Shown here: positions 1 through 48,988 of the stretch, in pieces
How the letters are laid out: every line of letters starts with the position of its first letter
Position numbering within the stretch: position 1 is the stretch's first letter
NCBI GenBank assembly: GCA_913041085.1
Contig: CAJWHN010000004.1
Coordinates: forward strand, 1-48,988
From: an uncultured Flavobacteriales bacterium
GTDB lineage: Bacteria > Bacteroidota > Bacteroidia > Flavobacteriales > UBA7312
Direction: 5' to 3'
DNA: 48,988 nt
Made by a program: the position numbers and the translations under genes
The notes under the pieces: generated by a model
Database searches by the model: none
Told to the model about the DNA's origin: nothing
The model's input: the letters and a program-made list of their open reading frames with translations, nothing else

Positions 1-491
1 TTACCACATGCCACAAAATTAAATCTATAGAGGCTCTTTCTGAAACAATCATTACTTTTCTTTCTGCTAGATCTGAAGACTATACTCAAATTGCTGGTCT
101 TGATTCGGGAGCGGATGACTATATTACAAAGCCAATTCGACCTCGTCTTTTATTAAGTCGTGTAAATGCTTTACTTAGAAGAAATTCAGAGTTCAATTAT
201 CAAAATTCAATATTAAATATTGGAGATCTTTCTTTAGACTCGGAGAAATTTGTAATAAGATATAAAAATAATGTAATTGACTTAACAAAAAAAGAATTTA
301 CATTATATGAATTACTTCTTTCAAAACCAGGCAAGGTCTTTAAGAGAAAAGAAATTTTAGAAAAAGTATGGGGTAATGATGTAATAATTGGTGATAGAAC
401 TATTGATGTTCATATAAGAAAGATTAGATCAAAAACTAATCCAAATTATATTAAAACAATTAAAGGAGTTGGGTATAAATTTGAATGCTAA
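1..491 (+). CDS. OmpR-family response regulator, 5' truncated by window edge
   Basis: The reading frame is open from base 3 to the TAA at 489-491; the start lies outside the window. The visible part begins late in the receiver domain. It contains the conserved switch region ending in GADDYITKP, whose Lys is the invariant receiver lysine. A winged-helix Trans_reg_C domain follows, with DLTKKEFTLYELL, the recognition region DRTIDVHIRKIRSK and the terminal KTIKGVGYKFE. This is the PhoB/OmpR architecture: a DNA-binding transcription factor activated by phosphorylation of an Asp that is not visible here. The stop overlaps the next gene's start by 7 bases, so it is co-translated with the histidine kinase and is its presumed partner. 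The signal sensed cannot be deduced. Confidence 0.93.
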   Translation, partial: TTCHKIKSIEALSETIITFLSARSEDYTQIAGLDSGADDYITKPIRPRLLLSRVNALLRRNSEFNYQNSILNIGDLSLDSEKFVIRYKNNVIDLTKKEFTLYELLLSKPGKVFKRKEILEKVWGNDVIIGDRTIDVHIRKIRSKTNPNYIKTIKGVGYKFEC

Positions 492-1519
492 TGAAAAAAT
501 ATTCTAATCCAAAATCAATATCTTTATTTTCATCGCTTTTTTTAGCAATTTTAATTTCATTACTATTTCTTATAATTAGTTTTCTTTTTGTAAGTTCTAA
601 CCTAACGAATTTTATAATTATTTTTTTGTTGGTTTTTACTATTTGCTTTGTAACTAATTATCTACTTCTTTCTAAATTTATAAGTGAAAAAGTAAAAGTC
701 ATTTATAAAACTATTCTAAGTCAAAAAGGAGTTTCTGAAAAAATAGAGACCGATTTAGAAAAAGTAAATAATGACGTTTTTAATTTTTTGAATCGCAACA
801 AATCTGAATTAGATGAGTTAAAAAAAATGGAAACATTTAGAAGAGAATTTATTGGGAATATATCTCATGAGCTAAAAACCCCAGTTTTTAATATGCAGGG
901 TTTTATATATACACTTCTAGATGGTGCTGTTAATGATGAAAATGTAAAAATTAAATACTTAGAACGAACTTCAAAATCAATAGATAGAATGATAACTATG
1001 CTAAATGATTTAGATGTAATCACAAGTATTGAGTCTAACAATTACAGTATTGATTTTTCTGATTGGGATATCATTTCATTAATCGAAGAAATATTAGGTC
1101 AACTAGAAATTAAAACTAAATCAAAAAATATTTCAATTAGTTTAGATTTTGATAAAAAGGCACAAGTATATGTTCACGCCGATAGGGATTTAATACATCA
1201 TGTTATGACAAATTTACTAGTGAATTCAATTAATTATGGTAATCTTAATGGCAACACTAAAGTTAGATTGTATGAAATGGGAGATAATATTTTAATTGAA
1301 GTTGCTGATAATGGCATTGGTATTTCTCAAAAACATTTACCACGACTTTTTGAGCGTTTTTTTAGAGTTGATAAATCAAGATCAAGGCAAGCTGGTGGAA
1401 GTGGACTGGGATTATCTATAGTAAAACATATTTTAGAAAGTCATGGCCAAACAATCAATGTAAGAAGTACAGAAGGTATTGGAACAACATTTGGTTTTAC
1501 TCTAAAAAAATCTAATTAA
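485..1519 (+). CDS. Two-component sensor histidine kinase
   Basis: This 344-residue membrane kinase autophosphorylates on His and passes the phosphate to the upstream-encoded response regulator. Two hydrophobic helices (about residues 13-36 and 42-63) are separated by only about five residues, so there is practically no periplasmic sensor domain. A HisKA domain follows with the H-box ISHELKTP (phospho-acceptor His128). The HATPase_c domain has an N-box (HHVMTNLLVNSINYG), ADNGIGI and GGSGLGLSI. The start overlaps the regulator gene; a second ATG at 491 is also possible. The C-terminal half resembles the PhoR/BaeS-type kinases common in Flavobacteriia. The near-absent loop suggests sensing inside the membrane or through a partner protein (inference). 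Confidence 0.92.
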   Translation: MLMKKYSNPKSISLFSSLFLAILISLLFLIISFLFVSSNLTNFIIIFLLVFTICFVTNYLLLSKFISEKVKVIYKTILSQKGVSEKIETDLEKVNNDVFNFLNRNKSELDELKKMETFRREFIGNISHELKTPVFNMQGFIYTLLDGAVNDENVKIKYLERTSKSIDRMITMLNDLDVITSIESNNYSIDFSDWDIISLIEEILGQLEIKTKSKNISISLDFDKKAQVYVHADRDLIHHVMTNLLVNSINYGNLNGNTKVRLYEMGDNILIEVADNGIGISQKHLPRLFERFFRVDKSRSRQAGGSGLGLSIVKHILESHGQTINVRSTEGIGTTFGFTLKKSN

Positions 1520-1538
1520 TACACAAATAGATATCAAA

Positions 1539-1865
1539 TCACTTATCCATTTGATCATCTCTTGGAACTTTTACTTCAATTTTTGCTTTTGGATTTCTTT
1601 GTGACATAAATTGAGCAATTTTTTTTGTCATTTCGTCATAAACAGCTGAATATTGTATTAAACTAACTTCCATAATAAAATTTCCAGCAGAGTATTCGTA
1701 TTCCATTGGTCCAATCCTAGCAACAGCATGATTATTATAAAAAACTTCGTTCGCTTTAACTGTAAATTTTTCATATTCATCAGAAGGTAAATATGTAAGG
1801 GAATTACATGATGTAATCAAAAGAAAAGCGACTGATAGGTTTAAATACTTCAAATAATTTTTCAT
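1539..1865 (-). CDS. Small putative lipoprotein, unknown function
   Basis: This is a 108-residue protein with a lipoprotein signal peptide: a basic N terminus, a hydrophobic stretch and a lipobox LLITSC with the lipidated Cys at residue 20. The mature part is short and polar and matches no family I recognise. It should be exported and anchored in a membrane. Its ATG overlaps the stop of the glycosyltransferase gene by one base (TAATG on the minus strand), so the two are translated together. It converges on the histidine kinase gene with 19 bases between stops and no visible terminator. Confidence 0.75.
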   Translation of the reverse strand: MKNYLKYLNLSVAFLLITSCNSLTYLPSDEYEKFTVKANEVFYNNHAVARIGPMEYEYSAGNFIMEVSLIQYSAVYDEMTKKIAQFMSQRNPKAKIEVKVPRDDQMDK

Positions 1866-2983
1866 TATGCTAAGTTATAAATTTTATTAAATACTTCAAA
1901 AATATTTTTCCAATCTGTATTATCAATTTTGGCTTTAAATCCATTAAACTCTGAACTTCTAATCAAAGCATTTTTTATATTAAAATCTTTTTGATGTGTA
2001 GCAAAAGCCACATTTTTATCGTAAAAGTATTTTGCTAAATAAAGCTGTTCTGTTTGTCCTGGGGTTGGCACAAAAATGGCTTTTTTATGCAGTTTGGCAA
2101 TATCCATTACTGTAGAATAACCAGAACGACTAATGACAACATTAGCATTGACCATTTGCTGATTTAGTGACTTGGCGTTGAGGTGGCTAATCACCTTTAA
2201 ATTTCCTATTTCTTCTTCCTTATTTTCTTCTGTTTTACCTAAAACTAATACCGCTTTAAACTTAGAGGCTATTAACTGTTTTCTAAGTAACTCTTCAAAC
2301 ATACTACGTTGAGGCTCTGGACCAGAGACAATGGCTAGAACATCTAACTCTTCTGTTTTTTCTAGGCTCTCAAAACGAGATAAAGCACCGATATATTGGC
2401 ATTTGAAAGGACTCTTATTAGCTTTTGAAAGCTGACCGCTTAACTGATGTGTGTCAGAGTCGGGCACCCAACACTCATCAAATTTTTGAATGTATTTGAA
2501 GTTAATTTTTTGTAAGTTTTCAGAGAATATGGGTGATTGTATTTGCAGTTGATGCGTCACAAATACGCAAGGCACTTTTTTGGAGTATAAGCCATAACGG
2601 TTGTCCGAAATCACGCCATCAATGTTGTAATCATCAATAATTTGTTGCAATTGTTTGTGTTCTTGGCGAATACCTTTCCAAATTTTAAACAATTGACTCA
2701 GCATACTCAGAGCCATTTGTCCATTTTTAGGGTAGCTAATATTATAACCCTCTAACTTTATGAAATCATTTCTTGGAAACTCTTGAATAAGCAGTTCTAA
2801 AGGTCTTCCACTAGCGGCAAATACTACTTCATAGCCTTCTTTTTCTAAGGCCTTAGCAATAGGAACGCATCGACTAGCGTGTCCCAATCCCCAATCCAAT
2901 GGAGCTACAAGTATTCGCTTTTTAGAATTCACGCTTCGAAAGTACTTAAAAATTGACCTATTTTTGCATAAAATTTTTAGCAT
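1865..2983 (-). CDS. GT28/MurG-like glycosyltransferase, function unknown
   Basis: This protein of about 372 residues has the two-Rossmann layout of GT-B glycosyltransferases. An N-terminal APLDWGLGHASR motif (glycine-rich, GHxxR) and a C-terminal nucleotide-sugar region (SRSGYSTVMDIA, then FVPTPGQTEQ) resemble the GT28 C-terminal domain of MurG and UDP-glycosyltransferases. It belongs to a group widespread in Bacteroidota whose acceptor is unknown. MurG proper is encoded elsewhere in this window, so this is not the lipid II enzyme. Start choice is uncertain. ATG 2983 overlaps head-to-head with the trmB start and would place the trmB promoter inside this gene. A GTG at 2932, a few codons before the first conserved strand, is a reasonable alternative, and a TTG at 2989 is also open. 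Confidence 0.8.
   Translation of the reverse strand: MLKILCKNRSIFKYFRSVNSKKRILVAPLDWGLGHASRCVPIAKALEKEGYEVVFAASGRPLELLIQEFPRNDFIKLEGYNISYPKNGQMALSMLSQLFKIWKGIRQEHKQLQQIIDDYNIDGVISDNRYGLYSKKVPCVFVTHQLQIQSPIFSENLQKINFKYIQKFDECWVPDSDTHQLSGQLSKANKSPFKCQYIGALSRFESLEKTEELDVLAIVSGPEPQRSMFEELLRKQLIASKFKAVLVLGKTEENKEEEIGNLKVISHLNAKSLNQQMVNANVVISRSGYSTVMDIAKLHKKAIFVPTPGQTEQLYLAKYFYDKNVAFATHQKDFNIKNALIRSSEFNGFKAKIDNTDWKNIFEVFNKIYNLA
2959..2966 (+). promoter_or_regulatory. -7 promoter element for trmB
   Basis: TATTTTTG matches the Bacteroidota -7 consensus TAnnTTTG and ends 16 bases before the TTG start of trmB. No clear -33 element was seen. It lies within the extreme 5' end of the divergent glycosyltransferase frame. 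Confidence 0.5.
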
Positions 2984-3651
2984 TGGCAAAGAACAAACTC
3001 CGTAAGTTTTCTCAAATGGCAGAATACCCTAATGTCTTTCAGCCTACATTTGAAGAATTAAAATCAGGCTTTTCAATACAAGGCAAGTGGAAGCCTGAAG
3101 TATTTAAAAACGACAATCCATTAGTTGTAGAATTGGGCTGTGGGAAAGGCGAATATTCGGTGGGTTTGGCCAAAAAATATCCTGAAAAAAACTTTTTGGG
3201 TATAGATGTTAAAGGGGCACGTATGTGGAAAGGGGCAAGTGATGCGGTACATGAATGCATATCTAATGTAGCTTTTTTAAGAACACGTATAGAATTTATA
3301 GAATACTGTTTTGCTAATAGTGAAGTCGATGAAATCTGGATTACTTTTCCAGACCCCCAAATCAAAAAGAAAAGAGCAAAAAATAGATTGACACACCCCG
3401 TATTTTTAGAACGTTATTCCAATATTTTACAGGACAAGGGATTGATTCATCTAAAAACTGACAGCCAATTTTTACACGGGTATACATTAGGAATTATTGA
3501 AGGTCATCAGCACCACTTAGAAGATGCTGAACACGATATTTACAATGCTGTTTTGCAGAGGGATAACATGGAGATTAAAACCCATTACGAGCAATTATTC
3601 CTAGAAAAAAACATGCCTATTACCTATTTGAGGTTTAGGTTGAAAAGTTAA
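2983..3651 (+). CDS. trmB: tRNA (guanine-N7-)-methyltransferase TrmB
   Basis: TrmB transfers a methyl group from S-adenosylmethionine to N7 of G46 in the tRNA variable loop. The SAM-binding motif VVELGCGKGEY is at residues 48-58, and the family motif FPDPQIKKKRAKNR with the conserved Asp/Pro follows in the second half. A TTG at 2983 is chosen as start because it gives the basic N terminus MAKNKLRKFSQM. Bacteroidota TrmB proteins keep this N terminus, and an ATG at 3016 would remove it. The length of 222 residues fits the family. The alkyltransferase-like gene begins seven bases after the stop and is probably co-transcribed. Confidence 0.93.
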   Translation: MAKNKLRKFSQMAEYPNVFQPTFEELKSGFSIQGKWKPEVFKNDNPLVVELGCGKGEYSVGLAKKYPEKNFLGIDVKGARMWKGASDAVHECISNVAFLRTRIEFIEYCFANSEVDEIWITFPDPQIKKKRAKNRLTHPVFLERYSNILQDKGLIHLKTDSQFLHGYTLGIIEGHQHHLEDAEHDIYNAVLQRDNMEIKTHYEQLFLEKNMPITYLRFRLKS

Positions 3652-3658
3652 CTTAATA

Positions 3659-3985
3659 ATGCTATTAAATAATTTTTTCTCTAAAGTGTATGAGGTCGTT
3701 ATTCAAATTCCTGAAGGACGAGTGACGAGCTATGGTGCCATTGCCAATTATTTAGGGAGCCCACAATCTGCGCGTATGGTTGGCTGGGCACTAAACAAAG
3801 TCAATACATTTGAAATACCTGCTCATAGAGTAGTTAATAAGCAAGGTTTACTTACTGGCAAATTCCATTTTGATGGTGTCACTCTAATGCAACAACTTTT
3901 AGAAAATGAAGCTATTGAGGTTCTCGACAATCAAATTCATGACTTAAAAAAAGTCTTTTGGGACCCTAGTAAAGAATTAAGTTGA
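3659..3985 (+). CDS. Alkyltransferase-like protein (ATL), catalytic Cys replaced by Ala
   Basis: This 108-residue protein consists only of the DNA-binding domain of O6-alkylguanine-DNA alkyltransferases. It has the winged-helix element GRVTSYGAIANYLG (residues 20-33), the arginine-finger region SARMVGWAL (38-46) and the active-site segment PAHRVV (54-59). In real methyltransferases that segment is PCHRV; here the acceptor Cys is Ala55, so direct alkyl transfer is impossible. This is the signature of ATL proteins, which bind O6-alkylguanine lesions and flag them for nucleotide excision repair (known for the family). It lies directly downstream of trmB. Confidence in the ATL call is high; the in vivo role is by analogy. 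Confidence 0.9.
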   Translation: MLLNNFFSKVYEVVIQIPEGRVTSYGAIANYLGSPQSARMVGWALNKVNTFEIPAHRVVNKQGLLTGKFHFDGVTLMQQLLENEAIEVLDNQIHDLKKVFWDPSKELS

Positions 3986-4012
3986 ATCATTCTAAATAAA
4001 GCAGCAATTACG

Positions 4013-4020
4013 TATCTTTG
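4013..4020 (+). promoter_or_regulatory. -7 promoter element for mrp, predicted leaderless
   Basis: TATCTTTG matches TAnnTTTG exactly and ends seven bases before the A of the mrp ATG (4027). The expected transcription start therefore falls on or next to the start codon. No good -33 element is at the usual spacing. Confidence 0.55.
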
Positions 4021-4026
4021 TTCCCG

Positions 4027-5151
4027 ATGAAAATAAGTAATGAACAAGTTTTAAAAGCTCTTTCTACTTTTACTCTTCCTGGTGGTGGTAAGGACTTGGT
4101 TTCGGCTAATGCAATTCGTAATATCCAAATCTTTGGTAAAGAGGTTTTGTTGGATATAGTTATTGATAACCCAACACTTCAATACAAAAAGAAAGTGGAG
4201 GTAGATTGTATTAAAGCTATCCATCAGCACGTCTATGAAAAAGCCGATGTAATGGTCAATATCATTGTAGAAGCCCCTGAAAAAAAATCCAATATAATAA
4301 GGGGTAATGAAATACCAGGTGTAAAAAATATAATTGCTATTGCTTCAGGAAAAGGTGGTGTTGGAAAATCTACTGTCACCGCAAATTTGGCTGTAGCACT
4401 TGCCGATAAAGGTTATAAAGTAGGTTTAGTCGATGCCGATATTTATGGACCTTCTATGCCTATTATGTTTGATGTGGTTAAAGCCAAGCCTAATGGTAGA
4501 GAGGTGGACGGTAAACGAAAAATCTTACCAGTAGAAAGTTACGGTGTAAAGTTATTATCCATTGGATTTTTTGCCAACACTGACCAAGCTGTAGTTTGGC
4601 GTGGTGCTATGGCGTCCAAGGCTTTGAATCAAATGCTTTGGGATACCGATTGGGGCGACTTAGACTACATGCTTATAGACTTGCCACCCGGTACTGGTGA
4701 TATCCATTTGTCCTTGGTGCAGTCTATACCTGTTGGTGCTGCAGTTGTCGTTAGTACTCCTCAAAATATTGCATTGGCTGATGCCCGTAAAGGAGTGGCT
4801 ATGTTCCAAATGGACTCCATCAATGTTCCTGTACTTGGTATAGTAGAAAATATGTCATTTTTCACGCCACAAGAATTACCGAATAATAAATATTATATCT
4901 TTGGTCAGGAAGGGGCTAGAGTACTAGCTGAAAAACTAGAGCTCCCTTTATTAGCTGAAATACCACTAGTGCAAAGCGTTAGAGAAGCCGCTGACGCTGG
5001 TCGCCCTGCTGTTTTGCAAGGTTCAACACCAGCAGCCATTGCCTTTTTAGATTTTGCTGATAAAGTAGTGGAGGAAATGAATAAAAGAAACCAATTAGAT
5101 GCAACTAAACGTGTTGAAATTACAAACACTAACGGTTGTTCAACAAATTAA
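4027..5151 (+). CDS. mrp: Mrp/ApbC/Nbp35-family Fe-S cluster carrier ATPase
   Basis: This 374-residue cytoplasmic P-loop ATPase carries and delivers iron-sulfur clusters. An N-terminal DUF59/MIP18-like domain (about residues 1-85) is followed by the MinD-like ATPase with the deviant Walker A GKGGVGKST (108-116), VDADIYGPSMP, and DLPPGTGD as Walker B. The usual CxxC after ENMS in E. coli Mrp is absent: this protein reads ENMSFFTPQELP there, as I recall for Bacteroidota homologues. Start ATG 4027 is preferred over the TTG at 4018 because that TTG is part of the promoter -7 box. The NifU-domain gene begins two bases after the stop, which supports a shared Fe-S role. Confidence 0.93.
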   Translation: MKISNEQVLKALSTFTLPGGGKDLVSANAIRNIQIFGKEVLLDIVIDNPTLQYKKKVEVDCIKAIHQHVYEKADVMVNIIVEAPEKKSNIIRGNEIPGVKNIIAIASGKGGVGKSTVTANLAVALADKGYKVGLVDADIYGPSMPIMFDVVKAKPNGREVDGKRKILPVESYGVKLLSIGFFANTDQAVVWRGAMASKALNQMLWDTDWGDLDYMLIDLPPGTGDIHLSLVQSIPVGAAVVVSTPQNIALADARKGVAMFQMDSINVPVLGIVENMSFFTPQELPNNKYYIFGQEGARVLAEKLELPLLAEIPLVQSVREAADAGRPAVLQGSTPAAIAFLDFADKVVEEMNKRNQLDATKRVEITNTNGCSTN

Positions 5152-5153
5152 AA

Positions 5154-5414
5154 ATGGGAATAATAACTGATTCAACAGTAATTAATAAAATAGAAGATGC
5201 CTTAGCACAAGTTCGCCCCTTTTTGGAATCGGATGGTGGTGATATACGTCTTATTGAGGTTACTGACGATTACATAGTAAAAGTAAAATTACTTGGCGCA
5301 TGCAGCGAATGTCAAGTCAGTATGATGACTTTAAAAGCTGGTGTTGAACAAGCTGTCAAAAAGGTTCTTCCTGAAGTTCAGAAAGTAGTTGATATTGATA
5401 AATTAGAGGATTAA
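5154..5414 (+). CDS. NifU C-terminal-domain Fe-S scaffold protein
   Basis: This 86-residue protein is a stand-alone NifU-like domain. The motif ESDGGDIRL (residues 25-33) and the cluster-binding pair CSEC (Cys50 and Cys53) are in place. Such proteins assemble or transfer Fe-S clusters. Start ATG 5154, two bases after the mrp stop, is preferred to an upstream in-frame start inside mrp. The stop overlaps the korA ATG (TAATG), so mrp, this gene and korAB form one translationally coupled unit. It plausibly helps mature the cluster-containing oxidoreductase encoded next. Confidence 0.93.
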   Translation: MGIITDSTVINKIEDALAQVRPFLESDGGDIRLIEVTDDYIVKVKLLGACSECQVSMMTLKAGVEQAVKKVLPEVQKVVDIDKLED

Positions 5415-7252
5415 TGACTCAAGAAACAGTAGAAAAAGTAGTTATTTTCTTCGCTGGTGATTCAGGAGATGGAATTCAATTAACAGGCTCGCAGTTTACT
5501 AATACCGCCGCTTTGTATGGTAATGACCTCAGTACATTTCCTGATTTTCCCGCTGAGATACGAGCCCCCCAAGGCACATTGGCTGGAGTGTCAGGTTTCC
5601 AAATATCTTTTGGAAGTACTGAAATATTTACGCCTGGTGATGAATGCGATGTCTTGGTCGTAATGAATGTGGCAGCACTAAAAGCCAACCTCAAGCGATT
5701 GAAAAAAGGAGGAGCAATTATCCTCAATACCGATGGTTTTGATAAAAGAAATTTGCGTCTAGCTGGTTTTGCTGATGATGAAAATCCATTAACAGACAAT
5801 TCTCTTGCAGATTATAGAGTAAGCGAAATGAATGTCACTAAGCTAACACGAGAATGTTTAGTCGATGTTACATTGGGTGTCAAAGAAAAAGACCGCTGTA
5901 AAAATATGTTTGTCCTCGGTTTTGTCTATTGGATGTATAACCGTTCTTTGGAGCATACCATAGATTTCTTAAAACAGAAATTCAATAGTAAACCAGATGT
6001 ATTAGAGGCCAATACTAGAGTACTTAAAGCCGGATATAATTTTGCTAATACTTGTGAAATATCAAGTAGTAGGTTTGACGTTAAACCTGCAAAAATGGCA
6101 TCAGGAACTTACCGCAACATAATGGGTAATCAAGCTACGGCTATGGGTCTTATTGCTGCCTCTCAGCAGTCAGGTCTTGACTTATTTTATGGGTCGTATC
6201 CTATTACTCCAGCATCTGATATCTTACACGAATTGGCCAAACATAAAAACTTTAGTGTACGTTCTTTCCAAGCCGAAGATGAAATAGCGGCTGTAAGTGC
6301 AAGTATAGGAGCATCTTTTGGAGGTGCTTTAGGAGTTACAGCAACATCTGGTCCTGGTGTAGCTTTAAAAGGCGAAGCTATAGGTTTGGCTTTTATGCTA
6401 GAGTTACCCTTAATTATTGTTAATGTACAAAGAGGCGGGCCTTCAACGGGTTTGCCAACCAAAACAGAACAAGCCGATTTGTTACAAGCTATGTATGGTA
6501 GAAATGGTGAAGCACCTGTGCCAGTCATTTCTGCAAGTACGCCATCGGATTGTTTTGAGGCTACTTTAGATGCCTGTCGCATTGCAATAGAACACATGAC
6601 ACCTGTATTCTTCTTATCTGACGGATATATTGCTAATGGTGCAGAACCTTGGTTATTTCCTCAGTCTAAAGACCTTCAGTCTATAAAGGTACCGATGACT
6701 AAAAAAGAAAATACCGATTATTTGCCCTATAAAAGAGATGATAAATTAGTTAGAGAATGGGCTATCCCTGGTATGTCAGGTTTAGAACATAGAGTAGGGG
6801 GCTTAGAAAAAGAAGATTTGACGGGCAATGTTTCTTACGACTCTGGCAACCACGAATTAATGGTGAAAACTAGAGCCGAAAAAGTGGAACGTATAGCTGA
6901 TTTCATTCCAAATCAGGAGTTAGATGCTGGTTCAGAAAAAGCTACAGTTTTGGTTTTAGCTTGGGGTTCAACTTATGGTGCAATAAAAACAGCAGTCAAA
7001 GAATTATTGGCTGAAGGATATTCAGTAGCTCATGCTCATTTGCGTTATATCAATCCGTTTCCTAAAAATTTAGAAAGTCTAATACGGGCTTACGACAAGG
7101 TTCTAATACCAGAAATAAATAACGGTCAGTTGATAAAACTGATACGTGATAAGTACGTTATAGATGCTATTCCAATGAATAAAATTCAGGGAATACCATT
7201 TGAAGCAAGAGAAATTAAAAACCGAATTATTGAATTGCACGATGGAGAATAA
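5414..7252 (+). CDS. korA: 2-oxoacid:ferredoxin oxidoreductase subunit alpha (KorA type, gamma-alpha fusion)
   Basis: This 612-residue subunit belongs to a 2-oxoglutarate/2-oxoacid:acceptor oxidoreductase, which oxidatively decarboxylates a 2-oxoacid to its acyl-CoA and reduces ferredoxin. The N-terminal ~190 residues form the gamma-type domain ([15 protein letters not shown], then [11 protein letters not shown]). The PFOR domain follows, with [29 protein letters not shown], the strongly conserved [26 protein letters not shown] and [15 protein letters not shown]. The gamma-alpha fusion is typical of KorA. It lies between the NifU gene (1-base overlap) and korB (11-base overlap). The exact 2-oxoacid cannot be read from sequence; 2-oxoglutarate is most likely. 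Confidence 0.92.
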
Positions 7253-8243
7253 GGTATATACAGCAAAAGATTTTTCTTCTGATCAAGAAGTACGTTGGTG
7301 TCCTGGTTGTGGGGATTATTCCATATTAAAACAAGTGCAGTCGGTAATGCCAGAAATCAACGTGCCTAAAGAAGATATTGTATTCATTTCAGGAATAGGC
7401 TGTTCTTCTCGTTTCCCGTATTATATGGAAACCTTTGGTATGCATTCTATTCATGGTAGAGCAACGGCTATAGCAAGTGGACTAAAAGCAGCACGTCCCG
7501 ATTTGAGTGTTTGGATAATTACCGGTGATGGTGATTCACTATCAATTGGTGGTAATCACTTGATTCATCTTCTAAGAAGAAATTTTGATACCAATGTCTT
7601 GTTGTTCAATAATCAGATTTATGGATTAACTAAAGGACAATATTCGCCAACTTCCGAAAAAGGTAAAAAGACAAAGTCTACGCCAATGGGGTCGATAGAC
7701 CACCCTTTTAACCCATTAGCCTTGTGTATGGGTGCTGATGCAACCTTTATTGCAAGAACAATGGATAGAGATCCTAAGCACATGCGAGAAATGTTAATGC
7801 GTTCTAATAATCATAAGGGCACTTCTTTACTAGAGATATATCAAAATTGTAATGTCTTTAATGATGGGGCATTTTTTGGCATGACAGATAAAGCCACAAA
7901 AATGAATCAAACCCTGTTTTTAGAACACGGACAACCTTTAGTATTTGGAGAAAATAAAGACAAAGGTATTCGTTTGGATGGCTTTAAGCCTATCATTGTT
8001 TCATTAGAGGATTGCTCTATTGATGAGTTGTGGATTCACAATGAAAAAGATAGAGTCAAAGCAGGTTTGCTAACACGTTTCTTTGATGCTGATTTCCCAC
8101 GTCCTTTTGGGGTATTTTATTCTGAAGATAGACCAACCTACGAAGATGCTTTGGTACAACAAATTGACGATGCTATGCAGCAAAAGGGCCAAGGTAATTT
8201 GGACGATTTACTTAAAGGGTCTAACACTTGGACAATCGACTAA
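7242..8243 (+). CDS. korB: 2-oxoacid:ferredoxin oxidoreductase subunit beta (KorB type)
   Basis: This 333-residue thiamine-diphosphate- and Fe-S-binding subunit partners the upstream KorA. It has [10 protein letters not shown] (Cys20 and Cys23) and [13 protein letters not shown] with another conserved Cys. The TPP/Mg2+ motif [12 protein letters not shown] is followed by [19 protein letters not shown] 7242 gives the conserved N terminus; a longer in-frame start inside korA adds residues not expected in the family. No delta/ferredoxin subunit is encoded nearby, so a free ferredoxin is the likely electron acceptor. The TAA (8241-8243) overlaps the stop of the decayed minus-strand gene in the shared sequence CTAA. 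Confidence 0.92.
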
Positions 8244-8789
8244 AAATCGAATTTAGCACTAAAACGGACTGTTAGTCCTATTTGTCCAAACAAGGAAGTC
8301 ACTTCGTATTTTTCATCAAGATAATTCAGTCTTTTTATTAAATCTACTCTAAAGAATTTGAGAATATTAGTTACTCCTATGCTTGCCTCAATATAGAGGT
8401 TGCCGTTAAGGATATGAGTAGTCGCTTTACCATTAGAGTCTGTAGGAAGTTGTAGTAAACTGTTATCCATATTAGGATTGTTGGTGTCAGTTAGTTTGCC
8501 TAATAGTGCCTTGACGCCTACGACTTCTCTTATCTTGAGGTGTTTAAGTTAGGGCAACTTGTTAAAGATAGCGTCTTTAAAAAAATGAGACCACCTTAGA
8601 CTAAGGTATTCATCATTTATAAACTCCATAAAATTCATGGTGTTAAAAGCCTCTTTTTGATAGCCTAAAGATTGATTAGCAGTAGGGATTTGTAACAATG
8701 GAAATGGTGCTTTGCCGTATAGAGTAGGAAGAACTTAACACTAAAAATAAGAGTAAAATGGTTTTGAAAGCTAATTGATGTTTTTTCAT
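8240..8789 (-). pseudogene. Decayed DUF5686-family outer-membrane protein gene (signal peptide plus C-terminal remnant)
   Basis: Read on the minus strand, this segment starts at 8789 with a plausible signal peptide (MKKHQLAFKTILLLFLVLSS). The frame then closes. From about 8722 another frame reads GKAPFPLLQI, ANQSLGYQKEAFNTMNF and FEF/HFF-type strands, through IREVVGVKALLG to the final strand [16 protein letters not shown]. This is the C-terminal beta-strand part of the DUF5686/carboxypeptidase-regulatory-like family of Bacteroidota. An in-frame TAA sits at 8549-8551, where the family has LPLLKKLK-like sequence. Full-length members have roughly 800 residues, so most of the gene has been deleted between the signal peptide and the C terminus. 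The segment therefore carries a large internal deletion, a frameshift and a nonsense codon. Confidence 0.8.
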
Positions 8790-8817
8790 TTAAAGGGCTT
8801 TGAGGGAGTCTATTTCA

Positions 8818-9597
8818 TCATTTCAAATGATTGGGTATTTCACAAATTGGTATGGGTATCATCTTGTGTTTATTAGATTTATTTAAGCGGTTGTAAATAT
8901 CTAAAACTTCTTGCTGACGTTCGTTTAAAGCATCAGTATTTCCTTCAAAACCCATAGCCCACTCTAGTTCTGGATAAGTTGCACCAATTTGGTCTTCATC
9001 TGATCTATTATCACCCCACAAACCATCGGTTGGTTCAGCTGTAAGTATAGAGTTTATTATGCCAATTTCTTTGCCGATTTCAAAAACTTCAGATTTTAGT
9101 AAATCTGCAATAGGACTTAAATCTACTCCGCCATCACCATATTTGGTGTAAAAACCAATGCCGAAATCTTCTACTTTATTGCCTGTTCCTGCCACTAAAT
9201 AATTATTGAGTTGTGCATGATAGTACAATGTGGTCATTCTTAGCCTAGCTCTAGAATTGACTAATGCCATTTGATGGCTATCCCCTTGATTATCTTTACC
9301 AACAGTTTGTTTAAAACAGTCGTAAGTTTCCCCCAAGTCAATACGTAAAGAAGATACCTTGTTAAAGTTTTCTTTTAGCCAATTTATATGCTCGTTGGCT
9401 CTGTTGACTTGATTAATTTCTTGGTGAATAGGCATTTCTAAGCATAAGACCTCTAGTCCTGTTTTGGCGGCTAAAGTTGAAGTTACTGCAGAGTCAATTC
9501 CACCTGAAACACCAACCACAAATCCTCTCGTCTTAGATTGTTTTGAGTAGTTCAAAAGCCAATCTGTGATGTAATTAACGCATTCTTTTGTTTGCAT
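8818..9597 (-). CDS. nadE: NH3-dependent NAD+ synthetase NadE
   Basis: This 259-residue enzyme catalyses the last step of NAD biosynthesis, the ATP-dependent amidation of nicotinate adenine dinucleotide using ammonia. The PP-loop SGGIDSA is at residues 31-37. Further family motifs are NSRARLRMTTLYYHA, GTGNKVEDFGIGFYTKYGDGGVD and EPTDGLW. No glutaminase (carbon-nitrogen hydrolase) domain is present, so it is the short ammonia-dependent form. It is transcribed away from gldB with a 35-base gap that contains both promoters. A TACCTTTG box lies eight bases before the ATG. Confidence 0.95.
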   Translation of the reverse strand: MQTKECVNYITDWLLNYSKQSKTRGFVVGVSGGIDSAVTSTLAAKTGLEVLCLEMPIHQEINQVNRANEHINWLKENFNKVSSLRIDLGETYDCFKQTVGKDNQGDSHQMALVNSRARLRMTTLYYHAQLNNYLVAGTGNKVEDFGIGFYTKYGDGGVDLSPIADLLKSEVFEIGKEIGIINSILTAEPTDGLWGDNRSDEDQIGATYPELEWAMGFEGNTDALNERQQEVLDIYNRLNKSNKHKMIPIPICEIPNHLK

Positions 9598-9604
9598 AGC
9601 AGTA

Positions 9605-9612
9605 CAAAGGTA
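9605..9612 (-). promoter_or_regulatory. -7 promoter element for nadE, predicted leaderless
   Basis: On the minus strand the sequence is TACCTTTG, an exact TAnnTTTG, with its final G eight bases before the A of the nadE ATG (9597). This predicts a transcript with an extremely short or no leader. Confidence 0.55.
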
Positions 9613-9620
9613 ATAAATCG

Positions 9621-9628
9621 TAATTTTA
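9621..9628 (+). promoter_or_regulatory. Possible -7 element for gldB
   Basis: TAATTTTA differs from TAnnTTTG only in the last base and ends five bases before the gldB ATG. It is weaker than the others, but gldB needs a promoter in this 35-base divergent gap. Confidence 0.35.
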
Positions 9629-9632
9629 CATC

Positions 9633-10601
9633 ATGAAAAAAAACATCTATTATTTAGTCTTTATTTCACTTTTTCTATTCATGTCTTGTGATCACGATGA
9701 ATCCGCCAATTTTGAGATTGAAGTGAAACGCTTGGATACGATTTATACGACTGACCCCTTTAATGCTTCTTATGATGATTATGCTGATGAGTACGGCTAC
9801 TTTTGGGAGGTTTATAGTCAAAATGTGATTTTTTTACCTGCCGAATCATTTGCCGATTCTTTGAGTGCCTTTCAGCAAGAACAAGATTTTGCTAAGCCCT
9901 ATCAAGATGTAATTAATCAATACCAAGATTTTAGTTCTCATCACAAGAAATTGTCAAGAGCTTTTTATCATTATTATATGGCATTTCTAAATAAAACAAT
10001 TCCGACAATTGTTACTTTTTTTGGAGGCTTTAATTATATCGCTATTGCTACGGATAGTTCTTTAGGAATTGGCTTAGAGATGTTTTTAGGTAATGATAAT
10101 TACTATTCCAATTTGATTCATAAATTTCCAAAATATATGCATCATCAATTTCAGTCAGAATATTTAACTTCTGTTGCTGTCAATGGTTGGTTAGAGGCTG
10201 AATTTCCTGCACCTTTTGATGATTTTCTTACTCAAATGATTCATTATGGAAAAATAAAATATGCGCTTAATGAATTTTTAGTCGATGCTCCACATCATAT
10301 TACAATGGGCTTTACACAGAAGCAAATGGAGTGGTGTGAAAACAGTGAATTTTCAATATGGAAATTCTTCATTGAAGAAGGCTTGCTCTACACCAAGGAT
10401 CAATTTATGATTAGTAAATACATGAATCCTGCTCCTTATTCCAAGGGTATGCCCCATGAATCGCCAGGACAAGTTGCAGTTTGGGTAGGCTGGAATATCG
10501 TTAATGAGTTTATGCAAAACAATACTGAAGTTACCATTTCAGAGTTATTTCAAATAAAGGACGCCCAATACATTTTAAATCAATCTAAATACAAACCATA
10601 A
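9633..10601 (+). CDS. gldB: Gliding motility lipoprotein GldB
   Basis: This 322-residue lipoprotein has a signal peptide ending in the lipobox LFMSC (Cys19). The mature protein begins with an EIEVKRLDTI strand and contains the family features YMAFLNKTIPTIVTFFGGFNY and GIGLEMFLGNDN, with GMPHESPGQVAVWVGWNIV near the end. GldB is required for gliding in Flavobacterium johnsoniae and is found across Flavobacteriia; its biochemical role is not settled. The assignment is strongly supported by gldC starting in the last base of its stop codon (TAATG). Confidence 0.92.
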   Translation: MKKNIYYLVFISLFLFMSCDHDESANFEIEVKRLDTIYTTDPFNASYDDYADEYGYFWEVYSQNVIFLPAESFADSLSAFQQEQDFAKPYQDVINQYQDFSSHHKKLSRAFYHYYMAFLNKTIPTIVTFFGGFNYIAIATDSSLGIGLEMFLGNDNYYSNLIHKFPKYMHHQFQSEYLTSVAVNGWLEAEFPAPFDDFLTQMIHYGKIKYALNEFLVDAPHHITMGFTQKQMEWCENSEFSIWKFFIEEGLLYTKDQFMISKYMNPAPYSKGMPHESPGQVAVWVGWNIVNEFMQNNTEVTISELFQIKDAQYILNQSKYKP

Positions 10602-10927
10602 TGAGTGCTAAAGAATCTCAAATTAAAATAAACGTACAATTAGACGACAATAATATTCCTGAAAAACTTTTTTGGGAAGCCTCCGATGGAGGTCAGGATT
10701 TAAGCGAGTGTAAAGCGGCCTTTTTGTCTTTTTGGGACAATAAATCTAAAGATACTTTGCGCATAGATTTATGGACTAAAGAAATGCGAACCGATGAGAT
10801 GAAACACTTTTTTCATCAGACCTTAGTGTCTATGGCAGACACTTTAGAAAGAGCAACTAATGAGGATAAAATAGCAGCCGATATGCGTGACTTTTGTCAC
10901 CATTTTGCCGAAAAATTATTACGCTGA
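10601..10927 (+). CDS. gldC: Gliding motility protein GldC
   Basis: This 108-residue soluble protein begins with an [20 protein letters not shown] segment and continues with [22 protein letters not shown] and [11 protein letters not shown]. These match the GldC family, which always follows gldB in flavobacteria and aids gliding without being absolutely required. No signal peptide or membrane helix is visible. The stop lies nine bases inside the 3' end of the convergent engB gene. Confidence 0.92.
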
Positions 10928-11524
10928 TTTAAAAAGCTCGTTAGTATTTGCGATGAAAGTTAAAATATCTTCTTTACCATTCTTTTTAGTGGCCGAGCTT
11001 AAAAATATTTGAGGGAGTTCTTCCCAGCTTTTGAGTAATTCTTTCTTGTAGTTAATCAGATTTTCTGCGCTTTCTTTTTTAGACAGTTTGTCTTGCTTAG
11101 TGAAGCAGATTACAAAAGGAATGCCATTTTCGCCTAACCATTGCATAAATTCTAAATCAATAGCTTGTTGTTTAAGGCGAGAGTCCAAGAGGACAAACAG
11201 ACACATTAAATTTTCTCGTTTTAGTAAATACTTTTTGATAAACTGAGCAAACTCAAAGCGTTGAGTTTTGGATACTCCAGCATAACCGTATCCCGGCAAA
11301 TCTACTAGATACCAAAGTTTATTTATTAGAAAGTGATTGATAAGCTGAGTCTTTCCTGGTTTGCCTGAAACTTTAGCTAAACTTTTTCTCTCTGTTAGCA
11401 TATTAATTAGAGAAGACTTGCCCACATTGGAGCGTCCAATAAAAGCATATTCGGGCATATCAGCTTTAGGACATTTTTTAATATCTGTATTACTGATAAT
11501 AAACTCAGCTTGTTTGATGCGCAT
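10919..11524 (-). CDS. engB: Ribosome biogenesis GTP-binding protein YihA/EngB
   Basis: This 201-residue Ras-like GTPase is involved in large ribosomal subunit assembly and is essential in many bacteria. The G1 loop GRSNVGKSS is at residues 30-38, G3 is [11 protein letters not shown]4 is TKQDK and G5 is SSATK. The length is typical. The 3' end overlaps convergent gldC by nine bases. It starts seven bases after the alpha/beta hydrolase stop, so the two are probably one transcript. Confidence 0.95.
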
Positions 11525-11531
11525 CTTAAAT

Positions 11532-12296
11532 TTATTTGATATTGGCGTTCAGCCAACTACAAAGAATTTTAGAAAATTCTTCTGGATGTTCCCACATGGG
11601 TGAATGACCACATTTATCGATCCAATACAAATCCGAACGTTGGAAAAGACTATGAAATTCTTCGGCAACTTCAGGAGGTGTTACACTATCTTGTTTACCC
11701 CAAACTAAACATACAGGAAAGTCTAAATGAGGAATGTCACTACTCATATTATGACGTATAGCCGATTTGGCCATTGTCAGTAAACGAATCACAGAATTTC
11801 TATTATTGGCAATCTCAAAAACAGTATCAACTAAAGCCTTTGTTGCCATTTTAGGGTCGTAAAAAACTTCTTCTGTTTTTTTGCGAATATAGTCGTAGTC
11901 GCCTCGTCTTGGGAAGGTGTCGCCCATTGAGTTTTCATACAGACCAGAACTTCCTGTTAGTACTAAGCCGTCAACCATTTCAGGGTGATCTTTGGCGTAT
12001 ACTAAAGAGATATGTCCGCCTAAAGAATTGCCAAATAAAGTGACTTTATCAAGCCCTTTAAATTTTAAAAACTCGTGGATATAATCTGAAAAATGTTTGA
12101 TGCTAGTTTTAAGGATAGGTTTTTCAAAAAGTGGTAGAACTGGGCCAATCACTTTGTATCCATTAGAAGCAAGTTTTGGAATAACTTTTTCAAAATTATC
12201 TAAACCTCCCATCAAACCATGTAACAAAACAATTACGGGACCTTCTCCAACCTCTATGTATTCATAGCCCTTTTCTTTAATTGTTTCTAAAACCAT
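11532..12296 (-). CDS. Alpha/beta-fold hydrolase
   Basis: This 254-residue enzyme has the alpha/beta hydrolase fold. The oxyanion-hole motif LLHGLMG is at residues 24-30 and the nucleophile elbow GNSLGG has Ser91. The likely acid is the Asp of [11 protein letters not shown], and the catalytic His is in [13 protein letters not shown] near the C terminus. There is no signal peptide, so it is probably cytoplasmic. The substrate is unknown. It is divergent from mraZ and upstream of engB, a common neighbourhood in Flavobacteriia. Confidence 0.88.
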
Positions 12297-12313
12297 TCAG
12301 ATTAAATTTTTCA

Positions 12314-12321
12314 CAAAAATA
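12314..12321 (-). promoter_or_regulatory. -7 promoter element for the hydrolase-engB unit
   Basis: The minus strand reads TATTTTTG (TAnnTTTG), ending 17 bases upstream of the hydrolase ATG. The box lies back to back with the mraZ control region. Confidence 0.5.
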
Positions 12322-12383
12322 CGTAAAAAAATCATCTCAATTCCAAATAGATTTTAAACCAAGAAAATAGGTGTAATTAGAGA

Positions 12384-12431
12384 AAAGTGTCACGAGTTAT
12401 CAACAAAGTGGTAAAAAGTGGTAAAAAGTGG
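12384..12431 (+). promoter_or_regulatory. MraZ-type operator: tandem AAAGTGG boxes upstream of mraZ
   Basis: AAAGTGG occurs at 12405-12411, 12415-12421 and 12425-12431, three identical copies with a three-base spacer (TAA twice), so a strict 10-base period. A further AAAGTGT lies at 12384-12390. Published MraZ sites are repeats on a 10-base period: TGGG-type boxes in E. coli and AAAGTG(T/G)-N3 in Mycoplasma (recalled knowledge). The array sits about 13-60 bases upstream of the -7 element, overlapping the -33 region, where binding would be expected to interfere with RNA polymerase. Confidence 0.8.
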
Positions 12432-12443
12432 AGTAAAATTGCA

Positions 12444-12451
12444 TATATTTA
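12444..12451 (+). promoter_or_regulatory. Candidate -7 element of the dcw operon
   Basis: TATATTTA is one mismatch from TAnnTTTG and lies 20 bases before the mraZ ATG, directly downstream of the AAAGTGG array. It is the only good promoter candidate seen before the 15.6-kb operon. Confidence 0.45.
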
Positions 12452-12470
12452 CGGCTTACATACGATTTTG

Positions 12471-12932
12471 ATGATAAACTTAATTGGGACATATGAATGC
12501 AAGATTGACGCTAAAGGTAGGATTATGCTACCTGCAGTCTTGAAAAAACAGCTGTCTCCTATCATAGGAGAGGGCTTTGTTTTGAAGCGATCTGTGTTTA
12601 GTAGTTGCCTTGAAATACATCCTATGAGCGAATGGAATGTCTTGATGTCTGAGGTAAATAAGTTGAATCGATTTGTAAAGAAAAATAATGACTTCATACG
12701 TCTTTTTACTGCTGGTGTCAAAATGTTAGAAACGGATTCTAATGCTCGACTTCAAATTCCAAAGGATCTAATCAGTTTTGCTAACATTTCAAAAAATGTA
12801 GTCATTTCTTGTTCAGTCAATATGATTGAGGTTTGGGATAAAGATCAATACGAGCAAGTTTTAAAAGATGCTACTTCTGATTTTGCAGATTTAGCAGAGG
12901 AAGTAATGGGCAACATCGAAAAAGAAGACTAA
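12471..12932 (+). CDS. mraZ: Transcriptional regulator MraZ
   Basis: This 153-residue protein contains two SpoVT/AbrB-like domains. The first is INLIGTYECKIDAKGRIMLP and the second is TDSNARLQIPKDL; the repeated DxxxRxxxP pattern is the MraZ hallmark. It forms ring-shaped oligomers that bind repeated boxes upstream of its own gene and control the dcw operon. Start ATG 12471 matches the family N terminus. An upstream in-frame GTG at 12387 would add 28 residues encoded by the operator and promoter. It is first gene of the cluster and its stop overlaps the rsmH ATG. Confidence 0.95.
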   Translation: MINLIGTYECKIDAKGRIMLPAVLKKQLSPIIGEGFVLKRSVFSSCLEIHPMSEWNVLMSEVNKLNRFVKKNNDFIRLFTAGVKMLETDSNARLQIPKDLISFANISKNVVISCSVNMIEVWDKDQYEQVLKDATSDFADLAEEVMGNIEKED

Positions 12933-13828
12933 TGGGATATCACGAGGCAGTTTTATTAGATGAATCAATAGCTGGCCTTTCTATTCAACCTAACGGTATC
13001 TATGTTGATGTCACTTTTGGCGGTGGCGGTCATTCCAAATCTATACTACAAAAACTAGAAAATGGCAAGCTCTTTGCCTTTGACCAAGATAGCGATGCAC
13101 AACAAAATTGTGTTGATGATACTCGCCTAGTTTTAATTGCTCAGAACTTTAGGTTTATCAAAAAGTTTTTGCGTTTGGAAGGTATCCATGAAGTTGATGG
13201 TATTCTTGCGGATTTGGGTGTTTCTTCACATCAATTTGATACTGTAGATCGTGGATTTTCAATTCGAGAAAACGGTGATTTGGATATGCGAATGAATAGA
13301 GAGCAAGAACTGTCTGCCAAAACCGTAGTAAACGACTATGAATATAACGAATTAAGTCGGATTTTTAGAAAGTTTGGTGAACTAAACAATGCTTATGCTT
13401 TAGCAAAATCTATAGTTAATTACAGAGAAGAAAAGGTTATTTCAACGACTGAGGACTTGAAAGACGCTGTAAAAGAGCATGTGCCTCCACACAAGAAAAA
13501 TAAAATATTAGCTCAACTTTTTCAAGCAATTCGTATTGAAGTCAATGATGAAATGAACGCTTTAAAAGATATGCTAAGTCAGTCTGTTGATTTGCTTAAA
13601 AAAGGCGGTAGGTTATCTGTGATATCCTACCATTCTTTAGAAGATAGATTGGTGAAAAACCTCATAAAGTCAGGCAATTTCGAAGGAGAAATAGAAAAGG
13701 ATTTTTATGGTATTCCTAAGCTTGTTCTAAATTCTATTAATAGAAAACCCATCACTGCAACACAAGAAGAATTAGATAGTAATCCACGCTCTAGAAGTGC
13801 AAAATTAAGAGTAGGTCAAAAGGTATGA
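12932..13828 (+). CDS. rsmH: 16S rRNA (cytosine1402-N4)-methyltransferase RsmH
   Basis: This 298-residue SAM-dependent enzyme (formerly MraW) N4-methylates C1402 of 16S rRNA in the P site. It begins YHEAVLLDES, followed by VDVTFGGGGHS (SAM loop, about residues 25-35), ILADLGVSSHQFD, the RGFSIRENGDLDMRM segment, and ISYHSLEDRLVK near the C terminus. The length is typical. It overlaps mraZ by one base and ftsL by four (ATGA), in the standard dcw order. Confidence 0.96.
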   Translation: MGYHEAVLLDESIAGLSIQPNGIYVDVTFGGGGHSKSILQKLENGKLFAFDQDSDAQQNCVDDTRLVLIAQNFRFIKKFLRLEGIHEVDGILADLGVSSHQFDTVDRGFSIRENGDLDMRMNREQELSAKTVVNDYEYNELSRIFRKFGELNNAYALAKSIVNYREEKVISTTEDLKDAVKEHVPPHKKNKILAQLFQAIRIEVNDEMNALKDMLSQSVDLLKKGGRLSVISYHSLEDRLVKNLIKSGNFEGEIEKDFYGIPKLVLNSINRKPITATQEELDSNPRSRSAKLRVGQKV

Positions 13829-14169
13829 AGGATTTAAAACACACATATCAGCCTAAGAAAGGGTTTCAAAACGGACTTTCCGATTTATTGAGTGGCAAAG
13901 TTCTTGAAAAAGGCTTGTTTGAGTTATTGCCTTTCTCTCTTTATATCTGTTTGCTCATAGTGTTTTACATCAATAATTCATACCTAGCCGAAGGTTATGT
14001 AAGAACAATTTCATCTTTAGAAAGAGAGCTCAAAGACCTACGTTCAGAATACATTACAACTAAGTCTTTACTGATGTTTCAAAGTAAGCAAACCGAAGTT
14101 CAATCTTTAGTGGCTAGTCAAGGACTACAACAAAGTGATTCTCAACCTTTTATAATTCATGCTAACTAA
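13825..14169 (+). CDS. ftsL: FtsL-like cell division protein
   Basis: This 114-residue protein has a basic cytoplasmic N terminus, one transmembrane helix (about residues 37-51, LPFSLYICLLIVFYI) and a periplasmic coiled-coil-like segment rich in Glu, Leu and Lys. Sequence identity to proteobacterial FtsL is not visible. Its position between rsmH and ftsI, its topology and its size match the FtsL-like proteins of Bacteroidota, which should join FtsB/FtsQ-type divisome complexes. The ATG overlaps the rsmH stop and its own stop overlaps the ftsI start. Confidence 0.85.
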   Translation: MKDLKHTYQPKKGFQNGLSDLLSGKVLEKGLFELLPFSLYICLLIVFYINNSYLAEGYVRTISSLERELKDLRSEYITTKSLLMFQSKQTEVQSLVASQGLQQSDSQPFIIHAN

Positions 14170-16253
14170 TGAAACACTCTAAAAACATAAAAAGACGAGC
14201 AGTTGCTATATACCTTTTTATGATTTTGTTGGCGCTTGTTATTATCATCCAACCACTATATACTCAGATTTTTGAGTCACATTTATACAATACTGAGAAT
14301 TACAATGTCACACGAACTGTCACAGTTCCAGCATCAAGAGGTAACATTTATTCTGATGATTTATCGCTTTTAGCGACTTCAATACCTGAATATGAGATAC
14401 GTTGGGATGCTAAACAAGTCGATAAAGAATTATTTCTAGATGAGGTTGAAGAGTTATCATCTAAATTATCGGAGCTTTTTAATGATAAACCAGCCTCAGA
14501 TTATTTCGATTATTTAAGAAAAGTATGGGCTAAACAGAGTCGCTATGCTCTAATAAAAAGAAAAGTAAACTACAATCAACTTAAGTTATTAAAGCAGTTT
14601 CCAATTTTTAGTGAAGGCAGATATAAAGGAGGTTTTCAGTATAAGCAATTGAATATACGTCAAAAGCCATTTCAACAGTTGGCAGGTAGAACCATAGGTT
14701 ATCATAAAAAACAATCCAAGTCGGTTGGTATCGAAGGTGCTTTTAATTATGATTTGAAAGGTAAAAATGGCGAGAGATTAGAACATAGATTGGCAGGTAA
14801 TGAATGGATGCCTATTCGAGAAAGAGAGTCCTTTCCTGGCAAAGATGTGATTACTACCATTGATATTCGTTTTCAAGATATTGCACATCAAGCCCTCGAG
14901 GACAGGTTGTATTTTCATGATGCAGACTTTGGCACTACAATACTTATGGAAGTAGCTACTGGCGAAATTAAGTCAATTGTAAACCTCAAAAAAGTCGATG
15001 AAGATAAGTATGTTGAATTTTACAATTTTGCTATCGGAAGAAGTATTGAGCCAGGCTCTACTTTTAAGTTAGCCTCTGTCATTGCAGGACTTGAAGATGG
15101 TTTTCTACAGTTGGACGATTCTGTAAATACAACAGGGGGGAAACATAGCTTTTATGATAGAGTTATGCGTGATTCTAAAAAAGGTGGCTATGGTGTTATT
15201 TCTTTAGAGGAATCATTTACTAAGTCTTCTAATGTCGGAATTTCAAAACTTATCAATAAACACTATAAAGCCAAGCCTTCGCAATTCGTAGATAGACTTT
15301 ATAGCATGGGAATTAATGAGCCACTTGGCATTGCATTATCTGGAGAGGCTAAGCCTGCTATAAGACATCCTAAACAATCTTCCAATTGGTCTGGAACTAC
15401 TTTGCCTTGGATGTCTATTGGTTACGGAATAAAAATGACGCCATTACAAATTCTAAGTTTTTATGCCGCTATCGCTAATGACGGACAGCGTATGAAACCA
15501 CTTTTTGTAAAGTCTATAATGGCAAATGGTATAACAGAAAAAAACTATAATCCTGAAGTTTTAAACCCATCTATTTGCTCTATGACTACCATTAAAAAAG
15601 TTAAGCAAATGCTAGAAGATGTAGTGGAAGATGGGACTGCTAAAAGCATTAAATCTAAGCAGTATAAAATAGCGGGTAAAACAGGTACAGCTCAATTGAT
15701 AGTTGATGGGGGGTACGACAACCAAAGACACCTAGCATCATTTGTGGGGTACTTTCCTGCAGACAATCCTAAATATGCTTGTATAGTGATGATTAATGAC
15801 CCCCAAGAAAACGGTAGTTATGGTGGTGATGTTGCAGCACCTGTTTTTAGAACAATTTCTGATTATGTAATGAATACGGACTTAAGTCTACAATCTACAG
15901 ATACTATCGAAAAGCGACAAATTCCAGTTTCTAAAGATGGCTTTAAGAGGCACTTGGCTAATATCTTCAATACTTTTGATGTACCAACTTCTAGCGATGA
16001 CGATAGAGCGCAATGGGTTCTTACTAAATCCCAAAAAGAACAGGTAAAACTCCAAACAAGAAATATCACGAGAGATTTAGAAAAAAATAAAATGCCCAAC
16101 ATAAAAGGTATGGGCTTAAATGATGTGTTGTTTTTATTAGAAAATTATGGTTTGAATATCAGCTATTCAGGTCGTGGTAGTGTTAAAGAGCAATCCATCA
16201 ATAAAGGAGAAAACATAAGAAAAGGACAAAATTTAACCATTGTACTTTCATGA
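14169..16253 (+). CDS. ftsI: Penicillin-binding protein FtsI/Pbp3 with C-terminal PASTA domain
   Basis: This 694-residue septal transpeptidase is anchored by an N-terminal helix (about residues 12-30). A dimerisation domain follows (VPASRGNIYSDD). The transpeptidase domain has catalytic SxxK at Ser297-Lys300 (GSTFK), SxN at 353-355 (SSN) and KTGT at 504-507. A single PASTA domain occupies the last ~60 residues (MPNIKGMGLNDVLFLLE onward). It crosslinks septal peptidoglycan together with FtsW, encoded downstream. It overlaps both neighbours by 1-4 bases. A C-terminal PASTA domain is usual for the SpoVD/FtsI-like enzymes of Bacteroidota. Confidence 0.95.
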   Translation: MKHSKNIKRRAVAIYLFMILLALVIIIQPLYTQIFESHLYNTENYNVTRTVTVPASRGNIYSDDLSLLATSIPEYEIRWDAKQVDKELFLDEVEELSSKLSELFNDKPASDYFDYLRKVWAKQSRYALIKRKVNYNQLKLLKQFPIFSEGRYKGGFQYKQLNIRQKPFQQLAGRTIGYHKKQSKSVGIEGAFNYDLKGKNGERLEHRLAGNEWMPIRERESFPGKDVITTIDIRFQDIAHQALEDRLYFHDADFGTTILMEVATGEIKSIVNLKKVDEDKYVEFYNFAIGRSIEPGSTFKLASVIAGLEDGFLQLDDSVNTTGGKHSFYDRVMRDSKKGGYGVISLEESFTKSSNVGISKLINKHYKAKPSQFVDRLYSMGINEPLGIALSGEAKPAIRHPKQSSNWSGTTLPWMSIGYGIKMTPLQILSFYAAIANDGQRMKPLFVKSIMANGITEKNYNPEVLNPSICSMTTIKKVKQMLEDVVEDGTAKSIKSKQYKIAGKTGTAQLIVDGGYDNQRHLASFVGYFPADNPKYACIVMINDPQENGSYGGDVAAPVFRTISDYVMNTDLSLQSTDTIEKRQIPVSKDGFKRHLANIFNTFDVPTSSDDDRAQWVLTKSQKEQVKLQTRNITRDLEKNKMPNIKGMGLNDVLFLLENYGLNISYSGRGSVKEQSINKGENIRKGQNLTIVLS

Positions 16254-17710
16254 AGTTATTGCAAGACATATTATTTGGGGTAGAGATACTTGAAGTTGCT
16301 GGTTCAACTCATGCTGCTATTCCAAACGTCTATTTTGATTCTAGAAATGTCGGAAAAGACGCTTTATTTGTCGCCGTTAAAGGTACAATAAGTGATGGAC
16401 ACGAGTACATCAATCAGGCTATTGAAAATGGAGCAGTTGCCATAGTAGCTGAAGAACTTCCTTTAACAAAACCAGAAGGACTTACCTACATAAGAGTAAA
16501 CGATAGCTCAAAAGCTTTAGGGGTTATTGCCTCTAATTTTTATGATAATCCTTCTCAAAAATTAAATCTTGTTGCTGTAACAGGCACTAATGGTAAGACA
16601 TCGGTTGTCAGCTTATTGCATCAGTTTTACCAATCATTAGCTATCAAAACAGGAGTTCTATCAACTATAGTAAACAAGATTGGTTTCCAAGAAGTTCCAT
16701 CAACACATACTACTCCTGATGCATTAAGTATCAATAAGCTTTTATCTCAAATGGTTGATGAGGGTTGTAAGTTTTGTTTCATGGAAGCAAGTTCTCACGC
16801 TATTCATCAAAACCGAATTTCAGGATTACAGTTTAAAGGTGCTGTTTTCACAAACATCACTCACGACCACTTGGATTATCACAAGACATTTGACGATTAT
16901 ATACTTGCCAAAAAAGCACTATTTGATTCACTTCCTTCCGATGCCTTCGCATTAGTTAATAAGGACGATAGACACGGTTTGAATATGCTACACCATTGTG
17001 AAGCTAAACAATACACTTTTGCCTTAAAGTCTTCAGCAGATTTTAAAGCTAAAATTATTGAGCATCAATTTGACGGTATGCTTTTAAATGTCGATGACAA
17101 AGAAGTTTGGACTAAGCTTATTGGTGAATTTAATGCTTATAACCTCCTCTCCATTTACGCTACAACCCTTCTTTTGGGAGAAGATACTTTTCAATCACTA
17201 ACAAGTCTTAGCGTCTTGACTAGTGCAGAGGGAAGATTTGAAGTATGCAGAGCTAATGACGGTTGTATTGGCATTGTAGATTATGCTCATACACCCGATG
17301 CTTTACTTAATGTGATAAATACCATCAATAAGATTAAGAATAATCAGCAATTGATTACAGTTTTTGGCTGTGGTGGTGATAGAGATAAATCCAAGCGTTC
17401 CAAAATGGGGCAAATTGCTTCAGAACTTAGTGACAGAGTCATCATTACTAGTGACAATCCTCGTACTGAAAATTCAGATGATATATTAAATGAAATAGCA
17501 CAGGGAGTAAACCCTAAACACCTTAAAAAAGTACTAAGTATTTCTGATAGAAAAGAGGCTATTAAAACAGCTTGCTCACTAGCTAACGAAGGAGATGTTA
17601 TTCTGCTAGCAGGAAAAGGGCATGAAAAATACCAAGAAATCAATGGCCAAAAATTAGCATTTGACGATAAAGAAGAATTAAAAAACACATTTAACCTACT
17701 TAGAAAATAA
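16250..17710 (+). CDS. murE: UDP-N-acetylmuramoyl-tripeptide synthetase MurE
   Basis: This 486-residue Mur ligase adds the third stem amino acid to UDP-MurNAc-L-Ala-D-Glu. The ATP loop TGTNGKTS is at residues 111-118, followed by [23 protein letters not shown] and [11 protein letters not shown]. The substrate-specificity motif DNPR is near residue 402; in MurE this motif marks meso-diaminopimelate as the added residue, so the wall is probably of mDAP type. It overlaps ftsI by four bases and mraY by one. Confidence 0.96.
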
Positions 17711-18924
17711 TGATTTATTACCTATTTGAATATCTAGAATCCGTATTTCAGTTGCCTGGAGCAGGAGTGTTTCAATATATTTCATTTAGGGCAGCCTTAG
17801 CAGTCATTACTTCTTTATTGGTTTCTATGGTGTTTGGCGGTAAGATTATCAATCTAATAAGAAATAAACAAATTGGAGAAGAAGTCAGGACTTTAGGTTT
17901 AGAGGGAGAAGCACAAAAGAAAGGAACGCCTACTATGGGAGGCTTAATTATACTTGCAGCTATTCTGTTACCAACTCTTTTATTTGCCAAACTTTCAAAC
18001 ATCTATATCGTCATAATGCTAATCTCTACAGTTTGGTTAGGGCTAATTGGATTCATTGACGATTACATCAAGGTATTTAAAAAAGATAAAGAAGGCTTAG
18101 CAGGAAGATTTAAAATTATTGGACAAGTAGGTCTAGGACTCATCATAGGTCTTACTATGTATTTACACGAGGGGATTACTATCAAGGAAGAAATACGAAA
18201 TATTGATAAAGCCAATACTGAAGTTGTTTTTGGGCAAGAAACAAAGTCACTTAAAACAAGCATACCCTTTGTAAAGAATAATGAATTTGACTACACCACT
18301 TTGGTAAGTTGGATGGGAGAAACGGGCAAGAAATACGCTTGGATAGTCTTTGTCTTAATAGTCATTTTTGTGGTTACTGCCGTAAGTAATGGCGCCAATA
18401 TGACCGATGGTCTAGATGGTCTCGCAACGGGTACTTCAGCCATAATAGGTGCTACACTTGGAATCTTAGCTTATGTGTCTGGTAATGTATTCTTTGCCGA
18501 CTACCTCAACATAATGTATCTACCAAACTCTGGTGAGTTGGTTATTTATATGGCTGCATTTGTAGGGGCTTGTGTAGGGTTTTTATGGTACAACTCCTAT
18601 CCAGCTCAAGTATTTATGGGCGATACAGGAAGTTTAGCATTAGGAGGAATTATTGCAGTATTTGCTATTGCTATTAGAAAAGAATTATTAATACCTGTCT
18701 TGTGTGGTATTTTCTTGGTAGAGAATTTATCAGTTATGCTACAAGTGGGTTATTTCAAATACACTAAAAAGAAATTCGGTGAAGGTCGTCGAATTTTCAA
18801 GATGGCACCATTACATCATCATTTTCAAAAGTTGGGTATGCACGAAAGTAAAATTGTTACTCGCTTTTGGATAGCTGGTGTCATGTTGGCCATATTAACC
18901 ATTGTCACTCTAAAACTGAGATAA
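17710..18924 (+). CDS. mraY: Phospho-N-acetylmuramoyl-pentapeptide-transferase MraY
   Basis: This 404-residue polytopic membrane enzyme transfers phospho-MurNAc-pentapeptide to undecaprenyl phosphate, making lipid I. Conserved segments are [26 protein letters not shown] (catalytic Asp pair), [28 protein letters not shown] and the HHHFQKLGM motif near the end. It is longer than the roughly 360-residue E. coli enzyme because of a polar insertion of about 40 residues after the fourth or fifth helix, which I recall as normal for Bacteroidota. Start and stop overlap murE and murD by one base each. Confidence 0.96.
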
Positions 18925-20249
18925 TGGGGAAAGTTGTTGTGCTTGGTGGTGGAGAAAGTGGCTGTGGGGCGGCACTATTAGCACAACAAAAAGGATTTGA
19001 GGTATTTCTTTCTGATATCGGAAAGATAAAAGAGAAATACAAAAATGTTCTTAAACATAATGCGATTGAATGGGAAGAAGAAAAACACTCTGAAAAGCGT
19101 TTTTTCGAGGCAGATATAATTGTCAAAAGTCCAGGTATCCCTGATACTATTCCTTTAATACAAGATTTGAAAAAAGCTTCAGTGCCTATCATTTCTGAAA
19201 TTGAATTTGCGGCACGATATACCGATGCAAAAATTATTGGCATTACAGGAAGTAACGGCAAAACCACTACTACATTATTAGTAGGCCATTTGCTCAAAAA
19301 AGCGGGTTTAAATTTGGGTATTGCTGGAAATGTAGGTGACAGTTTTGCTTTACAAGTAGCCAATGAATCTCATGACTTTTATGTCTTAGAATTAAGCAGT
19401 TTTCAATTGGACGGCATAGATAATTTTAAGCCTCACATCGCCATTTTGCTCAATATCACACCAGATCATTTGGACAGATATGCCAATAAAATGGAGAACT
19501 ACATTCAATCAAAAATGAGAATTACTATGAATCAGACTTCAGAAGATTTTTTAATCTACTGTTCGGATGATAATAACATAACAATGAATTTAAAAACTCA
19601 GGCTCAATGTTTGCCATTTTCTATTAAAGAAAATCAAGAGCAAGGAGCTTGTTTAAACAATGACGAGATAGAAATAAATATTAACCAAGAATCATTTAAT
19701 ATGAACATTCAACAATTGGCCCTTCAGGGCAAACACAACATCTACAATTCTATGGCTGCAGCTATTTCAGCTAGGATTTTAGATTTAAACAAAGATTTAA
19801 TAAGAGAGAGTCTTATTGACTTCAAAAATGTAGAACACCGACTCGAACGAGTCATTAAAGTACACGGTATCGAGTTCATTAACGACTCTAAGGCTACAAA
19901 TGTCAATTCTACATGGTACGCTTTGGAAAGTATGACTAAAGATACCATTTGGATTGTCGGTGGTGTTGATAAGGGAAACGATTACTCATCACTAATACCT
20001 TTAGTCAATCAGAAAGTAAAAGCGATTGTTTGTCTAGGTGAAAATGTAGACTCTATAAAAGCAGCATTTGAAAATTTAGATGTTGATATGCTATTTGCCT
20101 CATCTATGGAAGAAGCCGTCAATCAATCTTATGAACACGCTACTAAGGGCGATGCTGTTTTGTTATCGCCAGCATGCGCTAGTTTCGATTTATTCGAAAA
20201 TTATGAGCACAGAGGTTATGAATTTAAATTATCAGTAAGAAGTTTATAA
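18924..20249 (+). CDS. murD: UDP-N-acetylmuramoylalanine--D-glutamate ligase MurD
   Basis: This 441-residue cytoplasmic Mur ligase adds D-Glu to UDP-MurNAc-L-Ala. It begins with a Rossmann-type GKVVVLGGGESGCG. The ATP loop GITGSNGKTTTT follows, then LELSSFQLD, LNITPDHLDRY, NDSKATNVNSTWYAL and the C-terminal LLSPACASFDLFENYEHRG typical of MurD. The start is ATG 18924, overlapping the mraY stop; a longer in-frame start within mraY is rejected. ftsW follows after two bases. Confidence 0.96.
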   Translation: MGKVVVLGGGESGCGAALLAQQKGFEVFLSDIGKIKEKYKNVLKHNAIEWEEEKHSEKRFFEADIIVKSPGIPDTIPLIQDLKKASVPIISEIEFAARYTDAKIIGITGSNGKTTTTLLVGHLLKKAGLNLGIAGNVGDSFALQVANESHDFYVLELSSFQLDGIDNFKPHIAILLNITPDHLDRYANKMENYIQSKMRITMNQTSEDFLIYCSDDNNITMNLKTQAQCLPFSIKENQEQGACLNNDEIEININQESFNMNIQQLALQGKHNIYNSMAAAISARILDLNKDLIRESLIDFKNVEHRLERVIKVHGIEFINDSKATNVNSTWYALESMTKDTIWIVGGVDKGNDYSSLIPLVNQKVKAIVCLGENVDSIKAAFENLDVDMLFASSMEEAVNQSYEHATKGDAVLLSPACASFDLFENYEHRGYEFKLSVRSL

Positions 20250-20251
20250 AG

Positions 20252-21418
20252 ATGAGTAAGCTAAAAAAATACATAAACTTAGAAGGCGATACTCGCATTT
20301 GGGGGGTTGTATTTTTTCTATCTATTGTATCTATTGTAGTCGTATATAGTGCAACGGGTGGTTTAGCATATACTTCTTATGGTGGTAACACCTGGCATTT
20401 GTTCTTCAAGCATTTCAAGTTTTTAATTGTTGGACTTGTATTAATGTATTTTGTTCATAAAGTGCCACATAAATATTTCTCTCGTTTAGGGCAGTTAGGG
20501 TTCATTATTGCCATACCTATACTTTTTTATACTGTTGCATTCGGCACATCTATGAACGATGCTAATCGTTGGATTACTATTGCTGATATGCCGATTAACA
20601 CTTTTGAAATTGGAAAAATTGCAATTACTATTTTTCTAGCTCGTCAATTGGTAAGATGTCAAAACGAACTTAGTGATTTAAAAACGGTTTCATGGAAATT
20701 ATTTGCTCCATTAGTATTGATTTGTGCTATTATTTTTCCAGCGAATTTATCAACTTCAGCGATGATATTTTTAGCAGGTCTTATGCTATTGTATCTTGGA
20801 GGTGTGCCATTTAAGTATTTGGCTTTATTGTTTGCGAGTATCCTCACATTAGGAGTCTTGGTTATCAGTTTATCCTTAACAGTCCCTGCCGTGCAAAAAA
20901 CATTCCCTAGAGCACAAACTTGGATCAATAGGATTGTTAATTTCTCTGAAAATAAGACAGTTAAAAGTGATGAAAATTATCAAGTAGCGCATGCCAAGGT
21001 TGCTATTGTAAACGGAGGAATAAAGGGTAGAGGACCAGGGAAAAGCACACAGCGTAATGTTTTGCCCTTACCTAATTCAGATTATGTTTATGCTATTCTA
21101 ATAGAAGAATGGGGTTTCTTAGGAGGTTTTGCAGTCGTCTTTTCCTATGTGGTTTTACTATTGCGGGGTAAACGGATTTTTAATTTAGCTAGTGATCCAT
21201 TAGCAGCCTATCTTGGGGTTGGTCTTAGTTTATCTATGGTTCTTCAAGCTTTTATAAATATGGCTGTTGCGGTTGATTTTTTCCCAGTAACAGGTCAAAC
21301 TTTGCCTTTGATAAGTATGGGTGGTGTATCGGTTATTTTTACTTGTATTTCATTAGGGGTAATTCTTAGTACCAGTCGAAGTGTTAACGTTTCTAAAATA
21401 AGTGCCAATGTCAGTTAG
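20252..21418 (+). CDS. ftsW: SEDS peptidoglycan polymerase FtsW
   Basis: This 388-residue integral membrane protein of the SEDS family is predicted to have about ten helices. It polymerises lipid II at the septum together with FtsI. Features include VVYSATGGLAY near the N terminus, NDANRWI, the large loop with NGGIKGRGPGKSTQRNVLPLPNSDYVYA, and EEWGFLGG with the conserved acidic residues. The segment FFPVTGQTLPLISMGGVS is near the C terminus. It sits between murD and murG in dcw order, overlapping murG by 11 bases. Confidence 0.95.
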   Translation: MSKLKKYINLEGDTRIWGVVFFLSIVSIVVVYSATGGLAYTSYGGNTWHLFFKHFKFLIVGLVLMYFVHKVPHKYFSRLGQLGFIIAIPILFYTVAFGTSMNDANRWITIADMPINTFEIGKIAITIFLARQLVRCQNELSDLKTVSWKLFAPLVLICAIIFPANLSTSAMIFLAGLMLLYLGGVPFKYLALLFASILTLGVLVISLSLTVPAVQKTFPRAQTWINRIVNFSENKTVKSDENYQVAHAKVAIVNGGIKGRGPGKSTQRNVLPLPNSDYVYAILIEEWGFLGGFAVVFSYVVLLLRGKRIFNLASDPLAAYLGVGLSLSMVLQAFINMAVAVDFFPVTGQTLPLISMGGVSVIFTCISLGVILSTSRSVNVSKISANVS

Positions 21419-22508
21419 AGTTATTATAAGTGGCGGTGGCACAGGGGGACATATATTCCCTGCAATTTCTATTGCTAATGAGTTGAAGAAAAGAGTCAAG
21501 GATATCGATATTTTATTTGTTGGTGCTAAAGGCCGTATGGAAATGGAAAAAGTCCCTAAGGCTGGTTACTCTATCAAGGGGCTTAACATTAGTGGATTGC
21601 AAAGGAGTTGGAAAGATGCTAGAAACATATGGTTTCCTTTTAAATTGATTTCTAGTCTATTCAAGTCGTATTGGATTATTAAAAAATACAAACCCTCTAT
21701 TGTCTTGGGTACGGGTGGTTATGCCAGTGGACCTCTATTATTTGTAGCCTCTAAACTCTCTGTTCCTGCCCTCATACAAGAACAAAACTCTTATCCAGGC
21801 ATTACAAACAAATTATTGTCGAAATCGGTTCAAAAAATATGTGTTTCATTCGATAAGATGGAGCGCTTCTTCCCTAAATCTAAACTGATGAAGTTGGGCA
21901 ATCCTGTTCGTCAAGATTTACTTAATTCTGCAGATAAAAAGACAGAAGCCGTCAAGCATTTCAATTTAGACTCTAGTCGTAAAACGATATTGGTAGTTGG
22001 GGGTAGTCTTGGGGCAAGAACAATTAACCATTCCATAGCCGAGCTTGTTCAGCAATTCGAAGAAAAAAACATTCAACTTATTTGGCAGACAGGTCTTTCT
22101 TATGAAAGTGATGCCAAGGATTTGTGTCAATCTCTTTCTAATGTACAAGCCCATGCATTTATTTACAATATGGATTTAGCATATAGCGCTGCTGACATAA
22201 TTATTTCAAGAGCTGGCGCTAGTACAATTTCGGAGCTTTGTATTATCGGTAAACCAGCCCTATTAATTCCATCTCCAAATGTAGCAGAAGACCATCAGAC
22301 CAAAAATGCAATGGCTTTAATTGAAAAAAATGCTGCCCTGATGGTTAAGGATAGCGAAGCACAAGAGCAATTAGGTCAAGTTATCTTCGATTTATTAGAA
22401 AATGAAAACACTCAACAAAACTTAGGAGACAATATTAAAGAGTTAGCCATGCCAAATTCAGCAAAACATATTGTTGATGAGGTGTTAAAATTATTACAAG
22501 AAAAATGA
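21408..22508 (+). CDS. murG: Lipid II synthase MurG (GlcNAc transferase)
   Basis: This 366-residue GT28 glycosyltransferase adds GlcNAc to lipid I at the inner face of the membrane. The N-terminal loop SGGGTGGHIFPA is at residues 8-19, GTGGYASGPLLF follows, and the C-terminal domain has VGGSLGARTIN, SRAGASTISEL and IPSPNVAEDHQTKNA. ATG 21408 is preferred to the GTG at 21402 because it gives the standard N terminus directly before the first strand. It overlaps ftsW by 11 bases and murC by four (ATGA). Confidence 0.96.
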   Translation: MSVRVIISGGGTGGHIFPAISIANELKKRVKDIDILFVGAKGRMEMEKVPKAGYSIKGLNISGLQRSWKDARNIWFPFKLISSLFKSYWIIKKYKPSIVLGTGGYASGPLLFVASKLSVPALIQEQNSYPGITNKLLSKSVQKICVSFDKMERFFPKSKLMKLGNPVRQDLLNSADKKTEAVKHFNLDSSRKTILVVGGSLGARTINHSIAELVQQFEEKNIQLIWQTGLSYESDAKDLCQSLSNVQAHAFIYNMDLAYSAADIIISRAGASTISELCIIGKPALLIPSPNVAEDHQTKNAMALIEKNAALMVKDSEAQEQLGQVIFDLLENENTQQNLGDNIKELAMPNSAKHIVDEVLKLLQEK

Positions 22509-23908
22509 ATATTAAGTTAGTCGAACATATATACTTTGTAGGGATTGGAGGTATAGGTATGTCAGCTTTAGCACGATATTGCAACGCTAAAGGCAAGAAA
22601 GTTAGCGGATACGATAAAACACCATCCCCTATTACCGATGCATTAACAGCAGAAGGTATAAGTTTACATTTTGATGAAAATCATATTCCTAAGTATATAA
22701 AAGATGCTGATTTTCAATCAGTCCTTATAGTTTATACTCCTGCAGTAAGTCAAGACAGTCCACAGCTAACTTCTTTTGCATCTAAAAAATGGACTGTTCT
22801 AAAACGAGCTGAGTTATTGGGGGTAATTACAGAAGACGCTTACACAATAGCAGTTGCTGGTACTCATGGCAAGACAACCACTTCTTGTATTTTAGCCCAT
22901 ATACTTAAGTATTCTGATATCTATTGCACAGCATTCTTAGGAGGTATTAGCAGTAATTACAATACTAACCTAATTCTTTCCGAATCAGGTGATATTGTTG
23001 TTGTGGAGGCCGATGAATACGACCGTTCTTTCTTAAAGCTATCTGCTGATATTTCAATCATCACATCTCTTGATGCCGATCATTTAGACATCTACAACGA
23101 TGTTGATGATATGAAGAATACATTTAAAGTGTTTGCATCAAATACTAAGCAGAATGGTATGCTGTTGGTAAACAAATCCATCGATGTTGATTTTGAAGCA
23201 CCCATAGATGGTAGCTTAATGACTTATTCTTCAAAAGTTAGAGCAGATAATATAGCCTTCAACTTACGAATTGAAGACGGCTCACAATATTTTGATGCTA
23301 ATTTTAAGGAGATTATGCCTGGTCAAGTATATGAATACGTGTTAAAAGATATTCAACTGCAATTGCCAGGAAAGCACAATGTAGAGAATGCTATTGCAGC
23401 TATTGTTGTAGCGTCTTCTTTAGGAGCTAAGCCAGAGAAAATAAAAGCTGCTATTAAAGATTTTAAAGGAGTAAAAAGAAGATACGATTTACATGCTAAG
23501 GGTAAGTATGTGTATATTGATGATTATGCCCACCACCCTGAAGAAATTAAAGCAACACTAGTAGCGACTAAAGAGATTTTTCCAGAAAAAAAGATAACGG
23601 TAGTATTTCAGCCTCATTTGTACTCAAGAACTAGAGATTTTGCCGCTGAATTTGGCGACTCTTTATCACTAGCAGATGAGGTGTTGTTGTTGGATATTTA
23701 TCCAGCAAGAGAAATGCCTATTGAAGGAGTAAATTCTGAAATGCTACTTACTCAAGTGGTAGATTGTGAAAAGTCCTTGCTTAAGAAATCCGATTTAGTT
23801 GAGGAATTAACTAACCCTAAAAGAGAACTTCTACTGACCCTAGGCGCCGGAGATATTGACCAATTCGTTGAACCATTAAAACACTATTACGTCAATGAAA
23901 TGGATTAA
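22505..23908 (+). CDS. murC: UDP-N-acetylmuramate--L-alanine ligase MurC
   Basis: This 467-residue Mur ligase makes UDP-MurNAc-L-Ala. The N-terminal GIGGIGMSALARY is followed by the ATP loop AGTHGKTTTS, VVEADEYDRSFL, TSLDADHLDIY, DDYAHHPEEIKATL and FQPHLYSRTRDF. The last two are characteristic of MurC and Mpl. Its normal dcw position next to murG and ftsQ favours MurC over Mpl. The 3' end overlaps ftsQ by 14 bases. Confidence 0.95.
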   Translation: MNIKLVEHIYFVGIGGIGMSALARYCNAKGKKVSGYDKTPSPITDALTAEGISLHFDENHIPKYIKDADFQSVLIVYTPAVSQDSPQLTSFASKKWTVLKRAELLGVITEDAYTIAVAGTHGKTTTSCILAHILKYSDIYCTAFLGGISSNYNTNLILSESGDIVVVEADEYDRSFLKLSADISIITSLDADHLDIYNDVDDMKNTFKVFASNTKQNGMLLVNKSIDVDFEAPIDGSLMTYSSKVRADNIAFNLRIEDGSQYFDANFKEIMPGQVYEYVLKDIQLQLPGKHNVENAIAAIVVASSLGAKPEKIKAAIKDFKGVKRRYDLHAKGKYVYIDDYAHHPEEIKATLVATKEIFPEKKITVVFQPHLYSRTRDFAAEFGDSLSLADEVLLLDIYPAREMPIEGVNSEMLLTQVVDCEKSLLKKSDLVEELTNPKRELLLTLGAGDIDQFVEPLKHYYVNEMD

Positions 23909-24620
23909 AATTATATCACAATTTTTATTTGTAGGAGGTATCATTTTTTTGTTAGCTTTTACCAATACCCGCTATAGCAATAATACCTGTATAGATTACC
24001 GTATAAATCTAGCTGACGAAAACACTTCACTAATAACTAGAGGTGAGATAATATTAATTATGGAGTCAATTCAAGATAGTATTGTAGGAATATCTATTAC
24101 CGAAGTACCTATCTATGAAATTGAGCGTAAAATAGAGAGTTTAAATGATGTGCAAAACGCTGAGGTTTACATCAATATGGAAGGAATGTTACATATAGAT
24201 GTTATTCAGAAAAAGGCTATTGTACGAATAAGTCCAAAAGAAGGTAAAGACTTTTATATGGATTCTGAAGGTTCAATCTTTGGATTGTCACATAACTACA
24301 CAGAACACCTTCTTATAGCTAATGGAAACATACAAGATAGCACAGATTACATGACTGTTTTGGACTTGGCAAAATACATATCTTCTGATAGCCTTTGGAA
24401 TGCTCAAATTGTACAGATTTATCTAAAAGACAATAAAGAAATAGAACTTGTACCTAGAGTAGGGAATCATACTATATTGTTAGGAGACATAACTAACTAT
24501 CAAGAGAAACTCAGCAAGCTCTACTTGTTTTATGAGAAAGGGGTTAATCAAGTTGGCTGGAATGATTATAAAGAAATTAACCTAAAATTTAGGAATCAAA
24601 TTGTTTGTGTAAAAAGATAA
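23895..24620 (+). CDS. ftsQ: Cell division protein FtsQ/DivIB-like
   Basis: This 241-residue protein has a short cytoplasmic N terminus and one transmembrane helix (about residues 7-25). A POTRA-like region follows (ITEVPIYEIERKIESLNDVQNAEVYI), then a beta-rich domain containing QKKAIVRI and YMDSEGSIFGLS. This is the FtsQ layout: a bitopic divisome scaffold linking FtsL-type proteins to FtsW/FtsI. Divergence from proteobacterial FtsQ is strong, so position between murC and ftsA carries much of the weight. ftsA starts two bases after the stop. Confidence 0.9.
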   Translation: MKWIKIISQFLFVGGIIFLLAFTNTRYSNNTCIDYRINLADENTSLITRGEIILIMESIQDSIVGISITEVPIYEIERKIESLNDVQNAEVYINMEGMLHIDVIQKKAIVRISPKEGKDFYMDSEGSIFGLSHNYTEHLLIANGNIQDSTDYMTVLDLAKYISSDSLWNAQIVQIYLKDNKEIELVPRVGNHTILLGDITNYQEKLSKLYLFYEKGVNQVGWNDYKEINLKFRNQIVCVKR

Positions 24621-24622
24621 TT

Positions 24623-25891
24623 ATGGAAAACAATACAAAAATAGCAGTCGGTTTAGATATTGGTACAACCAAAATCACAGTCATCGTTGGTCAAAAAAAT
24701 GAACACGGAAAGATTGAAATACTTGGAATGGGTAAAGCCCCGTCAACAGGTGTTATGCGTGGGATAGTTGCCAATATTGATAAAACTACACAGTCTATCA
24801 ACAAAGCCTTAGAAGAGGCTATAACTTCTTCTGGTATGCAAGTTAAGAATGTCAATGTTGGTATTGCTGGACAGCACATCAAAAGTTTACAGCATCGAGG
24901 GCAATTAGTTAGAGAAAATTTAGAAACTGAAATTAACGATGCCGATATAGATAAGTTGATGCAAAATATGTATAAACTTGTTATGGTGCCTGGTGAAGAA
25001 ATCATTCACGTAATACCTCAAGAATACATAGTTGATAAACAGGATAACTTCCCTGACCCTCGTGGTATGGTAGGTGTTCAGTTAGAAGCCAATTTTCATA
25101 TTATAACGGGGCAGACTGCTGCGATTTCAAATATCAAGAAATGTGTTAATAATGCTAGTCTAGCTATGACAGGATTGACGCTTGAGCCTTTAGCCTCAGC
25201 AACCTCTGTTCTTGACCATCAAGAATTAGAAGCTGGTGTAGCTTTAGTAGATATAGGTGGAGGAACAACCGATGTAGCAATTTTTAAAGATGGCATCATA
25301 CGTCATACAGCCGTAATCCCGTTTGGTGGCAATATTATTACTCAAGACATAAAGGAAGGTTGTTCAATACTAGAAAACCAAGCTGAGCTTTTAAAAATAA
25401 AGTTTGGTTCAGCCTTGGCAAGTCAAAATAAAGAAAATGAAATCGTTTCAATTCCTGGTCTAAGAGGTAGAGACCCTAAAGAAATATCCTTAAAAAATCT
25501 AGCTAATATCATTCAAGCTAGAGTAGAAGAAATTATAGAATTAGTACATCACGAAATCAAAAATTCTGGTTACGAAAATAAACTCATTACGGGCATAGTG
25601 CTTACAGGTGGTGGTAGTCAGCTCAAGCACATAGGTCAATTGGTTGAGTTTCATACTGGTATTGAATGTAGAATAGGATATCCTAATGAACACATTGCCT
25701 CTACTTCACCAATTGATGTAAGTAGTCCAATGTATGCTACTGGAGTAGGATTAGTGATGAAATTTTTAGAAGAAGAAAATGGCGATGAATTGAGGAGTGT
25801 CCAAAAAGTCGGAACATCTAACGCTGGTTTGGGTGATTTTTTCAAAAAAATGCTCGATAAAATCGACAAATATTTAACAAATGATGAATAA
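24623..25891 (+). CDS. ftsA: Cell division protein FtsA
   Basis: This 422-residue actin-like ATPase tethers FtsZ to the membrane. The phosphate-1 loop is GLDIGTTKITV. The SHS2/1C domain, inserted into subdomain 1, has VNVGIAGQHI. The phosphate-2 loop is ALVDIGGGTTDVAIF and the adenosine motif is GIVLTGGGSQLK. The C-terminal stretch LGDFFKKMLDKIDKYL has the alternating pattern of an amphipathic membrane-targeting helix. ATG 24623 is preferred over the TTG at 24605 inside ftsQ. Confidence 0.96.
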   Translation: MENNTKIAVGLDIGTTKITVIVGQKNEHGKIEILGMGKAPSTGVMRGIVANIDKTTQSINKALEEAITSSGMQVKNVNVGIAGQHIKSLQHRGQLVRENLETEINDADIDKLMQNMYKLVMVPGEEIIHVIPQEYIVDKQDNFPDPRGMVGVQLEANFHIITGQTAAISNIKKCVNNASLAMTGLTLEPLASATSVLDHQELEAGVALVDIGGGTTDVAIFKDGIIRHTAVIPFGGNIITQDIKEGCSILENQAELLKIKFGSALASQNKENEIVSIPGLRGRDPKEISLKNLANIIQARVEEIIELVHHEIKNSGYENKLITGIVLTGGGSQLKHIGQLVEFHTGIECRIGYPNEHIASTSPIDVSSPMYATGVGLVMKFLEEENGDELRSVQKVGTSNAGLGDFFKKMLDKIDKYLTNDE

Positions 25892-25922
25892 ACTGAACTA
25901 TTAATAACTAATAATTAAAACA

Positions 25923-27608
25923 ATGACAAACGAAAGCGTATTAGCATTCGATCTACCAAAAAACCAATCTTCAGTTATCAAGGTAATTGGAGTAGGTGGA
26001 GGTGGAAGTAATGCTGTAAACTACATGTACGAAAATGGTATTGATGGCGTAGATTTTGCGGTTTGTAATACAGATTTACAAGCCTTAGAAGCTAGCCCAA
26101 TAACCACAAAAATTCAAATAGGTGCCGAAATAACAGAAGGACTTGGTGCTGGTGCCAATCCTGAAGTTGGTCGCCAAGCTGCAGAAGAAAGTATCGAACG
26201 TATTGAAGAACTGCTGGAAAGCAATACCAAGATGCTATTTATCACTGCTGGTATGGGCGGTGGAACAGGAACAGGTGCTGCGCCTGTAATTGCTCGAGCT
26301 GCTCGTGAAAAGGAAATATTAACGGTAGGTGTTGTTACTGTTCCATTTTGGACTGAAGGAGGACACAGAAAAAAGTATGCCGAAAAAGGTTTGGAAGACT
26401 TGAGGGCAAATGTTGACACTCTATTAGTAATTAATAATGATAGACTCATTGAAGTATATGGCGATTTGACTTTAAGTCAAGCCTTTGCCAAAGCCAATGA
26501 AGTCTTGAATACTGCTACAAAAGGTATTGCAGAGGTTATTTCTCAAACATTGATGGTAAATATTGACCTTAACGATGCTAAGCGTGTACTAAAAGATAGT
26601 GGTAGCGCTGTTATGGGACAGGCTTATGCATCTGGTGAAAACCGTGCTATTGATGCTATTGAGGCAGCCTTAGATTCACCGTTATTACACGACAATAACA
26701 TCAAAGGTGCTCAGCAGGTTCTATTGAAAATAGTTACAGGTTCTGGTGAGAAAGAGATTAGAATGACAGAGTTGTTCAGTATCAAAAAACACATACAAGA
26801 TGTTGCAGGTTCTGATGTCAATATTATTGAAGGAATCGGTGTTGAAGAAGGAATGGACGATGAAATAAGCGTAACAGTTATTGCAACTGGTTTTAAGGTC
26901 AATAAAAACATTGGACCAGCTAAACCGATAACTCCTAAAATCTATGAGTTAGATAAAGACGAGCAAATTGAAGAAGTTACAACAGAAGAACAAAGTGTTG
27001 AGCTTAGTTCAGAAGATACTGAAACTGTTGATTCTTTCGAGTCTATATTTGATACTAGAACTGATGAATCTAATGAGCAACCACAAGGAACTTTGAATTT
27101 TAATACGGAAGAAGAATCACCTGTTTTGAATTTTGAGCTCGAAGAAGAAGGTTCTGAAGAAGGCCCTATAGACTTTCCAATTGCTGTTGAAAATGTTCAG
27201 CAAGAAGAATCTATCAATTTGACGAGTGAAAATGTAGATGACAATGACGAAGTAGTAGTTCATACTTTAGAATTGGAAGAAGAATCTCCAGAAGATGTAA
27301 TTACAGATTTAAAAGATGATATGGAAAAGGAAGAATTCACTCAAATAAATCATGGTATTTCTGCTGAGCAAATGGCTTTAAGAAGTCGTCAGCGTATGGA
27401 AAGGCTTAGAGAAATAACGGTAAAATTACGCACGCCTTCTGGACTTACAGACTTAGAAAGCGAACCAGCTTATAAAAGAAGAGAAGTTGAGTTAGATGAC
27501 GTAGCACACTCTTCAGAGTCCGACAATTCCTCTTACGTATTAGGAGAAGACGATGATAAAAATGTAGGACTTAAGCCAAATAATTTTTTGCACGATAACG
27601 TTGACTAA
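25923..27608 (+). CDS. ftsZ: Cell division GTPase FtsZ
   Basis: This 561-residue tubulin homologue forms the Z ring. The GTPase domain occupies about the first 325 residues, with GVGGGGSNAVNYM, NTDLQAL, the tubulin signature GGGTGTGAAP, FWTEGGHRKKYAEKG and the T7-loop VNIDLNDAKRVL. The remainder is an unusually long, very acidic linker (many Glu/Asp) and a short basic patch (RSRQRMERLREI). It ends NNFLHDNVD, the Bacteroidota-type C-terminal tip that should bind FtsA. The 31-base gap after ftsA is the largest inside the operon but contains no convincing promoter. Confidence 0.96.
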   Translation: MTNESVLAFDLPKNQSSVIKVIGVGGGGSNAVNYMYENGIDGVDFAVCNTDLQALEASPITTKIQIGAEITEGLGAGANPEVGRQAAEESIERIEELLESNTKMLFITAGMGGGTGTGAAPVIARAAREKEILTVGVVTVPFWTEGGHRKKYAEKGLEDLRANVDTLLVINNDRLIEVYGDLTLSQAFAKANEVLNTATKGIAEVISQTLMVNIDLNDAKRVLKDSGSAVMGQAYASGENRAIDAIEAALDSPLLHDNNIKGAQQVLLKIVTGSGEKEIRMTELFSIKKHIQDVAGSDVNIIEGIGVEEGMDDEISVTVIATGFKVNKNIGPAKPITPKIYELDKDEQIEEVTTEEQSVELSSEDTETVDSFESIFDTRTDESNEQPQGTLNFNTEEESPVLNFELEEEGSEEGPIDFPIAVENVQQEESINLTSENVDDNDEVVVHTLELEEESPEDVITDLKDDMEKEEFTQINHGISAEQMALRSRQRMERLREITVKLRTPSGLTDLESEPAYKRREVELDDVAHSSESDNSSYVLGEDDDKNVGLKPNNFLHDNVD

Positions 27609-27610
27609 TT

Positions 27611-28045
27611 ATGGATATTAATCAATTAATAAAGGAAGCAATGTTGGCTAAAGATTCGGTACGCTTGTCATCTTTAAGAGCTATAAAGTCAGCTTTTTTA
27701 GTGGCGCAAACCGAAAAAGGTGCTGGCGAACTTGATGATGCTGCTAAGCAGAAAATCATACAAAAGCAAGTCAAGCAAAGAAAAGATGCAGCCGCCATTT
27801 ATTTGGAGCAAAATCGACAAGATTTAGCCGATGATGAGTTGGCACAAGTTGCTATACTCGAAGAATTCCTTCCAGAGCAGTTAAGTGAAGATAAAATTCG
27901 AGAAGTCGTTACTGCTATAATAGCTCAAGTAGGAGCTAGCAGTATGGCTGATATGGGTAAAGTTATGGGCTCAGCCAACCAGCAGTTGGCAGGTAAAGCC
28001 GACGGCAAACTCATTGCACAAATTGTAAAATCACTATTGTCATAG
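27611..28045 (+). CDS. GatB/YqeY-domain protein
   Basis: This 144-residue soluble protein has the YqeY fold related to the tail domain of the GatB amidotransferase subunit. It contains LSSLRAIKSAF, KQVKQRKDAAAIYLEQNRQDLADDE, EEFLPEQLSEDKI and GKVMGSANQQLAGKADGKL. The function is unproven, though it may bind tRNA. It starts two bases after ftsZ and is the last gene before the terminator; YqeY following FtsZ is a recurring arrangement in Bacteroidota. Confidence 0.93.
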   Translation: MDINQLIKEAMLAKDSVRLSSLRAIKSAFLVAQTEKGAGELDDAAKQKIIQKQVKQRKDAAAIYLEQNRQDLADDELAQVAILEEFLPEQLSEDKIREVVTAIIAQVGASSMADMGKVMGSANQQLAGKADGKLIAQIVKSLLS

Positions 28046-28068
28046 TAAAAATTAATGTTCAGTTAAAA

Positions 28069-28098
28069 AGCCTCAACATATTGTTGGGGCTTTTTTTA
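28069..28098 (+). terminator. Rho-independent terminator of the dcw operon
   Basis: Arms AGCCTCAAC (28069-28077) and GTTGGGGCT (28083-28091) pair over nine bases with one T-G wobble and a five-base loop. A run of T residues follows directly. It lies 23 bases after the yqeY stop. Confidence 0.88.
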
Positions 28099-28128
28099 TT
28101 ATATTTTAACTTTTAAACCCATAATACC

Positions 28129-28535
28129 ATGAACAAGACACTTATAATAATTCTGTCTATTACCTTTTTTTCAAATTTTTCCTATTCTTCATCTCTTAGC
28201 AATGTAATTTTTATAAATAACGACTCTGTATATGAACAGGTTGATGTATTTCCAGAGTTCGTGGGGGTGTGGATGCTATGACAAGTTATATCCAAGAGCG
28301 TATGGTTTATCCTAAAGAAGCTATAGCTAACAAAGAAACAGCTCGAGTTTTTGTCTAATTTGTTGTCGATAAATCGGGTAGTGTTAAAGACGTGCAATTG
28401 AAAAGGCAAGAAAAAAAATACTTTGATGATGAAGCAATAAGAGTTGTTTCAGAAATGCCTAAATGGAAAGCGGGATTGTTGAACTGGAAATACGTGAATA
28501 CTAGATTATTCCTGCCTATTGTTTTTAAACTATAA
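28129..28535 (+). pseudogene. Decayed gene for a TonB C-terminal-domain protein
   Basis: ATG 28129 opens a signal-peptide-like start (MNKTLIIILSITFFSNFSYS), then VYEQVDVFPEF. The frame is lost in the G-run near 28263, and TGA 28279 closes it. One base out of phase, the sequence continues GGVDAMTSYIQERMVYPKEA, then TARVFV. A TAA at 28356 stands where the family has Gln (VQFVVD), then FVVDKSGSVKD, DEAIRVVSEMPKWKAG and LPIVFKL to a natural stop at 28533. This is the energy-transducer TonB C-terminal domain, usually a periplasmic or outer-membrane-interacting module. With one base deleted and one nonsense change it is almost certainly inactive, unless these are sequencing errors. Confidence 0.82.
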
Positions 28536-28536
28536 A

Positions 28537-29088
28537 TCACTTCCATTCCCAGCTTTCAATAAGTCGATATATATCGTCTTTTATGAAATTGGTAATTGGA
28601 GTTATGGAGTCGTTTTGAGCTGAATTAAAGTATAAAGCACCTCTTACAAAATGATTTAAACTGTCGGTTAAGTAAAACTGCATAGGTGTTGCTGTACTTC
28701 CTTGAAAAGTATAAACCATACCATACACCTTTAAGGAATCTTTAATAAAGACTTGTTCGCTAATAGCTTCTGCAATTTGGGCATGTTTGTAGGCAAGTAG
28801 TCTGCTATCTTCTGTATATTTATTCAAATCACGCTTAAGGTGTTTATAGCTCATATGTACTTTGCCATTGAAGTTATTAAATTCTAAATCAAACCAACAT
28901 TTATTTTCGTATTTAAAATTGATGTTACTGTAATCGGGTTGCTGAAAACTATATGGACAACTACTTTCAAATAATGTTGTGCTTTGCTCAGGCAAATCCA
29001 CTCTAGAATACCCCCAAGGTTTAGGAGTGTAGTCATTGTTACAAGCAATAAAGATTAAAGCACAAAAAAGGTAAAGTTTATTGCTCAT
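28537..29088 (-). CDS. gldD: Gliding motility lipoprotein GldD
   Basis: This 183-residue lipoprotein has the lipobox IFIAC (Cys16). The mature start carries the GldD signature YTPKPWGYSRVDLPEQ, followed by SSCPYSFQQPDYS, KCWFDLEF and KVHMSYK. GldD is required for gliding and T9SS function in Flavobacterium johnsoniae. It begins inside the 3' end of gldE (11-base overlap), and gldE-gldD is a conserved pair. On the opposite strand its stop lies next to the decayed TonB-domain gene. Confidence 0.93.
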   Translation of the reverse strand: MSNKLYLFCALIFIACNNDYTPKPWGYSRVDLPEQSTTLFESSCPYSFQQPDYSNINFKYENKCWFDLEFNNFNGKVHMSYKHLKRDLNKYTEDSRLLAYKHAQIAEAISEQVFIKDSLKVYGMVYTFQGSTATPMQFYLTDSLNHFVRGALYFNSAQNDSITPITNFIKDDIYRLIESWEWK

Positions 29089-30394
29089 TAATAGTAACTT
29101 TTATTCGTTTAACTCTTGTTTTATCTACAGATTCTATTGTAAAAGAATATTGCTCATAGTTCAGTATCTCTCCATTTTCAGGTATGTTTCCTTTCATTTC
29201 AAGTATTAGTCCAGCAAGGGTGTCGGATTCTCCTTTAATAGGATCAAAAAAGTCGATTTCTCCATCTATAGTCTTTAGTACGTCATTCAAAGATGTCTTG
29301 CCTTCAAAAATATAATTAGAGCTGTCTAGTTTAGAGAATTGTATACCATCATCATCAAATTCATCGTTTATATCTCCTACAATTTCTTCAATAATATCTT
29401 CGAGTGTAACTATCCCTGAAGTGCCTCCATATTCATCAACTACAATGGCTAGATGTATTTTTTTCTCTTGAAATTCTCGCATTAAATCATCAATCATTTT
29501 CCCCTCAGGAACAAAAAACGGAGTTCTTATTAAATTACTCCATTCAAAATCTGTATGATTTAGAAATGGTAATAAATCTTTGATATATAGTATGCCTATT
29601 ACTGTATCAAAATTCTCTCTGTAAACTGGAATTCTTGAATAGCCACTTGAAATAACTAATTTTTTGACAACTTCAAATGGGGTGTTTTGCTCAAGAGCAC
29701 TTACATCGACTCTTGATTTCATAATTTCTTTTACTTGAATATTGCCAAATTCAACGATACTTCTAAGAATTCTTTTTTCTTCTTCTTTGGTGTCATTCTC
29801 TCCTGCCAAATATAGTGCTGAAGACAAGTCATCAACAGATATTTGATAGCCCTTAGTGTTAAAACGTTTTTCGATTATAGATGTTGATGAAACAAGAAGT
29901 TGGCTAAGTGGTTTAAATAGAGTACTTAGTAAGCTTAATGGGCCACTCATTCTTTTAGCAAAGGTTAAAGTTTTTTGATTGGCATAAACTTTTGGAATGA
30001 CCTCACCTAACAAAAGTAATGCGAATGTGACAACAACTACTTGAATAACAAAGCTGAAAATTGGATGTTGAGTATAATCCAATAAACTATCGGTCATGTA
30101 GGTAGAGAGTATAATAATGGCTACATTGATAAAGTTGTTTGATATCAATATTGTTGCCAATAAATGATTGGGTTTCTGTAGTAGTTTTTTAATCTGCGTG
30201 AAACTTGTTTTGTCTTCTTCTTCCTTCCATTTCGAAGCGTCTAATGAAAAATAAGCTACTTCAGAACCTGATATCATTGCAGAGCAAAACAATAAGGATA
30301 ACATTGCTATACTTGCCAACAACAAGTTTAGGTCTATGCTATTAGTAGTTAAATTTTGTATTAAAAGAGTGAGTTGCTGAGGGTCTTCGTCCAA
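29078..30394 (-). CDS. gldE: Gliding motility-associated membrane protein GldE (CorC/HlyC-type)
   Basis: This 438-residue membrane protein has an N-terminal DUF21/CNNM domain of about four helices (roughly residues 25-160; SGSEVAYFSLDASKW is its conserved loop). A cytosolic CBS-domain pair follows (VDVSALEQNTPFEVVKKLV, SRIPVYRENFDTVIGILYIKDLL, VDEYGGTSGIVTLEDIIEEIVG), then the CorC_HlyC C-terminal domain. This architecture occurs in transporter-associated proteins linked to divalent cations. In flavobacteria the copy beside gldD is called GldE and can partly replace GldD function when overexpressed (as I recall). It lies 21 bases downstream of ssb. Confidence 0.9.
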   Translation of the reverse strand: MDEDPQQLTLLIQNLTTNSIDLNLLLASIAMLSLLFCSAMISGSEVAYFSLDASKWKEEEDKTSFTQIKKLLQKPNHLLATILISNNFINVAIIILSTYMTDSLLDYTQHPIFSFVIQVVVVTFALLLLGEVIPKVYANQKTLTFAKRMSGPLSLLSTLFKPLSQLLVSSTSIIEKRFNTKGYQISVDDLSSALYLAGENDTKEEEKRILRSIVEFGNIQVKEIMKSRVDVSALEQNTPFEVVKKLVISSGYSRIPVYRENFDTVIGILYIKDLLPFLNHTDFEWSNLIRTPFFVPEGKMIDDLMREFQEKKIHLAIVVDEYGGTSGIVTLEDIIEEIVGDINDEFDDDGIQFSKLDSSNYIFEGKTSLNDVLKTIDGEIDFFDPIKGESDTLAGLILEMKGNIPENGEILNYEQYSFTIESVDKTRVKRIKVTINEQ

Positions 30395-30415
30395 AAGTAG
30401 GGTGTTTAGTTAGTC

Positions 30416-30841
30416 TTAAAACGGTAAATCGTCATCAGCTGACTCTTGAATTGGTGGTGTTGAATTGGTAGACGCTTCAGTTTCAGTACTTTCAACATTG
30501 TCCGACTTTTTACCTAACATTTCTAAACTGTCGCAAATAACTTCGGTAGTATATCGAGTTACTCCATCTTTATCTTCCCAAGAACGAGTACGCAGTCGCC
30601 CTTCTATATAGACGCTATTTCCTTTTTTGAGGTAGGGTTCTACCACTTTTGCCGCTAATCCACCTCGAGTAACAACAGTATGCCATTCGGTTTGAGTGAC
30701 TTTTTCGTTAGTGTCTTTTTTAGTGTATGTTTCGGAAGTTGCCAATGGGAATCTCGCCAAAGAGCCACCATTTTCGAAGTGTCTTACCTCGGGATCTTTA
30801 CCCAAGTTTCCAACTAAGATTACTTTATTTACGCTAGCCAT
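30416..30841 (-). CDS. ssb: Single-stranded DNA-binding protein
   Basis: This 141-residue protein has an OB fold at about residues 1-110: VNKVILVGNLGKDPEVR, TEWHTVV, KGNSVYIEGRLRTRSWEDKDG. A short disordered linker and the acidic tip DDDLPF follow, through which SSB recruits repair and replication proteins. It binds single-stranded DNA as a tetramer. It starts the ssb-gldE-gldD unit; a TATATTTG box lies about 30 bases upstream of the ATG, preceded by mutY on the same strand. Confidence 0.96.
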   Translation of the reverse strand: MASVNKVILVGNLGKDPEVRHFENGGSLARFPLATSETYTKKDTNEKVTQTEWHTVVTRGGLAAKVVEPYLKKGNSVYIEGRLRTRSWEDKDGVTRYTTEVICDSLEMLGKKSDNVESTETEASTNSTPPIQESADDDLPF

Positions 30842-30876
30842 TTTTTTATGTTTTTAAGTTTTGCTTATAGTCAAAT

Positions 30877-30884
30877 ATAGCCTA
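30877..30884 (-). promoter_or_regulatory. -7 promoter element for ssb-gldE-gldD
   Basis: The minus strand reads TATATTTG (TAnnTTTG), about 35 bases before the ssb ATG. The leader between is A-rich and has no Shine-Dalgarno sequence, as expected for the phylum. Confidence 0.5.
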
Positions 30885-30897
30885 ATTATTATAGCAA

Positions 30898-31935
30898 TCA
30901 AATTTTAGCTTGAATAAATTTTTCGATGAGTCTTGATACGGCAAGCTTATCTATAGTTTCAATTTTAATTTTTTGAAAGTTTGATGCGGGAAGTGTGTTT
31001 TGACACTTGATTTCCCAAAATCGAGCATTAATTTTTCTGTGACTTAAAATGTGCTTAAATTCACTAATTGATTCTATACTAAAGTCAATACCCTTAACCC
31101 ATGATTCAAATTGATTGTGGTTTAAAATTTCTTCAGTATTCTTTAAATCATTAGTCGTTATTAGTGGAAATTCATACATATTTTGCCATATACCATCGTT
31201 TGCTCGTTTATTGACTAAAGTGTATCCATTCATTTTGAAAAAGAAATATTCGAAAAAAACGGTTTTCACCTTGACTTTGCCTTTTTTAACAGGCAAAAGA
31301 TGAATGGTGTTATTAGCAAAAGCAACACATTCATCTCTTAATGGGCAACTATTACAATTGGGTTGCTTTGGTTTACACATTTGAGAACCAAACTCCATAA
31401 TTGCTTGGTTGTGAGTGTCAGGTTCTTTTTTTACCAATAGTGTTTTTGCTATCTCAGAAAATTCCCTTTTACCTTTAGAGGTGTCAATAGGGGTGTCTAT
31501 GCCATAAAAACGTGAAAGCAGTCTAAAAACATTACCATCTACTACAGCATAGGGCAATTTGAAAGCAAAAGATGCAATTGCGGCTGCTGTATATTCTCCT
31601 ACGCCTTTTAGCGTGATGATGTCCTTGTATTCTTTTGGAAAGAAACCAGCTTGGTGTATTTGTTTGGCAGCAAAATGCAGATTTCTTGCTCTAGAGTAAT
31701 AACCCAATCCTTGCCATAATTTCAAAACTTCTTCTTCATTAGCATTGGCTAGTTCCGAAACGCTTGGAAATGTTTTAATAAATTTCTGATAATATGGGAG
31801 TCCTTGTTTTACTTGAGTTTGTTGTAAAATAATTTCTGAAAGCCATATCTTGTAAGGGTCTTTGGTATTTCTCCACGGCAATTCCCTTTTATGTTGGAAG
31901 TACCATTTAATAATTTTAGAAGAGAAAAAATCCAT
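30898..31935 (-). CDS. mutY: A/G-specific adenine DNA glycosylase MutY
   Basis: This 345-residue base-excision repair enzyme removes adenine mispaired with 8-oxoguanine. It opens with RELPWRNTKDPYKIWLSEIILQQTQV (the catalytic Glu region) and has the helix-hairpin-helix LKGVGEYTAAAIASFAF, then VDGNVFRLLSR with the catalytic Asp. The [4Fe-4S] ligand set is spaced C-x6-C-x2-C-x5-C (CKPKQPNCNSCPLRDEC). The remaining C-terminal part is the NUDIX-like domain that recognises 8-oxoG. It is transcribed away from the HU gene and upstream of ssb. Confidence 0.96.
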   Translation of the reverse strand: MDFFSSKIIKWYFQHKRELPWRNTKDPYKIWLSEIILQQTQVKQGLPYYQKFIKTFPSVSELANANEEEVLKLWQGLGYYSRARNLHFAAKQIHQAGFFPKEYKDIITLKGVGEYTAAAIASFAFKLPYAVVDGNVFRLLSRFYGIDTPIDTSKGKREFSEIAKTLLVKKEPDTHNQAIMEFGSQMCKPKQPNCNSCPLRDECVAFANNTIHLLPVKKGKVKVKTVFFEYFFFKMNGYTLVNKRANDGIWQNMYEFPLITTNDLKNTEEILNHNQFESWVKGIDFSIESISEFKHILSHRKINARFWEIKCQNTLPASNFQKIKIETIDKLAVSRLIEKFIQAKI

Positions 31936-31995
31936 AAAGTCGTAAATTCTAGCGAGTTATAGTGATAAAACACATCTGATTTAAATAAAAGTCAG

Positions 31996-32003
31996 TATAT
32001 TTG
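31996..32003 (+). promoter_or_regulatory. -7 promoter element for the HU gene
   Basis: TATATTTG matches TAnnTTTG exactly and lies 45 bases before the HU ATG, giving a leader of about 40 bases that is rich in A and T. Confidence 0.6.
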
Positions 32004-32048
32004 CACGCGAAATTAAGATATTTAAACATCTTTTAAATCCATTTAATT

Positions 32049-32336
32049 ATGACAAAGTTAGAAATCGTTAATTCCATTTCTGATAAAATCGGTGTAGAAA
32101 GAGTCGATGTGCAAGCTGTAGTTGAAGCCTTTATGCACGAAGTTAAAAATTCTTTGTCTAGTGGAGAAGATGTTTTCTTAAGAGGGTTTGGTTCATTTAT
32201 TGTTAAGCAAAGAGCACAAAAAACAGGTAGAGATATATCTAAAAATACAACGATTATCATACCAGCTCATAATGTTCCTGCGTTTAAGCCTTCTAAAGAA
32301 TTTGTAAATAAAGTTAAAACAAACGTTCAGTTATAA
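32049..32336 (+). CDS. HU/IHF-family DNA-binding protein
   Basis: This 95-residue nucleoid protein has an N-terminal helical pair (TKLEIVNSISDKIG, VEAFMHEVKNSL). A beta saddle follows (GEDVFLRGFGSFIVKQRAQKTGRDI, the HU signature), with arm and tail residues IPAHNVPAFKPSKEF. It dimerises and bends DNA. Whether it is HU or IHF-like cannot be decided from sequence alone. It heads a group with the 29-residue mS38-like gene and rng, the usual arrangement in Flavobacteriia. Confidence 0.95.
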   Translation: MTKLEIVNSISDKIGVERVDVQAVVEAFMHEVKNSLSSGEDVFLRGFGSFIVKQRAQKTGRDISKNTTIIIPAHNVPAFKPSKEFVNKVKTNVQL

Positions 32337-32383
32337 AATTACTGAATATAAAAGAGATTTAAAAATATTTAAAACACAACGTT

Positions 32384-32473
32384 ATGCCAAACGGTAAAAA
32401 AAGAAAAAGACATAAGATGGCTACTCACAAACGTAAAAAGCGTTTAAGAAAAAATAGACACAAGAAAAAATAG
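32384..32473 (+). CDS. 29-residue basic AURKAIP1/COX24 (mS38)-domain protein
   Basis: ATG 32384 to TAG 32473 encodes 29 residues, about 60% Lys/Arg, beginning MPNGKKRKRHKMATHKRKK and ending RLRKNRHKKK. The KMxTHKRKKRLRKNR core resembles the COX24/AURKAIP1 C-terminal domain. In mitochondria this domain belongs to the small-subunit ribosomal protein mS38, and Bacteroidota genomes carry near-identical tiny proteins annotated with that name (recalled, not searched). A role as a small ribosomal protein is likely but inferred. It sits 47 bases after the HU gene and 70 bases before rng, consistent with a translation/RNA function. Confidence 0.85.
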   Translation: MPNGKKRKRHKMATHKRKKRLRKNRHKKK

Positions 32474-32499
32474 TCTTTGTACTATTTTAGTATCAATTT

Positions 32500-32528
32500 G
32501 AGAACATCTATCCCCTAGATTTGTTCTC
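32500..32528 (+). promoter_or_regulatory. Hairpin in the leader immediately upstream of rng
   Basis: GAGAACA (32500-32506) pairs with TGTTCTC (32522-32528), and TCTA (32507-32510) with TAGA (32516-32519). The loop is TCCCC and there is a two-T bulge. No T-run follows, so it is not an intrinsic terminator. It ends 15 bases before the rng TTG start and could control or report RNase activity. Confidence 0.5.
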
Positions 32529-32543
32529 ACAGCCGTAATTATT

Positions 32544-34091
32544 TTGAAATATGAATTGCTAGTAGATTCTAGACCTAATGAGGTCGTCATTGCCTTGTTG
32601 AAAGACAAGAAATTAATAGAACTACACAAAGAACCAATAGGAACAAAGTTTTCCGTTGGTGATATTTTTCTAGCTAAAGTTAAGAAGATTATCACTGGAC
32701 TGAATGCTACTTTCGTAGACGTAGGCTATGAAAGAGATGGTTTCCTTCATTACCTAGACTTAGGTGTTAAATTCAAAACTTTTCAGAAATTTACATCAAG
32801 AAATCTTGGAGGAAAACTTAATACCGCTTCCTTAAAAAACTTCAAGCTAGAGGAGGAAATTGATAAATCAGGTTCTATTACAGATGTTCTGCAATCTGGT
32901 AATCAAATTCTTGTACAAGTTGCCAAAGAGCCCATCTCTACAAAAGGCCCTAGACTGACTACCGAACTAACTATTGCTGGTAGATACATGGTTTTAGTTC
33001 CTTTCTCTAATAAAGTTTCAGTTTCTCAAAAAATAGAATCCAACGAGGAGAAAAAGAGATTAAAAAAACTTGTTCAAAGCATTAAGCCACCAGGCTTTGG
33101 TGTTATTATAAGAACCGTTGCTGAAGGTAAAAAAGTAGCTGACTTAGATGCTGATATTAAGTATCTATACAAAAAATGGCAAACCTTATTTAAGCAAACT
33201 AAAAAAGGAAATCCTCCTTATAAAGTTCTTGGAGAGCTTGGAAGAACTGCATCTTTACTTAGAGATGTATTGAATGATGACTTTGTTAGTATTCTCGTTA
33301 ATGATGAAAAACTTCATGATGAAATAAAAGATTACATAACGACAATATCTCCTGACCAAGCAAAAATTGTTGGTATGTACACGGGCAAGATTCCACTTTT
33401 CCAAAAATTCCAAATTGAAAGACAAATCAAGTCTTCCTTTGGAAAGTCAGTAACTATGCGTAAAAGTACTTACTTAGTTATTGAACATACAGAGGCTATG
33501 CACGTCATCGATGTCAATAGTGGAAAGCGTGTCAATTCAAAGCAAGACCAAGAAGCTAACGCTTTAGAGGTTAACCTAATTGCTGCTGAAGAAGTTGCAC
33601 GTCAGTTACGATTGCGTGATATGGGTGGTATCATTGTAGTTGACTTCATTGATATGTATAATGGTGAGAATAGGAAAAAGTTATTCGAAGCATTAAAAGA
33701 ATTTATGGCTGATGATAAGGCTAAGCACCATATTTTACCGCCATCACGTTTTGGACTTATTGAAATAACAAGACAGCGTGTTCGACCAGAATTGAATATT
33801 GAAACTAAAGAAGGTTGTCCTAATTGTAAAGGAACGGGTAAAATAGAAGCTAGTATTTTGTTAATTGATGAAATAGAGCAAAAGTTAGCTAAGGCCACCA
33901 ACAAGAGTAACGATATCATCTTAAAAACCCATCCTTTTGTTGCGAGTTATATCAATAAAGGTTGGTTCAAAAATCAAAGAAAAACTTGGTCTAAAGAATT
34001 CGGTTGTAAACTACAAGTAGAAGAAGATACTACTTATCATCTTTTACAGTATCGCTTTTTTAACAAGGAACGTAAAGTAATTACAACCTAA
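32544..34091 (+). CDS. rng: Ribonuclease G/E family endoribonuclease
   Basis: This 515-residue RNase G-like enzyme cuts single-stranded A/U-rich RNA, matures rRNA 5' ends and takes part in mRNA decay. It has an N-terminal S1 domain (SVGDIFLAKVKKIITGLNATFVDVGYERDGFLH) and a 5'-sensor/RNase H-like core. The DNase I-like catalytic domain carries VIDVNSGKR and VVDFIDMYNGENR with the metal-binding Asp residues. The Zn-link CPNCKGTGKIE is near the C terminus. There is no long disordered RNase E tail. The start appears to be TTG 32544, which gives the standard KYELLVDSRPNEVVIALL N terminus; the next ATG is far downstream. The stop overlaps that of the convergent MFS gene in CTAA. Confidence 0.94.
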   Translation: MKYELLVDSRPNEVVIALLKDKKLIELHKEPIGTKFSVGDIFLAKVKKIITGLNATFVDVGYERDGFLHYLDLGVKFKTFQKFTSRNLGGKLNTASLKNFKLEEEIDKSGSITDVLQSGNQILVQVAKEPISTKGPRLTTELTIAGRYMVLVPFSNKVSVSQKIESNEEKKRLKKLVQSIKPPGFGVIIRTVAEGKKVADLDADIKYLYKKWQTLFKQTKKGNPPYKVLGELGRTASLLRDVLNDDFVSILVNDEKLHDEIKDYITTISPDQAKIVGMYTGKIPLFQKFQIERQIKSSFGKSVTMRKSTYLVIEHTEAMHVIDVNSGKRVNSKQDQEANALEVNLIAAEEVARQLRLRDMGGIIVVDFIDMYNGENRKKLFEALKEFMADDKAKHHILPPSRFGLIEITRQRVRPELNIETKEGCPNCKGTGKIEASILLIDEIEQKLAKATNKSNDIILKTHPFVASYINKGWFKNQRKTWSKEFGCKLQVEEDTTYHLLQYRFFNKERKVITT

Positions 34092-35368
34092 GTATTTACG
34101 CTTTTTAATTTGCTTAATTTTTTGCGGTACTTTATTAGTGGAATTAGTGCTATGCATAAAAATATAGCCCCTAATAAATAGCCATACCTTACATTATCAC
34201 CACTATTAAAGTAGGGTAAGGATAGGCTAGTGATTAATGCTGTTCTGATGAGGATACTAACTGAATTAAAGACGCTGCCAGTTCTTCCAATGATATCGTT
34301 AGATACCTTTTCAAAAAGGAATGTGATTCTTAAAATGCGTGTGCCAGCATTACTCAGTCCAATTAGAAGACTAACAGCGAAAAAAGCAGTGACACTCTTA
34401 GAATAAGTTAGAAGCAGACAGCCTCCAATTGTAGCTACCATCAAAATGATGATGTTTGTTATGATATTATTCTTACCCATTACCTTGCGTATTCCAAAAC
34501 CTGCTAATAAAGCACCTATAGAATAATATACTTCAGAAGATGCAAAGACATCTCCACCTTCTTTTAAATAGTTGCTGACATAAACGGGAACCAACACAAA
34601 CATTTCTACTATTAAAAAAGTAAAAATTGCGTAAGAACAAACTCCAAAAATAAAAATCAGGGAGTTCTCCTTTAGAAAAGAAAATCCTTTTATCAGACGA
34701 CTGAACATGTTTCCTCGGTCAATTTTCTTTTTTACTATAGGTTTATGCTTAATAAATAGGATAATTATGAAAGCCAAAACATAGGTAAAAGCATCCATTA
34801 AAAATATCTCGTGTATTTGCCAAGCCTGTATGTCGAAAGGCATTTGAATCTTTAATCCTAATAAATTTAAGATGCCATTTTCTGTGCCAGTCAATAATAT
34901 AGCAGCAAAGGCACCAGCAAAAATACTCGTTGATTGCCCTTGTATTTCGATGTACGCATTTAGCTTAGCGTAATTTTTTGGCTCTGTTATCTCTTGACCA
35001 AATGCATAAAGGTTGGGATAGTGAACATTATAATGAAACATAGTCGTTCCAAATACTCCCATTACTAATGTCCATGGTGTTTGACCACAACTCATTCCAT
35101 ACAAAGCGATACTTCCGATAATAAAAGCACAAGCTAAATTAGAGTATAAGAACATTTTTTTTCTTGAATACCTATCTATAAGAGTGCCTGAGTATAAACC
35201 CCAAAATAAACTTACAAATGTTAAAATAGCATAAGCTTTAGCATATGTTCCTCCCATACCTAGTATATCTGCAAAGTACCAAGGAATAGCAATCATACTA
35301 ATGCCTTGAGCAAAGCCTGATATGATATTAGCTACAAATAATAAGCCTATTGCTTTTTTATTTTTCAT
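34088..35368 (-). CDS. MFS transporter, substrate unknown
   Basis: This 426-residue integral membrane protein has about 12 hydrophobic helices. The MFS loop motif between helices 2 and 3 appears as GTLIDRYSRKKMF. The first helix carries GLLFVANIISGFAQGISMIAIPWYF. It belongs to the major facilitator superfamily, likely an exporter-like branch, but I cannot name a substrate. Start ATG 35368 (MKNKKAIG) is chosen because a TATTTTTG promoter box lies seven bases upstream; a longer in-frame start would include that promoter. It is divergent from recX and its stop overlaps rng's. Confidence 0.85.
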   Translation of the reverse strand: MKNKKAIGLLFVANIISGFAQGISMIAIPWYFADILGMGGTYAKAYAILTFVSLFWGLYSGTLIDRYSRKKMFLYSNLACAFIIGSIALYGMSCGQTPWTLVMGVFGTTMFHYNVHYPNLYAFGQEITEPKNYAKLNAYIEIQGQSTSIFAGAFAAILLTGTENGILNLLGLKIQMPFDIQAWQIHEIFLMDAFTYVLAFIIILFIKHKPIVKKKIDRGNMFSRLIKGFSFLKENSLIFIFGVCSYAIFTFLIVEMFVLVPVYVSNYLKEGGDVFASSEVYYSIGALLAGFGIRKVMGKNNIITNIIILMVATIGGCLLLTYSKSVTAFFAVSLLIGLSNAGTRILRITFLFEKVSNDIIGRTGSVFNSVSILIRTALITSLSLPYFNSGDNVRYGYLLGAIFLCIALIPLIKYRKKLSKLKSVNT

Positions 35369-35374
35369 TGGGTA

Positions 35375-35382
35375 CAAAAATA
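35375..35382 (-). promoter_or_regulatory. -7 promoter element for the MFS gene, predicted leaderless
   Basis: The minus strand reads TATTTTTG, ending seven bases before the A of ATG 35368. It lies only one base from the divergent recX box, so the two open complexes would compete for the same DNA. Confidence 0.55.
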
Positions 35383-35383
35383 C

Positions 35384-35391
35384 TACCTTTG
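35384..35391 (+). promoter_or_regulatory. -7 promoter element for recX, predicted leaderless
   Basis: TACCTTTG is an exact TAnnTTTG. It ends three bases before ATG 35394 and six bases before the next in-frame ATG, 35397. The usual distance to the transcription start would put the 5' end at the second ATG. Confidence 0.55.
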
Positions 35392-35393
35392 AA

Positions 35394-35861
35394 ATGATGA
35401 ATAGCAAAATATACGATGTAAAAATTGTAAAAGAGCGAATTAGACATTATTGTGCAGTAATGGATCGTTGTCAATATCAGGTAATTACAAAGCTTAAGTC
35501 CTATGGAGTGAGTGATTCTCTAGCTGATGAAATTTTAATTGAATTGATACAGAATAAATACCTTGATGAAGAACGCTTTGCACGTTCTTTTTGTAGCGGA
35601 AAATTCAAAATAAAACGCTGGGGACGAAAAAAGATAGCTTTCGAACTATCTAAACTGAAAGTGCCAAAAAGCTGTGTTTCACTAGGCATGTTGGAGATAG
35701 ATGATGCAGATTACAAGGATGTCATAAAGCATTTAGCGAATAAGAAAATGGCTTTGTTAAAGGATAAAAACACCTTTGTTAGAAAGAAGAAAGTCGTTAA
35801 TTATTTGATTAGAAAGGGCTACGAATCTGAGCTGGTCTGGTCTTACGTTCACAAACTTTAA
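35394..35861 (+). CDS. recX: Regulatory protein RecX
   Basis: This protein of about 155 residues modulates RecA filaments. It is built of helical repeats: an N-terminal RIRHYCAVMDRCQYQVITKLKSYG and LADEILIELIQNKYLDEERFARSFCSGKFKIKRWGRKKIAFELSKL, which is the conserved RecX core (YLDExRFA...WG). A C-terminal repeat ends RKGYESELVWSYV. Start ATG 35394 or 35397; the promoter position favours the second. An upstream alternative at 35322 would include both promoters and is rejected. prfB follows after 18 bases with its own -7 box. Confidence 0.92.
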   Translation: MMNSKIYDVKIVKERIRHYCAVMDRCQYQVITKLKSYGVSDSLADEILIELIQNKYLDEERFARSFCSGKFKIKRWGRKKIAFELSKLKVPKSCVSLGMLEIDDADYKDVIKHLANKKMALLKDKNTFVRKKKVVNYLIRKGYESELVWSYVHKL

Positions 35862-35866
35862 AACAC

Positions 35867-35874
35867 TAAATTTG
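35867..35874 (+). promoter_or_regulatory. -7 promoter element for prfB, predicted leaderless
   Basis: TAAATTTG matches TAnnTTTG and its G is six bases before the A of the prfB ATG (35880). It sits in the 18-base gap after the recX stop, so prfB can be transcribed independently. Confidence 0.5.
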
Positions 35875-35879
35875 CCTCA

Positions 35880-36968
35880 ATGGTTACAGCAGAACAGATA
35901 GACGATATTAAAAAAAGAATAGCTGACTTAGAAGGCTTTTTATCTATAAAAGAAAAGAAAGAATTTGTAGCCGTTGAGGAGTTAAAAACACAAGCTGTTG
36001 ATTTTTGGGATAACCCTAAATCTGCCGAAACTCACTTAAAAAACATCAATAAACAAAAGGTATGGGTTGTTGCTTTTCAAGAGGTACAAAGTGCTTTTGA
36101 CGACCTTTCTGTACTTTTTGATTTCTTTCAAGAAGGAGAAGTAGATGAAGATGAAATAAATAAAAGTTTTGACTCTACCTTACTTAAAGTTGCTGACTTA
36201 GAGTTCAAAAATATGCTAAGCGGCGAAGAAGATAATCTCTCGGCAGTGATGACTATAAATCCGGGTGCTGGAGGAACAGAAAGTCAAGATTGGGCTGAAA
36301 TGCTTATGCGTATGTACATCATGTGGGGAGAAAAAAATAAGTTTAAAGTCAAAGAGCTAGACTTTCAAGCTGGAGATGCTGCAGGTATAAAGTCGGTAAC
36401 CTTACAATTTGATGGTGATTTTGCTTTTGGTAATTTAAAAGGTGAAAATGGAGTACACCGATTAGTTCGTATTTCTCCCTTTGACTCTAATGCTAAACGA
36501 CATACTTCTTTCACTTCGGTTTTTGTATATCCTTTGGTAGATGAATCCATAGAAATAGAGATTAATCCTGCCGACATCAGTTGGGACACTTTTCGTGCTG
36601 GTGGTGCTGGCGGACAAGGAGTTAATAAAATCGAAACGGCAGTTCGATTAAAACATGCTCCTACTGGAATTATAATTGCTAATTCAGAAACGCGTTCTCA
36701 GCTTGAGAATAAAGAGAAAGCCATGCAATTGTTAAGGTCTCAGTTATACGAGATAGAATTACGGAAAAGACAATCTGAAAGAGATAAGATTGAAGGTAGC
36801 AAGAAAAAAATAGAATGGGGTTCTCAAATTAGAAACTATGTTTTGCATCCCTACAAAATGGTTAAGGATTTAAGAACAGAACATGAAACGTCGAATACAC
36901 AAGCTGTTCTTGATGGTGAAATCAATGATTTTATCAAAGCATATTTAATGGAATTTGGTCAAAAATAA
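35880..36968 (+). CDS. prfB: Peptide chain release factor 2
   Basis: This 362-residue class I release factor recognises UAA and UGA stop codons. The anticodon-like tripeptide SPF is in [13 protein letters not shown], and the peptidyl-tRNA hydrolysis motif GGQ is in [19 protein letters not shown]. The SPF rather than PxT motif identifies RF2. The frame is continuous through the region where many prfB genes have a programmed frameshift (after LEGFL, about codon 22), so no frameshift is needed. The ArsC-like gene begins four bases after the stop. Confidence 0.96.
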
Positions 36969-36972
36969 AATT

Positions 36973-37317
36973 ATGGAAGTAACAATTTATCACAACCCCA
37001 GATGTAGAAAGAGCAGAGAAGCCTTATCTTTTTTAGAAAAAAAGTCGTGTAAAATTACAGTTGTAGAATATTTGAAAGACTTATTGTCAATTGAAGAATT
37101 AAGGGCATTGCTTAATGACTTAAATATTAGGCCGATTGAGCTTGTTCGTAAAAATGAAAGTATTTGGAAAGAGCAATTCAAAGGCAGAGATTTGAGCGAT
37201 ACAGCAATTATAGAAGCGATGGCTCAAAATCCTAAATTAATTGAACGACCCATAATAAAAAGTAAGAAAGGTGTTGTTGTAGGAAGGCCTTTGGAAATGG
37301 TACAAGAAGTAATTTAA
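36973..37317 (+). CDS. ArsC/YfgD-family thioredoxin-fold protein (arsenate reductase-like)
   Basis: This 114-residue thioredoxin-fold protein of the ArsC family has YHNPRCRKSREAL with the candidate catalytic Cys at residue 11 (C-x-x-S form). Further family features are IRPIELVRKNE, DTAIIEAMAQNPKLIERPII and GVVVGRP. These fit glutaredoxin-dependent arsenate reductases and their YfgD-type relatives; real arsenate reductase activity is uncertain because many such proteins have other redox roles. ATG 36973 is used; upstream in-frame codons fall inside prfB. One base separates its stop from the stop of the convergent small membrane protein. Confidence 0.88.
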   Translation: MEVTIYHNPRCRKSREALSFLEKKSCKITVVEYLKDLLSIEELRALLNDLNIRPIELVRKNESIWKEQFKGRDLSDTAIIEAMAQNPKLIERPIIKSKKGVVVGRPLEMVQEVI

Positions 37318-37318
37318 A

Positions 37319-37465
37319 CTATTCGAGGTCTTCTACCAAGTTACGATTCTTGTATGACTCGATAAACCAAGCGCCAATCCAATATGGTAAAAAACTAATA
37401 ATGAAGGTTAATAACCAAAACGCCATACCAGCGATAACTAAAAAGAGGACAAAACCTATAAACAT
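37319..37465 (-). CDS. 48-residue putative membrane protein
   Basis: A minus-strand frame runs from ATG 37465 to TAG 37319-37321. It encodes MFIGFVLFLVIAGMAFWLL, then TFIISFLPYWIGAW and a polar tail (FIESYKNRNLVEDLE). It has one or two membrane-spanning stretches, no signal cleavage site and an acidic C terminus. I recognise no family. Support comes from its own promoter-like TACTTTTG box with a leader of about 22 bases, and from filling exactly the gap between the ArsC-like stop and the fumC promoter. It may be a small membrane protein of unknown role. Confidence 0.65.
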   Translation of the reverse strand: MFIGFVLFLVIAGMAFWLLTFIISFLPYWIGAWFIESYKNRNLVEDLE

Positions 37466-37483
37466 ATCTTTATATATTTGAAT

Positions 37484-37501
37484 TAACTTTGTACAAAAGT
37501 A
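37484..37501. promoter_or_regulatory. Overlapping divergent promoters for fumC and the small membrane protein
   Basis: TAACTTTG (37484-37491, plus strand) and TACTTTTG (37501 to 37494, minus strand) are both TAnnTTTG. They face each other around a GTAC, making an imperfect 18-base palindrome. Both transcription bubbles would occupy the same DNA, so the promoters should be mutually exclusive. Another TATATTTG at 37473-37480 could also serve fumC. Confidence 0.55.
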
Positions 37502-37527
37502 AGTGTTAATATTCTAATAAAAAAATC

Positions 37528-38928
37528 ATGAGCTATAGAATTGAGAAAGATACCATGGGCGAGGTAAAAGTACCTGTCGAAAAGTATTGGGGTGCCCAAA
37601 CAGAACGTTCTAGAAACAATTTTAAAATTGGTCAATCAGCAAGTATGCCGCTAGAAGTAGTCTATGGTTTTGCATACCTTAAAAAAGCAGCGGCTCATGC
37701 CAATTGCGAGTTAGGTGTACTTTCGTCAGAAAAAAGAGATTTAATCTCTGCTGTTTGCGATGAGATATTAGAAGGTAAACACGATGATGAATTCCCATTA
37801 GTAGTATGGCAAACGGGTTCAGGCACACAATCTAATATGAATACCAATGAGGTGATAGCTAACCGAGCTCACGTTTTAAATGGTGGTAGTTTAAATGATG
37901 AAAATAAATTTATTCATCCTAACGATGATGTCAATAAATCTCAATCTTCTAATGATACTTTTCCTACAGGCATGCATATTGCCGCTTATAAAATGATTGT
38001 AGAAACTACTATTCCTGGAGTAGAAAGGTTGAGGGATACTTTAGATGAAAAATCTAAAGCATTTATGCATGTAGTTAAAATAGGTAGAACACACCTAATG
38101 GACGCTACACCATTGACGTTAGGTCAAGAATTTTCTGGATATGTTTCACAGCTAGACCATGGGTTAAAAGCACTTAAAAATACTTTAGCCCATCTTTCAG
38201 AACTTGCTCTAGGTGGTACAGCTGTAGGAACAGGAATTAATACTCCAGAAGGTTATGCCAATCTTGTTTCTAAAAAAATTGCTGAATTTACACAGCTACC
38301 ATTTGTATCAGCAGACAATAAATTTGAAGCTTTAGCTGCTCATGATGCTATTGTTGAGTCTCATAATGCTTTGAAGCAATTAGCGGTTTCTCTAAATAAA
38401 ATAGCCAATGATATCCGTTTACTAGCATCAGGACCACGAAGTGGAATTGGTGAAATAATAATACCATCTAATGAACCCGGTTCGTCAATAATGCCAGGTA
38501 AAGTTAACCCTACACAATGTGAGGCACTAACTATGGTATGTGCTCAGGTTATGGGTAATGATGTAGCTATTGGTGTTGGTGGAATGCAAGGTCATTATGA
38601 ACTAAATGTCTTTAAGCCGATGATGGCAGCTAACATTTTACAGTCGGCACGATTGATTGGAGATGCTTGTGTATCTTTTAAGGTTAATTGTGCAGAAGGC
38701 ATAGAACCTAATTATGACAATTTAAAAAAGAACTTAGATAATTCTTTGATGTTGGTAACCGCTTTGAATACTAAGATAGGTTATGAAAAAGCAGCAAAAA
38801 TTGCTAAGACGGCTCACCAAAATGGGACAACATTAAAAGAAGAGTCTGTCAATTTAGGATACCTTACTGCTGAAGAGTTCGATGAGTGGGTTCGCCCTGA
38901 AGATATGTGTGGTAGTCTAAAAAAATAG
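37528..38928 (+). CDS. fumC: Class II fumarate hydratase FumC
   Basis: This 466-residue tetrameric, iron-independent enzyme interconverts fumarate and L-malate in the TCA cycle. It begins [25 protein letters not shown]. Active-site segments are [41 protein letters not shown], the [20 protein letters not shown] region and the superfamily signature [13 protein letters not shown]. The length is typical. It is transcribed alone; its stop is one base from the stop of the convergent mannose-1-phosphate guanylyltransferase gene. Confidence 0.96.
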
Positions 38929-38929
38929 A

Positions 38930-40018
38930 CTACACATATTCGTCTCCTTTATCTCTTTTTATATCGTTAACAAATTGCTTAATCTGTTGCTCGTCTTCTT
39001 TTTTACAGATAAGTAGGGTGTTTTTATTATCGATTATAATATAATCTTCCAGACCTTGAATAACTACAACTTTATCATTAGGCGCATTGATAATGTTATT
39101 TTTAGAATCATAAATCATAACATAATTGCCAACAATTCCATTTTGACTTTCATCTAGTTTTAAATGACCATATAATGAGCCCCAAGTACCTAAATCACTC
39201 CAACCAAAGTCAGAAGGGTAAACAAAGACATTATCAGCCTTCTCCATTAAGCCGTAGTCTATAGAGATGTTTTTACAACCAGGGAAAATGCGATTAATGA
39301 ACTCCTCTTCTTCATCTGTATTGTAATAATCGTTACCATCTTCAAATCTATCGTATAAATCTCTCAAGTGTTTCCTGAGTCCAAGAGTAATAGCTTTGGC
39401 ACTCCATATAAATATTCCAGAATTCCATAAAAAGTCACCGCTTTCTAAAAATTGTTGTGCTAGTTCTAAGTTAGGTTTTTCTGTAAATGTTTTGACACTA
39501 TGTATGTTATAATGAAGTTCAGAATTTTCTTCGTTGAACTGTATATACCCATAGCCAGTGTCTGGTCTTGAAGGTTTTATACCTAAAGTTAAAAGCATAT
39601 TATTTTTTGAACACACTTCAAAACAATCAGTAACAATTTTTGTGAATTCATCTTCATTACTAATCAAATGGTCTGAAGGCGTAACAATGATATTAGCATC
39701 AGGGTTCTTCTGATTTATTTTGAAAGAGGCATAGGCAATACATGGAGCCGTATTTCTCATTGAAGGCTCACACAAAATATTGTCTTCCAATATGTCGTTG
39801 AGTTGTTCTAAACATAAATCCTTGTATTTTGCATTGGTAACAACAAGGACATTTTCTGCAGGACAACATTTTGCTAAGCGTCTAAAAGTTTGTTGAATCA
39901 GTGTCTCTCCTGTGCCTAGTATATCTAAAAACTGTTTTGGAAATGTACTTCTACTCATTGGCCAAAATCTTGATCCAATTCCTCCAGCCATTATGACGGC
40001 GTAGTTGTTTGTGTTCAT
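38930..40018 (-). CDS. manC: Mannose-1-phosphate guanylyltransferase
   Basis: This 362-residue nucleotidyltransferase makes GDP-mannose from mannose-1-phosphate and GTP for glycan synthesis. The activation loop IMAGGIGSRFWPMSRSTFPKQFL is followed by TPSDHLI, KPSRPDTGYGYI, FTEKP, FLWNSGIFIW and the FGWSDLGTWGSLY segment. The C-terminal isomerase domain of bifunctional enzymes is missing, so it is monofunctional. Start ATG 40018 is chosen (MNTNNYAVIMAGG); a TATTTTTG box lies 19 bases upstream. Its upstream neighbour is the SprT-like gene, a pairing I recall from other Bacteroidota. Confidence 0.94.
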   Translation of the reverse strand: MNTNNYAVIMAGGIGSRFWPMSRSTFPKQFLDILGTGETLIQQTFRRLAKCCPAENVLVVTNAKYKDLCLEQLNDILEDNILCEPSMRNTAPCIAYASFKINQKNPDANIIVTPSDHLISNEDEFTKIVTDCFEVCSKNNMLLTLGIKPSRPDTGYGYIQFNEENSELHYNIHSVKTFTEKPNLELAQQFLESGDFLWNSGIFIWSAKAITLGLRKHLRDLYDRFEDGNDYYNTDEEEEFINRIFPGCKNISIDYGLMEKADNVFVYPSDFGWSDLGTWGSLYGHLKLDESQNGIVGNYVMIYDSKNNIINAPNDKVVVIQGLEDYIIIDNKNTLLICKKEDEQQIKQFVNDIKRDKGDEYV

Positions 40019-40036
40019 AATAAGTTTATTATTCTT

Positions 40037-40044
40037 CAAAAATA
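40037..40044 (-). promoter_or_regulatory. -7 promoter element for manC
   Basis: The minus strand reads TATTTTTG, ending 19 bases before the manC ATG, inside the 31-base gap after the SprT-like gene. Confidence 0.45.
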
Positions 40045-40049
40045 CAAAA

Positions 40050-40625
40050 TCAAATCTGTACTTCTGTTAAGGGGTTAAAAAGATAAATCCTATTGTTATT
40101 TAAGGACTTGCACTGAAAACGTGTTCTAATTTTCTTTTCCTTGATATATCGTTTGCCATTGGGTATTGAAAAAATACTACCATCAGGAATATCAGAGATG
40201 GTGAGCGTAGGATTTTTATCGTATTTCCTTAACGTTTTTACTAGTGTATAATCTGAGCTACTAGATGCTTTGGGATTTTTCAAGTGAATTGCCAAGCATT
40301 GCTGTATATCATTTGGAAAAATAGGGATAAACCCAAGCATAAGTGTTTTAAATTCACTTTTCCATTCTTTTCCGTGCGGAGCAACTCTAGAAGAATATTT
40401 ATCAGTAATCATCATATGTGCTATTTCGTGGGTTAGCGTAATTAAAAATGAGTAAGGATTTAAGTCCTCATTTATAGTGATATAATGTTTGTTTTGAAAA
40501 TACCGATAATCTCCCAATTTACTTGATCTCGATTTTTTTACAGTTAATGTGCAATCATAATTTGTTAGCCATTTAGAAATGGTTTGTACCGATTGGGCAG
40601 GTAAAAAGTGATTTAAAGACTCCAT
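40050..40625 (-). CDS. SprT-like zinc metalloprotease domain protein
   Basis: This 191-residue protein has the metalloprotease motif HEIAHM (HExxH) in ITLTHEIAHMMITDKY, followed by HGKEWKSEFKTLML. This matches the SprT-like family related to the DNA-protein crosslink protease Spartan. The C-terminal part is basic and carries GSIFSIPNGKRYIKEKKIRTRFQC, a family-type RNA/DNA-binding-like tail. The real substrate is unknown. Start ATG 40625 overlaps the feoB stop by one base; longer starts inside feoB are rejected. Confidence 0.85.
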   Translation of the reverse strand: MESLNHFLPAQSVQTISKWLTNYDCTLTVKKSRSSKLGDYRYFQNKHYITINEDLNPYSFLITLTHEIAHMMITDKYSSRVAPHGKEWKSEFKTLMLGFIPIFPNDIQQCLAIHLKNPKASSSSDYTLVKTLRKYDKNPTLTISDIPDGSIFSIPNGKRYIKEKKIRTRFQCKSLNNNRIYLFNPLTEVQI

Positions 40626-42733
40626 TAGCTTAATAATTGATAGGCAATGAAACTTGCTAAATAAGCTAATGCACTCATGTATACAAATTGAATGACAGGC
40701 CATTTCCAGCCATTGGTTTCTCTGAAAACAATAGCCAATGTGCTCATGCATTGCATAGCAAAGGCATAAAATAACATTAATGATAGTGCAACTGCAGGTG
40801 TAAAAAATGCTTCTCCCGTGTCTGGGTTTTTATGCGACATTAACTTTTCACGAATGGACTTGGTGTTGTCGGCATCTCCTACACTGTATATGGTGGACAT
40901 GGTACCGACAAAAACTTCACGAGCAGCAAATGAGGTAATCAAAGAAATTCCAATTCTCCAATCGAATCCTAATGGGGCAATGACGGGCTCTATACTTTTA
41001 CCAATTATTCCAGCGTATGAAGATTCTAGTTTTTCACTAGCAATTATCACTTCTGCATTTTCTGTATTTTGGTGCTTACGTTCTATTTCATCAAATTTAG
41101 AAGCAGGGCCGTAGGAGGATAGTGCCCATAAAACGATGGATATAGCGATGATAATTTTTCCAGCATCAATAAGAAAGACTTTCACTTTTTCTATGATGGT
41201 GTAAAAAACAGTCCTCCAATCTGGAGTTTTATATGTAGGCATTTCCATTACAAAATAGCTACGTTCTTTAGACTTGATGATGTATTTCATCAACCAAGCT
41301 ATCAATATTGCTGAGATAAAACCTATTAGATAGAATCCCATCATTGTTAAACCTTGTAGATTGAAGATAAACCACTTTTGTTCTGCAGGAATCATCATTG
41401 AAATCAGTAGCGTATACACAGGAAGTCGTGCTGCACAACTCATTAAAGGAACAACCATAATTGTAATGATTCGCTCTTTCCAGTTAGGGATAGTTCTGGC
41501 TGACATTACTGCTGGAATAGCACAAGCAGCACCACTCAATAAAGGTATAATAGAACGTCCGCTCAGGCCAAAGCCTCTTAATAGTTTGTCTGTAATGAAA
41601 CTCACTCTGGACATATAGCCAGTATCTTCTAATATGGCAATAAAGGCAAATAGAAATGCTATTTGAGGGACAAATATGACAATACCACCTAAACCTGCAA
41701 TGATACCATCCACAATCAAACTATTTAACGCTCCTTCGGGTAATGAATTAGTAACAAATTGAGACAGTTGAGAAATGGAATTATCAATAATTTCCATAGG
41801 ATATTCTGACCATGAAAAGACTGCTTGAAAGATTAAAAATAATACACCTAAAAAAATGGCAAATCCATAAATGGGATGTGTCAAAATATTATCTAATTTT
41901 TGAGTGAGGCTGTTGTTTTTACTGTTTTCTGGATATTCAATACATTCCTCGAGTAGTTGGTCTATAGCTTTATATCTTCTTACTGTTTCGGTAGCTTGTA
42001 AGCGTTTGGCTATAAATTTATGTTTACTTATTATGTTGTCTAATTTACCTTTGTCTTGTTTGGAAAAATCGGTAATAGTTTTGTAGTTACAAGCAATTTG
42101 AAAGGCATTGTAGTCACTTGCTTTGTTGAGTAGCTTTTGTATGTCTTCTATTAAATTAGGACAAAGATTCTTGATGTCTACAAAACTATTTTTATTTTCT
42201 CTCTCTTTAACATTAAGAATAGCTTGCTTTAAATTTCCAATGCCTATTTTTTTTCTGGCATTTATTGGTACTACAGCTACGCCAAGTTTTTCTTCCAATA
42301 ATTTCAGATAAATTTTAACACCATCATTCTCTATAAGATCCATCATATTCAAAGCCAAAATACAAGGGGTGTTCAAATCGATAACTTGCGTAGCTAAACA
42401 CAGTGAGCGTTTTAAATTGGAGGCGTCAACAATAATTATATTTACATCAGGATGATGTTCATTCTTGGGGTCGCACAAAACTTGAAAGCTAATACTTTCG
42501 TCCATAGATTTGGGATACAAGCTATAAGTGCCTGGTAAATCGATAAACTCTGTGTCAATTTTATTTTTACTAGCAAGTTGAGAAATTTGACAGGCACCAA
42601 CTTTTTTGTCGACAGTAATTCCAGGAAAATTACCAACCTTTTGATTTAGACCCGTGAGAGCATTAAATAATGTGGTTTTTCCGCTATTTGGATTACCGAT
42701 TAAGGCTACGGTGATTTTATTTGATTTTGCCAA
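40625..42733 (-). CDS. feoB: Ferrous iron transporter FeoB
   Basis: This 702-residue inner-membrane Fe2+ transporter has an N-terminal G-protein domain: G1 GNPNSGKTT, G2-region VGNFPGITVDKK, G3 DLPGTYSL and G4 NMMD. Then come the helical spacer and two gate domains. One gate segment is GLSGRSIIPLLSGAACAIPAVMSART (conserved Cys), the other is FAAREVFVGTMSTIY. FeoA is encoded separately three bases upstream and is not fused. A DtxR-like palindrome precedes feoA. The SprT-like gene starts in its stop codon. Confidence 0.96.
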   Translation of the reverse strand: MAKSNKITVALIGNPNSGKTTLFNALTGLNQKVGNFPGITVDKKVGACQISQLASKNKIDTEFIDLPGTYSLYPKSMDESISFQVLCDPKNEHHPDVNIIIVDASNLKRSLCLATQVIDLNTPCILALNMMDLIENDGVKIYLKLLEEKLGVAVVPINARKKIGIGNLKQAILNVKERENKNSFVDIKNLCPNLIEDIQKLLNKASDYNAFQIACNYKTITDFSKQDKGKLDNIISKHKFIAKRLQATETVRRYKAIDQLLEECIEYPENSKNNSLTQKLDNILTHPIYGFAIFLGVLFLIFQAVFSWSEYPMEIIDNSISQLSQFVTNSLPEGALNSLIVDGIIAGLGGIVIFVPQIAFLFAFIAILEDTGYMSRVSFITDKLLRGFGLSGRSIIPLLSGAACAIPAVMSARTIPNWKERIITIMVVPLMSCAARLPVYTLLISMMIPAEQKWFIFNLQGLTMMGFYLIGFISAILIAWLMKYIIKSKERSYFVMEMPTYKTPDWRTVFYTIIEKVKVFLIDAGKIIIAISIVLWALSSYGPASKFDEIERKHQNTENAEVIIASEKLESSYAGIIGKSIEPVIAPLGFDWRIGISLITSFAAREVFVGTMSTIYSVGDADNTKSIREKLMSHKNPDTGEAFFTPAVALSLMLFYAFAMQCMSTLAIVFRETNGWKWPVIQFVYMSALAYLASFIAYQLLS

Positions 42734-42736
42734 CGA

Positions 42737-42964
42737 TTATTTTATTTCATTAACAAAAATGGTTTCTGCTTCCGCTTTTCTCATGCTTAATAAATAGCCA
42801 GAAATAGAAATTGCTATTGGGTCTCCCAAAGGGGCTTTGCGTTCAATATGAATTTTTTCTCCAGGCAAACATCCCATTTCCATCAGCTTTAAAGCGAGTT
42901 CTTTATCAGAAAAAGAATCAATGATAGCTTTAGTGCCTAATTTTAAGTCACTTAAATTTTTCAT
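42737..42964 (-). CDS. feoA: FeoA-domain protein
   Basis: This 75-residue cytoplasmic SH3-like protein assists FeoB. It begins NLSDLKLGTKAIIDSF, with LKLMEMGCLPGEKIHIERKAPLGDPIAISISGYLLSMRKAEAETI covering the whole FeoA fold. Its stop lies three bases from the feoB ATG, so the two are translated together. Upstream are a TAATTTAG near-consensus -7 box and a DtxR-like palindrome. The 50-residue Cys-rich lipoprotein gene is encoded in the same direction just beyond. Confidence 0.95.
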   Translation of the reverse strand: MKNLSDLKLGTKAIIDSFSDKELALKLMEMGCLPGEKIHIERKAPLGDPIAISISGYLLSMRKAEAETIFVNEIK

Positions 42965-42968
42965 GGCA

Positions 42969-42976
42969 CTAAATTA
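42969..42976 (-). promoter_or_regulatory. Candidate -7 element for feoAB
   Basis: The minus strand reads TAATTTAG, one base off TAnnTTTG, ending five bases before the feoA ATG and immediately downstream of the palindrome at 42981-42997. Confidence 0.4.
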
Positions 42977-42980
42977 CTTA

Positions 42981-42997
42981 TTTAGAATTAATCTAAA
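42981..42997. promoter_or_regulatory. DtxR/IdeR-like metalloregulator operator upstream of feoAB
   Basis: TTTAGAATTAATCTAAA has perfect six-base inverted arms (TTTAGA/TCTAAA) around five bases. It resembles the TTAGG...CCTAA core of DtxR-family (IdeR, MntR) sites. Its position between the feoA -7 element and where the -33 element should lie is that of a repressor operator. Iron-dependent repression is inferred. Confidence 0.6.
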
Positions 42998-43003
42998 AAG
43001 TAT

Positions 43004-43156
43004 TTACCCATGTTTTTCGACTGTTAATTCTACTTTTGAAAAAGATGGACAATCACAATCTTCCTTCAAAATACTACAAGACGTCAGACAAAAAACAATT
43101 AAAGCAAAAAAGATATGCCATAATATATTTTTAGAAAAAATGGTTTTCATAAACAT
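43004..43156 (-). CDS. 50-residue Cys-rich putative lipoprotein
   Basis: The minus-strand frame runs from ATG 43156 (or ATG 43150) to TAA 43004. It has a basic start and a hydrophobic core (IFFALIVFCL), then the lipobox LTSC followed by SILKEDCDCPSFSK and a short polar tail. The mature lipoprotein would be about 24 residues with a CxxxxxxCxC pattern counting the lipid Cys. A TATTTTTG box ends six bases before ATG 43156. It lies 39 bases upstream of feoA in the same direction, so a link to iron uptake is possible but unproven. I recognise only a general resemblance to small Cys-Pro lipoproteins of Bacteroidota. Confidence 0.65.
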   Translation of the reverse strand: MFMKTIFSKNILWHIFFALIVFCLTSCSILKEDCDCPSFSKVELTVEKHG

Positions 43157-43161
43157 ATTAT

Positions 43162-43169
43162 CAAAAATA
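43162..43169 (-). promoter_or_regulatory. -7 promoter element for the small Cys-rich lipoprotein
   Basis: The minus strand reads TATTTTTG, with its G six bases from the A of ATG 43156 and twelve from ATG 43150. The spacing favours the upstream ATG and a leaderless transcript. Confidence 0.5.
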
Positions 43170-43204
43170 CTAATATGCTTTTAAGATAGCCACATAAATA
43201 TTGT

Positions 43205-43212
43205 TATTTTTG
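43205..43212 (+). promoter_or_regulatory. -7 promoter element for mlaE-mlaF, predicted leaderless
   Basis: TATTTTTG ends eight bases before the A of the mlaE ATG (43220), the same spacing class as nadE and mrp. Confidence 0.5.
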
Positions 43213-43219
43213 GTGGACT

Positions 43220-43963
43220 ATGATTAATGGCTTAAAACTTTTTGGCTTGTACCTCAGTATGTTGGGAAATGTGTTTAGCCGTCCAGAGAATAGAAAGGTT
43301 TATCTAAAGCGGATTGTTGATGAAATGATAAAGCTTGGGGTAAATTCTTTAACTATTGTTTCCATCATATCTTTATTTATGGGTGCCGTGGTGACTATAC
43401 AAACTGGTTTGCAGTTAAATAATCCTTTTATTCCTAAATACTTGATTGGATATGCCACACGTGAGTCACTAATATTAGAATTTTCACCTACTATGATTGC
43501 CCTAATTCTTGCAGGTAAAGTAGGCTCTAGTATTGCCTCTGAAATTGGAACAATGAGAGTTTCTGAACAAATAGATGCTTTAGAAATTATGGGTATTAAT
43601 TCTGCGGCCTTTATTATACAGCCAAAGATAATAGCATCGGTATTGTTTTTTCCTTTTCTTGTTATTATCAGTATGGGAATTGGCATGTTAGGTGGTTTTT
43701 TAGCAGCTACCTTAGGTGGCATAATTAGCAAGCCAGAATTTCTACAAGGACTTATTTATTGGTTTGAGCCCTTCTATATTTTTTATGCTATCGTAAAAAC
43801 CGTATTTTTTGCCTTTGCCATTTCTTCCATATCTTCTTTTTTCGGTTATTACACGAGAGGTGGTGCTTTAGCAGTTGGAAAGTCTAGTACTAAATCAGTA
43901 GTTTATAGCTGTATAGTTATTCTTATTATGAACTTCATTCTTACGCAATTAATGTTGGTATGA
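43220..43963 (+). CDS. mlaE: MlaE-type ABC transporter permease
   Basis: This 247-residue inner-membrane permease of the MlaE/YrbE family (PF02405) has about five hydrophobic segments. Conserved features are VTIQTGLQL and the signature LAGKVGSSIASEIGTMRVSEQIDALEIMGINS. Such permeases move phospholipids between inner and outer membranes with an ATPase and an MCE protein. The ATPase follows with a 4-base overlap; no MCE-domain gene is in this window. No Shine-Dalgarno sequence is present. Confidence 0.93.
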   Translation: MINGLKLFGLYLSMLGNVFSRPENRKVYLKRIVDEMIKLGVNSLTIVSIISLFMGAVVTIQTGLQLNNPFIPKYLIGYATRESLILEFSPTMIALILAGKVGSSIASEIGTMRVSEQIDALEIMGINSAAFIIQPKIIASVLFFPFLVIISMGIGMLGGFLAATLGGIISKPEFLQGLIYWFEPFYIFYAIVKTVFFAFAISSISSFFGYYTRGGALAVGKSSTKSVVYSCIVILIMNFILTQLMLV

Positions 43964-44706
43964 TAGAAGTTAAAAATATTCATAAAACCTTTGGAGATAA
44001 TCATGTTTTAAAAGACGTGTCTTTTAGCTTTCAGTCTGGCAAAACTAACCTTGTAATAGGCGCCAGTGGTTCTGGTAAAACAACCCTCATCAAATGTATG
44101 GTGGGTTTGCATAGCCCTGATTCTGGAAGTGTTTTGTTTAATGAATCCTCATTTGATGAGCTAGTTGAGAAAGAAAGACGAAAACTTAGAAAAGAAATTG
44201 GAATGTTGTTTCAGGGCGGTGCTTTATTTGATTATTTAACTGTGGAAGAAAATATTGCTTTTCCTCTCAATATGTTCACTACAATGAGTGATGAGGAAAA
44301 AAAAGATAGAGTAAATTTTTGTTTGAAAAGAGTCAATTTAAATAATGTCAATGCCTTGTATCCTGCCGAATTAAGTGGTGGTATGATGAAAAGAGTAGCC
44401 ATTGCCAGAGCAATATCGATGAAGCCAAAATATCTATTTTGTGATGAGCCAAACTCAGGTTTAGATCCACAAACAGCCATTATTATTGATAACCTTATTC
44501 AAGAAATTACTCAAGAGTATAACATAACAACTGTAGTTAACACTCATGATATGAACTCAGTTATGGAGATAGGGGATAACATTGCTTTTATACATCAAGG
44601 GCAATTGGCATGGGAAGGAGATAAGGATTCAATAGTAAGTTCCACAACTAAGGAGTTAAATGATTTTGTATTTGCTTCCAAACTATTCAAAAAGTTGAAA
44701 AAATAG
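43960..44706 (+). CDS. mlaF: MlaF-type ABC transporter ATP-binding protein
   Basis: This 248-residue ABC ATPase partners the MlaE permease. Walker A is GASGSGKTT (about residues 35-43) and the Q-loop is FQGGALFDYLTVEENI, whose GGALFDSL-like pattern is typical of MlaF. The ABC signature is LSGGMMKRVAIARA, Walker B is YLFCDEPNSGLDP, and the switch His is in VVNTHDM. It would power lipid transport across the envelope. The start overlaps the mlaE stop (ATGA) and a strong bidirectional terminator follows. Confidence 0.95.
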   Translation: MIEVKNIHKTFGDNHVLKDVSFSFQSGKTNLVIGASGSGKTTLIKCMVGLHSPDSGSVLFNESSFDELVEKERRKLRKEIGMLFQGGALFDYLTVEENIAFPLNMFTTMSDEEKKDRVNFCLKRVNLNNVNALYPAELSGGMMKRVAIARAISMKPKYLFCDEPNSGLDPQTAIIIDNLIQEITQEYNITTVVNTHDMNSVMEIGDNIAFIHQGQLAWEGDKDSIVSSTTKELNDFVFASKLFKKLKK

Positions 44707-44710
44707 ACAC

Positions 44711-44742
44711 AAAAAAAGGCTAGTTTAAACTAGCCTTCTTTT
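44711..44742. terminator. Bidirectional rho-independent terminator
   Basis: AAGGCTAGTTTAAACTAGCC plus TT (44716-44737) is a perfect palindrome flanked by an A-run on the left and a T-rich run on the right. It serves mlaEF on the plus strand and the T9SS cargo gene on the minus strand. Confidence 0.88.
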
Positions 44743-44758
44743 TGTCAATTATTAATTA

Positions 44759-46636
44759 TCACTTAATTATAATCTTTTGTGTTTGTGCAGTTTTTCCTTT
44801 AAGATTCAAACTTACTGTGTAAATGCCTTTTTCTAATTGGCTAAGGTCAAGCCATTTGTTTAGTGAATTGATTACAGATACTTTTTCTGAATATACAACT
44901 TGACCTACTAAATTTGAAATATTAATATTTATGTCTTCTGATTGAGAAGTTTGAATTTGTATATTAAAGTGCCCGTTGTTTGGATTAGGAAAAACATTAA
45001 ATTTAGATAAAGAATTGTTTTCTTCAATACCTACATTTACTCCAACAACATTAGGATCAAAATTTAATCTTACACATGGAGCTGATGTCGTATATAGCCA
45101 AGTACCAGGATTTACTCCGTCTTGTGTGCCATCAATATCTTGTACTAAACTTTCACTGTTGTTAGGATTGGAACCAGATGTATTAACAAATACTGTGTCA
45201 ATACCATTGTAAGTAGCATAAATAGCAGGTAAAACCACTTGTCCAGCATCTAGTATAATTGGAGGGTCAAATGAAACATCAAACCAATCTCCAGTATATT
45301 GACCTAAATTTAGGGTTTCTGTCTCTACTAAAAAGCTAATTTCTCCAGATTGAGGATCTACGGTATTTATTCTTATTGTTCCTTGAGCATTTGGAGAGGT
45401 TCTCTGATCCAAACGAAATTTTATGCTATACAAGTTACTTGTTGCATAAATATCAAATACATTTCCATATTGCCTTGAGCCATCAGAGTTGATACCATAT
45501 CTTCCAAAATTGGTAGCGTTATCTCCATTGTCTCGAGCATATATATAATCAGATACAGCAAATGTTCGTCTAAGCGTATCTGTTAAAACATAACCGTAAT
45601 CGTCTTTACCAACAATGTCAGCAGTATATGTTCCTGTTTCTGTTGGCGTAAAACCATCATTGACGTAAATACTATCCTTATCACTAGAAACTAGAGATAA
45701 ACCATTACTTTGTGATACAAATCCATCAGAAGACACTTCGGCATGTATTCTCAAACTGTCCAAAGTGTTATATCCTACATTTTCAACATAACCACCATAA
45801 AAGTATTCTGTTTCTGAAATTTGTTCCAATGGCATTACACGATAAGATGTACCGCCAAAATAATCGCTAGGTACATTATTAAAACTATTTAAAAGATTTG
45901 AAGAATAAGGTTGAGTCTTGATAATTTTCACATCATCAACCATCCAAAAATAGTGAGAAGCTGTATTTTCTCCAACAGCCCAGTCAAAACGAATTTGAAC
46001 ACTATCCTTTAATGCCGCTATTTCTGTGATAATAACTTCATAAGTTATGGTTCCTGATAGTACGTTAACAGTGCCTAGTTCATTGACTTGATAACTAGCT
46101 GCTGATTCCCATCCAGAACCATCATTGATGGATACCACTAATTCGTGTGAACTAAAACAACACCATCTGTAAGCATGTTCAAAGCTTAGAGTAACGTTTG
46201 AATCGTTTGATAAATCAATGTAAGGAGAGGTTAGTTGACCTTGTCTTTCAGAGTAGGCTGAGGTAGGCAATCCTGCATTTGATCCATCTGCATCAAAAAT
46301 CATCCAACCGTTAGCTGCAGATTCTGACTCCAATAAATAAGGTGTATTTCCTGCATAGTCCCCATTAGAACCATCAAAATCAAGCTCCCAGACATCACCG
46401 TCATCGCCGCTTACTGACCATGCTGGATTAAGTGAGGAATTGTTTCCGTCTAGACCTTCTCTAAAATCTTCGTACCAAATGACATCAGCACTGTCTTCGT
46501 CAGCAACAGCTTGTAACGATCGTAACTGATATATAGTTGGAGCTTTTTCAGGAAAGCTCATTAATGACTTAATACTTTCTTGTGCATAAGAAAAGAAACT
46601 AAAAGCCATTCCAAAAATTAATAAAGCGTGTTTCAT
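44759..46636 (-). CDS. Secreted protein with T9SS type A sorting domain (paralog 1)
   Basis: This 625-residue exported protein has a signal peptide at about residues 1-18 (MKHALLIFGMAFSFFSYAQ). A MAM/jelly-roll-like N-terminal half follows (WYEDFREGLDG, GQLTSPYIDLSNDSNVTLSFEHAYRW, WMVDDVKI), then a middle beta-rich region with DYIYARDN and a YSIKFRLDQRTSPNAQGTI segment. The C-terminal type IX secretion sorting domain reads FNVFPNPNNGHFNIQI, then NLVGQVVYS and LEKGIYTVSL to IIIK. The sorting domain should be removed on passage through T9SS. The function of the body is unknown; adhesion or glycan binding is possible. The neighbour 46704-48566 has the same layout, which suggests a tandem duplication. 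Confidence 0.88.
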   Translation of the reverse strand: MKHALLIFGMAFSFFSYAQESIKSLMSFPEKAPTIYQLRSLQAVADEDSADVIWYEDFREGLDGNNSSLNPAWSVSGDDGDVWELDFDGSNGDYAGNTPYLLESESAANGWMIFDADGSNAGLPTSAYSERQGQLTSPYIDLSNDSNVTLSFEHAYRWCCFSSHELVVSINDGSGWESAASYQVNELGTVNVLSGTITYEVIITEIAALKDSVQIRFDWAVGENTASHYFWMVDDVKIIKTQPYSSNLLNSFNNVPSDYFGGTSYRVMPLEQISETEYFYGGYVENVGYNTLDSLRIHAEVSSDGFVSQSNGLSLVSSDKDSIYVNDGFTPTETGTYTADIVGKDDYGYVLTDTLRRTFAVSDYIYARDNGDNATNFGRYGINSDGSRQYGNVFDIYATSNLYSIKFRLDQRTSPNAQGTIRINTVDPQSGEISFLVETETLNLGQYTGDWFDVSFDPPIILDAGQVVLPAIYATYNGIDTVFVNTSGSNPNNSESLVQDIDGTQDGVNPGTWLYTTSAPCVRLNFDPNVVGVNVGIEENNSLSKFNVFPNPNNGHFNIQIQTSQSEDININISNLVGQVVYSEKVSVINSLNKWLDLSQLEKGIYTVSLNLKGKTAQTQKIIIK

Positions 46637-46652
46637 AATATTGAGTTTTAAT

Positions 46653-46682
46653 AAAAAAAGCAGACGCTAGCCTGCTTTTTTT
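46653..46682. terminator. Hairpin terminator between the two T9SS cargo genes
   Basis: AAAAAAAGCAG (46653-46663) and CTGCTTTTTTT (46672-46682) are perfect inverted arms around an eight-base loop. Read on the minus strand it terminates the upstream cargo gene before the next begins. Confidence 0.82.
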
Positions 46683-46703
46683 CTTGTTAAGATTAATATA
46701 TAA

Positions 46704-48566
46704 TTATTGAAAAATTATCTTTTTAGTAGAACTTGTTCCGTTTTCGTTAATTAGAGAAACAGTATAAATTCCTTTGTTAATATCAGACAAGTTGATAGTA
46801 GTAGTCGATGAATTACCAGCAATTTGCGAATAAACAGTTTGTCCAATAATATTTTTAATTTCTATTGTTTGCTTATAAGATGTATTAGTCAATGAAATAT
46901 TCAATATTCCGTTGTTTGGGTTTGGATAAACATTAAATGCAGAATATGAATTATCTTCAATACTAGTTGGTCCAGGAACATCTGGATTCATGTTCATTCT
47001 TACCATTGGAGTAGAGCCTGTAGTTCCATCTGTAGCTGTAGTTCCATTATCATCAACCCAACCGTTGTAAACAATATAACCATAACTACTTTGCACACTA
47101 CCACTTGAACCAATTCTTAGAGTATCATTCAAAGCAGAACCATCTCCACCAACAGTAATTAAATACTGGCTTTCAGCATCTAAAGATACAGGGTTAGCAA
47201 ACTTTACGCTTTGCCAACCGTCACTAGCTGTTACTGACAATAGGTTAGTTTCTTCTAAAAAGAAACTTTGGTCATCTTGGTAAAGATAAATTTTACCTTG
47301 AATTTTAGCATTTGCTGTAGTCCTATTGTGAACATAAACATCGATAGCATATAGCGTATTGCTCTCGTATATATCATAGATAGTTCCTCTTTCCCATGAG
47401 CTTACACCGTCACCAGAAGGAAGAAGAGAATTTACAGCGTCAATTTCGTTATCGTCTCTAGCATATATGTAGTCTGTAATTTCAATAGATTTAGATTTTG
47501 TAGCTGTCGTTACACTATCAGACATAAGATAAAAATCTAATTGGTAAGTACCAGTAGATGTTGGTTGGAATCTTTCGCTGCATTGTAATGTGTCTTGCTC
47601 AAGAGATTCTAAGTTAACAGCAGTACTTTGTGAAGTGAAGCCGGTAGCTGATGCGTGCAGACGAATAGAGTCTTGTGCAAAATTCCCATTATTAAATACA
47701 TAAGATTGGAAAATAATACCAGTAGAGTTAGGTATCATACTTAATGGAATTTGAGAATATGATGAAGCAAAACCGTCATAACCTGCTAACCATTGGTTGA
47801 AAAGTGGCATTGATAAAGAATTGTCCTGTAATTCGTTAATTTCAATATCATCGACAGCAAATCCTGTTGCCCAACTACCTGCATCACTCCATACGAATCG
47901 AATAACGATTGAGTCTTGGTCATTATAATCAGATAAGCTAAAGATTCCTTGTTGCCAAGCTTCTAAATTAGGTAGAGGTCCAGAAATGTCAGTAAAACTT
48001 ACTCCTCCGTCATTACTGACTTCAACATTAGCATCACCACCTCCGTAGTTTTTATCGTGGTAGTAGTCAAATATTAAAAATACATCATATTGACCGGTAA
48101 AATCAAGTATTGGTAAAGTAAGAGTTTCAAAGCCCAAGTCACAGTTATTATTGTTTCCGGGAGTAACTCCTCCGGGTCTACAAGCATCATCATTAGTCAT
48201 AGCAAATTGACCATGCTCACTTACAGGCCAATAACCGCCTGCATTTGCATCGGCTGAAGTACCAGTATAAAAACCTGTAACTAAAACTTGATCTGAATTT
48301 GAAATTGTATAATAATTTTGCTCTAAAGTACTTGTTGACACACTATCTGGTAAATCTGGAATTGAAACATTTTCAAAATCCTCGCAATAAAGAGCATCAG
48401 AAGTTGAACAATCAACAGAAGATCTTAGAGTAATCTCATTTTTGTTTAGGTACTTTGTGTGCTGGTCAAATCTTGACGCATCTATAAAATTTTGATTGTT
48501 CATAATCTGAGCAAAGGAAGTATTTGCGATGATTAATAAACAGATGATAGAATAAAAATTTTTCAT
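46704..48566 (-). CDS. Secreted protein with T9SS type A sorting domain (paralog 2)
   Basis: This 620-residue exported protein has an N-terminal signal peptide (about residues 1-19, ending SFAQ). A MAM/jelly-roll-like region contains YCEDFENVSIPDLPDS, FETLTLPILDFTGQYDVFLIFDYYHDK and FAVDDIEINE. The middle region carries EITDYIYARDDNEID and LYAIDVYVHNRTTANAKIQGK, parallel to paralog 1. The sorting domain is FNVYPNPNNGILNISL, NIIGQTVYSQ and INKGIYTVSLI through to the IIFQ end. It is a T9SS cargo protein exposed on or released from the cell surface. The function is unknown. Confidence 0.88.
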   Translation of the reverse strand: MKNFYSIICLLIIANTSFAQIMNNQNFIDASRFDQHTKYLNKNEITLRSSVDCSTSDALYCEDFENVSIPDLPDSVSTSTLEQNYYTISNSDQVLVTGFYTGTSADANAGGYWPVSEHGQFAMTNDDACRPGGVTPGNNNNCDLGFETLTLPILDFTGQYDVFLIFDYYHDKNYGGGDANVEVSNDGGVSFTDISGPLPNLEAWQQGIFSLSDYNDQDSIVIRFVWSDAGSWATGFAVDDIEINELQDNSLSMPLFNQWLAGYDGFASSYSQIPLSMIPNSTGIIFQSYVFNNGNFAQDSIRLHASATGFTSQSTAVNLESLEQDTLQCSERFQPTSTGTYQLDFYLMSDSVTTATKSKSIEITDYIYARDDNEIDAVNSLLPSGDGVSSWERGTIYDIYESNTLYAIDVYVHNRTTANAKIQGKIYLYQDDQSFFLEETNLLSVTASDGWQSVKFANPVSLDAESQYLITVGGDGSALNDTLRIGSSGSVQSSYGYIVYNGWVDDNGTTATDGTTGSTPMVRMNMNPDVPGPTSIEDNSYSAFNVYPNPNNGILNISLTNTSYKQTIEIKNIIGQTVYSQIAGNSSTTTINLSDINKGIYTVSLINENGTSSTKKIIFQ

Positions 48567-48656
48567 ATTATTTGTTAAATTATCAGTTAATTGTGGACGA
48601 ATTTACGGCCTTTTTTCAAAAAATCCTAGACCATCTAACAAGTATTTTATGTAATC

Positions 48657-48988
48657 TTAAATGTAACTTTCAATACTCTCGCATGAGCATATTAAATTTC
48701 TATCTCCAAAGGCATCGTCAACACGACTTACACTTGGCCAAAATTTATTCTCATTGATGTATGAAAGTGGAAATGCTGCTTCTTGTCTGCTGTATGGTTT
48801 TCCCCAGGCATCATTGGCTACTAAATTAATAGTGTGAGGAGCATTTTTTAAAACATTATCTTTTTCATCAGACTGTCCACTTGCTATAGCATTAATCTCA
48901 TTTCTAATAGATTTCATAGCTGCAATGAATTTATCCAATTCTTGTTTGCTTTCACTTTCTGTAGGTTCAACCATGAGTGTTCCAACAA
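48657..48988 (-). CDS. gcvP: Glycine dehydrogenase (decarboxylating) GcvP, C-terminal part only
   Basis: The minus-strand frame enters from the right edge and ends at TAA 48657. It encodes the last ~110 residues of the roughly 950-residue P protein of the glycine cleavage system. The GTLMVEPTESES motif is followed by ELDKFIAAMKSIRNEI, APHTINLVANDAW, SRQEAAFPL and the terminal VDDAFGDRNLICSC segment. The pyridoxal-phosphate lysine lies outside the window. The 90 bases between it and the T9SS gene hold no further gene, only a possible TAAATTCG box for the cargo gene. Confidence 0.93.
   Translation of the reverse strand, partial: VGTLMVEPTESESKQELDKFIAAMKSIRNEINAIASGQSDEKDNVLKNAPHTINLVANDAWGKPYSRQEAAFPLSYINENKFWPSVSRVDDAFGDRNLICSCESIESYI

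Follow-up and report, generated by a model that had tools for sequence, protein, structure and literature searches.

A predicted MraZ operator joined to a candidate DnaA box at the dcw promoter of Flavobacteriales

How bacteria tie cell division to the start of replication is an old question, addressed mostly in E. coli, Bacillus and Caulobacter, and DnaA is known to control division genes in Bacillus subtilis (the ftsL operon) and in Caulobacter (ftsZ). For the Mollicutes, the MraZ operator is described as a set of AAAGTG[T/G] direct repeats (PMC8475190, citing Fisunov 2016), while in E. coli MraZ is described as binding a site that overlaps the DnaA box of the mioC promoter (PMC4446571, citing Eraso 2014). 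The region upstream of mraZ in E. coli K-12 contains AGTGGGAAATTGTGGGGCAAAGTGGG, that is, three WGTGGG boxes with a 10-bp period. Here we compare these systems with the dcw promoter of an uncultured Flavobacteriales bacterium, located on a stretch of DNA of 48,988 nucleotides that is referred to as the window.

Three identical AAAGTGG boxes are present on the forward strand of the window, at 12405..12411 (box 1), 12415..12421 (box 2) and 12425..12431 (box 3), separated by TAA spacers. A degenerate distal box, AAAGTGT, ending in GTGT, lies at 12384..12390 on the same strand, 21 bp upstream of box 1 and beyond the DnaA-like box described below; the start positions given for all four boxes by the initial annotation (12384, 12405, 12415 and 12425) proved exact. 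Downstream of the array, mraZ (12471..12932, +, with its ATG at 12471; Pfam PF02381, E=8.1e-24) heads the dcw cluster and is adjacent to the next dcw gene, mraW (rsmH; 12932..13828, +; PF01795, E=1.2e-96), and the relatives of the mraZ product with solved structures in the PDB are MraZ proteins, e.g. 9qlr. A lone AAAGTGG is not rare, with 14 occurrences in the window against 8.6 expected. The phased pattern WGTGG-N5-WGTGG-N5-WGTGG has a single occurrence in the 1.46-Mb source genome, at mraZ, and its reversed control has 0; the same triple is found once per genome in 30 of the 60 relatives searched (the source genome and 29 others), in every case immediately ahead of mraZ, and the reversed pattern gave 0 matches across these 60 genomes.

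A search of flavobacterial mraZ upstream regions, which the initial annotation had proposed as a check, recovered GTGG boxes with a 10-bp period in the relatives. A set of 80 flavobacterial mraZ loci was collected and their promoters aligned on the array (counts are given over 81 promoters, and the dereplicated set comprises 49); the 49 dereplicated promoters show hardly any variation in the three GTGG cores. The distance from the array to the start codon varies between 60 and 80 bp, taking 17 different values, so that the conservation of the array is not a mere consequence of sequence relatedness. A fourth box is also visible, as an exact GTGG located at -21 from box 1 in 26 of the 81 promoters, while the other neighbouring offsets hold 0-1 such matches, and GTGG repeats with a 10-bp period extend well beyond the Flavobacteriales. 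The locus therefore carries what a MraZ operator is expected to contain, at least two direct repeats of a GTGG core with a 10-bp period. Its location, period, uniqueness in the genome and order-wide conservation, together with the Pfam assignment of the MraZ gene and the neighbouring mraW, uphold the initial proposal, and the array ahead of the dcw cluster is strongly supported as a genuine, if predicted, MraZ operator.

Two details of that proposal require revision. The boxes had been considered a better fit to the Mycoplasma form than to the E. coli form, which is refuted by E. coli K-12, where the same GTGG core recurs with the same period; the comparison of Mycoplasma and E. coli motif families was dropped because E. 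coli K-12 shows this core. Since all forms share a GTG core and a 10-bp period, common to Mycoplasma, E. coli and the window, the window is, at the level of the motif, not specially Mycoplasma-like. The array had also been described both as lying directly upstream of the mraZ promoter and as covering the expected -33 region; it is plausible that the array extends over the -33 zone, but not that it lies upstream of the promoter, a -7-like sequence, TATATTTA, being present at 12444-12451. This candidate -7 element (12444..12451, +) is identified by column conservation and is of the TAnnTTTG type, the consensus of the Bacteroidota -7 element, and 80 of the 81 mraZ loci have TAnnTTT on the downstream side of the array.

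The same span contains a further element, TTATCAACA (12397..12405, +), which was unremarked in the initial annotation and which we infer to be a DnaA box from the conservation of its offset, its clustering at the candidate oriC and its covariation with the oriC boxes and DnaA. Its last A doubles as the first base of MraZ box 1, a one-base overlap. The pattern TTWTNMACA occupies exactly this offset in 79 of the 81 flavobacterial mraZ promoters (48/49 dereplicated), and none of the aligned mraZ promoters has it at neighbouring offsets. Within the 9-mer, position 3 alternates between A and T and position 5 between C and T (G in one promoter), a degeneracy typical of DnaA boxes, while positions 6-9 read AACA almost without exception. 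Relative to the E. coli consensus TTATNCACA, TTATCAACA is not a letter-for-letter match (C6 is replaced by A), but boxes vary by lineage and an exact match to TTATNCACA is not defining outside E. coli-like DnaA; the exact TTATCCACA form occupies the mraZ site in three genomes (G040, G045 and G334). Across the order, 156 of 394 Flavobacteriales genomes, belonging to 60 of 105 genera, carry the composite TTWTNMACA-WWGTGG-N5-WGTGG, with 1 match for the reversed control, and many of the genomes without it are reduced endosymbionts lacking mraZ (family f16) or carriers of variants. The 9-mer is absent or moved in G037, L091 and G036, and lies further upstream in family f7, while family f6 has a decayed MraZ box 1 but retains TTATYAACA in register with boxes 2 and 3. 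In some genomes from other orders (L318, L328 and L330), DnaA-box-like 9-mers likewise precede the GTGG array, with a different spacing or on the opposite strand. Elsewhere in the window, the dcw cluster holds three TTATNAACA sites in a 500-bp stretch (19964-20460), which may be due to chance.

To relate the 9-mer to replication, the origin was placed in the complete genome G012, the GC skew of G053 and G022 being too noisy. The cumulative GC-skew minimum of G012 lies at ~1.455 Mb. Within the 400 kb read, TTWTNAACA is most densely clustered at this minimum, with 7 sites in 500 bp at 1457368-1457864 between pgk and rpiB, where TTATNAACA is ~40-fold enriched and among the strongest 9-mers. The mraZ element matches this 9-mer, which clusters at the lineage's own candidate origin. 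Clusters of DnaA boxes were looked for around dnaA and none were found there, from which the Flavobacteriales origin, as judged from box distribution, is not next to dnaA; the candidate origin is the pgk-rpiB interval (G012:C1:1457368-1457910, L253; L286 in the source genome). Boxes are present upstream of rpiB in most relatives, the source genome included (L286). Within the 750 bp upstream of rpiB, 28 genomes together hold 76 A6 boxes, where shuffles average 11.3 with a maximum of 21, and 25 C6 boxes, where they average 3.5 with a maximum of 11; the shuffles preserve base composition only, and box density there is ~5x that of the downstream side in the same 28 genomes. The two forms, TTATTAACA (A6) and TTATTCACA (C6), interchange at homologous oriC positions, as seen at -295 and -117 between G038 and G046, and many origins of the A6 lineage contain one TTATCCACA. 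One origin prediction in the related Elizabethkingia was based on TTATCCACA, allowing at most a single mismatch (PMC8994065).

The element also varies together with DnaA itself. Genus g28 (G045 and G334) has TTATCCACA as its mraZ element and exclusively C6 boxes at its origins (6+6 boxes; L334 and L372), and its DnaA proteins (L112 and L382) carry the recognition motif DHSTV, where the other DnaAs of families f3 and f8 carry DHATV; the mraZ box, the oriC boxes and the DnaA motif have therefore changed together, a covariation based on one genus and a single evolutionary event. Because G040 has TTATCCACA at mraZ despite a DHATV DnaA, and family f6 combines a DHSTV DnaA with mixed boxes, the match between motif and box is, on these sequence comparisons, a preference and not a rule. 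The change in g28 from DHATV to DHSTV, along with that of all origin boxes to TTATCCACA, reads as a natural specificity switch. The degeneracy at W3 and N5, the interchange with perfect TTATCCACA or TTATTCACA at homologous positions and the co-change with the DnaA motif are the reasons for which the mraZ 9-mer looks like the DnaA box of this lineage, TTWTNAACA; they equally speak against assigning the 9-mer to a different, unknown Flavobacteriales protein that would control replication and division genes and also have sites at oriC, a reading that the occurrence of the 9-mer as single sites, 20-bp direct pairs and inverted pairs would allow, as this layout leaves the protein unfixed, and that we consider highly improbable. 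Variable box layouts are typical of DnaA.

Beyond mraZ and the candidate origin, the 9-mer recurs, in constant arrangements, at further replication genes. Direct pairs with a 20-bp period lie ~130-145 bp upstream of hup (HU) in many genera (L147-L149, L160, L414-L418 and L421-L425) and ~110 bp upstream of dnaB in many Flavobacteriaceae (L413, L419, L420, L436 and L441-L445), with the gene identities assigned by Pfam; in G334 the dnaB pair is TTATCCACA twice. A direct-pair pattern search aimed at oriC matched the hup promoters instead. An inverted pair, TTATCAACA-N7-TGTTGATAA, separates the divergent clpC and gyrA genes (L211:6984-7008, contig C15 of G000) and is kept throughout the family of the source genome where found, the 7-bp spacer being unconserved in sequence, and a single 9-mer precedes dnaA in the genus of the source genome. 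These sites bear on a simpler explanation, plain MraZ autorepression in which TTATYAACA, as an A/T-rich flank or an additional contact, would simply belong to the MraZ footprint and DnaA would have no role. The 9-mer does abut box 1 and occupy the gap in the 21-bp register that separates box 1 from the distal box, and an extra contact by a ring-shaped MraZ oligomer is conceivable; against this, the motif is a 9-mer without GTGG that occurs in the absence of MraZ boxes at oriC, hup, dnaB and gyrA, changes with DnaA and oriC in g28 and stays when box 1 decays, so that we regard an MraZ-only promoter as very unlikely.

We consider it probable, from the comparative evidence, that the dcw promoter of Flavobacteriales combines MraZ autorepression with a direct DnaA input. 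Occupancy of the sites by MraZ and DnaA is likewise inferred. MraZ would bind the three phased GTGG boxes and the distal fourth box, over the -33 zone, and repress its own operon; boxes 2 and 3 would cover this zone, as judged from the TAnnTTTG-like columns that follow the array, and MraZ spread across boxes 1-3 would block RNA polymerase in a classic autorepression. The DnaA box would be situated ~55-60 bp upstream of the expected transcription start, and DnaA bound at this upstream edge of the array would inform the division operon of the replication cycle. Located outside the core promoter, DnaA would not block the polymerase directly and might activate transcription or hinder MraZ at box 1. 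Given a box positioned ahead of the core promoter, with one base in common with MraZ box 1, the effect of DnaA is most likely positive, by direct upstream activation or by displacement of MraZ, which we hold at somewhat better than an even chance; a role as co-repressor is possible but not likely, and the absence of any transcriptional effect is unlikely. That family f6 keeps the DnaA box despite the decay of box 1 favours a direct role of DnaA over simple competition for box 1.

DnaA boxes are also able to act by titration, and DnaA might bind the mraZ box solely for titration or chromosome timing, leaving dcw transcription unaffected. This is quite unlikely in view of the offset and strand of the box relative to the promoter, which are invariant in >150 genomes, and of the parallel placement in the promoters of hup and dnaB, where the boxes stand ~110-145 bp ahead of the start codon. 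With a regulatory role for the mraZ box, the 9-mer sites would delineate a Flavobacteriales DnaA regulon comprising dcw, hup, dnaB, gyrA and probably dnaA, in which DnaA and MraZ jointly set the expression of the division and wall cluster, a broader proposal that we judge reasonably probable. If true, there would be a direct transcriptional link from replication initiation to cell division in Bacteroidota. The fused box, held across most of a large order, would provide a single promoter for point-mutation tests of this link, while the lineage-specific DnaA box TTWTNAACA and the rpiB-side origin would aid the annotation of Bacteroidota genomes.

Compared with described systems, the MraZ array would represent a known type of operator, and the fused candidate DnaA box an apparently new part. 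No published work on DnaA and mraZ in Bacteroidota was found in the literature searched, which left most subscription journals outside and is weak evidence of novelty, and neither a fused DnaA box nor the small predicted Flavobacteriales DnaA regulon was found within the same limits. The ftsL operon of B. subtilis and ftsZ of Caulobacter resemble the present proposal in that the replication initiator acts as a transcription factor of division genes, but they belong to other phyla and involve promoters other than the flavobacterial dcw promoter; to our knowledge, no fused MraZ operator exists in these DnaA-controlled promoters. The E. coli mraZ operator shares with the window three WGTGG boxes and the 10-bp period, but its boxes are WGTGGG without an adjoining DnaA box, where those of the window are WGTGGT. 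The Mollicutes operator, as described in PMC8475190, likewise has AAAGTGG boxes upstream of mraZ and a motif found once per chromosome, whereas the window adds the candidate DnaA box fused to box 1 and the distal box at -21. The mioC promoter of E. coli, as described in PMC4446571, shares the overlap of a MraZ site with a DnaA site, here predicted, within one promoter; mioC is an oriC-side gene, whereas the predicted flavobacterial overlap belongs to the dcw cluster and shows order-wide conservation.
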